Of a stretch of DNA of 64,000 nucleotides, positions 1 through 64,000 are shown piece after piece. The number at the start of each line of letters is the position of its first letter. Position 1 is the stretch's first letter. Source of the stretch: Punica granatum (taxonomy: Eukaryota; Streptophyta; Magnoliopsida; Myrtales; Lythraceae); assembly GCF_007655135.1 (NCBI RefSeq), contig NC_045128.1, positions 43,785,885-43,849,884 on the forward strand, in the 5' to 3' direction. The position numbers and the translations under genes were made by a program. The notes beneath the pieces were generated by a model that was given only the letters and a program-made list of their open reading frames with translations, did not search any database and was not told the origin of the DNA.

Positions 1-75
1 TCTCTCTCTATCTTCCTTCTTCTCCCCATTCTGGAACTTTTTTTCTCCATCTGCTCTCCTTTCCTTTTATGGTAG

Positions 76-110
<35 letters not shown>

Positions 111-572
111 AGAAAGTCGCCATCGACGAGAATCGAAGGCGAGGGGTAAGCAGGCGAGTTAGCTAGGGTTTCTTGACTGAGCTGGGAGCTGCAAAGCTTT
201 AGGGTTTCCTAAAAATTTCCCCCTTTTCTTTCCCCTCTCTTCGCCTGAACTCGAGACGAGACATCGTCTTAGACCTAGCAGAAGCTCAAGTCCAGTTCCG
301 TACAGCTGCCGCCTTCTCCTTCCTGGCAGCTAGTGGTGAAAGTTCATGTCTTTCGGGTTTATTTACTGGTCTTTCCTTTTCTTTAGTTGAAGCCATCGAC
401 GAGAACGACAAGACCACTTCTTCCCTGCAGCAGAAGCCGAGACTTTTCCGGTGAGTTATTATTCATTTGAATTTTTTTTTCTTTTTTTTGCATTTTTTGG
501 CGATACCCCGATCATGGTTCCCCCCCTTGACGCGTGTTGGAGTGTGCTCGGCAGCATCGATCATCGTGGAAG
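1..572 (+). promoter_or_regulatory. Leader region and probable 5'UTR intron of the MADS-box gene
   Basis: Pyrimidine-rich leader with a (GT)n microsatellite at about 81-109. A GTGAGT donor at 451 follows a plausible leader exon. A T-rich tract and an acceptor AG at 553-554, just before the ATG at 573, define a likely 104-bp 5'UTR intron (451-554). The transcription start is not identifiable; the window may begin inside the promoter or leader. Confidence 0.55.
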
Positions 573-3500
573 ATGGTGAGAGGCAAGATTCAGATGAAGA
601 GGATCGAGAACGCCACGAGCAGGCAAGTCACCTTCTCGAAGCGGCGGAATGGTCTCCTCAAGAAAGCCTACGAGCTGTCCGTTCTGTGCGACGCCGAGGT
701 CGCCGTGATCATCTTCTCGCAAAAGGGAAGGCTTTACGAGTTTGCCAGCTCCGAGTAAGCTCCGTTTTACTTAACACCGACCGGCCCATGAATATGATGC
801 AATGAAGGGGGTATTTATGCAGCTTATATCTCGTCTCACACGCCATTCACCAGGCTGCAGATTACTTCAGTCAATTTCTGCCTCAAATGTTATGCGAAAT
901 ATATCTGCCATCTCTCTCGATAGCAATTTGTTTTGATTTTTATGTAATTTCATTTTTTTTATTCCTGCATTATTTCATGAGCTATCTCTTCTTTTTTCTT
1001 TTCCCCTTCAATTAGATCTCTAATCTAATATTGAGGCAAGTACTTAGATAATTAAAGTAAGTACTTGGATATTATTAGTACATGGAGTGTTAGTACAGTC
1101 TCTAGGAAGGTGGGTCTATAGTTGTTGGTATCCATTCATAGCGATACTGTCAAGGGCAGGCACAGATGGAATTCTTCTTTTGGTTCAACAAGTCAATTAC
1201 TTATTCAAAATCAAAGGAGGAATCTTGAAACCGAACTTCATTTTTAATAAGGCAATCCAATAGTACTGAATTTTTTCACCACAACATAAATATAATCTCT
1301 TGATGATGCATTTTGTTTCCATCAAAACCTCTCTCTTCCATCATTTGATGGGGAAAATTTGACTTTGGAGGCTGCAATAGCCGGTTTACATATATAAACT
1401 ACACGTGGAGTATTAGACAATCGTAGGTAGGAGGCTGTACTAATTCATGATAAATTGTGAATGCCTAAGATTTAGGGACTTCATCTACATCTGGCATAGG
1501 ATACTTACGGTTTGATGGAGTTCGTTTTCCATTCTAATTTGGAGTGTGGGAAGCTAGGTTATTGATCCTTTCTGTATATAGATATAGAATTTGCAGGTTC
1601 AAACCCTTCATGGAATTAGAAAGCACTTAATCTTCAAAAAGAACACAATAGTTTAAAAGTCTATTGAACTGTATACACTTAGTATTGAAGAACAATTACT
1701 GTGGACAAAGCCTTTAACCGCTCTATAGGACTTGGAACAACTTCACATCGTCAGTGAATTCCTCCTTGCAATCATTCTAAGACCTATAATTGGATATTCT
1801 CTTTACCCTTTTGAAGTGTATCTGTATTTGCTTGGCTTATATTACGCGATACTGACAAATAATGTGAACATATCAGCATACGAGAAACAATAGAACGCTA
1901 TAGTAGATATGCCAAGGATGTGCAGACATACAAGAGGGACATGGAATACCAGGTCTTGGTTAGTGCTCTTTATCTTTACATTTATCTCTTTGCACATTAA
2001 GTCAATCTTTCTTAAGAGCAATATCCCTACATGTTTTGCTTCCTAGTTGCATGGCTTGAGTCTTGAAGTTCGTGGTGCTTGGTGCAGTGATGCTTGAATT
2101 TATATAGTTAAGAGAACCTTTGATGAGAGAAAGTTCTCATAAATAAGATATGTATATGAAGCAAGAAAATTGGTAGAATCCATAGTAATTGAACCTACAA
2201 TCCAGAGTTGGTGAATTATGTTGGTTAGCTGAGGTACTTGATTGCGATGAATTCATTATGTTTGCAAAGAAGGTATGGAAATGAAGTGAAATGCAACTAG
2301 CGTGTAAGAAATGAAAAGCAACTACTGTATAAGAAGTAAGAACCGTAATGTTTTCTGATGCAGAAAAAATCTCAAGATCCCCGAGTCCCGATGCTTGATC
2401 TTCGTGTGTCAGCGGAGCTCACGTCTAAATTGCTTCTTCTTGTTTTCTTCCTTTTCATTTCTGTCCACTTGAGTCTTGACCCTTATTAGCAATTTGATGC
2501 TATTTCATTTTCCTTTTCCTTATACCAAACACAACCTTCTAGTAATCAGTTTAATGACTATAGTTATTTTGGTAACACTGCTAGAGGCTCCCTCAAAACC
2601 TCTTTCAATGTGAATGTAGCCCTATCTCTGCTCGCTTCAATTAGAGTAACATCACCTTATTAAAAATTTTGTAGATCAGATAAATGTTTGAGAGTGCAGC
2701 AAAGACAACTATGTCTTGGCAAACTTAGGAGATCCTCTTCAAGATGATGCTTTCTATGAGAGGATGGTAGAGAACGTGAAGATAGTGCACTTTGGAACTC
2801 CTTAGTGGGTCTTTCCGAAGGAAGATTTCACATTGGTGCATAACACTGTGGCATCACCTTACAACTTGTTTGGTTAGAGGAAATTAGAATGATTTTCCAA
2901 GTGGGAGGGAGATTAGAGGAAATTAGAAGGAGAGGAAAGTTGTCCATGATTAAATGTATATCCTCAACCCTCCAAATTTGGAGCTGGATTGATGAAAAAC
3001 AGTTAGGTCGGCTTCTTTTGTTCATAATAATGATGAAGCCTCGAAAGATAGGTATTTCAATCTATTTATTGATATAAATGTGTCCCATCTCCTGTCCTCT
3101 TCTCGCCTTCGGTAACATTGTCGAAGAAGGGAGAGTATTCTCCTCTCCTTTTAATATTTTGGTCACCTCTCTCCTCTTCTATACTTTCCCCTTCGTCGGT
3201 GAGTTGCATCCAAATGAAGTAGTAGAGGTTGCAAAGTGGAAACTGAATCCAAGCGAAATTAAAGCTAAGGTTCAACTTGAAAATCTTCCAGTGCGAAGAA
3301 CCTAAAAGACAAAAAGATTTAACTTTCATGCATAAGAAAGTTCTCGAGGGCTAAAGGAATTGCATTTGTTTTGATATATAGTTGCTGCTTGATCAGTATG
3401 TATTTCCTTGCTATATTTGGTATTTAGACATGTCTTTGTCTTTATTTTTGCTAAGTCCTGTTTGGTAAGTAAGAATGGAATGAAATGAATTTCTTATCCT

Positions 3501-6500
3501 TCTGCTCCATTTTTTATATGGTGTTACTCTTAAGAAATAGAAGGACCATTCCATTTAGAGGAAATATTTTCTTCAACTTGATAGAATAGTCTTTCCTTCA
3601 AAAAAGTTAATCGATGTCCATTTCACCATCTCTAATAAGTTTTATAAATATCATACGTTGTCTTCCAATTTCTTATATCTAAAACTATATATATATATAT
3701 ATAAACGATATTTTGATATATCAGTTCTTTATACTTAAATCCACTCTTTATATTCTCAAATTCAACTAAAAATTCATTATTTTTCTCAACACAATTAAAA
3801 TTCACATATGAGATCCATTCCGTTCCTTTTCATTCCTCCCGCGCATCAAACATGACTAAAGCTCATTGGTAAGTACTGCAATAGCAATTAGAGGCAAACT
3901 TGGATACTGTATAAATGCTTTATGTGATTCCTCTTGTGCATATATATGAGGAGAAATTCCTTTCAAATGGAGTTAGAGGAAATAGGGTGGTGAATTCCAA
4001 CTTTGGTATATATCATAAAAAAATGTGTTTTTACTACGGATTCTAAAGTGAATAACATCTTTCATTTCAAAACTTTTCTTCTCAATTTCATGCTTATATA
4101 AGTTGTAACTCCAAATTGTGATGTGGAATCCTAAAGACTTCAGCTATAGAATAAGGTAAAGAGACAAAAGTTTCTTGCAAGTACACATGCGGTTGGTTGT
4201 CCCTATCACTCTTCAAGACTAAATAAAGAAAGAAACTAAAGTTGCACCCCATAAATGAACTAGAAGAGAGCTGAGAAAGAATGTAATTGAACTATAACCT
4301 ATACTTTGAGGGAAAGAAAGAAGAATTTTAGTATGTCCAAGGCTCAAGAGGCAAGAGCCTAGGAGCCTCGCCACTATTGATTCAACTTAAGTTCCTTTCT
4401 TGCCCAAATCAATATCTCACAAGTCTTCCATTTCGCTTTACTAGTACCGATAGAATGACCAAATCTTTACATGCAGCATCTGAAGCATGAAACGGCAGAA
4501 ATGGAAAGGAAGATCGAGATCCTTGAAGTTTCTCAAAGGTTCATCCGTTGACCGGGGATATAAACTTCTTCCAATGCTGTATTTTCTTTACTCTCTTAAA
4601 CTCTAAGTTTGGAAGTTTTTTGACATTATTTTTTCAGGAAGCTTTTAGGCCAAGGTTTGGGGTCATGCTCCATGGAGGAGCTCCATGAGATGGACTCGCA
4701 GCTAGAGCGAAGCTTGAGCAGTGTTAGAGCCAGAAAGGTGCATAAAATCTTCCATAGATGTAATCTCTTGAATGAGTAGTTTAAAAAAGTTCTTGGTGAA
4801 ATAATCTTTTATATGACCGTCGAAGTGGAAATATCGAGCTCTTTCTCTATAATGAGAAACAATTCACGTAGGACCGATATTAAGTTCATTCGAAAAAGAT
4901 ACTCTTTCTGAATGACATCCTTAGTGACATGGTTGAGGCAAGTTGGAGCAGTTATAATTGTTCCTCACTCACTGAGTGTGGTTACTTTGAGCCTCGCAAC
5001 TTTGACTTTGAGGTCTAGCTCTCTCTTTCCGCTGCTCGCCTGAGTCCCTTGCACCTTTCTTTGGTTGCATCTCATTTATAAGGAGAGGAAATAATTCTCT
5101 TTCTTGCTTGGAAATATTTTAGGTTAAGTTTGGTGCAATGGAATCGAAAGGAATGGAATAGAATAAATATTTCATCATTTCCTCTAATTTTTTTTTTTAT
5201 CTCTTTTATGAGTTGGAGAGAGTATTCTATTAGAATGATATTTCTTTTCTAATTTGATGTAATGTTATTTCCTTAAAAAAACTAAAGTAATGTTCATTCC
5301 ATCATTTCAACTCGCTTTATTTAAGTATGATATATATTTTTAAGGTTCATATATCTTAATATACGTATAAATTGCAATTTTGATAAATAAGTTCATTATT
5401 TTTAATTAGATACATCCACATTTTCAAATTCAATTAGAAAACAATAAATTTTCTTTCAATAAAAGTGTATTTCACATTGTAAAACCCATTCCGTTCCTTT
5501 TCATATCATTCCGGCATACCAAACGTGGCCTTAGTCAGAATGTATTCATGTTATTTGAGATAAAATAATAATTTGGATGGTATAGGAATGCATAAAATCC
5601 CATGGTAGTCATTCAACTTCCTGTCCTCCATCTCTCCTCGCTTCCGAAGAGAACTTACAGTAGAAGTTAATGATGTATTCGCTGAATTCCTCCTTTTCAA
5701 TCCCTAGAAAATCCTTGTCTCCGAAGATTGCAAACAAATATCCACTTCACTCATAGAGGTAGGCTGGCAGTTGTTTCTTTTTCATTTGGGCATCCGCAAT
5801 TGTGAGAGAGACACCTATAATTAACTTAATTCTGCATTGCTGATGTCCATATTAGGCCAATGGTCAATGCCTCCATGACTGTTGGCTTCTTCAGAAAGCA
5901 GTAGCACTGCAAGTTACTATTTTTACGTTACTGTCTTACATTTATACGACGAAGCTTACTGAAAGCTAATTCAGTAAGCTATAGTTAATTGCTTAGGCGT
6001 ATTACATATTAGATATATAGTCTCCAACAACCCTCTTTTTGAAAACCTTTATTGCAACATGCAAATGTAATAAGGAACTTTTTGAAATATGATATTTTAA
6101 GAGTGCAAAAGTACAGTACAGTTATATTCGTGGCCTTAATTAGAATGGTGCTGGATGACAAGGTTAATGGTATCTATCTCAACTGTAAATGTGTGCGTCT
6201 GTTGTGCAGGCTCAGTTGTTTAATGAGCAAAAGAGACAATTGGAGGCGAAGGTAAGTGATTTAGGGCTCCAAATGAGACCTGTTGAAAGTTTCGTTTGCA
6301 GCTTTTTGGTTCTCATTAATCCGTGTTTTGCGCATTATTTTTCCCCTTTCTCTAGGAGAAGCTCCTGCTAGAAGAAAATGCGAGACTGCATGCAAAGGTG
6401 AAACCTCTCTCTCTCTCCCTGGTTCAATCGCGTGCGTGTGTGTGTGTGTGTCTGTTGCCCGTATATAGTCATTGTGGGATGTTCCATTTGATATGTTTCT

Positions 6501-6999
6501 ATGCGATGTTTGGTACTAGCATATAGAAGTCTCTTAGCATCATCATTTGCAATGCAACCCTTTTATTCTCCACTGCGTTCCTAATTCGTCACATGTTGCT
6601 ATTATTGGAAGCTCTAGCATCACATATCGACGAAGAGGCCACGGGGCTCTTGCTACCTCCGAGGTGTGTTTAGGATTTGTAAAAGATGGGATGACAAGGG
6701 AATATTGAAAGGGATAGCATGCACATTATAGAGTCATGGAACTACATTCCCTTTCCATTCTAACTTATATGCTGAATAAGGGCAAATGCTTTTTTAAGGC
6801 TATTTTGGCAATAAACATTTTTGCGTACTCTGCGAATTGGCAGTGCAGTGAGAATCACCGGGAGACGAGATCAGCGTCTCAAGAGAGAGGAGCAATCTAC
6901 CGGTTGAGCAGCAATGGTCCTTATGGGCTCGATGTCGAGACAGAACTGTTCATCGGGCTTCCAGAAATGCGGTATTCAAAGCAGCAGCAACAGCAATAG
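573..6999 (+). CDS. MADS-box transcription factor, SOC1 clade (AGL42/AGL71/AGL72-like)
   Basis: MIKC-type MADS-domain transcription factor, expected to act as a nuclear dimer binding CArG boxes; SOC1-clade members control flowering, and AGL42 also flower senescence and abscission. Coding exons: 573-754, 1877-1952, 4477-4538, 4638-4737, 6210-6251, 6356-6397, 6844-6999. The sizes 182/76/62/100/42/42 plus a last exon are typical of MIKC genes. All junctions are GT-AG and in frame, giving 219 aa. Residues 1-60 are the MADS domain (starts [20 protein letters not shown]); about 88-170 form the K-box, with [16 protein letters not shown] at 107-122. Residues 199-208 ([10 protein letters not shown]) are the SOC1-clade C-terminal motif. 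QKGRLYEF and KAQLFNEQ favour AGL42-like over SOC1 itself. The start is the ATG of the MADS domain; nothing in frame upstream is plausible. The C-terminus ends in five glutamines. Introns 2 and 4 carry MITEs. Confidence 0.95.
3455..3856. mobile_element. Tourist/PIF-Harbinger-like MITE in MADS intron 2
   Basis: About 400 bp, AT-rich and non-coding. The ends are imperfect inverted repeats (left starts GTCCTGTTTGGT; the right end reversed reads GTCATGTTTGAT), followed by similar GGAATGAAA-type subterminal sequence on both sides. A 3-bp direct repeat TAA flanks it (3452-3454 and 3857-3859), as expected for PIF/Harbinger-type insertions. Superfamily assignment is inferred from TSD and termini only. 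Confidence 0.6.
5122..5530. mobile_element. Second Tourist-like MITE, MADS intron 4
   Basis: About 409 bp, AT-rich. Left end GGTTAAGTTTGGT and right end (reversed) GGCCACGTTTGGT form an imperfect terminal inverted repeat. A TTA target duplication flanks it (5119-5121 and 5531-5533). The right arm contains CCCATTCCGTTCCTTTTCAT, nearly the same as the right arm of the 3455-3856 element, so both probably belong to one family. Confidence 0.6.
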
Positions 7000-8635
7000 C
7001 ACCAGCAACAACCGCAGAAGCAAAGGAATCAGCCCCCACCAATCACCTTCACCAAAACTTGATGATTGCTACCTTTCGTTTCTCCAATTTCACCTTTCAA
7101 CCAATAATGGAGCTTTCTGATATCAATTTAGCTAGCTAGGGTTTTGGCCAGGCATAAGCAATAAGAGGCCAGGGAGCGTAATAATTCAGGGAGGATACAT
7201 GCGTATATCATACGCTTGCTGCTTTGAACTTCAGTCATGTATGTATGTAGTTCATGTGTCTACATGTAATTAGGCAGCCCTTTTCTTAGTTTCGTTTGTT
7301 CTCCACCAATGTTGTCGTTTGATTTTTGCATCGTATGATCATTAATGACAAAATATACCTCTCGCGAGTTATACGCCAATCCTCTTCTACTTGCTCTTTA
7401 TAATAATAATAATAATAATAATATCTCTTGAAATTTATTATTAGTAGTACTAGGCAATTACCCGTGCGATACCGCGGGATAAAAAAAATTAGTTATTAGA
7501 TTATAAAATTGATCAAATATATGTTTGTTTTTGTTTTTGTCAGTAACTAATAAAATTTAGAAGTTTTTCAATACATTAATTTTTATATCCAATTTTAAAC
7601 TTATGATTAATAATAAAAATAAATTAAAATATTGGTACGTATAAATAGATATAAAATGTTAGAATATATTCTTAAAAGGAAGATGTTTATAAATAGGAGG
7701 GAAGGGTTTTGTATATACAAATACAATAGTTGACAAATCACATATTAGAAATATGTAAGAGTTTTGTCTCTTAATTAATATTGGGATGGGGATGTTAAAA
7801 ATAAGAAATGAAAAGAAAAGGAGTGAAAGTAAAATAAAGTTATACATTTTAGAGGTTTTATTTTTTTATTTGTGTAATGTATATAAGTATTTGTAATTTC
7901 TCATGTAATAGTTGTTATACATTGCACGTAGATGAAATATCGACTAATTCATTAAGAATGATTATCGTAGCATGTTTCAATAAGTTGTTTTGAAATAATA
8001 CCGACCAATAACAGTATTCCGAGATGAATCTTAAATATCAATTAATTAAGAATTATGAGAAAGGTAAAAATGAAATTATTACAAGTCGAGAACAACCGAT
8101 TCAACTGCTAGTTTGACTATTGTTTATTATTATTTTAATAAATTATAAGGAATTCTACGATTATTTAATTTAAATTTAGAATAATTAATAAAGTCATCAA
8201 TTATAATATTCATTTAAATTTGGAAATTGTAGTTGCATGACTGTTGGTATAAAGATCCTGAAATATATATCACAAGTAACACAATAACGTTGATAAATGG
8301 TATCCAAATATTCTAGATTTTAATTTTACAAAATCATTTTTATACAAAGATCAATTTGCAATATATACCTAAATTTGGGAAAAAATTTCTTGGAATAATT
8401 GGTTCGGGCCGGTTGAGCGAACAAGTCAATTGGATTACTCGCTACATTGTCCATACATGTTTAAAAACCCACGAAAAATAGGAATTCTTTTAAAATAATT
8501 GAAAATTAAAAACAATTAAAAAAACGAGAACCTTGCAAGTGTAATCGAGTGACTTAAACTTCTGACCAAAGGGCAAATAAAGTCAACGCCAACCAGCTCA
8601 ACTCACTACCATTTGTGGCCTAGGTTTTTGTTATA
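7000..8635. other. 3' region of the MADS gene and AT-rich intergenic DNA
   Basis: The MADS 3'UTR probably ends before about 7400; an (AAT)n run lies at about 7401-7422. At 7450-7482 a short GC-rich stretch (ACCCGTGCGATACCGCGGGAT) can form a small hairpin in otherwise AT-rich sequence and resembles terminal sequences of some plant repeats. The rest, to 8635, is AT-rich with no supportable gene. Confidence 0.5.
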
Positions 8636-8647
8636 CATATTTAAATA

Positions 8648-9439
8648 GGAAAAAGCAATTTGCCCTCAAGTTTTGAGAGTGATAAAGATTTGCCTCCTCA
8701 CCTTTCAAAAACCTCTATGGGAAATAGGCACTTTGCCCTCTCGATTAAAATTATAACGAAATTATTTATAATAATAATAATAACTTTTTTTTAAAAAAAA
8801 AGAAAGAAATCGAAGTTGGGGGTGGGGGAGACCCACCGGCCATCCCACCCGCTAATTGGCGTCGTCGGCGAATTGGCGACAACGATCTCGATAGTGGGGT
8901 GGCCGGCAGGGGCTCCCCTACCCCCAATTACGAATTATCCCAATTAGAATTTATAAAATTAAGTTTATGGAAATGCCAACTAGGATTCCCAAAATCGGGG
9001 ATGGAGAACCCCTGTCGGCTACCCCATCCCCGAGATCAAAGTCTTTGGGGGGTTTTGTTCCAGTCGAGGACATCGATCGGGGGATGAAGTAGCCAACGAG
9101 GGCTCCCTTGCCCCCGATTACGGGAAACCCAATCGAGATTTCCAAAAATCTAATTTCAAAAATTCCCATTAGGATTCCCATAATCGGGGGTGGGGGAGCC
9201 CCTGCCAGCAATGCTGATTAAGGGGTGGGGTGGCTGGCGGGCCTCCCCCACCCTCAACCTCCGATTTCTTTCTTCTTATTATTATTATAAATGATTTCAT
9301 CTGGATTTGGCTAAAATTTTAATTGAGGGGGTACAATGCTTATTTTCCATAGTGGTTTGGAGGTAATGTATAACTTTTGAAAGGTGAAAAGGGCAAACCT
9401 TTATCACCCTCAAAGGTCGAGGACAAATTGCTTTTTGCT
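8648..9439. mobile_element. Foldback (Mutator-like) element with long inverted repeats
   Basis: About 790 bp. The left arm (AAAAAGCAATTTGCCCTCAA and about 170 bp more) is repeated in inverse orientation at the right end. Homology continues inward through GATAAAG, CACCTTTCAAAA and an (AAT)n tract to GC-rich sequence. The flanking direct repeat CATATTTAAATA (8636-8647, 9440-9451) is of Mutator-like size. The GC-rich core contains two diverged copies of a unit of about 120 bp (about 8909-9030 and 9098-9215) with paired phrases such as CCCCCAATTACG/CCCCCGATTACG. No transposase ORF is present, so it is non-autonomous. Confidence 0.7.
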
Positions 9440-9456
9440 CATATTTAAATATAAAA

Positions 9457-10111
9457 GGAAAAAAGACAAAAATCCTCATTGTGATTTGGAGTCGAGACAA
9501 ATCACACCATGTTCTTTTGTTTGGAACAATTAGCCTCTCTTGTGGTTTGCTTCGTTAGACATAGGGGGTTACGGCGTTAATTTTTTTTCCATTTTCAGTC
9601 CTCAATCTTTAGTCTTTTAATCATTTTGGTCATAAATCGTTTTCTTTTATCATTTATATCCACAACTTTCCATTTTGTTTTTTTTTAGTTCTATAAGAAA
9701 AATCGAAGGGGGAGGGAGTTAGGATCACCGATTGGCGGCCCCAATCCCGAATTGACCGGGGACTTCGACTCGGGGTCCCCAGTTGATTTGGGGTTGGGGC
9801 CGCCAATCGGCGCCCTCGATGGAGGGTTCGGGGTCGCCGATTGGCAGCCCCGACTCCCTCCCCCTTCGATTTTTCTTTATAGAACTAAAATGAAACAGAA
9901 TGGAAAGTTGATAGGAATGATGAAAGAAAAAGATTTAAGACCAAAATGATTAAAAGGCTAAAAATTGAGGACTGAAAATGGAAAAAATTAATGTCGTAGC
10001 CCCCTATGTCTAACGGAGCAAATCACAGGGGGGACTAATTGTCCCAAACAAAAGAACATGGTGCGATTTGTCCTGACCTCAAACCATAATGGGGATTTTT
10101 GTCTTTTTCCC
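9457..10111. mobile_element. Second foldback (Mutator-like) element, abutting the first
   Basis: About 655 bp with arms of roughly 230 bp. The left arm (AAAAAAGACAAAAATCCTCA, CCATGTTCTTTTGTTTGGAA, GTTAGACATAGGGGG) recurs in inverse orientation at the right end. A 9-bp direct repeat AATATAAAA flanks it (9448-9456, 10112-10120). The core is GC-rich with repeated GCCGATTGGC-type phrases. Its left target duplication overlaps the right target duplication of the preceding element. Non-coding and non-autonomous. Confidence 0.7.
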
Positions 10112-10793
10112 AATATAAAAAGGGAAGGAAATTCATACAAATGGAAAAAAGAACAGTATGATTGATTTAAACGGTTCGACGCTTGTTCCGTTTAAGCAAA
10201 CTCTTGAGATTGAGTCTTTATGAATGTAAAAAATTCATATTGGGATAGCTTTACTTTTAGTGGGCCGACCCGACTCTATTAGATTAGTCATGGCTCAATT
10301 GGATTTCCAAATATCAGGGTTGACAAAGAAAAAGAGCCCAAATGGGACCTATAATCACTTCTTAGTAATAATAACAATAATAATAATAATAATAATTGTA
10401 TTGGGGTTAATCGTGGGCCAAGAGACTCTTGTCTCGATTATTGTGGGCCGGGATTATTGCAGCTGTAGAGGCCCATATGACAGGACAAGCACCATGGCCC
10501 TGCGTTTCCACCACATCTGAATCCTAACACGCTATTATGTTGTAAGATAGTCGTGAAAGAACTCAACATCTCTCCAGAGGCAACATCTCCCTCATTATCA
10601 TGTGACTATTCATATTACGACTAATGCAGTCATCAGAAAAGGTTATCGTGGCATTCAAAGACGGGAATATGCACACCAAGTAATTGGATGGCTCAGTGCA
10701 GAAATAATGAACACTCTTAAACAGAATGAGAACTTCCTTACACATAATCCCGGAACAGAGAAGGCAGAAAGTTTTGAATTTGCATTCTCAATC
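10112..10793. other. Intergenic spacer between foldback elements and the coiled-coil gene
   Basis: Contains an (AAT)n microsatellite at about 10370-10396 and the 3'UTR side of the minus-strand gene ending at 10794. No other coding potential is convincing. Confidence 0.4.
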
Positions 10794-12807
10794 TCAAGTT
10801 CTACCGTCCACATCAAACCCAGCCCCAGTCCAGCCAGGCCCTGAATTCTTACCTTTCGGAACTGCCCCGATCCCCTTCCCTCTTCCATGGAACTGGATCT
10901 TGTTCTTTGCCCTGCCTTCTCCCTCAATTGGAGACTCTTGATTTTGTCTGTTTGTGGCTCTAGAATCCCCAGAACTTCCTTTTTTATCTGTATTTTCAGT
11001 TATTCCACTAGCTTCTGACATGCGAGGAACTGAGGAAGCACCCTGGCTGGTACCACTTTCAACAGATTGCACTGGTTTCCCATCCTATCAGATAAAATGA
11101 AGAAAGCTCATTAGAGATTTCCGATTTGATCCACAGATAAATAGAAAAGTCGAAACACATAAACCGAGTATCTCATGTTGTATATAAGAGTTGGCTACTA
11201 CAAGCTGAAAGAACTTTGATCATGAAAATCACTTATGCTGGACTTGAAGCATAAAAGCAGAAGTAAAAGATTCTTACCAGAGTGACAGATGATGATCTAC
11301 TTGGATTAAGAGCTGCAAGTCGTCTTTTCAATTCCTCCAGTCTAGAATACTGAGAGTTACTGCTTTCTTGAACCTGTCAAGCACAAACACTGTCAGAGAT
11401 GTGGAATGGGCATTTCGGTCACATATCCCATTAACAAATCAAGTACCAGATTTGATAGGTCTTCGCACAGCTTCTGCTTCAATGCTTCCTCCTCCTTGAC
11501 CACCTTTGATGCTGCTTCCCAGGCCTAAAAAGTTTCAGTATAAGATATCAACAGAGGGAAGGAGGATTCAAGGTAACAATCTGGGGCTACAACTCTTACT
11601 AAGAGATATTCCATTCCATGGACCTGTTGATGTTCCCAAGACCTAATCTCTCCCTTTACTAAGCAAGACTTAACGCTAACCTGGGAAATTAACTATTTCT
11701 AACATAATTCTTGCACATCTAGTTACATGAAAGATGGAATACATGAATCCATTCTTCAGAAAGTGAAATTTGAGGTGCAAAAGCTTTGTTTCCAGTTGAG
11801 ACTGAGAATGAAGCTCCAATAACTTAGTTGGACGTCAAGAAGTCATTGTCCAAACTAAAAAGATTTCAATTCAAACACCACGGTCAACTAGGTTTAGTTG
11901 AATGATGGCAATCCGGACAGGAAATCCATAAAAAGACCAACCCCTCAAGGTAATCGTTGGATGATGGGCAAAGAAGATTGCAAAGAGTAAAAGCGAGCAA
12001 GGGAGAGCAGAACCAGCTGAGCTGCAATTGAAAGCAACAAATTACCTTTTGTGCCTGTTCTTCCTTCTGCTTCGCCACTCGAATTCTTTCAGTTGAAGCC
12101 TGTATTTTCTTTCTCAAGAGCTCGAGTGCTTCATGGGCGAACCATAGATGAGAAAATCACTCCTCTATATGTATCAGAACAAAAACTCATTGAAGCAAAT
12201 ATTATCAGAACAAGAAGTTAGTTGGACCAACCTGCTTTCTTTGGTCCAGCAGTCAGCTTCATTTCCATGGAAAGATTCGCCAGCTCCCGTTCGACATCAC
12301 GAATCTTAGAGTAGTTTTCTTGAATGTATCTGAAAGAGATAAGCAATGGAATGTGAAAGGCGAGTTCTCTCTCAACGTGAACATATGCATTAGCAAATTC
12401 AGTCTTGGCATCTTTCAGCAATTGAATAGAGGTCCCAGACCAGACCAGAAATAGTATATCATGAGAACAGCAAAGAAGGCATCGATGATAAAAGGCGGCT
12501 GCACACCAGATTATAGATAAATGCGAAAATAGAATACACAAGTAATCAACAATGACAAGACTTTTCAATTCAATCAGCAATATGTTTCCACTACTCGAAT
12601 CATAGTCGAGCTTAAATTAGGAGAACTACATTAAAAAAAAAAAAAAAAAAAGAGCGGGGGATGACGAGACGTACTTCTTCAGTTGAAGCTGTTCTTCCTC
12701 GATTATCTGCCACAGAATGGAAAAACCGAATCACCAGCCAGAACATCCAAAAATATATATATATATATATAGGGGGAACAGATGAAAGCCAGATAAAATT
12801 CAAGGCC

Positions 12808-12838
<31 letters not shown>

Positions 12839-12930
12839 AATGGGACCTTCTCGGTGTAGGCGATGACGGGAGCTTCTCTAGGGAGGCCGTCGGGGCCGAT
12901 CTCCGGCTGGAGGGAAGGATTTCGAGCCAT
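10794..12930 (-). CDS. Conserved plant coiled-coil protein (253 aa), function unknown
   Basis: Minus-strand gene with exons 12930-12847, 12706-12675, 12329-12232, 12128-12046, 11524-11447, 11373-11278, 11084-10794. All introns are GT-AG and the frame is unbroken to TGA. The N-terminus reads MARNPSLQPEIGPDGLPREA. Residues about 25-160 are charged and heptad-like (IIEEEQLQLKKYIQENYSKI; LRKKIQASTERIRVAKQKEE; SRLEELKRRLAALNPSR), a long alpha-helical coiled coil. Residues 161-225 are a low-complexity Ser/Gly/Glu linker. The tail is Gly/Lys-rich and ends in GWTGAGFDVDGRT. There is no signal peptide or membrane segment. I do not recognise a named domain. By position it may correspond to a gene near At5g51840 in Arabidopsis, but that rests on memory. 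Intron 1 contains (TA)n and (GA)n tracts. Confidence 0.88.
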
Positions 12931-15900
12931 TACACCGGTACCGAATCAATCAATTCAGGAATGCCTCTGGACAGCCAGCCTCCAGGATCAAAATTTGAGA
13001 TGCAGCAAGGCAGCAGCCACTGAAGCGCTATGCCCGCCGATTAAAAGCTAATGGCGCTGTGCATTGGTGTTAATGGCGATGGTGATTGATTAAATTTGAC
13101 TTCCATAGACATGAACATGAGATACGTCGTGCTCCATCGGACCATCACCTCCCCCACATCCTTTTTTTCCCCCCTTAATTACTTTTTCCTTCTGGGTTTT
13201 GGTGCCGCCGGTTTTTATGTGAACGCGATGTCGTTGACATTCTATTCTGCTTTAATTTGGTAAAAAAAAAAAGAAGGTTTTGGTCCTTATAATTTGAAGA
13301 CATTTTTTTTTCTGTCTTCATCCTTCGCTTTAGATGATTTTCTGTTTCAGTCCTTCCAATATAAAACCGTTAAATAATGCTGATTTGGTGCCGGATTAGC
13401 TGCCGAGTGTGATTCCATGCTACATTAGTTATTAGTTATTTTTGTAAAAAAATAATGTCAATTTAATTACCCTTCCACTGAAAGGAAAATGGGCTCTTGA
13501 GCTCTGCAAGTCTACTAAAGTCCAAACAGTAACAACAAAGTCATCTTCTTGTTTTCTTCTTCGGCTCCGACGTGTCTGAGTCCAAAAATTCTTGACCTCC
13601 TCGAGTGTTGATTCAATGAAAGCCCTAATGCCACCAACATGCAAGTCTTGGTCCAATAGCGAGCTTCATTGATGACGCAACGGAATTAATTGCAATCTGT
13701 TGATTCACGCATGAATACCAAAAGACAATCTTCTATCACATGTTAATTCTACGAATACCATGGAATATGCATCAAACTTGAATCAAATCCGAGATTGGAC
13801 GAAATAGCACGGTAGCTCCAAAACTTTATTGATAATCCGAAAATAACTGTCTTTAACCCTAGGATTTTACAAATCTTAAATAGGAATTAAAATGCTTAAA
13901 TTACAGGAAAAACATAAACTTTTCCTAAAATTGCAAAAACGTCATAATAACATTAAAATGCCTATTTGAGGTCCTAAACGATGGAATTCGCCTTAAATCT
14001 CATAATTTCACAGCCAATGGCAGTGAGTTGTGCTTTTGAGACCGTTTTCCTCAAAACATGGTCGTCAAAACGTATTTTTCTTCAGGTAGCGACTTGCTGT
14101 TACTTCTAACGCATCAATTGATTTGGTGGGTCTTCTTATGTCTTTGTACTCCTTATCAACTTATAACAATTGCAAGTCTTGGTTCAATAATGGCTACTAA
14201 CTGCAAATTCTACATCCTTAGATATATTTGAATCAAAACAGGACATGCCTCAGCTTTCATCTCTCTTTCTATGGGCTTATGTCTCGATCTTTTTTGAGGA
14301 GGGATTGAGCGATCAAATATTTTGAGGAGGCCGTATGGAGGATGGCAAGCATGAAGAAGAAAGCAATAGAGGTTTTGAGCTGTATCTTTGGTCAGCAAAT
14401 CATCTTATCAAAGGGAATTGGAATTTTCGACCATGTCAAAGCTCACAAAGAAGAATGAAGGAGTATAAAACTCTGCATAATGTTGGTTTGGCTCCTATGC
14501 TTGAAAAGCCACATAATGTGGGCAGAGGAGGAGCCATTCCACCACACTCCCCTCCCCCCACCCCCGCCCCTGCGCGCGCGTTAACTCTCCTTTTTCTAAT
14601 ATTGATATGCAATGGCATCACATAATGTGGTAGAGGAATTTCCTCTACCCCCCACCCCTATTAACTCTCCAATTCTAATCTTGATATAAAATGGCATCAT
14701 ACGTAGCAACTAATGTGGCGCCAACTTAGCATTATATGACGGTATTATAACGGAAGCATTACAATAGAAAAGCATCTAAAGGTAAATTATGAAAATAAAA
14801 AAATAATGAAATCTAGAGGATCAAAAATCATATTTTTCCCTTTAATTTATCGTGCTTTTCAAAGTCTGATAGACTCTTTTTAAGGAATTCCCCCCACGTT
14901 GATAAGAAGCTCATTGGGCTGTGACTGTGAGCATTGGGACGTGGGCCGAACACATTTTAAATAGTCGTCGCATTACAGGAATTTGAATAGAAGAAACCTG
15001 ACCCAAGACTCGATATGGCGGGTTAGGTTCCAGCTCTCGACATGTTTTTTTTTCCTTTCACTCTCCTTTGCTTTAAGTATTTTTAAGTACCCTTTCTCTT
15101 TGGCTCTATTTTTAGTTTGATAAAAAAATATCTTTGTTTTTAGTTTAAGAGAAAGTTCAGTGCAATGATATCCATAATTTAATTGGTAAAATATGCGTGC
15201 GGCGGTGTTCGTGGGTAAAGTTTGGGACGACTTTATCCTTTTTCCAAATCCAAACCCTTTAAGGAGGGTATATTCTCAAACCCGTCCCAAACCCTCTAAG
15301 AATTCGCGAGAAATATCTCAAACCATTCCAAATAATTTAATGGGTTTTCACTGAGAACTCTCTTGCCATTAAGGCACTCCATATCCATTGTAGAAAAAAC
15401 TAAATATAACCTAAATAGTAGCCACAACAAACGAAACGCATGAGTCTATTGAATAAAAGCATCGATTAAATTAAACGAGTTTCAAGAAGTCAAATTCCTC
15501 CAACACAATTTAAAATAATTTCGAACAATTCACTCCATTAAAAGAACTAAACTCATTTAAACACATATATATATATATCCATAAACTTAATCCTCTACAA
15601 GCTCCTTAATCAGGGTACTTTACTAATTTTAAGGTTAACGGGGTTTAGGATCGATTGTCAAGCAAAAAATCAAACCCTTCCTAAACCTTACAGGATTTTG
15701 ACGAAAAATTCATAAATCTTTTTCATGATCCAACGGACAAAATCCTTTTATTACCCATTAGAGTCTCGATAGGATTAAAATCCGTTCACTGAAACCCACG
15801 AACATCCTTCATTAATCATCTTATTTGACCCCGCAATAGATGGGTGTGTAGTGTAGGCAGAATATTCGAATAAATTTAAACAAATATTTCAATTTCCCGG

Positions 15901-16270
15901 AAATAAAGAAGATAGCCATATAAATTTTTTTTTGTGTATATATATAGTCTTTGGAAATAGAAAGAAGAGAAAAAGGAAAAGAAAAATCTTAAGGGGGGAG
16001 GCAAAGGTAGGAAGGATGGGAAGCAAACAAGGCCTTGTAGTTTGGCACCAAGTGTACGTTGGAAGCGAGATGCACATGACACTCCCATTCCCGTTCCCAT
16101 TCACATCATCTCTCTCTCTCTCGTGAATCGACTATCGAGTCGAAGAAGAAGATGATCGAAAGCCGTGACTCAGAGAGAGAGAGAGAGAGAGAGGGGCAGT
16201 CAATCATCACTCAAAGTTGATATAATAAATCTGTGGATGTGGTGGCTGCTGATTGATTCCTGATTTCGTC
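12931..16270. other. Divergent intergenic region between coiled-coil gene and PGM
   Basis: The 5' flank of the minus-strand gene (12931 to about 13130) is followed by AT-rich DNA. A C/G-rich tract of about 110 bp at 14511-14625 is partly duplicated next to it (14620-14705; shared ACATAATGTGG, TTAACTCTCC and AATGGCATCA). A MITE-like element lies at 15205-15806. GA/CT microsatellites near 16108-16121 and 16171-16193 lie just upstream of the PGM leader. No gene is supportable. Confidence 0.45.
15205..15806. mobile_element. MITE-like element with short terminal inverted repeat
   Basis: Left end GTGTTCGTGGGT and right end ACCCACGAACATC are inverted copies about 600 bp apart. The intervening DNA is AT-rich, with several matching CAAACCCTTCC/CAAACCCTTTA phrases but no ORF. 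The target duplication is not clear, so the superfamily is unassigned. Confidence 0.45.
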
Positions 16271-16416
16271 AAAACAACTTCCATTGCCTCGGATCTTTCC
16301 TCCACTCTCCACTACTCCCTCTCCTCTCCTCTCCTCTCAGCTTCCACTTGCACTTCACACAAGAGTGACAGCGGGAGACGGTCGGAGCTCTGAGCTACCT
16401 ATAACGATCACCGACG
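16171..16416 (+). promoter_or_regulatory. Proximal promoter/5'UTR region of PGM
   Basis: A (GA)n run at 16171-16193 is followed by a pyrimidine-rich stretch (CTCCTCTCC repeats, 16300-16340) that probably forms the leader. No convincing TATA box is seen at a fixed distance, so the transcription start is not assigned. Confidence 0.35.
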
Positions 16417-22365
<5,949 letters not shown>

Positions 22366-22657
22366 ACCATGGAAGCCCTGTTCAATTCCTTCCAAAGTTA
22401 TCATCTGAAGCTCTAGGAAGGCTTCTTTTCATAAAGAAGACGCCTTTGTACGGAGCTGTGGCGTTGGTCTCCTGCTGAAGTTAAAAGGAAGTGGCTGGAG
22501 TTTCATCATTTTTGCCTTGAGATATGCATATTTAGTACTTTCCATTTCCTAATGTGCTGTAAATGAACCTACTTGAGAAAAATGTAAGCAACTGTGCAAC
22601 TGTAAATTATAAATATTAGAGAATCTAGCCATACTTGTTATGGAGCTTCTGCAGCTG

Positions 22658-22663
22658 AATAAA
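22658..22663 (+). terminator. Possible polyadenylation signal of PGM
   Basis: AATAAA lies about 290 bp after the TAA stop, within T/A-rich sequence, a plausible plant 3'UTR end. Plant poly(A) signals are loose, so this is only a candidate. Confidence 0.35.
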
Positions 22664-22699
22664 AGAAGAATCAGCAGTCTGCTGTAAAATAATCTCATG

Positions 22700-25600
22700 T
22701 GAATTTTCTGCTGTAACAGACTTCCTTCTTTAACTGGTTGCATCGAGCCGCCATTGCTTATCAGGAATACAATGTTTTGAATGGATACCTTCTACATAAA
22801 GCTGTCTTGAAATTCTCTCTCCCCCTCCCCCAATTTCTGATTTGTGACGGAACATTTTGCTTTCAATCATGTCGTGTTCTCCGTTCGGTGGTCAGTGTTA
22901 GATGATTCTACTGACTGACTTTCCATAGGGTTGTTGGACTGACTCATTCAGGCATCGTTGCAGGGAGGGAAGAAAGAGGAAAAACAGACGAGCTGAAGTT
23001 GAGGAGCATGTTAAGGTAGAACTCAAGTCCTTGAAACTGATCAGACAAAAGAACCCGCATGATCACGAAAGATGATGAAAACAATCCAATATCGCCAGAT
23101 TCCCGACCGGAAAATATGGGAGCTGAGTGTTCAACTAAGACAAGGCCAGAGGGCTACCATTTGTAATAATGCCCACAAAAGGACTTTTGTCCTCAAATGT
23201 AAGTCTCTCTCTCTCTCTCTCTCTCTGTGTCTCTGTTTGAGTTGTAATTTACAGAAAAAGATCTGAGTATCATAAAAATAATATATTCGAACCCGCACAT
23301 TCCTGGTGGATATGTTGTTTCAACGAGTTCTTTTAATCTCAATTCTTGTAGCTCAAAGTCACATCACTGACCGGGACGCACTACTGCTAGTCTTCATAAC
23401 ATGAGATGAGACTGTTTTTGTCCTTTAGGAGACAGCAAATAGCATCTGTCATGCTCCTCAGAAAGTCCCCTTACTTTTCTTTATCAGGACATGACGTATT
23501 GTCTACTCTACTTGCCCTTCGGGCTTCAACTGCTCCGACCAATACAGCATTCTTTGCATTCAGCGAAAAATAAAAAATAATAATAAATACAGCATTCTTT
23601 GCACACAGCATGAGATGATAAATGTTCTTTCTGGGGATATGGTATCCACCCCCTTTCAACCTGCAAGTTGATTTCTTCTGCAAAAAGGTCTTCGGTTTTC
23701 AGTTCCTCAACGGTTATGCCAAAATCCAATTTTGACCCTTCAATTATCCTACTCACTACCCTTTATGCAAATTAGTTCTCTTTAGGCATCGACGGATTAC
23801 ACAAGCAGGACAGGAGTTATAGGACTGCATTTTTCAATCCATAATAATTTAGACGGGAAGGCATCCGAGTTTTGTCGGATTTCCAGAGCTGAAGTATGCG
23901 ATACAATTCTTAAGAAGTATTGACATCACCGAGGGTGATGTGACTGAGAGATGAGAACATAACACATGGGCGGTGCGATGCTCATTATGGTGCCTTTCTC
24001 ATTTATGTGCGAGCTTAGTATCGAGATGATGGTATTGGTATCGCTGCTCTATGAAATAGTATCTTTTTCCCGGCGATGCTTTTTTAATTGGTGTGAATTC
24101 CTACAAGGAGATCAGGCCTTCGTTTCTTTGAAGAACCAAATCGAATAAGGAATCATATCTGCTCCCCAATTTCTGATGCTGCTTGCTGAGTCGCCCTTAA
24201 AGCTAGCTCCACCACTGCTGATATGCCCACCAGCCCAAACAACCAACACCTCAGGCACGTGAAAAAGTTGGATGTGTTGTAGCAGGGCCCCTCCTGATCA
24301 AATTATGTGTTTCTATCTATTATACTTTCAGGGATAACAAAAACAGGGCTAAGGGAAACCCAGAATATTCAGGAGAAAAAAGAAAAAAAAAAAGAAGGGG
24401 GGAAACCCATGGTTTGTCCATTTCGATAATGCTGCAAAGCAAGAGAGAGAAATAAGAGATCTAAACCTTGTTGGGTCTATCTATCTATCTATCTACCAGT
24501 AAATATTAAGTGGGTATGTTCTCTCTTATCTCTCTAACTTTATGTTTGCATGGCAATTTGTGACAACTCCACCATCATGTTAGTTGTCTCTCAGCTAGTG
24601 AGGTGGACCTTTGATGTCTCCTCTCTCTCTCTCTCTCTCTCCCTCTCTCCCCCCGACTCCAACCTTTCCCAACCTGTCTTCTTGGGAGGAAGTTATAACT
24701 GTTATGCATGTGTAATAACCTATTAGAAAACAACTACATTTAATTTTTGTAGAACAAGGTGACTTAAAACTTGATTTCACTGCTATATAGCATTAATTTC
24801 CCGTGCATGCATTTGACTGACTGATCGATATTGGCGGTCGATATTAGTTGCAATGTTGCCACCCTGGTCACACGTTCCGCTCGTCGCGTCTTTCTGTCAG
24901 TATGGTGTCTGCGATATTTCCAGGACGAATATATGAGACAGACAGACAGACAGACATTATCTGAGCCGAGGTTCTGAGGATAGGTTTCCCCAATCATGTA
25001 TACACAATATCCACATATGATAAATTTGTATATCCAAGATCGTATATACCCTATATAGAAAACAGCACGCAAAGCCACTCACCAGCTTTCCTTTCCGTGA
25101 ACCTACTGAAAACAGAATGTCTGTTTCTTTACTCTTTTATCTTTTTTTGTGGGGTTTGTGTGGGAGTTTTGAAGAGGAGTGACTACTTTGCCTTTGGTCA
25201 GTGGAGCACTGTGTCTGTCAGCTAAACAGAAAAAAAGCAAATAGAATTCCATATTATGATGAGATCAATATTCCCCACAAGATCTTGTCGGGTTCAGTGT
25301 GTGTGTTAGTATGATCATCACATCAGTTAGCACCCCCATGCCTCTGTTTATCTGTTTAATATGATGGAGATTGTTTTGGTCCGTTGGAGATATCGCCGAT
25401 TATAACTTCTTCTTCTTCTTGGTATTACCATTATTATTGTTGTTGATTATAACTGTGGCCGTTTTTTCTGATGCTGACAATCATTTGGCACAGAAAAGGA
25501 AAGAAGGTTGGTGCTGTCAGAGATCAGTGCATTATAGACATGTACATATGAGTCTCGCTTAGTCGGTGTGTCCTCGACTCTGTTTTCTCCGCTGTCCACT

Positions 25601-28230
25601 GATGAAACAAACTGGGGATTTCTCTTTCTTAATTGACTTTTGATAGTGCGATCCATGTACTTAATACGGGATAGAAAACTCCACTTGTTTTCTTTGGTCA
25701 TACATTCTACTGGGTATATAGCAGCTCTCATGTCCACGAGTTGATTTCCATCTTGATGCTGGTGGGATGATGCCCTGAGCTAGGAAACAGTCCATAATCT
25801 TAAGGTGGTGTCTGTTTGTACCTAAAATTATTAAGTGCCGAAATTTGAACTTCTCGAGTTTAAGTTTTGTGAATGAAGAAAACTTGGCTAGAATTGAATT
25901 ACTTATAAGACTTTTGAATATTAAGATACAAAATTAAAAAAAAAAAGAGTAAGCAAAAGTTGAAATTTTTGATAATATATTTATATGGCAGACAATATGT
26001 TTAATTTATTTGGACCCAACACTTTTTTATGTTATATTATATTTTCATAATTTTATAGAGATAAAAAATAAAATTAGAACAAGGACAAATCGGGATCGAT
26101 CTGAGCAGAGGGAGGGACGGAGCAGCGAGGCTCAGTCATCAAACACCATGGCCACCGTCGAGGTCGTCAGCAAGCGCAGAGACTGACGGTGACATCTTTG
26201 GGGGATGGTGGCCAGGAACGGAGCCTCCACCATCCCCGATCTCCTCTCTTTGTGGTCGTGAACCTTCTCTATGGCGGCGGTGCTAGGCATCAGAGCCACA
26301 CTGCCCAAATTCGCTCCTCTCAATCTCTCTCTCACTCTTCGAAATCAAAGAGTGATGGGGAGATTATGTTGTGATAGCTCCAAACTAGGCCACCACCGCC
26401 CAGACGAGGTCGCATGTAACTCTTAAAGCTGCCAACAGCCTCGTCTGGATGGTGGTGGTAGGGGTTGGAGCCTCCACTGCCCCCCTCTCCAAGTCGTCGC
26501 TTTCTCACTCTTGTCCCTGAATGAGACCAATCTGTAAATGAATTAGCTTTTAATAATTTAAAAATTGAAGAAAAGAGATGAAAATTAAGAAAGGACATAT
26601 ACAGGGATGACGAACCCAGGATTCTGGTCGGGGGGAGTCTTTAGGGGGTAAAAGGGAAGTGATTTTGTCAAATTAGAGATGGCAAATACAAGTAATTTAA
26701 TAAAATATAAAAGAAAATTTTATAATTTTTCATGTAGTGTCAAATTTTTTTTGAAGATGATTGCCACTCTCAGTCCTTTTGGTCAATCCCTTGAAGATAT
26801 ATGAAAGTATTAAGTAAAATGACAAAATATCGACGGGAAGTGTGTTGTCCTTCGTGGGAGGAGGAAGATAGCAATAGCTAATTTGATTGCAAATAAAGAT
26901 AATGATGGATATTTGAGTGTGTGCATGTGGGTTTATAGTTCCATGCAACTATAGAATATAGAATACAATAGAATAAAATGGAGGTCAACTGAATTAAAGA
27001 TGGGAAAAGACACCTTTACATACAGAGACACACACACACTAACCCTCTGTGCTTCTTCAAGCCCATAATAAGACCAAAATCCCCCCTAACTCAAGTGCTC
27101 CTACACACGTTTCCCACTTTCTGAGACATCCCCACTTCCCATAAGATCCATCTCACTGCCTTCTTAATCTCACGCATTCGTATCTGCCCCTCAATTGATC
27201 CCTAATCTCAATATATTGACTAAATTATATAAGTAAATATTTGGTGAGTATTACTCGTTTATCTAGATGTGTAACATCCAATTAAAATATTTGAAAGTGG
27301 AAAATTGGCCTTACAATTGAATATTTTCTCAAATTATATAGTTGATAACTTCCTATCAATCGTTGACCAATCGCCGACACGGAGCTGAGCCACCGATCTA
27401 GTTCCCACTCCTATAATGCTCTCTCTCTCTCTCTCTCTCTAAATTATACGCCACCCTCTCGATGATCTCTCGTGATCATTGAGGGCAGGTTCGGTTTCGA
27501 GCAACTATGCATATAAGACCGTAGCTAGCTAGCTAGAAAGCATGTCCTCTCAAATGGTGGCATGCTATTGACGAGGAGAAATGGGTACTTCGTCTAGTTT
27601 GAGCCCAGATAAGCAAGAGGCTTGCATATATATGTTAAAAAAGTAGGTGACAAATATATATTTTTATTGGAAATAAATAATTTATGGGATATGATAAATA
27701 CATATATATATATATTTATAACATATGTAAATGTCTATATGCGCGGTTGAAAGGTCATACAGGTCCCGGCCGTTCTCTCTTTTAGAGATTCTCCGGACAA
27801 AAGTAGTACAGGAACGGGGCCAAACACATTTTTCAGCCCGTTAAACTTATATTTGTCCAGCTTTAAGTATTGACGACCTTATTACAAGGCATATACATAT
27901 ACAAAGAAGTGAAAGTTTTCGAATTTGATTATAAACTAATAACGAGTACAAGCACCGGTTTGGCATGCATTGCATGCATCTTGATGGCTAGAGAAAGAGA
28001 TACAGAGAAGAGTCCTCGATTTTTATTTGAACAGACATTTCAGTTGTTTTATTTTCCTGATAAACTTATGTTCGAAACTTATGGATCCAATGCTATCAAC
28101 AGATACACTCATATAGATCAAACACCATTGAATTTTTCATCTTTCTACTACTAGAATGACGTCCTCTAATAAAAAAATGAAAGGGAAAATAAAACGTATC
28201 GAAAATTTTAACCGATAAGATTCAGACTAA
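22700..28230. other. Intergenic region, no supportable gene
   Basis: About 5.5 kb with only short chance ORFs. Landmarks are (CT)n at about 23207-23226, a TATC tetranucleotide run at about 24477-24494, (CT)n at about 24622-24642, GACA repeats at about 24937-24955, a GC-richer stretch 26100-26530 containing CCACCATCC/GGTGGTGG phrases, and (CT)n 27419-27440. The segment 26610-26660 (GGGGGGAGTCTTTAGGGGG) looks like a degraded transposon end. A 76-aa minus-strand ORF at 23526-23756 has no recognisable domain. Confidence 0.4.
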
Positions 28231-28238
28231 TAAAATTG

Positions 28239-28937
28239 TTTTTTTTTAAACAGGTTTCTTTTTACTACGTTTTGTTCGTTTTTTTTTCCTCCTTAGGGAA
28301 ATCTTGAACTATAGCAGCTGACCCACCATAAAATGAGGGTTTGTACGGGGACAAAACAGTCTTTTGCTGGATAATGATAGATTTGAAACCATGTAGTGTT
28401 GTCTTCAATTTTCTGATCTTTCTTTTCACTTATGGCTGTAACATCGAATCTACGTTGCCTCCGATCTTCTGATCTTGCCAATAATAGGATGTTATTTTTT
28501 TTCCTTTCGAAGTTATTTTCTTGACCATCTACCAAAATTAGTTAGATTGAATTTGTTCCATTTTAATTAAGAACCAAAATAAAGTTTTTTTTTTAAACGG
28601 GTTTCTTTTTACTACGTTTTGTCCCTTTTTTCTTTTTTCTCCTCAAGGAAATCTTGAACTGTAGCAGCTGACCCACCATAAAATGAGGGTTTTGTACGGG
28701 GAAACAACAGTCTTTTGCTGGATAATGATAGATTTGAAACCATATAGTGTTGTCTTCAATTTTCTGATCTTTCTTTCCACTTATGGCTGTACCATCGAAT
28801 CTACGTTGTCTGCGATCTTCTGATCTTGCCAACAATGGGATTTTTATTCTTTTATTTTTTAATTTCGAAGTTATTTATTTTGACCTTCTACCAAAATTAG
28901 TTAGATTGAATTTGTTCCATTTTAATTAAGAACCAAA
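28239..28937. repeat. Tandem direct duplication of a ~340-bp unit
   Basis: Copy 1 (about 28239-28578) and copy 2 (about 28585-28937) are near-identical in the same orientation. Shared phrases include TTTCTTTTTACTACGTTTTG, GCAGCTGACCCACCATAAAA, GTCTTTTGCTGGATAATGAT and TTCCATTTTAATTAAGAACC. Differences are mostly substitutions and length changes in T-runs. Unknown origin, non-coding. Confidence 0.85.
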
Positions 28938-29799
28938 TCCTTCCAAATATTCTACCAAGGATGCACCCACCTGATATTCCTCGAGCTTGCTTACCAAGGA
29001 ATACGAGCCTCCGGGATATTGGCAAGTGAATCGAATGGTAACCGGACTGACCTAAATAGTAGGTTTTAGATATTGAACGACAGAATTGACCCAAAGTAAA
29101 TTTCAAAGAGTCAAACAGACAGCAACATGACTGACCTTCCATTATGTGATCTACGCATATCTCGATCTCTCTCTAGCTATTTGCCCAGCAACACATCCTT
29201 TGCTTTCCTCACAAATTCAATTATTGATCAATCTTCTCGATCGGCCCATAATTAGAGGTAATATCTGATTTATTACATTTAATAAAATTAGTACACATGG
29301 TTCATCCCATCTCATATGGTCCATCAAAAAATACATTAACTATTACATTACATTATTGCATAGAGTAAATAGGCAATTTCGTCCATGACTTTCGCAAGTT
29401 GCATCAATTTCGTCCATGATTTATTTTTTGCATTAATTTCGTCCCCGACTTTGCACTTTTGCATCAATTTCGTTCCTAACTTTTCGGTTACATCAATTTT
29501 ATCATCGACTTTGCACAGTTACATCAATTTAGTCTCTGACTTTGCGCAGTTACATTAGTTAATGCTATAGTTGCATCAATTCGGTCCTTGTGTGGGGTGG
29601 TTGCATCGATCAGGTCCTAATGCAACATCAATTTGGTCTCCTGCCACATCAATTTGGTCATGCCGTTAAATATGAATGCTAACGGTGTTAAATGGTATAA
29701 ATTATTACATCAATTTGATCCTCGTGCTACATCAAATTAGCCCCTCATTCCCTCTTTCATTTCACTTTCTATGAGCTGAGCTTAAGACTCAGAGAGATC

Positions 29800-30060
29800 A
29801 CCATCCTCCTACTTTGAGCCCATCAATGGCTTTTGCTCTAAAATCAAAACCTTCTACAGCCTTTGTCCTCAAGTTCTTCTTCCTCTGCCTTCCGATCATG
29901 AGTCCCTCTCCATCACCGACTATGCCATCTCCCTTCTCTGCACCTCTATCCCCGTCTCCTCCACTTTCATCATCGATGCCTAAACAATTCGACTATGTTC
30001 TTTATTTTGTCTGATTCACCGCCGCTCGCTTTTTAGCCATCTCTCTCACCTGTACTCTCC
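29800..30060 (+). other. Second gene-like fragment in the Pack-MULE (unidentified)
   Basis: An ORF of 66 codons (29814-30014) has a hydrophobic, signal-peptide-like start (FVLKFFFLCLPI), a Ser/Pro-rich stretch, then KQFDYVLYFV before a stop. The last motif faintly recalls the N-terminus of RNase T2-type proteins (…FDFFYFV), but this is a weak resemblance. It is probably captured or decayed sequence rather than a gene. Confidence 0.25.
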
Positions 30061-30102
30061 TCTCAGCTCAAAGCCAACGACTCAGTGCCGAAACTCAACC
30101 TG

Positions 30103-30910
30103 ATGGCGCTGCTAAGCCAACAGTTGCAGCGGTTCCTCCTAATCGGACTCAGCCACGACTCGAGCTCCAAATCAAGCGCCAAGACAAGCATATCGATCGA
30201 CAACAATAAATCGAGGAGCTTATGCTGCTCTGCCATTGCCATTGATGCTCCCCCTTCCCTGGCAGGGGTATCGGGGATCGGGTGGGGGTATACGAGCTTG
30301 CAAGGTCTATGCTAGAAGATGGAGGACGATGTAGTCGTGCGGTCGGACGGACTGGAAGGATTCACCTTTGCCGCTGTCTTTGATGGCCACGGTGGTTTCT
30401 CTGCTATCGATTTCCTAAGGTCTGATAGCGTAAAGTTCTCTACTTTCCGTCTTTGTCTGGCTCATTAGGGGTTGAATATTCTTTGATTTCTCACACATGG
30501 TGTTGGGAAAGTTGTGTAATTTCGTTCCCATGATGTTGGGTGATGCTCCTTTGATAGGGATGAGCTGTTTAAAGAATGCCTCCTGTCTTTGCAAGGAGAT
30601 TTGCTCCTAAGTAAGAAAGACATTAGTGCCATTAGAGAGGCATTGCACAAGGCCTTTGTCAGTGCCGATTCGAAACTATTGACTTGGTGAGCTGATGCCT
30701 GTTTCTCGGACAATGTTCGAATTCTCAACTGAGTACGGAAATCTCCCTAGTTTCTATTGAGATATCATTTGGTTTAGATGGTGTTTCTTTCATTTTGTTA
30801 AGGCTCGAAGCAATGCCAGAGGAAGATAAATCAGGTTCAACAGCCACTGTCATGTTCTTAGGGAATTATTCTCTGATCATTTCCCATGTTGGTGTTTCAT
30901 GTGTGGTATA
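30103..30910 (+). pseudogene. Truncated, broken copy of a PP2C phosphatase gene (PPH1/TAP38-like)
   Basis: A captured 5' portion of a chloroplast PP2C gene. Recognisable exons are 30103-30419 (transit-peptide-like start, [37 protein letters not shown]), 30558-30686 (DELFKECLLSLQGD to LLTW) and 30803 to about 30910 (LEAMPEEDKSGSTATVMF). Splice borders GT/AG are still visible at 30420, 30557, 30687 and 30802. The first exon has an in-frame TAG at 30313, just before MEDD. The GDS-type metal motif reads GVS, and homology stops at about 30910, so more than half of the catalytic domain is missing. DGHGG and SGSTA identify PP2C. The N-terminal CSAIAIDAP and WGYTSLQG point to the thylakoid phosphatase PPH1/TAP38. 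It cannot make an active enzyme. Confidence 0.75.
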
Positions 30911-31376
30911 TGTTCTTTCCCAATTAAGCCTTGGGCCATTCAACTGGTCTTGGATGGATTTTAAGCTTATATTGCTCTGAGTGGAGAGAAGCCGAGTATA
31001 GAAATGGAAGCTCGCACAAGAAGAAGAAGAGGAAGACGGATGAGAGAAAATTCGTTTGAAGTGAGACTGTGGGACGAAAGAGAAGGAGAGAGAGAGATAT
31101 AAGGCAGAGGAAGCAGATGATAAATTGGGGTTACATCAATTTTTCAAGGCATTACATCAATTCAGTCCCTGAACAAATTAACGGAACAATAACGTCGTCT
31201 GCCCTTTTTCTACTCGGACTATATTGATGTAACCGGGGATCGATCTGATGTAACGTCAAAACTCGAGGACTTGTGTTGCAAAAGTCAGGGACGGAATTGA
31301 TGCAAAAGTGTAAAGTCAGGGACAAAATTGATGCAACTTGCGAAAGTCATGGACGAAATTGCCTATTTACTAAATA

Positions 31377-32728
31377 TTTAATTTCGTCCCTGACTTTCGC
31401 AAGTTGCATCAATTTCGTTCATAACTTATTTTTTTCATCAATTTCGTTCATGACTTTTGGTTACATCAATTTGGTTATCGACTTTGCACGGTTATATCAA
31501 TTTCGTCCTTGACTTTTCGCAGTTACATCAGTTAGTGCACAGTTGCATTAATTTGGTCCCTGTGTGGTGTAGTTGCACCGATCAAGCCCCAATACGACAT
31601 CAATTTGGTCCATTGCCACATCAATTTGGTCATGCCATTAAGTATGGTCCTTGACGGTGTTAAATGGTGCAAATTATTACATCTATTTGGTCCTCGTGAT
31701 GTCCCTGAGGGGACCAGATTCGTGGAAGCCACAGAAGGAGAAGATGGTGAGGCGAGGAGGGATGAAGGGAACCTCTGAGAGCAGCGAATCAAGTAGAAAG
31801 ATCATCGCCCGGGACGACCTTCAGCTCGTCGTTAACTTGAGGCGGGGAAAGTAAAGGTTTTGGTCGCGAGAGGGATGGAGCGGGGAGAGAAGATTTGTGA
31901 GCTTCGAAGCAGCGTGATCGAGGGAATGAAAAGCAGAGCGAGCAACGTGGGAGTTGAACGAAAGCTTCAAAAGGACATCGTCGTGTGTGGCTTGCAGAAG
32001 CTGCTCCACTTCGTCCATACCTGGAGGTAGATTTCCGAGGGTCGGAGGGGGAGGTAACTGAGCAAGCCTTGAAACTCCATCTCTAAAAGGGGAATAAGGG
32101 GGCATGGGGGGTTGGGATGAGGGAAAGGTTCCTCCTTTTTTTGGAGAAAAATGGGACGGAGTGAGGGCTAAAAAGCAACAGGAGTTCACCACAGGGGTAG
32201 AGTGGAGAGAAGCTGAACGAGAAATGAAAGCTCGCACAAGGAGAGAAAGAGGAAGAGGAGAAGGAAGACGGAGGAGAGGAAATTCGTTTGAAGTGGGACT
32301 GTGGGACGAAGGAGAAGGAGAGAGAGATATATATAGAAGACATGGGAAGAAAATGATAATTTGGGGTTACATCAATTTGTCAAAACGTTACATCAGTTCA
32401 GTCCCCGAACAAATTAACAGGACAGTAATGCCATATATCCCTTTGCTACAGGATGTAACCGGGGATCGATCTGATGTCACACCAAAACTAAGGGACTTGT
32501 GGTGCACTAGTAGTAGTCAGGGATTAAATCGATGTAACATTGTAAACTCGGGGACTAAATTAATGTAACCGTGCAAAATCGAGGATCAAATTAATATAAC
32601 AAAAAAATTAGGGATGAAATTGATGCAAAAGTGCAAAGTCAATGACGAAATTGATACAAAAAATAAGTCATAGACGAATTGATGCAATTTGCGAAAATCA
32701 AAGACGAAATTGCTTATTTACTCATTTA
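31377..32728. mobile_element. Second, related Pack-MULE-like element in tandem
   Basis: Its left arm (AATTTCGTCCCTGACTTTCG…) starts within a few bases of the right end of the preceding element. Its right arm ends in GACGAAATTGCTTATTTACT at about 32724. The subterminal segment 32225-32370 is homologous to 31010-31140 of the first element (shared GAAGCTCGCACAAG/GAAAGCTCGCACAAG, AAATTCGTTTGAAGTG, GGGGTTACATCAATTT). The core (31700-32230) is GC-richer, with a gene-like minus-strand reading frame. Non-autonomous. Confidence 0.6.
31740..32237 (-). pseudogene. Captured gene fragment in the second element, with frameshift and stop
   Basis: Minus-strand ORF 32237-31821 contains FRDGVSRLAQLPPPPTLGN, then EVEQLLQATHDDVLLKLSFN. 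Around 31900-31920 the sensible frame shifts: the next frame reads RCFEAHKSSLPAPSLSRP, then NDELKVVPGDDLST, a TGA (about 31795), and FAALRGSL. The pattern of acidic/helical start, 'R-F-E-A-x-K', 'D-E-L-K-x-x-x-G-D-D-L' and 'F-A-A-L' looks like a decayed real protein. I tentatively compare it with plant abscission/NoCut-regulator-like proteins, but this is not secure. Confidence 0.35.
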
Positions 32729-32947
32729 ATTAGCCTTTGTTTGATTAGTTCCTCTCACTTTCTTGTTATAATTCTAAACCAAATAACACACAACACCAAC
32801 CTCCCTTCCTTTCAGGGACGAAATTGATACAACTTGCGAAAGTTATGAACGAAATTGCTTATTTACTCATTTAATTAGTCTTTGATTCATTAGTTCCTCT
32901 CACTTTCTTCTTATAATTCTAAACCAAATAACACACAACACCAATCC
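32673..32947. repeat. Short tandem duplication at the end of the second element
   Basis: About 130 bp (32673-32803) recurs directly at 32816-32947. Both copies contain CGAAATTGCTTATTTACTCA and, further on, AATAACACACAACACCAA. It covers the element terminus plus flanking DNA, so it arose after insertion. Confidence 0.75.
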
Positions 32948-33463
32948 CCCCCCCTCTCCTTCTTGTCTGACTTTTTGTACACCGTGTTTGGTAATTTGGA
33001 GTTCCCAATTTTCCATGATCAGCAATTTTAATTAATTTGCCCTTTTGCTTCTTTTTCAATCCCCGATCTAGTTTGAAATATTTTCTCGATTTTCCAATTC
33101 ACCCCCTCCTCCTGCTTTGGAATTGATGATCACGAATGATATTGTTTCACTAGCTAGAGTTTCATCGATTCATAATGCGCAGATAACATTACAAATTGTT
33201 AAATATATGCCCCCATGAAATGCCAAATTGCCATTGGGAAGAGCTTTTTTGGCAATTTACAGAAAAGACAACTCTCCTAGAATCAATGGAAATTTCGAAT
33301 TTCCAAATTGACTAGCACCCACTCACCTTGTATATGATTTTTTTACACGTATATACATATATATATATATATATGTATGTATGTATAGGTATAGTAGTAT
33401 AGTGGTCCTTATTTGCAAAAGTTACCCCTCTTTTATCCTAGCAGCTGGGACTGGGAAAGGGGC

Positions 33464-33470
33464 TATAAAA
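33464..33470 (+). promoter_or_regulatory. TATA box of the GA20-oxidase gene
   Basis: TATAAAA in the context GGGGCTATAAAAAG, about 198 bp before the ATG at 33662. This would put transcription start near 33495 and give a 5'UTR of about 165 nt. The spacing and context are those of a normal plant core promoter. Confidence 0.65.
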
Positions 33471-33661
33471 AGATTCCAACATTTGTTCCCTCATCTCGCC
33501 AATGAACGGCCTTGGCTTTTCTTTTATCATAACTCCCAAACTTATGCCACTGATCCTCTTCCCCCCAAACTCACCGCCCAAACTTCATCTACAGCTTGCA
33601 TCTGATCCTCTCCACTAGGACTACTTATACTGCTCCCCTCCTAGCTCGGCCAATTCATGCA

Positions 33662-35331
33662 ATGGCAATAGACCGTGTCGCCAATAAAGCATCGTCGATG
33701 TCTCACCAAGACCGACCGCCTCATGACCAGGACAAAGATGACCACCACCAGAACCCCGTAGCATTCGATGCGTCGGTCCTCCAGTACCAGTCAGTCATCC
33801 CGAAGCAGTTCGTTTGGCCCGATGATGAGAAACCTTCCCCTTATGCCCCAGAACTTCTGGTTCCCCTGATTGATATAGGCGGCTTCCTCTCCGGGGACCC
33901 CGTCGCGTCCGTGGAAGCTTCCAGGCTTGTTGGCGAAGCATGCAAGAAGCATGGCTTCTTCCTCGTGGTTAATCATGGGGTTGACGGGCAGCTCATCTCC
34001 AACGCACACCGCTACATGGATGGTTTCTTCGGGTTGCCGCTTGGCGAGAAACAAAGGGCTCAGAGGAAGGTTGGTGAGCATTGCGGGTACGCCAGTAGTT
34101 TCACTGGAAGATTCTCCTCCAAGCTACCTTGGAAGGAGACCCTCTCCTTCCGCTATTCCGCCGAGAGAAGCTCATCTAATGTCGTCGAGGATTACTTTCT
34201 GAACACCATGGGCAAAGATTTCCTGCAGTTTGGGTAAGCGATTAACTTAATTATGTGACCCTCCAAGGCATCAGTTTTAATTATAAATATTGTGAGGATG
34301 ATGAAAAAATGAGTACACCATGTGCTATTCATGTTGAAGGTGTGCGTACGTATTATATAACCGCACATATATAGCAGTAGATTGATACGGCAGGTGAAAG
34401 TGTGGAGATACGTTATCCCACATAAAAAAATTAAAATAGAAATCACAAGCTTATACGAGGCTTGGGTTCAGTATCCTATCAGCTTAAGTTTTTGAATTAT
34501 AAATGGGTTCAAGTCTGTGCAGGTTCAAGTGAAAATTTTACAGAAAGTACAGTTTTTGTAAGGCCACAGCATTGATCATCGCATATTCTTGCAGGACGGT
34601 ATATCAGGACTACTGCGAGGCAATGAGCCGCCTGTCGCTGGGGATAATGGAGTTGCTTGGGATGAGCTTGGGGGTGGATCGAGCTTATTTCCGGGGGTTC
34701 TTCGAGGATAACGATTCGATCATGAGGCTCAATTACTATCCACCCTGCCAGAAGCCGGACCAGACCCTGGGCACGGGGCCCCACTGTGATCCTACATCCT
34801 TGACCATCCTCCACCAGGACCATGTTGGCGGGCTCCAAGTCTTTGTGGACAATCAGTGGCGGTCCATTAGCCCCAATTTTAATGCATTCGTCGTCAACAT
34901 CGGCGACACTTTCATGGTACGCCTTCCCTTTACCAAAGTTATCATAATATGATTAATTCCGTTTGCCACAATGTAATGAACTTGCTGAGGCCGGCAATCC
35001 ATATTCAATCTTAACTATATAATTTCACGCATTTTATCTCCAGGCGCTTTCGAATGGGATATACAAGAGCTGCCTGCACAGGGCAGTGGTAAATAGTGAG
35101 ACCCCGAGGAAGTCGCTGGCCTTTTTCCTGTGCCCAAAGGTTGATAAAGTGGTGAGACCACCGAGCGAACTGGTGAATCCGGCATGCCCTCGGGTATACC
35201 CAGATTTTACATGGGCTATGTTTCTCGAGTTCACTCAGAAACAATACAGAGCCGACATGAACACTCTCCAAGTCTTCACAAATTGGATTGACCAACACAA
35301 AATATCTGAGAAAGCTCTCTCAGTTCATTAA
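33662..35331 (+). CDS. GA20ox: Gibberellin 20-oxidase
   Basis: A 2-oxoglutarate/Fe(II) dioxygenase that converts GA12/GA53 stepwise to GA9/GA20, a rate-setting cytosolic step of gibberellin synthesis. Exons 33662-34233, 34595-34916 and 35044-35331 (GT-AG) give 393 aa, normal for the family. LPWKET (155-160) followed by LSFRY is the GA20ox signature, and NYYPPCQKP (237-245) is the 2-oxoglutarate/GA-associated motif. Iron ligands are His254, Asp256 (HCD) and His310. Arg320 and Ser322 (PRKS) bind 2-oxoglutarate. No key residue is missing. The start is the first in-frame ATG, after a TATA box and leader; upstream in-frame codons lack an ATG. In Arabidopsis a GA20ox gene (GA20OX2, At5g51810) lies next to plastid PGM (At5g51820), the same pair of families seen here. 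GA20ox genes are usually under GA feedback; no element for this is identifiable. Confidence 0.97.
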
Positions 35332-36690
35332 AGGTTTCATTCCATACATGGAAAGTCATGGACCACGTTCCGCTTGCTCCATGCATCATGGAGAGAGAGA
35401 GAGAGATCAGATACAACTGATGATGTTGAGATGAAGAGGTTATAGCAGCACAGGGGATAAGATTATATAAGGAACGACAGACCGAGGAGTCGTCCGTAAT
35501 GAAGGAGAGCTACATATATATAAATAGGAGCTTGGACGACGTATAGCTCGGTTAGCTAAGTTTTGTAATTTTTCTCTTCTCTTTTCATATTATTCTACGT
35601 AGAAGTTAAAGGGTTTAGTTGATTTCCCCATATATATACAACGACTATATATATATACACATTTTCATACATATACAGATCCGCCTTCTCTAATATTGAC
35701 AACGAAGTCGTGTTAAGTGAGTCAATGCTAATCAAAATAGCGTAAAATTTTCGTTGCGCTTATAAGTAGGTCAGGCATATTCTAATTCAAAAACTCAAAT
35801 TAATAAGATAATTGTGCCCAATTTTATATAATAAATTCATGGTTTTCACAAAAAAAATCATGATTTCCTCATTGATTTTTCAAAATAAAATAACAACTCT
35901 TAACAAATTATATCTTCGAATTGAGTAAACTTTATTTAGTGGGGGTAAAAGCTGGCTTTTCACTATTAATTATTGCTCAGCAACTGGCTTAGATTAAGAG
36001 TGGAGATCCGGATATTAGTTACTAAAAATAAATTATTTCCGTAACTTATACAAGCATATATATACCTGCATCCATTTCATATATATTCGTTTTTTGTTAA
36101 GAAAATATGCTGGAACATTTGATGTATATAATCCCGGAAAATCACATATACACTAATTAAATGCAACCTGAAGATTTTATATTATTAACAAGAAAGGTAT
36201 AAAAAGAGAAAAACAATTCTCGTGGAGTCAGGTTGTTATTTAAACCATTATTGTATCCCTCAAGGCATAAGGAGAATGAAGCACAAAAGAAAGATTATAT
36301 TGAAAACATACTAAGTGATTAATAAATTAGTCCCTTTCGATTTATAGGTATCGATATGGATGAACGTAGAAGTAACTTATTTCCTAAGTATGATTGATCT
36401 CATTATCTAGCTAATTATAAATTACTACAACTGAATCGTCGTCGTAGTGTAATTGAATAAACTCAACTGACGATATGTCTCTTCAATTTTTGTATGAGGT
36501 GCATGCAGGGCGGGAGGTGGGACCAACCGGGGATATAGCTCGACAAACCCTTCACTTATGTCCAAATAAAATAGTGAAACATATGGCCCACTAATTGAAT
36601 GATTCAGAGGGATTGCTAGGTCTCTCTTTGTAATGTAGTCTTGTTCTTAATTTCCTTTGTTTTTATTATTGTTTTCATTCGTTTATAACT

Positions 36691-36721
<31 letters not shown>

Positions 36722-36847
36722 GCATTTATGCTGCTATGGGTTGTATATATATATATCTGGAGATTTGGATTGTATACTGCAATATAGAATGCCAAGGAAT
36801 ACTTGGGACTTTGTCGCAACCTTTGTCTTATAATGCACCAACATTCC

Positions 36848-36886
36848 TCTCTCTCTCTCTCTCTCTCTCCCCCCCCCCCCCCCCCC
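36848..36886. repeat. (CT)n followed by an 18-base C homopolymer
   Basis: A run of CT dinucleotides leads directly into 18 consecutive C residues (36869-36886). Such tracts are unstable and the exact length may be unreliable in the assembly. Confidence 0.9.
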
Positions 36887-37458
36887 GTGTACCGTTCTAA
36901 TGGCTCTTTTTCTTTTTTCTTTTTAATAATAATAAAATCACAAAGGAGAAAATAATTAATAACCCAATAGAGAGAAAAAAGGAGAAAAGGGAAATACATA
37001 GTTTGAGGGAAAGCTACTAGGGCGTGCAGACCTCATGCTATGCTAAACTGATCACTTGCTCTGGCCAATACATATCAGCTAAGTGTAGGTCTGGCCAGAA
37101 AACTAAGTTTTAGGTCTGCGCCTTACACGAGCATGTGAAATATTAATAAAATTTAATTTACTTAATAGTTGTGATAAACTTTTTTATTTATGAAAATATT
37201 TTTTTGAGATTGTTTTTATTTAATAGTCATTTGTTAATCATTTACCCCAAAAAAAATTCATTTGTTAATTAGGAATTTCTTAAAAGATTTTAATATTTCC
37301 TTACAAGTCAGACAATTTTTTTTTAATTTCAATATAATCATCAAATGTGATCGTAATTTCATTGATGATATTAGTTATTTGAATAGTCGAAAAGGTGATA
37401 ACTATGAAGCGAGGGTTATGAAATTTGTATAATGTGGCACAACCACATCCTTAGTTTC

Positions 37459-37496
<38 letters not shown>

Positions 37497-40244
37497 ATTA
37501 AAGGGTTGAGCGTTCATAAGTTGAAGGGTTAATTTTAAAGAAAAAACTCCAATTTTAATCTTTCTCCTAAATATAGCAAAAAACCAAATTGATTAAAATT
37601 AAAGCACATACTTGTAAAATTATTTTTTCGTGTGAACCCTAATATCCGGAAACTCAATTAGATTCCGACTAATTCAGTTGAGTTATAACAATTGTCAATA
37701 TTTCGTTTAGTTTCCCAGTTTCCATCGGTTTTTTCATTAGCTTCATGTTCCTTTTTTTAATTGTTAAAAGTAAAATAATTTAGAGAAATATTAAAATGAT
37801 AAAAAAATACAAAATAATAGAGGGAGAGGAAGAGAGAGTAGACAGGGCGGCATGTTGATGGAGAAATATTTACACGAGTGACACATAGATTTTAAATTTA
37901 TGTAACACACTAAAAAAGGTAAAAAATTAAAATTTATTTCTAATTTGAAAACTGTATGTTTCCTTTTTCTTATTTTTTTTTCAAAAAGGATAGGCGCTCA
38001 TGTGAATATTTCTCTTGTTGAGGATGCATGAGCTTACTTAGGCAGTGGATGTCGGGATTTTGTCATCAGTCTCTTCATTAGACGATTATGTAAATCCCCT
38101 ATCTTGGTGATCAGCACGTCGACCTCATCCCTGACCGCTGGCCCTCGTATCCTTTTCGATCATCTTTTGTTTTTTTTTCCCAACTTTTTTCCTTTTTGTA
38201 TTTTTTAAAAGAATTTTTTTGTTTGAAATTAAGAAAACTATTTATCTAGCAAAAAAGTGAACAGAAGTTACATGTGACTATAAACAAAGCTAGTTTGAAA
38301 ATATAGGCTTTAATTTCAAACAAATTTTCATTTTAGTTATATTTTGGAAAGACAAAAAAAGGCTTCTTAATTTTTTTTAATGAAATAAGGGGGCCTTTAG
38401 GGTTATTAAAGTTGGGATTTACATATGCAGTACACATGAATGAAATCGACCGTCAGAATTCAGCGCACGGTTCTGAGACCATTAATATTCATTATTGTCA
38501 TTTTCCGCCGTCTCATCCATCGACTAGCCATGGCCAAAAACACAAAGCTCCTCCTCCACAGTCGACACGTTAACTTCATCTGACAACCCACGATAAGTCC
38601 TAATTCCCTGCCTCTCGAACGACAACAATGACCTCTTATAAAATTTTCACAGCAGATACAAGTGATAGTGTCAATGTTCACCACGAAAAAACTCGAGCAT
38701 TTGAAATTAATATAGGCTCAATCTCTTATAATTTTAATAAAAAATTTACACGGTATCAAAACAAATTATACATTCGTGTAACCTATCTCGCCTTATTCAA
38801 TCTATTATCAGGAGTAGACAAAGTGCTCCTCATGTTTAGTCTGAATGTGTGAACTCATGATGAGTTTAGCCAAGTGTAGAAGAAGAAGCTTGCCTCATGG
38901 TCTGTCAGTAAGTGCGAGTACGAAAGAGAGAGTTCGACTCATAGCTAGTCAATTATCTACCCTCCACTGAAATGTGGAAGAAGAAATCCAGTTCGTGGTT
39001 CTAAGTTCTTATTGGGTGTGGGCGTTGAAGTTCACGTGACACATGTGGGTAATCGATCAATCAAGGGCAGGCGTTGGAGGTTAGAATTCTATAGGAAAAA
39101 ATTATAAGTAGATGCCACAAAATTGTACAGCTGTGTTTCTGGAATGAATATAGTCCAATCAAAATTTTACAGCTGTGTTTTTATTATAGGTATGAAGACA
39201 TCCTTCGTAAAAAATCAAACAGTAATTCCACAAGTTAATATATACAGTATCCGGGAGAAAATGTACATGCACAATGTGATTGATAGGTTATGCTCACACA
39301 CGAATAATTTATACTTTGAAAACCTTAAGAAAGAATAAATCAGGGAAGTAACTATAGGCTTTGCAAATCGCATGCCAAGTAGCTAGATGTTCTTTTACAA
39401 AATATGTTTCTCTAACCCTGTAACATTATTAATGTATCTGTACCAAGTTATGTCATTGGAAAGGGGTGCTGGGCCTAATATACAATTGATGACATAATTA
39501 ATTTTTGAAAAGGTTGATTCATTGTGTGATACACGAGAAAAAAGAATCTATATATGTGTTGTGTATGAGATGAGATAGAAAGGGTTGTGTTGGGGTTAAT
39601 TACGTAAGGTTGGGTTTGTGTTGTCTTGTGGGTATGAAAATACAAGCATAGCCGCCACAAGTAAGGACAATGACAGTCCAATTTCCCGTACTCTCTTCCA
39701 ACTCAACCCCGACTTCACGTGGATCTATTTGTTGTTTTTCATGTCATCCCACGGCCCCAATCGTAAAATATATAATTCCTCTATTTCTATATAAATATCA
39801 ATCAAATATATTAAAAAAGACAAACAAAATCCTAATCGGAATTGGTCGATATACCGATAGGTATAATTAATTTGTCTTTTTGACAATTTGAGAAGGGTGT
39901 GAGTAATATTATATATTGGGTTCATTTGGACACCATATATAGAGCTAGCTAGGCCGTTTTGCTCTCAAATAATTACTGGGATATATATTATCACCAAGAA
40001 AGGACATTTTTCTGATGTGCATCATCAAATCTGAAAATGGATACCTTTAATCCAGTAGACTTGGGTCGGCTCACTAAAAAATAAAATTTTTTCAGTACAA
40101 ATTTTTTATGTTCACAAAATTCGAAACCGAGACCTTATTTAAGTGAAACATGCATCAAACCGCTTAACTCACAATAAAAAAATATCATAAAAAGGACATA
40201 GCTATAACACTATTGATATAATAAATTAACTTGGAAAACATTTT

Positions 40245-40365
40245 AATATGACTTCGTGTCATCGTAACACGGAGTCTCCCTTTCGTTGAATTGTGTAATG
40301 GGTCGTGAGACTCACGCGCATCCAACGATGAGGAGATCCGTATCACGATGATACGAAGTCATATT
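40245..40365. repeat. Near-perfect inverted repeat (hairpin), ~120 bp
   Basis: The left arm begins AATATGACTTCGTGTCATCG. The right arm read in reverse begins AATATGACTTCGTATCATCG, and pairing continues for about 50 bp per arm with few mismatches (ACACGGAGTCTCC versus ATACGGATCTCC). The loop is short. It looks like a small foldback MITE. No protein is coded, and it does not match a microRNA precursor I recognise. Confidence 0.75.
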
Positions 40366-40886
40366 AGCAAAATCCTTAACTAAGGTATGGCAAGTCAAAC
40401 AGCCACTCAGTAATGAGGCACGACGTACGGCTTAGAAAAGTGGCACATATACTATAGACATATTTATACTTAAATATTTTAAAATGACAGATGGAATGAT
40501 GAAATCCAATTGTCATTGGATACCCTTTGATACGGAAGAGCATTTATATAAATAAGTCATGCATGATTTTTTTTTAATAATAAAAGTGTTTCGAATTCGT
40601 CCAATTGATTTCATGATTCACGTGAACACTCTACAAATTAACGAGACAAATCAGTCAGGTCACAATTCATTAAGTGATTCAATATGATTAGAAAATATAT
40701 ATCTAAAAACTAAATAACAAGCATTCTATTTTTTTTTTGGGTGTTAAATAGCATTCTTTTTAATTCTTAATTATGACTCAAAGGCTAGCTACAATGATTA
40801 TTACCACATGAAATAACACATGGTAATTGGTTGCCAATTGATTTTATAAGTGGGGGCAGAATATGGCAACATGGGACAAGAGATAA

Positions 40887-40923
<37 letters not shown>

Positions 40924-43900
40924 GTCAGTGTTGCCAGAACAATTTTAATGGAAGTGATGATACTCTTCGTACAGAGAAACACGTGTGGTTAGTGCAAAGA
41001 TTTGTATCTATATCTCATTATTACCAAATCTCTTGATCAAATTGAAATCGGAGGTAACAGCTTAATAAACAAAAAGATTTCACAAGGAGACAAAAGAAAA
41101 CCTTCACTTGCGTGATCAATCAGTCGCTATCCAAGATTTGTATCTTTTTTTTTTTTTATGGTGAATGTATTCATCATATGGAGGACATGGACCCATGGTG
41201 GAGTTTACTATATTGCATCTGCTAGCTAAGCTATAGCTCTCCCCAAAACTGTCTCTTGAATGCTTTACATGTCAAAAGTTTCCGGAAGCAAATAAAAAGA
41301 ATCCCCGACCCCGTCATTTTTCAATATGAGATTATATGTAATCAGTGCAAAAACTCGGCATGAAATGCGTTTCTCTTGCCAGCCCGATCTAATTGTTAAT
41401 TGTATCATTATACTTGAAGTTGGAATAAATAACTTTATCTCCTCATCGCTGGACTCTACATAAAACCTAAACTTCAAAAAATTAATGGCGTGTTTGGTTT
41501 TAGAGTTAAGTAGAGTTACGTTTTGATTTTAATTGTGTTGTAATGATTATATTGTTAAATTATGAAAAAAAGTGTAAAAAAGTAATGAATAGTTGAGAGA
41601 AAATAATTATTGTATTGTTTAATTATGTAAAAAGTAATTAATAATTGAGAGAATTTAGTATTAAAATTTAAATTTAATAATTAAAAAAATTTTAAAAAAA
41701 AGTAATAATTGTATTGTTAATTTTTATTACGTAATGAGTAGAATTAAAATTAAAATTTAAAAATTTTGATTGCGAAACTAAGGGGATGCAGCGTATTTTG
41801 GAGGATGCGTTGTTTGTTTGACCTACCTACAATTAAAAATTATATAATTAATTAAGAAAAGAAAGTGTACCTTGAGAGCAGGCTGAGTAGCCAATCAGCT
41901 ACTGACATTTCACGAAATGTCCACTTTCCATATATTTGAAAATCCACTCGGAAAAGATATATGATTACGTAGATCAATTCAGTTCGAATAAGATTATTTA
42001 AATTCAGTGGGTTTCGACGATAAACATATAGAGATGTGTCATTCATTGATAAATTTAATTTAAAAATCTGCCAAATGAAGAAAATCCTTAAAGATTAAAA
42101 CTTTTTTCTTTAATAAACTGATTCAATTAATCCTAAATAAATAGAAATTTATTAAATTTTCGAACATGAAATAGTATAATATATACATAAAGTGCTATTT
42201 ATATATATATAATTATATATCACTGCTACTGGGACTGCTTTTTTTTTTCCTTTTTTTTTTGCGATTAGGGAAAAGGTTTTGTCCTTTGTGTTGTTGACAA
42301 ACATTGCTCGGTTTTTTATATTGGATTTGTTCACCGAGAAACATGAATTCTTTCCCTTGATCCGTGAGATGGTAACATAAAAAACGCACCCCACCACTTT
42401 CTTTCAAAATTCTAGTTTTAGTCAATTTTATAACCACTAGATTTTGCTATAAAAATCTGGTCAATATAAAAAGATATTGTAATTTAAAACATCACTAGTT
42501 GTTCTGTATGATATTTCGTAAAATTTTTATATCGCAATATATGATTTATTATGTAGACGTTATGAGTGTTATAACTGATATATGGCTAATTTATATAATC
42601 TTCTAATTCCTCGGGTAAAAATCCAATTTGTTTATCATGATATATGAATATACTTTGGCAAATCCGAAGAAAATGGCATGCAATCCTCCAAGTAATCGTG
42701 CTGAAAGGTGAGGACAAAAATAGCACGATGGGAGTAAGTTGTGTTATGTTTAATAAATGTATTTAAAATTTCATATATATATATATAATTAAAGAAGTAT
42801 ATCATGCATAAGATCCTATCCCCTTAATTACGTGCCAGGATGTCTAAAGATTAATAAAATGAAATAAAAAAAGAAGGAAGTAAGAAAGAAAAGGAAGGGT
42901 GAATTATTAATTATTTAATTAATTCAAAACTCTGTAGGGAAATCTAAATTTCTTCCATTTCTTTGTCTTTTGCTCTGGCCAATGCACTCTGTGTTGATGA
43001 TGAAACATTTTGGGAGCGTTGAAGCCGACGAATTTCCCCTCCTCATCCATCACGTTTCCAGAAAACTCACACACATATAAAACATACTGACGAAAACTGT
43101 CATGTCTTACCATAAGATTTTCTTAATAAAAATATACATATTGGACAAAAACCATTAATTATTAGAGCTCTCGCCACGTCAATAACAACCCCCTACTACA
43201 TATAAAAATACAAATCAAGATCTTAATTAAAAGTAGAGAAGGCGGTGTAGTGCCAAGCAAACGCATTTATTAGTAACTCAGAGATTTTAAATTAAAGTAT
43301 CTCAAATAAAAATTTTCGTGTCCTTCGATTCAATTTTCTTTTATTAAGTCCATGAGATTCCTTTATAAAAAAAGACAAAACAATATTAAATGTTGTACGT
43401 AATTATACGCACACACAAAATTACAAGAGTGCTAGCCCTATATTAATTATTTCAACATAAGTATTTTTGTTAATGCGTGCCTAAAGGTCAAATAGGATAA
43501 TGAGAAATTCAAGTATTTCTAATATGAATGAAGCAATAAGTATCGGTTGTTTTATCAATATTAATTGATATTCGTTAAGTTGTTGGGATGAAAATAATAT
43601 ATATTTAAGTAGTAATCCCACTTTCAGTGATAATAGCTACCGCAAGCTGGTCAGTAGCGCTTATTGAATTAAATATATATTAATCTATTGACGATAGGAA
43701 AAGGACTGGAAGAGTCTGATTTTTCTTTTAAATAACAATTGCATGTTGGATGTCCAAATCAAATTTTACCATAATTAATTTTTGTTAATTAAGCTAGCTG
43801 AGGTGCTTTCTTACGCATATAATATATACGTGAAACACTTATCAAAATATATATGCGAAACACAACACAACACTTACACAATACCGTAGGCTACATAGCT

Positions 43901-45354
43901 TACTTATATTTCATTGAGAAACAATTAATTTGTGACCATCAATTACGTACTCACCCATGAATCATCATCTACAATTACCCAAGAGTAATTTCGGTTATTT
44001 AAAGAGTTATTTCCCAGATTTTATTGTCAAAAAATGAGAGAATATAGTGGCATGCATGCTGAAGGAATAAAAATTTCTTTGTTATTAAAACATTTGGGAA
44101 ATCTTTATTATTATAAAGGTCGAAAAACGTCCCACTTTTCTTTCCTAAATTACCCATGCAATGTGTGTATATATAGATTATTATGCAATATATATTTTAA
44201 CTAATTAGAGTCATTAAATTAAGGATATAAGGGTAAATATCCTTATAATAACTACCCACTAGCCACACTCTCTTTCCTTTCTCCTTTCACATTCCTATTC
44301 TCTCAACTTTCTTTCCTTTCGCCCTTATTCCAACGTTCAATTTCAGATTTTTTTTTTCCTTCCTATTACTCCGAGGCTCTTTGCCATTGAAAATTTAGAA
44401 GGCATCGATATTAATCTCTTCCATATTTGAATAATAATAATTATTATTATTTTGATAACAAGGGTATCCAGATTTCGCCCAGTTAATTTCACGGTTCACG
44501 TGAACACTCTGTAAATCCACGAAACAAGTAAGTCCGGTCACATGCCATACATGTAGTCCAATAGGGAATATTCTCCCGCATGGCGTTCGAGATGTAATTT
44601 GAACCTGAAATTTCCCCTTTAATCACCAAGCCAACCCTATTGGGTTATTAATTCATTGATAACCTAAATAAATATAATTTCGTGCAAACATAGTCATATA
44701 AAAACTATCCCGATATGGGATGGGCTAGTGAATTGAAAGGTGCCGTGTGGGCCAAAAATCGAGCCCATAATGAGCCTAGTCAGTATTAGGCCTCTATAGG
44801 CCTGAGAGTTAATCTTACCCTGGCCCTGGTCCAGACCGTCTTGTTTAGACTATAGAGCTCATCACCAATAAAATAAATAATAATAATGATGATGATGATA
44901 GTAGTAGCGGTAGCAGCAGCAGCACTTTATACTATAATAAAGAGAGAAGAACCTCTATTTCTTGAGTTCTTGAAGATATAAAAAAATAAATATTAATAAA
45001 TTACACATTTTAAAAAAAGTAATCAACCGATTTAAAACAACTAATTTTAAGTATATTAGTAATCTATAGGTGAGTCAAGAGGTTGTTGTGCCAGCATCTA
45101 ATATGATATCTTCTCTTGGCTTGATTATTCCTATTTATTGGGCAAATGATTATGCAGTATCTTCTTGTAGTATTCTTACCTATAGTCAGAGTGCTATTTA
45201 TGGTAAGCGGATTAGACAATAAATAGGGAATCTTCCTTGCCTTATTTGCCCCCAAGGAGGCTGGAATCCTGTAACTCGAATACTAGTGCATTACCAATTA
45301 AGCTAATAACTCATTGATGAAGAGATTTTTCGGTTATAAAAGAGGTCCGTAAGT

Positions 45355-45480
45355 CTAATAAAATAAAATAGAATTCCCAATATCTTAATAAATAGGTACA
45401 GGTAGTCCCACAATAAGTATCAACTTTCGGACCTCTCGGTTACCAAATGAAGATATACGCTACTGTACTACACTTTTTTT
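45355..45480. repeat. Dispersed repeat piece, related to 63480-63605
   Basis: Shares with 63480-63605 a block reading AATAAATAG…AGTAGTCCCACATAAGTATCG (here GGTAGTCCCACAATAAGTAT), followed in both by a degenerate stretch ending ...ACTACAC/ACTATAC. Probably two copies of one retroposon or transposon tail; its class is unknown. Confidence 0.45.
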
Positions 45481-48400
45481 TTTTTTTTAGTTGATGATGA
45501 GGGTGTTTTATTGGAAGGGATGGGGAGTGGAGTGGTCTGATCTGATCTAGAGTATACTATTGTGTCCCCGTACTTGTTTGTGTTATCCTTTTCGGGGCCT
45601 CCGTGCTTTCTTTTTGGGCATGCGGGCCTAGTTTGTCTTCTAATTGGGCTTCGTTAGATTTGAGGTGGTGGGCCAGTGGGAATGTGGGCCTCTTTGTGAT
45701 GCAGGTCTTCCTGCCATGTTCTGTTCCATTAACTCTAGAGTATATAATTCTGAGCTAAAGAAAAAAGAAAAATAATGAGAGAAGAGAGAGCATAATTAGT
45801 GCTTAATTATTTTTCTGTAATATTACTAATTAATATATGGTAATATAATTGTTAGTATTGATAAAATTTTGAAACACGACGGAGGAAATAGAGAGAGAGG
45901 AACGATGAATGAACATTGGGATTTGTTTTGGGGGAGGGGGAGGCCGGGGGCCCACAACACCCACAAAGCAACAAGGGAGAGGACAGAGTTGCTGCGGGCC
46001 CCAATCCTTTTTCCCTGTGACTCGTGAGTGGTGCTTGAAAGTTAGAATGAATGAATAAAATAAAAATATTTGTTGTGTTTTTCTGGTGGGTGTCATGCAG
46101 TCAGGGCTAGAGTCTCCCGGCCCAGCCCTCCACCACTGAGACACACAGCATCTTCCTCTTTTTAATAATTAATTATAATATATATATTGACATAATAGAT
46201 CGATATATCAATATATACCGGTTTTTTTTTTATATATACAATTAATTTATCAATCAAACCTCCAAATTGGACTGGGGCTAATTAAGAAAGGATCTTCTGC
46301 TATTGAAATTAGTAGTGAATATATCAAAAGATGATGCAGCGCAATGACACACGCCTCTTTCGATAAGTAATAGATTTCAAATTTTAAGTTATATTTATAT
46401 TTTTTATTAGTTATTAGGATTTCTATTTCATTATATTAGACTTACATGTCTCCATTCTAACTAAAAAAAATTAGTGGTGAATATATGTAATGACTTTGTG
46501 ATTACTGAGATTCAACACATCAAAATGCTTGATGACAAGCTTTTGATTGGCAACTACTACACATTGCAAAATTATAGGGATGGTGGCATGACAACCAACC
46601 GAAACTTAACTAACAATATTCGCAGTACAAAAAGTAATTATTATTATATATTTGGAATTGAAATATTTTACGTAACGATAAAAATTGACACGAATATAAT
46701 ATGTAGTACTCCAACATGAAGATTCATATCTTTCTAGCATTGGGGAGGTGATGGTGGAGAATATATCCACGACACCACATTGTACCTTACCTTTGACAAT
46801 CCTTGGAGGAGGCCGAGTGCATGATTAATCATGCTCCTCTTTGTCTCCACCAGAAACCCTAGACCGCAGGATGACAACAAGACCGTAATCTTACATATCT
46901 TTAATTAATTTTTTTTGGCCATATTAATTAATATTTAATTAATTGCATAATCATTTGCGAATAATTTCTCGAAGGATGTCTCACATTTGCTATTGATTTC
47001 TTGAAGGATGTCGCACAAAGGCAATGAAGGTTCTATCAGATATATTATGTCTGCCTAATTCTCCTTCCTTTAATTAAAAGGCTTATTTTATCCTTGGAAT
47101 ATAATAAAGAACTTCTCTCTTTTTCCTGTTTTCTCGCGCAGATAAATGCCCCAGAAGCTCTTAATTATATATCGAAATGACTGACAAATGCTTCTTAGTT
47201 ATGTATGAATAGGCTAGCAACGACTACCGCTCATACATAAAGAAAGTGAGCTCGAGTTCAACCTTATTAATTAGGCTGTATTAGGGTTCTATATGTTAAA
47301 ATTTGAACTTCTCGCATAGTAATTAATAAACAATATTGTATAATGTATTTAGTTCATCGACTATATAATATTCCGAAAAACATTATCAAAATCTAAATAT
47401 ACCCATATATATACATGTACATACACACATATATTTCAACAGATCAAATTATAACTTATTAGATATATTTAAGATTTTCATTTTATCGTATTAGACGATG
47501 GATCTCTCTTATAATTGGAAAAAAAAAGAAGATAATGAGCTTTGTATAATTGGAAGAAAAAATTTGTAAAGACGACCCTTTCTTTTTTTTGGCTAAGTTA
47601 AAGAACACCTTAATTAGTAATACATCAACTAGGCCAAATAATGTAACTACGAAGAGCTTCAAAATTCTTTTCATTTCTCATTCTCCCTTAGTTGAGTCAT
47701 ACACTTGAATGGCGTAGAACGACATGAAATGATCATTCTCTCGTCCAACAGCATTTCCTTATTTAATAACTTTTATGAATTGAAAAGAACACTTTCTCAT
47801 GATTATTCTTTTTAACTTATTGAAATGGGCATAATTCCAAGATAGGAAATACTTATTCCATCATCTTAATTAATTTTTTTATTCAATCATCACACATTTT
47901 CTCTTAAGTTTTTATATTTACAAATACATTCATGTTGATAAATAAATTCATTTATTGCAATGCTAAAAGAAATCACTATTTTTCCTCAAAATATTATTTC
48001 ATTTCACAGTAGTAACTTCACTCCATTGCAACATACCAAATATGATCTTAGATCCACTTCGAAATGAGGAAGGGGAACGGCTTCCTCATTTGGTATCACT
48101 TACATGAATTAAAAACGGACATTCTCTCATGATAACATTTTCTCCTCAATTTGAAGGAAAGGTCATTCTCCTGAAAAAGATAAATAAAGTCACTCTTATT
48201 TCAACTACATTGTGTATCATATATATATATATATATATAAAAAAGAAAGGCTTATACGATGGTATAAGAATAGCCAAAAACTAAACAAAGGGGCATGAAA
48301 ATCAAACTTATGATAATCAAATTCAATACTTATGTCGGTGACTTATGTCACTACACCAAGCCTCGTTAACATGGTGATAGTTTGGTAAATATATCCAGTG

Positions 48401-49599
48401 TTATCATCATATTACTTCATATTGACATATTAACAAAAGAATTATAATCTCTCAGTACCATTAACATTTCATTCTATAAAATCTATTCCATTTCGTTTCT
48501 GCGTATCAAACAAGAGTTAAGGGATAAGAGTTATTCCTACCAAAAAGAAAAGAAAAAAATGAATTAGATAGTACAATTCAAAAGCATTTTAAAATAGTAC
48601 AAAATAAAAAAGAATTTTGATCATAATATATATTTAGAGATGGCCCGATATGATAGAACCAAAATTAAATATAGGATTATTCTAGGGATTATGGAGTATA
48701 GTGTATTATTTGTTTTCGATTTATTTAATTGGTGTAGATTGTAATAATATAATATGAATATTATCACTAATAATATTAATTATATATAAATTTGGGTAAG
48801 GTCGCTCCCCGTCGAGTACTTCCCTAAAACCTGAGAATCGAATACAAAGAAAAAACCTGACCAAATTCATGAACAGATTTTTTGGTTTGAGTCATATTAG
48901 GGTTTTTTTTCCCCCCGAATTTTAGGCTTTTGGGTTTTCCCTTACACCCCTACTAGATGAACAAATGTTCGCAGTAGAATTTTCCTCCCCGATCCACCGT
49001 CAATAAGAGAACTTAATATATATTTAGGAAAATAAAATAGTTGAAAATCATAAAACATGAAACTTTAATACAAGTTCTTTATTGAAAGTTAATTAAATTA
49101 CCTGCAATTTTTCATGGGTTGCAGGTTAATTAAATTAACTGCAATTTTTCATAATTGCAAGTTCATTTTGATACTTATCACAAAAATTACCCGCATTTTT
49201 TTTTTTGGAGATATTCCCAGCGGAACCCTAAAAACAGAAAAGCACTGTTGGACAGCAAGTTTGAACATTGGCTTTGATGTGACCGAAAACGAGTGATTGT
49301 GAGGTCCCTTTCCCAATCTGCATCTGCACACACAGGCAAGGCATCCGCCAGTAAGCAGCTCCTGCCACCGCCGCCATTTTCATCCTTCCCCTCCCCTCCC
49401 CTCCTGACGGACGTGACCCTGACCCCTGGCCATGACCTGTTTTGACCCTGACCCTGACCCCTTCTCCCATCAAATTTCCCTCCATTCTTTCTTCTTTTCT
49501 ATTATTTCAAATCAAAATTATCATGTACATACATCTATTCTACAGCGCATCTATATGTATATATGTATGCGTTTTAGTTTAGCAAATCCATATATATAG

Positions 49600-49992
49600 A
49601 TTAATTACACTGGTGATTTTAAAAAAAAAATTTGTTACTTGATGGTATAAAATATTTTAAAAGTATAACATGATAATACAAACCGTCGTCTCGTCATTGA
49701 CGCCGTTAAATCGTTATTTACAAGACTGTAAATTTTATACCATCACATAACTTACGTAAAACATTTTGTACTATTAAATTACAACTTCAAAACATTTTAT
49801 ACCATCATGTACCGCCTCACAAAAACTAATTTTGCACCATCAGCGTCAGTTTGACGACATCAATGGCGAGATGACGGTCTGTACTATCATGTTACAACTT
49901 TGAAACATTTTGTACCATCAAGTAGCAAAAAAAACTTTTTGAATCAGTCTAATACATTATTAAAATTTTTTAGCCTACCAATGTAATTTACC
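49600..49992. mobile_element. MITE with internal palindromes, copy 1
   Basis: About 390 bp, homologous over its whole length and in the same orientation to 59039-59453. Shared phrases include TGATGGTA, AATTTTGCACCATCAG, CAATGGCGAGATGACGG and ACATTTTGTACCATCAA. The ends are inverted (TAAATTACACTGGTG versus its mirror near 49975-49991). Internal segments such as GTCTCGTCATTGACG and CGTCAATGGCGAGATGAC-type sequence are also mirrored, so the transcript would fold into a long hairpin. Confidence 0.65.
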
Positions 49993-50723
49993 ATATATAT
50001 ATATATATATTATAATAACAGATAAAGAAGGGCAATCTTCCCCGTTGTTCGACAATATTTTAACTAATCAAAACTCTAATCTACCTACCTCTGATTTCAC
50101 AGGCAGTGCAATACTTTGAAGTTTACTTGAAACATCTCAAGGCTAAAGGCAAAGCAATGTCGGAATAAAAATTAATCTCAATTTATAAATTTGACACCTA
50201 TGATCTCACTAAAAAATTAGATGCATCTAGCTCTACTTTTATCCGAAAAACACAATAGATCCACAAAAAAATTTCCATCCTCGTACATTTGAAGCCAAAA
50301 TTGGTTAAAACTCTTAACTCCACCAAACATGCAAATGAAATTTACTTTCTATCATCCAAAAGCCTCCAAAGTGACCTAAAACAATTAATTTTGAACAATA
50401 CTGCCCAGTAACAAAGCAAATTAATTTCCTAAATAAGTTGGAAGCACATCTTCTGTGTGTTACCTGCATGATGATTTACTCTCGACAGAAACTCATAAAG
50501 AGTAGTAACATATATATATATACCTTCCGCCTTCCGGCTATTTATGTGCAGATATGGCGAGTTGAGTGTGTTGATCCTTCAGCCTTTGAGATAAGTAGTA
50601 GAAAAGCCCTAAAGAATTTATCACCGTTTCGCTTCTCGATTAGGAAGCTAGCTAGGGCAGAGCTAAAGCCCAAGTATAGCTAGTCAAGGCAAAATCTTCC
50701 AGACCGTTGCATCCATCTTATCA

Positions 50724-53700
50724 TCAGTATGTTCCACCGCCACTGCTGCCCCCTACACCACTAGGTGCCGCCGTCGTGTGGAAAGCTGACTGCAACTGGA
50801 GGAGATGGTGGTAGCAGTCAGCAGCAGTGGGACGATGCTCAGGATTAAGGTCCAAGCACCGATTCTGAAGCTCCCTCAGCAGCTTCGGGACCCCGCCATC
50901 CAGCCCACACGTCTTCACTAGGTACCCAACTCCCCATACGTCCACCTTCACATTGTGCAGGCCTCGCCCCATCTCAGGTGCGTGTGCTCCGCGAGCCACC
51001 AGCTCCCCCCCACGAGGGTATATCTGTGGGGATGCCACTGCCTCGTCGAACCCACAGACCACCCACTCACCCTCATTGTCAACCCGCCTCACCACCTTAT
51101 CCCAACTTAAGTCCCGGTGCATAAAGCACAAGTCATGGAGCGCCACCAGTGCCTTTGTCACGTACATTAGGGCCTCCACTAGCTGCTCAAAGCTCACAGG
51201 CTTAGACTTGATCCCTCTCGGCTTGAACACGTGAGCTAGATCCTTCTCTGATGATTGGACTATGAACTCTGCATGTGGCACTCGCTGGTTGAGGAAGTCG
51301 TATATTTCCTTAACTGCAGCCCACTTCCGCTTTGATGTGAATACTCTCGTGACAGTGTTGGGTGTCATCTCGATGATGTTCCCGTTACCCAAGTCAATCC
51401 TCTCAAAATCGCTATAAGGGGAGAGCTTGTAACTTGCCATATTGTTGAAGCAGCGATCGCCTAGCAGGGCTAGTAGGCCAGCTATACGATAGCATGGGAT
51501 TAGTGCCTTCATCCTATCAGATGGCAAGGTGAGATCGAGGGAGTATAGGTCAGTTCTAATGATGCGATCCTGTGATCGGCTCAATGCGCAGAATGTCACC
51601 ATGTACGCCACTGCATAGTAGCCCAAAATGTAGGGAAGATCCGCGAAAGTCCATAACAACTTTCCAATGATTGATGTAGATGGCTCGATGTAGCTATCCC
51701 TAAGTTGATCCGTCTCCTCCCCTCTCCACAAACAGAAGTTTCGCAAGAATCCTGTCACGTTGGGCCATTGGTCTTGCAGTGTCTCGGAAATCAAGCTTGA
51801 CGGCTTGCGGATCATAACAATCTCAATGGGGCAGAACTTGGATACAACCCGATTGATGCAATCATCCCATAGCCCGATAAATGAGTCTCGGCTCGAGGCA
51901 GTGGGAATGCTTATTCCAGGGTCGTTGCGGATGATAGGGCTTAGTATGTCGAATGTGAAGGCTCGACAGTCCAATGGCTCATGGGAAGTGATGAAGAAGG
52001 TTTCTTTGCCTTGAGGCAGGTCTCGATAGACATCTCTTCGTAGAGGAAATCGAAGCTCCTCAGGCGGCGGCTCCTGGAGGTACCACGAGAGCTCAAACAG
52101 GCTTGGGAGGGTAGGGGGCGGGACCCTCAAGCAGCCCACATAGTAGTCAGTAGGGTCCTGGAACTCCCATGGAGGAACCGCTGCAACATGACAATTTACT
52201 TCAATGTCTGGTGTATATATGATATATATACTATATAGACGTAAGTTCTAAGAACTCGAGATACTTTTACTATAAACATATAGCTAATCCTTTCAATCGA
52301 CTGAGAATTCTGGTTTTTTGCTTATGAACATTAGACTGGTGAATGTATCAGCCAAAATATGTCAGGACATATATGTCAATATGAGTAGGACTACGCAGCT
52401 GGTCTGTCTATGTGACTGATCATGAGAATAGATGCAAGACCTCAACATCTAAAGACTTCAAAATTTAAATTAAAGACCATAAAATTGTTCACCGAAAATA
52501 AATCATAAAATTTATTAATAGTAAATATAAACGTCTGTTTCACGTACATCTTACTGAGGGTTCCGCTGAGGGAAGCTGCACCCTTTCTGGGAAACCTGCG
52601 ATGGAGGAGTATTATTATTAACGACAGATAATATCATAACAAATCCCGGAAAACAAGAATTGCTTCAACCTACGATTGTGCGGCATTGATTGAATAGATG
52701 TATAACAACCTGAAGCAGAAGCTAAAGAAGACGATTTTCTCCTGCCGAAGACTTTGACCTGCTGACCCGGGACAAACCGATCAACGGAGAACCCCCTGAA
52801 AGGCCCATCCTCAAAGGCCTCCATAGGGCAAGCCACCGTGGCTTCATCGAAGTAGGTCAGCTCGTCTGCATTGAGAAAGCTCATGGACCCTTGGAGCTTC
52901 ACTCTACCACGGTGGTGCTCGCCTTCCTCCGCCCACAGGCTCACTGATTCCTCCCATGTCATCCTCACCTTCCCAATCCTACGGAGTTCCTTGCTCGATG
53001 CCAATGACGGGCCAATGACGTCTAGTAGGGATGAAGCGGGTTCATACCCTAGCAATAGGCTACCTCTACCACTCCCGGGGAAGAATGTTTCCATTCCAGC
53101 CGTCACGGCTAGTTGTTTTGCTCTTGCTGCACAAAAATGGCCGAAAAGAGAAAGCTCATGACCAATTTGATTAATGTGTCAAGGAGTCGTAGTGGATGAG
53201 CATTTAATCTGTGATATATGAAACCCTACACATCTTGACCTAGTTCAGTCCGATGTAATTTTCCGACGATACCTGTGAGAGGTAGTTCATCGTCCTTGAA
53301 AGAAGGCGGCAGAGGAACCCTACTGGTGGCGCCACTGAGACCAGCTGCTGCACGTCCCTCATCTCCGGCACCGGCAATGCTGCTGGAGACTCTGCTCTGT
53401 GGGTTTCGCATTCGGGGCCCCATGAATTGGGAGAGCTCCTCAAAGACCTCCTCGTCAAAAGAAGCGGGCAACCGATGGATTTTCCTCTCATAAGGAGAGA
53501 GCCTGAAGTAGCTCTTCCCAACTTGCTCTCTCTCCCCGCCCCTCTCCCACTCGTACACCTTCCGGAACTCGCCGAGCATGTTGTCCCACTTGGTGCCCGC
53601 AGTCTTCGCGTCTCGGTTGACTCCATGCCTGTTCAGAAACTCCGCCACTTCCCGGTCCTTCTCAGCTCTCGTCTTCCCCCTCCCAGGAGGCCCCGCAGCC

Positions 53701-54581
53701 GCATCTCCGCCGACGCCGACTTGGCCGGCGGGGTCAGATTCTGCCGACCCACCTTGATACTGCATCCTCCAAGCCCTAGCTAACCTGGAAAGACAGCAAC
53801 CAAGACACATATAAAAATATTCCCTAGCTCCAATTCTTCTTTTATAGAGAAAATGCAGCATTTTTATGTAATATATAAATTCATTTAGGTAAAATTAATT
53901 CCGACAGCATTTAATTATTTATGAAAAAAAAATCAGTGGCAGGAATTTTGAAACGAACCACAACATCTCGTTGGGCTTCCACACGGGGCTAACGTACTTG
54001 CCCTTGCGGAACTGGGGATGATGGTGTTGGTGGTGGAAGCCTGGCTGCTCTCCGGCGCCACCCTCGGGCTTGCTGGTCTCATGTCCAGTACCCCCGCCGG
54101 GGATGGGAGAGTGGGTGGTGGGAGACGAGGCCGTGTCAGAGGAGGAAGCGGTGGTGACATGGGCCTGCGGGATGTTATGGGTCGGGGAAGGGCTCGACTC
54201 GGAGGGCAGACCGGCCATCTGGGTTGCCTGCTTGGTGGGCAGCTGGTGATGAGTCGGTGAAGTCAGCAGCTTCCACTGGCCGAACCTCGGCCTCTTTGGA
54301 TTCACCGCTTCGAACTGCTCGTACGCACCTGCCGCACCGCCTGCCCCGATAGCCGGGATGAAGAGCGGGGCGGAGATGAACGGTGATCCGGTGACCACAA
54401 CCGCTGCGGGGGGAGGCGGGGGCTGGTGTTGATGGTGCGGAGGAGGCTGCTGTCGGGTCTCCGCGGAATCGTCGAGTGGATCCAAGGCGGGAGAAGAGGA
54501 GGGCTGAGGAGGTTGGGATGGTTGCGGTTGGTGCTGCTGCTGCTGCTTCTTTGGGGTGTCTGATAATTTGGTGTCAGCCAT
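50724..54581 (-). CDS. Trihelix-like DNA-binding protein fused to a C-terminal kinase-like (pseudokinase) domain
   Basis: Minus-strand gene, exons 54581-53959, 53784-53273, 53126-52710 and 52180-50724, all GT-AG and in frame: 1002 aa. Residues 1-195 are Gln/Pro/His-rich low-complexity sequence. About 198-330 is a trihelix/MYB-SANT-like domain: VWKPNEMLWLARAW (Trp201/208/213), then TKWDNMLGEFRKVYEWE (Trp274) and SYFRLSPYERKIHRLP. Residues 380-780 have no domain I recognise. About 785-980 is protein-kinase-like: HRDLSWDK (872-879), GFD at 894-896 where DFG is expected, HAPE (917-920), DVWGVG (931-936) and HRPTAADC. The catalytic-loop Lys and Asn are replaced, DFG is lost and no glycine loop is visible, so activity is doubtful. 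The likely location is the nucleus. The start is the first in-frame ATG (MADTKLSDTP). From memory, Arabidopsis At5g51800 ('protein kinase superfamily') is the positional counterpart. Confidence 0.9.
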
Positions 54582-55332
54582 ATTTTGCGAATTCAATTCA
54601 TCACCATGGACCCAAGAAAGAGAGCAAGAACACAAACCCGCCCGCCCAACCCAAAAACAGAGGAAGACCAAATAGTAGGAGCGGTCTTATCAAAAACTAC
54701 AATAACCTTAAAAATTTACCATAAATTAATACCATATAATATATATACGAAATGAAAAGGAGAGAATTAAATATATATATATATATATATTTTGGGTTTC
54801 AACGTGCTCTTTATTTGTTTTGTTAAAGGGGTGGGGTGGGGCAGCTATATAATAATATATAACAAGCAATGTATTTATGTATGATAAAGAGGGAGGGAAT
54901 GAGACATAACAAAAGGGGTAGGGGGAGTTGATTGGATTATGGGGAAGGTTAACAATAAGACCATACAATGGGAGTGCACAGGTAGGTAGCTAGGGGGATG
55001 GGCTTTTGATGTGTCATTTTTTGACAACTAATGAAGTGAAAGCAAGCAGCCGGCCGAGAATAAAAAGAGACGGGGAGAGAGAGAATTATAGATATGTGGA
55101 TGTGTTGTGAGTAGTGTGGACATAGATTGGATCAGCTAGCTGAGCTGAGCCGAGCAGAGGCATTATTATTAGGTAATAGCTAGCTAGCTATCTATCTATC
55201 CATCTATCTATATAGGAAGGGGAAAGCGGGAGATTAGATAGGAGAGCAGTAATGATTGTACTGATACTGAGAAAAGCGGCTCTTAAAATTTAAAAAAAGG
55301 ATCATAGTTAACATTCTTTTATCTCGAGACCT

Positions 55333-55374
<42 letters not shown>

Positions 55375-55700
55375 GAGCTTTGAATGTCATTTTGTTGTTT
55401 GATTTGGGGTTTTAAGATCAGATGATAGAGATGTCTTGCATTTGCTTTGTAATATGCAGACACCATATAGAGAAGAGAAAGGCCACAGAGAGAGAGAGAG
55501 GAGAGTGAATTAGTGGAAACTGAGCTGTGAAGAGAGAGAGAGAGAGAGAGATCTTTGTAATGTTGTTGGGGGTGTGAGGGGATAAGCAGAAATTTTAAAT
55601 TTATAATCAATCAGAATATTTAAAAATATGAATTTATATGTTTGTTATGGAATTAATTTCTTACTTTTAAGATTTTCATTAAGTATTATATACTTATGTG
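54582..55700 (-). promoter_or_regulatory. Upstream region of the trihelix/pseudokinase gene, GA-rich
   Basis: Contains (TA)n at about 54771-54790 and three GA tracts (55343-55372, 55489-55502, 55530-55550), a common feature of plant proximal promoters and leaders. A TATA box cannot be assigned with confidence. Confidence 0.35.
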
Positions 55701-57875
55701 ATTGAGTAATACTCATCTAATATTACCCGATAAAGAACGGGAGAGAAAAAGAGGGGAAGAGGGTTGCATTATATTGCATTGCATTGCATGATGAGGAGAG
55801 GAGAGGATGATGGACCGACGAGGACTGCACGAATCAATGCCACTGCTCCCCACCACCCCATTATCACTGATCTTCCCTCTTCTCTTCTTGGCTTGGCCAT
55901 TCCCTCCTTTGCAATTGATACGTCCCAACATGTCTCCGCTGATTCTTACTACTTAATTTATTATCATTAGTATCGAGGATTCCATCTCATATGTGACTAA
56001 GTTTTATGATCAGTCCGGTTGCATGTGATTAAGATAGATGGTCTCGAGAAACATTCAATTTGATATAATTTTATTTTTTTTGGGGTGAATCCTGGGGGAC
56101 CGAAGCCCATCAATTCGATATAATTCATATGAACCATTATGTACATATTATGTAATGTTTGCAAGTAATTTACAATTAAATAAAACTGGTCACTCTCTAT
56201 CTATTTGACCGCATAATCAATGACACTCCAAATGCCAAATAGGCAAACCGTATGTACAAACATTTGTTTAATAAGTTGTGATACACACAAACATTTGCTC
56301 AAATCAATTGTGATAGTTGAGACTGTCCCAATTAGAAGACACTGATAGACAATTGAGTTAATTAATGACTTAGAAAAACATGAATTTTGTCACTAATCCT
56401 TAAATCAAAGGGTGTAATAACATGGCAAATGATTTTATTTTCTTCTGTTCTTTTTCTTGAAATTATTTTGTTCTCTTTTTATCAATCAATCAATGCGTGT
56501 GTGTGTCTCCATCACTTTTTTCGGATGGCAGATTTTGTGTCATCCTTAACCCTGCACGCGCTCTCTCTCCCTCCCTCTGGGTGTCTGCGTCTCGCTGCAA
56601 GATCATCTTTTTTGAATATTGAGGAGATTAACGACGTTCCCATCGATCCACGTACGTACACTTTCAGAAAGTTTTTGTGTAGTCACATTGATATTGTTTA
56701 GTTTTATTGTTTTAATTAAGGAATATATATCTTATTAATAAAAATAAAATAAAATAAAATCATTTCATTAAAAAAAAGCATCTCTCTCTCTCTCCCCCTC
56801 TCTCTGCGCTTTTTCTCTGTACTGCATCTTCTCTCTGCTTTATTAGTACTTCATTTGCAGCAGTTGTCCTATTCTCTCCACCATTTTCATTTTTCAAGAT
56901 CCTCTTTTTTTTTTTCGGTGCATTTTTCACGATCCTTTTCATTCTTAAACAACACAGCCACCCCCCGCTAAAAGGGTAATAAATAAATCCTTTTGATCAT
57001 GAAAAATTGAACGAGAAAAAATATGCCGCAGAGAACATTTTAATTTCCTGATCGTGTTAACATTTTAGAAATAGTTTTGTGATACATTGGAAACTAGGAT
57101 ATTGAGTGGGAAAAGTGAAGTGTATCCATAAAAACAGATGTTTTGGACTAAAAATGTATACCTTTTCAAATGAAAAATATAATGAAAGTTATGCATCCAC
57201 ATTAAGTGACATTCATTGAATTGCAATATAAAACGTGCAAGTTAAAATATTTCAATTTTGCAATTTGCTGCATGTGAGTAAACGGAAAATTCATTCCAAT
57301 TAAGGCCCGTTTGTTTCACTGAAAAACATTAACACAATACAATACTGGATTGGGAACTCAAAAAAAAAATGAAAGTATATGTAGAATAGTTGATATGTTT
57401 TGTATATTTGTGTTTGTATGCACTCCATAATATGTCAGAAAGATTGCAGTTTTGTAGTGTTTATTTGTCTGAACTATAATTTTTATAAATTAATACAGAT
57501 TATAGTACGCTGATGAAATTATAAGAAAACGATCCAGTGTTTGTATCTTTTCAATAGCAGTCTAGCTTGTATCCATTCTATATGTCATATATACATATAT
57601 ATATATATATATATAAATGATCCATTATAAAACAAGGAAAAACAGAACCTTGTTATATATACGGGTAAATATATAATATATATTCTTACCGAATGGTTGA
57701 ACTTTAAGAATTAATGCTTCTCTACTGTATTTCACCCAAGACAAAAAAAAAAAAAAAGCTTCTCTGCTATTATGACTTTCATGCCACTTTCATATTCCCG
57801 AAAAGTCTATAAATTACACGCATTTCAATTTATAAGAGCCATCAAATTAATGACATAATAGTAAATTCAATAAGG
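55700..57875. other. Intergenic, no supportable gene
   Basis: AT-rich DNA with a GCATT pentamer run near 55766-55787, (CT)n at 56781-56806, an AAAAT run at 56743-56761 and a (TA)n run at 57597-57615. ORFs are short and without recognisable content. Confidence 0.4.
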
Positions 57876-59467
57876 ATTAATTACCCAAAAAACAACTAGT
57901 TTTGCACTTAGTAACATTTCTATCATAAATTTTTGAAAATTGCATAGAAAAGTACCAATTATTGATTTTTCTATATGTTTAGCACATTGTCATGTTCAAT
58001 TTTAACTGAATTAGTTGATGTGCACTTAATAGTACTATGTGACACATGGAAATTGTTCAAGTGGATACCAATTTATTTTTATTTAATAAAATTACTATGA
58101 AAAATTTAAAATTAAACAAATAATAAAAAAGAAAGTCATGACTAAGTGGTGGAAGTGGCAGAGCCTGGCGGTGAGGGCCTTGCCAAGGGCCATTGTCGCC
58201 TCAATCAGGGTAGACAACAACTTCAATGGTAACCTAAGACCAAACGGTGGTAGTGATTGCCTCTGATAAGGTTCCTACTGCTGAATAAAAAAGAGAGAAT
58301 TTGTAAAAGGAAAAAGAAGAGTAGGGTTGGCGATAGGCCTAGTCGACCATCACCCCAAAATCGTGGTCACTAGCAATCTCAATTGTCGCCGGGGACCTCA
58401 AATGGAGGGGGTGTCTGTCAGAAAGGCCCCATGTATTGGAATTGAAAGCATCCTACTTGATCAGGATTTTGAGGTTCTTTCAATTACCAACCGGTAGGAC
58501 CTCGCCAATGATCACCACTTTCCCAATCAAGTTTGTCGGTGACCACAAAGGTTACCGATAACCTCGATTAGGAGGTTAGTGGTTGTTAGGAGGCCCCAAT
58601 CACCAGTTCCCTTCTTCATTTCATTTTTCATAAATTGTCATTTGTTTTCTTTAATTTTAGGCATTGGGGGTCTCACCAGAGGCCACCAGCGCCTTGTGTG
58701 GCTGCTAGGGACCTAGTTGCGGCAATCGTAGGCACTAGTAAGGGCCTCATTGTTGTCCTACTTCCTCATCTTCCACTTAGCTAGGGTATTATTTAAAAAT
58801 TTTAACTTGGCACTACTCAAATAACCTCCATATGCCACATGTTAATGTCAAGTACAACGTCAATAATTTTGTTAAAATTAACGGAGTAATTTTTTTTGCT
58901 AAGTATTGACGAAGTATGTGATGGCACCTTAGATGCGATGCAAAATTAATAATTAGTGCTTTTCTATGTAATTTTCAAAAACTCGTGTTAGAAATGATAT
59001 AAAGTACAAAATTAGAATTTTTGAGTAACGGTAAATTGTACTGGTGGTCCAAAAAGTTTTACAAATGTTTCAATATGATATAATTTTTTTTTTGCTACTT
59101 GATGGTACAAAATGTTTCAAAATTATTTCAGTATAGTACAAACCATCATCTCGCCATTAATGCCGTCAAGCCGTCCTTTACAAGATTGTAAATTTTACAC
59201 CATCATGTAACTTACGTAAAGCATTTTGTACTATTAAGTTACAACTTCAAAACATTTTGCACCATCATGTAACGTTCAACAAAAATCAATTTTGCACCAT
59301 CAGTGTCTGTTTGACGGCGTCAATGGCGAGATGACGGTTTGTACTATAATGAAACAACTTTGAAACATTTTGTACCATCAAATAGCAAAAAAAACTTTTT
59401 ATACCATATTAAAACATTTGTAAAACATTTTGGACCACCAGTGCAATTTACCATTTTGAGTAATTAG
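57876..59467. mobile_element. Long-inverted-repeat (Mutator-like) element, interrupted by a MITE
   Basis: The left arm (TTAATTACCCAAAAAACAAC, TTTTTGAAAATTGCATAGAA) is mirrored at 58900-59037 (TTCTATGTAATTTTCAAAAA … TTTTTGAGTAATTA). The right end is completed at 59464-59467 after removing the MITE at 59039-59453. The GC-rich core (58140-58760) has short repeated phrases (GTGACCACAAAGG, CGGTGAGGGCC) but no intact ORF. Non-autonomous; the family may be the same class as the 8648-10111 elements, but the sequences differ. Confidence 0.6.
59039..59453. mobile_element. MITE with internal palindromes, copy 2, nested
   Basis: About 415 bp with terminal inverted repeats of about 40 bp (GGTAAATTGTACTGGTGGTC; mirrored GACCACCAGTGCAATTTACC). 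A 10-bp target duplication TTTTGAGTAA (59029-59038, 59454-59463) belongs to the end of the surrounding Mutator-like element. Homologous to 49600-49992. Confidence 0.75.
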
Positions 59468-59795
59468 GCTTTGTTTGATTTTGGAGTTTTTTTTTTCATT
59501 CAACTCTATCTATCTTCAATTCAACAATACAATTATTATTATTATTATTATTTTATTTTTTAACCATTAAATTTAATTTTTAATATTAAATTATCTCAAC
59601 TATTCATTATTTTTCCCACAATTCAAGAATACTATCATTATTTTCTCTTAACTATTCATTAAATTTTCTCACTTTTTTTCATAATTCAACAACACAATTA
59701 TTACTTTTTATTTTCTCCCTCTACCTTATTATTACAACCCAATTAAATATATATATATATATATATACATACAGTTGGAATTTTCCAAACAACCC
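59466..59795. mobile_element. AT-rich hAT-like MITE fragment
   Basis: The left end reads CTTTGTTTGATTTTGGAG. The right end (GGAATTTTCCAAACAACC) is a partial inverse. The body consists of ATTATT/CTCAACTATTCATT repeats. A similar AT-rich unit starts at 41489. No target duplication is resolved. Confidence 0.4.
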
Positions 59796-59799
59796 CCAG

Positions 59800-61857
59800 G
59801 CCCCAACCTATTCAATAAAATAGTTACCACTTGTTGTATCTTTTCCTCTTGCTCTCGCTTTTCTATCTTTTTCCCCCTCTTCCAAATTCAGCCAATGTAC
59901 AACATATTTTTTTTAAAAAATTATTAAATTTTATAATATTATCATAATTATTAATGATAATACTAATTTTTTTTTATGAAAGAGTCACATAGATTGAATT
60001 GTGACAAAAAAATGAAAATAAATAGATAGATAATCTAATATCAATCGAATATAATAAAATCTGTGAGTAGAAGGCAATCATCTAGGGATGACAATAAAAT
60101 GTCAAATAATAATAAGAAGAAAAACAGCAACAGAAACAGCAGGGATAGAATGGAGATGTGCGAGGGAGTTTGAAGAAGAGATCCGAGGAGTGTCGCTGTC
60201 AACTCGCTTTCCATTCTGTATATATGTATGTATGATTTATATAATATATACATATATTATATATACATGCCCCCATTTATGCTAAAAAATTTCCTATATA
60301 GCTTCCCTTCTCCCTTTCTCCCTTTCTCCCTTCTTTTTTGTTTTTTTTTCCCTAATCCTTTTCAGTTTCTACTGTCCCTCTCTCTCCCCCTCTCTCTCCC
60401 TGAAAGAGAGGCTGCAGCGAAGGGCCAAAGCATGCACTGGCCAGGGCCAGACCCCAGAAAATGGATAGCTTTGGGTATTCCATCTTTCCCCGCTCCCCCC
60501 CCAGCCCCCGCCCCCGCCCCCGCCCCACCCAGTTAATTACCATATACATTATTTCGCTCTCTCTCTCTCGATTATATACCACTAAATATTCAAAAATTCA
60601 TTGAATCCCGACTACTTTAGGTTTAAGCCGAGTCAATTCAATGAAGAGTAAGATTTTCCTAATCGTAATTCCTACATTCACAAAATTAAAATTCAAGATT
60701 TTATTTAAAAAGAATAAATGATAAATCATTTGAACTAATTCATATGATAGGATTCTTCTTCTTTAATCAATTAGCTTCATGAACCCGAACTCATTCCTAT
60801 AACAAAATATATTAATATATCTGGTGTCTGCCACATATTCACGTGCATTCTGTTCTATCTTCGCTTAATTTATTATAACGTAACTTGACCTATACGAGCT
60901 CGCGTAACAGACAATATGATCTCTTGCATTTATCAGTGTATAATATATCATGGCGGCGCCTGACGAAGGATATATATATATATATAGGAAACGTTTTCAA
61001 ATAGAGTTATAGATAGCTTGAAAGCAGAGGCTCGTCAATTGATTTTCTATGTTTTGCTATAATCGTTTCGTTCTGCAAGTGGCAATCCGAGAGTACGTAG
61101 CGACTAATGGGTGATGATGGTATACATATCCGCGTTTATACATATATTTACATAATTCTATTTAGGACGGTGATGTATAATTGGAGTTGGAGTTGGGGCG
61201 GTTCTGGTTGATGGACCTCGTTCTCTCAGCGGGCTCAATTCCATCTTTTCTTTTTCTTTTTTCCGGTAATAACGTAGACACATAGACCTAGTACGAGGAA
61301 AGGAAAAAAAAAGCTAAATTAAGGAGCACATAAATCCCACTGATGAGGATCAAATCCAAGACCTTTTAGCTCCGGATGACGCCTTGTGCCACCGCACCAA
61401 ATCTCCTTCCTCTCCGTCTTTTATTTTATGTGTTTATTTTTTTTATTCATTTTTCGGTCAGTGCAGAAGAAGAGATACAAAAAAAAAAAAAGCAGCCAGG
61501 ATTAATGGACTCCGATTTCACCCTATATATGCTCAATGGCACTCGCCTTCCATGAAATGGACGATTCAGAGAATTGAAGGTGCATGAGTTACTGACCTTG
61601 GACTATTAGTTAGAAGAGCTATCTATGTGTATGCATATGTACACAAATATGTATGCACCAGGCCAGCACCACGTACATAATTAGATAATAATATAATTAT
61701 TATAAGGTGCAGATGCTTTTGGGATACGTTTATATATCTGTGTGTGTTTGTGTATACGAGCGTGTGTGCATGTGTTTCCCCAACGCGCTCGGCATAGAAA
61801 AACAACAGAGGTATATATGTTGCTGATCGATGAGCATGCATAATATTAATGCTCATG
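59800..61857. other. Intergenic, microsatellites and repeat tails
   Basis: Contains a C-rich tract with CCCCGC repeats near 60493-60525, (CT)n tracts near 60378-60400 and 60557-60570, and (TA)n near 60969-60986. Repeat-like tails at 60600-60790 and 61310-61410 resemble degenerate ends of dispersed retroelements. No gene is supportable. Confidence 0.4.
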
Positions 61858-63373
61858 TGATGCGACAGACGAGCTAAAAATTGGTACTTGAACAAAAATA
61901 GATTATGACGAACTCATCTCATTGGAAATGGCCTCCGGAGCAAAACTTACAGCCTATGGCTGTGAAATTTCAATATTTTAGGCGAATTCTATCGTTTATG
62001 GCATCAAACAGGCAATTTTATGTTAATTAAAGTGTTTTCGCAATTTTAAGAAAGTTTATTTCTTTTTGTGCCATTTAGGTTTTTTTAAACCCTATTTAAG
62101 TTTTGTAAGCCCTAGGGCTAAAGGAGTTATTATTTTGATTATCAATAAAAATTGGAGCTTGCGTGCTCTTTGCCCAATTCTCTAATTTGTTCGAGTTGGA
62201 TGTCAATTTCCTAGGAATTCGAAGAATCAATAGGGATTGAAGGTCGTAGTTCCGGTATTCGTGCGCGAATCAATGGGCCCGTGACAAGTTACTCGCGTGT
62301 ACACTGCGTCAGTTGGTATCAAAGCCGCGTTCGTTCTTAAATCAACGATGCCACCCCGAAGAACGGCTAATCAACGTCGTATTGCGGAGGAGGACGAACT
62401 GGATTGGAGGATCGAAGACATATCATATGATGAAACCAATCCAGTTTTCGATATATATCCAGACGAAGATCAAGAAGAAGTTACAGAATTTGTATTTGAT
62501 GATCAAGGAAAACCAACGTTCGTTGTCAACAAATCCGTATTAAAGATATTGGAGGTGATAAAACTTTTCATTATTATATTCAGATTGAGGATATTCTAGA
62601 TGAAGAAATTTCCAATGCAAAGAAAGATGCATGAATGCTTACGGTGCTAATTTCAGAGGTTATTCAGTTGCCAAAGTTGGTCAAAGTGCACGTGTCTCGA
62701 TCAAGAAAGCAAAGATTCAATGAAAGTGTTTATTGGCTAATAGGTGTACGGAATTTTATGTATGAAGAATTAAGATAAAGAGTTCGCAAAGAGAAGAAGG
62801 CATTCAAGTGGCAAATGAGAAAGCAGCAAAAGCATATTAATCTTTCTATTCGTCAAGATCAAGGTGATAGCTCGGATGATAACAATTCAAGGGCGAATTC
62901 TCTCAATCCATGGGAGAATGATGCGGCAGATGAGCCGAAAAATTGGTACATGAAGAAAAATAAGTTCTAACGACCTTATCTCATTGGAAACGGCCTCCGG
63001 AGTAAAACTTACAGCCTATTGCTACGAAATTTCGATATTTTAGGCGAATTCCATGGTTTAGGGCCTCAAACAGACGATTTTATGTTAATTAGGATGTTTT
63101 TGCAATTTTAGAAAATTTTATTTCTTTTTGTGCGATTTATGTTTTTTTAAACCCTATTTAAGCTTTGTAAGCCCTAGGACTAAAGGAGTTGTTGTTTTGA
63201 TTATCAATAAAAATTAGAGTTTCCGTGCTCTTTGCCCAATTCTCGGATTTATTCGAGTTGGATGCCAATTTTTTAGGAATTTGAAGAATCAATAGGAATT
63301 GAAGGTCATCGTTTCGGTATTCGTGCGCGAATCAACAGGTCTGTGACAGGTTACTTGCGTGTACGCCGCGTCA
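61858..63373 (+). mobile_element. Small LTR retroelement (TRIM-like or deleted)
   Basis: Two direct repeats of about 454 bp (61858-62311 and 62919-63373) begin TGATGCG and end in GCGTCA. They agree throughout (CTCATTGGAAA, AAACCCTATTTAAG, ATCAATAAAAATT, GTATTCGTGCGCGAATCAA). Directly after the left LTR, TTGGTATCAAAGCCGCG matches a primer-binding site for initiator tRNA-Met. GGGAGAA before the right LTR is a short polypurine tract. The interior is only 607 bp and has no reverse transcriptase. TCATG/TTATG at the two flanks may be a diverged 5-bp target duplication. Confidence 0.8.
62348..62599 (+). pseudogene. Remnant ORF inside the small LTR element
   Basis: The frame opens with MPPRRTANQRRIAEEDELDW, acidic and unlike a catalytic domain, and stops at 62599. 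Further sense-like pieces follow to 62918 with stops and shifts (e.g. VYWLIGVRNFMYEEL, then KAFKWQMRKQQK). It may be a gag N-terminal remnant with deletions; no zinc knuckle is visible. Confidence 0.45.
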
Positions 63374-64000
63374 TTATGGGAGAAACATCATTTTCGTAGA
63401 AGTTGGACTGTATTGCTACTTGCTGGACATATATAAATATATATATATATATTTTTTTTTCGATTATAAATGAGACTCATGGACCTAATTCAATGAAATA
63501 AAAATCATAAAAATCTAATAAATAGACGAGTAGTCCCACATAAGTATCGAGCTTGAGACTTCTTTATCACAAGGTAAGAACGTGCGTCGTTGCACTATAC
63601 TCTCTTTATGGTTGGACATATACATATATATAATTTAAAGCGTGTATATATATACACATATATATGATATATATAAATTTATAATTACCAGAATCAATTT
63701 TTGGGGTTGGGTTTGTCTGATCCATCCCCTTCTGCTCCCTCTTGCTTGATTGGTGTGCAGCCTATACATAAGCTCTAAGTCTAAGTATACAAACTCCCAC
63801 GCACTCACACACACATGTATATGATGCCTACAATTAGAGAGACACATTAATATAATTAATTACATATGTACTCTATATATATCTAATTCATTGGATGGGC
63901 GAGGAACGTCTGATCCTGCAGAAGAACGCGCGTATAGCTTCGATCTTTGCCCCCATTCCCAAGAAGAAAAAGGAAAAAGAAAAAAAAAGAGAAAATAATA
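63374..64000. other. Window end: repeat piece and (TA)n DNA
   Basis: 63480-63605 is the second copy of the dispersed repeat described at 45355-45480. (TA)n/(TATATACA)n tracts lie at 63435-63452 and 63640-63670. No gene is supportable before the window edge. Confidence 0.4.

Follow-up and report, generated by a model that had tools for sequence, protein, structure and literature searches.

Does a single pomegranate gene place a DNA-binding domain and a protein-kinase fold on one polypeptide and, if so, is that fold still the fold of an enzyme? The question is raised by a locus on the minus strand of the window (the whole 64,000-nucleotide stretch of DNA that was analyzed), for which a preliminary description had proposed one reading frame running through three clean introns from a trihelix-like domain to a degenerate kinase. 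Joined, four exons (54581–53959, 53784–53273, 53126–52710, and 52180–50724) form a single open frame of 1002 residues ending in a TGA stop, all three introns are GT...AG, and the proposed junction coordinates proved exact to the base. The exons are as follows:

53959..54581, minus strand: exon 1, residues 1–207 plus two bases of codon 208, with the ATG, a Gln/Pro-rich N-terminus and the start of the trihelix region (open frame, GT donor)
53273..53784, minus strand: exon 2, the bulk of the trihelix region (splice sites in frame)
52710..53126, minus strand: exon 3, linker and conserved block 426–510 (splice sites in frame)
50724..52180, minus strand: exon 4, alpha/beta region, kinase fold and TGA stop (splice site, stop, structure model)

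A deposited Punica granatum protein (P0001, CDL15_Pgr021824) has the same length and is 100% identical over query residues 180–1002. Indirect evidence at the RNA level comes from the open reading frames of relatives P0075 (819 aa, contig of 2995 bases) and P0158 (832 aa, longest contig 3528 bases), which run uninterrupted from the equivalent of residue 206 to the end of the kinase, barely extending past junction 1. The trihelix-plus-kinase chain is common to 126 full-length relatives, and the conifer Cryptomeria (P0186) and the water lily Victoria (P0190) likewise carry both parts on one chain. Together, this recurrence and the unbroken P0075 and P0158 frames, which begin inside the trihelix, argue strongly against an artefact in which the gene model fuses two genes or alternative transcripts, an explanation that we reject and to which we give almost no weight. 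The locus yields one spliceable gene model that joins both domains.

Runs of AG dinucleotides lie 750–970 bases upstream of the ATG (54581), at 55335–55372, 55487–55505, and 55531–55551; such runs can serve as binding sites of plant GAGA-binding proteins. Elsewhere in the window, plus-strand open reading frames at 33554–34237 and 34533–34952 mark a 2-oxoglutarate dioxygenase gene, the first of them matching PF14226 DIOX_N (E 2.1e-24); this gene may be a gibberellin 20-oxidase, to judge by its look.

Carrying both a trihelix/Myb-SANT region and a kinase fold within a single chain of some 1000 residues, the pomegranate gene is, by its sequence, a member of the known family of AGLF/AGTFL (Medicago), SlGT11 (tomato), and At5g51800 (Arabidopsis). 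This prior publication disposes of the suggestion that the locus might define a new, little-studied plant family. In the portions of the literature available to us, the family is characterized by a “PKc kinase domain” that accompanies a Myb/SANT or GT1 domain, and by floral mutants. AGLF/AGTFL and PsAGLF of pea are described there as nuclear proteins of about 1000 residues with SANT/MYB and protein kinase domains, and Medicago AGLF is tied to floral organ identity and activation of AGAMOUS genes (the AGLF literature includes PMC13122891 and PMC8792858). SlGT11 (Solyc03g006900), with GT1 (trihelix) and PKc kinase domains, is nuclear; its mutant forms carpel-like stamens and loses floral determinacy, a yeast one-hybrid assay with the TM29 promoter gave a negative result for SlGT11, and the mutant of its Arabidopsis homologue At5g51800 is reported to have no floral identity defect, all according to the accessible part of one paper (PMC7734826). 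The Aquilegia homologue appears as the top up-regulated gene of one early floral stage relative to the next (PMC7665038), AGLF is mentioned in connection with flower and leaf development (PMC9321518, PMC9697493), and At5g51800 appears in tables alone (PMC12114943, PMC9544478), again as far as these sources were available. The accessible text of the literature searched, a set that leaves the primary AGLF papers outside, contained no statement on catalytic-residue loss or pseudokinase status in the family.

The pomegranate protein shares the SANT/MYB and kinase architecture of AGLF and PsAGLF, whereas those papers speak of a kinase domain and the pomegranate fold is without two catalytic residues; the Medicago protein is not a named row of our alignment. 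For SlGT11, whose function in tomato is known from its mutant, a comparison is offered by Solanum chilense P0035, which aligns at 68% identity and has both the GFD and the Lys changes described below (ITGFDEA, WDKV). Source names among the relatives (“like AT5G51800”) also point to At5g51800 as a homologue; Brassicaceae rows such as P0194 differ in that they keep the Asn (WHNVM) but have CGFD.

The putative DNA-binding part of the chain is the following:

53418..53984, minus strand: trihelix/Myb-SANT-like region, residues 200–330, split by the intron 53785–53958 (PF13837 below cut-off, modeled helices)

The trihelix assignment in the preliminary description holds up on structure, and its profile check remained below threshold: PF13837 matched residues 200–293 with E 2e-4 and 22.1 bits, under the curated cut-off of 27. 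Three helices were modeled (residues 203–217, 247–260, and 267–289; block pLDDT 74–90), with an insert at 221–240 at pLDDT 42, and W201, W208, W213, and W274 are invariant in 53 rows. PF13837 is present in the precomputed domain column of some relatives (P0062, P0088, and P0111), and mean pairwise identity over the region is 0.83 among the 126 full-length rows. Three helices with conserved Trp are what the protein shares with trihelix (GT) transcription factors, from which it differs in its sub-cut-off PF13837 score, its variable helix 1–2 insert, and the kinase fold on the same chain.

At the other end of the chain lies the putative kinase, with the positions that matter for catalysis:

50772..51422, minus strand: protein-kinase fold, residues 771–987
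51345..51347, minus strand: Arg796, at the inferred beta-3 Lys position (basic, Arg or Lys, in all 196 rows that have a letter here; predicted strand 794–797)
51297..51299, minus strand: Asp812, the inferred helix-C acidic residue (Asp or Glu in 196 of the 197 rows that have a letter here; position inferred)
51111..51119, minus strand: HRD, residues 872–874 (188 of the 197 rows that have a letter here keep Asp874)
51096..51098, minus strand: Lys879, replacing the catalytic-loop Asn (of 198 rows, 181 have Lys, 13 Asn, 3 Arg, and 1 Ala; all four outgroups have Asn)
51045..51053, minus strand: GFD, residues 894–896, replacing DFG (Gly894 in 195 of 197; Asp in 4/4 outgroups)

Although PF00069 reached only 21 bits on residues 830–939 (E 2.5e-4; cut-off 31.7), the structure prediction proposed for the C-terminal part, run on residues 519–1002, gave a confident model (mean pLDDT 86.3, pTM 0.84) whose two-lobed fold matches solved kinases, and fold searches were filled by kinases. 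HRD, APE (918–920), and DVWGVG (931–936), all said to be kept, are in place, as is GFD at 894, and the catalytic Lys and Asn said to be missing from the HRD loop are indeed absent, since the loop reads HRDLSWDK and Ser876 and Lys879 occupy their usual positions. Loss of the VAIK Lys, in contrast, could not be established: Phe798 was considered for the lost beta-3 Lys and dropped, as the predicted strand 794–797 makes residue 796 the better candidate. On the model, residue 796 would be the beta-3 basic residue and 812 the helix-C acidic residue; if this placement is right, what has been lost is two metal ligands and not the whole site. Nearly every row has Asp or Glu at 896, and Gly782 and Gly784 of the beta-1/beta-2 turn are common. 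The DFG Asp and catalytic-loop Asn that mark active kinases are both missing from the window protein (Gly894, Lys879), and a kinase fold that is without one or more catalytic motifs and is conserved in this state among orthologues qualifies, as judged from sequence, as a pseudokinase.

Two further regions separate the domains:

52732..52986, minus strand: conserved block, residues 426–510 (mean pairwise identity 0.81 in 126 rows; model of low confidence)
51423..51965, minus strand: alpha/beta region before the kinase, residues 590–770 (model, conservation)

The earlier view that some 400 residues here match no domain stands for Pfam, a search of the window protein giving no match to residues 426–510 or 590–770; it does not stand for structure, because much of 519–770 is confidently folded in the model. 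Residues 590–770 are modeled, mostly with confidence, as alpha/beta, and contain a near-invariant LWRGEE (668–673). A nuclease-like origin of this region, an idea suggested by Crinkler-type proteins, found no support: a PDB sequence search with the corresponding Cryptomeria piece returned a single match at E 0.52, and kinases took up the hit lists of the fold searches.

Whether the altered residues are peculiar to pomegranate was addressed with 205 proteins in total, from a first search for relatives (best 120 of 183 matches) and two more (67 of 67, and the best 120 of 223). Among the matches listed in the first search, relatives were 59–100% identical over at least 94% of residues 180–1002, apart from one row at 57% coverage. 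Four proteins stood apart, from the ferns Adiantum (P0181) and Ceratopteris (P0184), Cryptomeria, and Victoria. The other 201 rows were taken as eudicots from the organisms named among them. No monocot or magnoliid was recognized among the named rows of the matches listed. Of the best 120 of 183 relatives from the first search, 119 have Gly and one has Arg at position 894, and 118 have Lys and two have Arg at position 879; this recurrence in 120/120 rules out a local sequencing error. Outside the outgroups, Asp894 occurs in none of the 197 rows with a letter (Gly in 195), Asn879 in 13 of 198 (absent from 185), and the two together in 0 of 201; the HRD Asp is changed in 9 of 197. All four outgroups, by comparison, have HRDxxxxN together with Asp894, reading IDFDDA, IDFEDA, IDFEDA, and VDFEDA, the two fern proteins being without the trihelix part as deposited. 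An intact DFG Asp therefore exists, but only in outgroups, which indicates an old loss and no local error; the degenerate kinase fold is a property of the non-outgroup relatives and not of the whole family, since the ferns, Cryptomeria, and Victoria keep both Asn and Asp. The 13 rows with Asn879 comprise seven named Brassicaceae, three that group with Brassicaceae, Cicer P0204, Cucurbita P0199, and P0134. P0134 matches the pomegranate protein at 88% identity and retains GFD, yet Asn stands at the equivalent of Lys879; this site is thus labile even between close relatives. What merits pursuit at this locus is the degenerate state of the kinase set against outgroups in which it is intact.

We placed these changes on a quick, fern-rooted maximum-likelihood tree that included 198 of the 205 rows (seven with <70% column coverage left out), built without columns 876, 879, 893, 894, and 896. 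Asp894 requires a single change, and the branch leading to all 194 rows without Asp has an SH-aLRT of 98, whereas Asn879 requires five changes; with 64 of 192 inner branches open and 12 long-branch rows, only the order of the outgroups is used from this tree. Six of 386 columns (600–985) separate the outgroups from the 126 full-length rows, and 879 and 894 are among the six (P 0.002 by a simple count whose five active-site columns were named after looking). Mean pairwise identity in the 126 rows is 0.774 for the C-lobe and 0.689 for the N-lobe, compared with 0.48 for the linker (0.549 for the N-terminus), which argues that the kinase domain is still constrained. It seems that an originally intact metal site disappeared from the kinase after the water-lily split and that the domain has been conserved since; in the ancestor, the same chain probably bore a functional kinase. 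Pkinase scores exceed the cut-off in the ferns (32.4 and 32.8 bits), Cryptomeria (38.5), and Victoria (33.3) and fall below it in the window protein, P0158, P0165, P0054, P0194, P0191, and P0200, but this separation is unclean, because the non-outgroup P0148 scores 33.7 bits, above the cut-off, and PF00069 is listed in the precomputed column of many non-outgroup rows.

As to where the kinase came from, both fern proteins pass the fungal protein kinase profile PF17667 over a short stretch (30.2 and 24.7 vs. 24.1 bits), and the likeness to FunK1-type fungal kinases is limited to that stretch of these two relatives. Searches up to E 1 found PF17667 neither in the window protein nor in Cryptomeria and Victoria, and seven C-terminal pieces gave no match to it at E up to 10; a FunK1-type origin may be regarded as a lead and not a result. 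Five plant proteins of the family (P0054, P0148, P0156, P0191, and P0200) are annotated by their sources as “Crinkler effector protein 8,” “Crinkler (CRN) family,” or similar, apparently through misleading annotation transfer.

Our preferred reading, with a probability of roughly 0.6, is that the pomegranate family member is a DNA-bound module with a non-catalytic kinase fold whose metal ligands were lost after the water-lily split. The trihelix part would place the protein on target DNA in the nucleus; the kinase fold would no longer transfer phosphate because both metal ligands are gone and, together with the preceding alpha/beta region, may act by binding or allostery, either recruiting partners or setting the position of the DNA-binding part. 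A DNA-bound pseudokinase had been suggested from the outset, and the suggestion is borne out insofar as a DNA-binding-type domain and a degenerate kinase share one chain in 126 full-length relatives; the negative SlGT11–TM29 yeast test speaks against it, as does the lack of a floral identity defect in the Arabidopsis mutant, both taken from the accessible part of PMC7734826. Also against our reading are the 13 rows with Asn879 and the five changes they imply, the Pkinase scores that do not separate cleanly (P0148 at 33.7 bits), and an outgroup of four proteins only, with a fern pair that is without the trihelix as deposited.

Retention of the HRD Asp (188/197) and of Arg/Lys796 (196/196) would be odd for a fully dead site and, along with Asp/Glu812 (196/197), the acidic residue at 896 in nearly all rows, and a report, in the part of the source available, that the plant pseudokinase ILK1 is active (PMC9403797), favors an atypical kinase that still phosphorylates transcription or chromatin partners, its catalysis relying on the HRD Asp, the basic side chain of 796, and an acidic position such as 896 in a changed metal arrangement. 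We consider this unlikely, as the DFG Asp is gone, the Asn is gone in 185 of 198 non-outgroup rows, and the HRD Asp itself is changed in nine of 197. The same inferred beta-3 basic and helix-C acidic residues, with the common Gly782 and Gly784, would also suit a metal-free sensor whose DNA binding or choice of partner is controlled by a nucleotide or metabolite bound in the cleft of the N-lobe, but the glycine loop falls short of a full GxGxxG and we hold such a sensor to be quite unlikely. That the trihelix is the working part, with the kinase fold a mere remnant subject to drift, appears improbable: the catalytic residues are lost and the N-lobe (0.689) is less conserved than the trihelix (0.83), but a C-lobe at 0.774, where the linker has 0.48 and the N-terminus 0.549, does not look like drift. 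Returning to the DNA-bound, non-catalytic module, a fuller history, to which we would give a little less than even odds, is that an early seed-plant factor carried a working kinase, perhaps of FunK1 type, lost its metal residues after the water-lily split, and is now a DNA-bound pseudokinase gating floral C-function genes.

AGLF and SlGT11, both described with a kinase domain, influence the identity of stamens and carpels. If the history above is true, their “PKc kinase domain” would be a non-enzymatic regulatory module, and the water-lily and conifer orthologues would be its natural active counterparts. Should the domain be a pseudokinase in eudicots and intact in water lily, conifer, and fern, searches for substrates in eudicots would be misdirected, and the family would offer a direct test of how a kinase linked to DNA binding becomes a regulatory module, through exchange of domains between lineages in an existing mutant.
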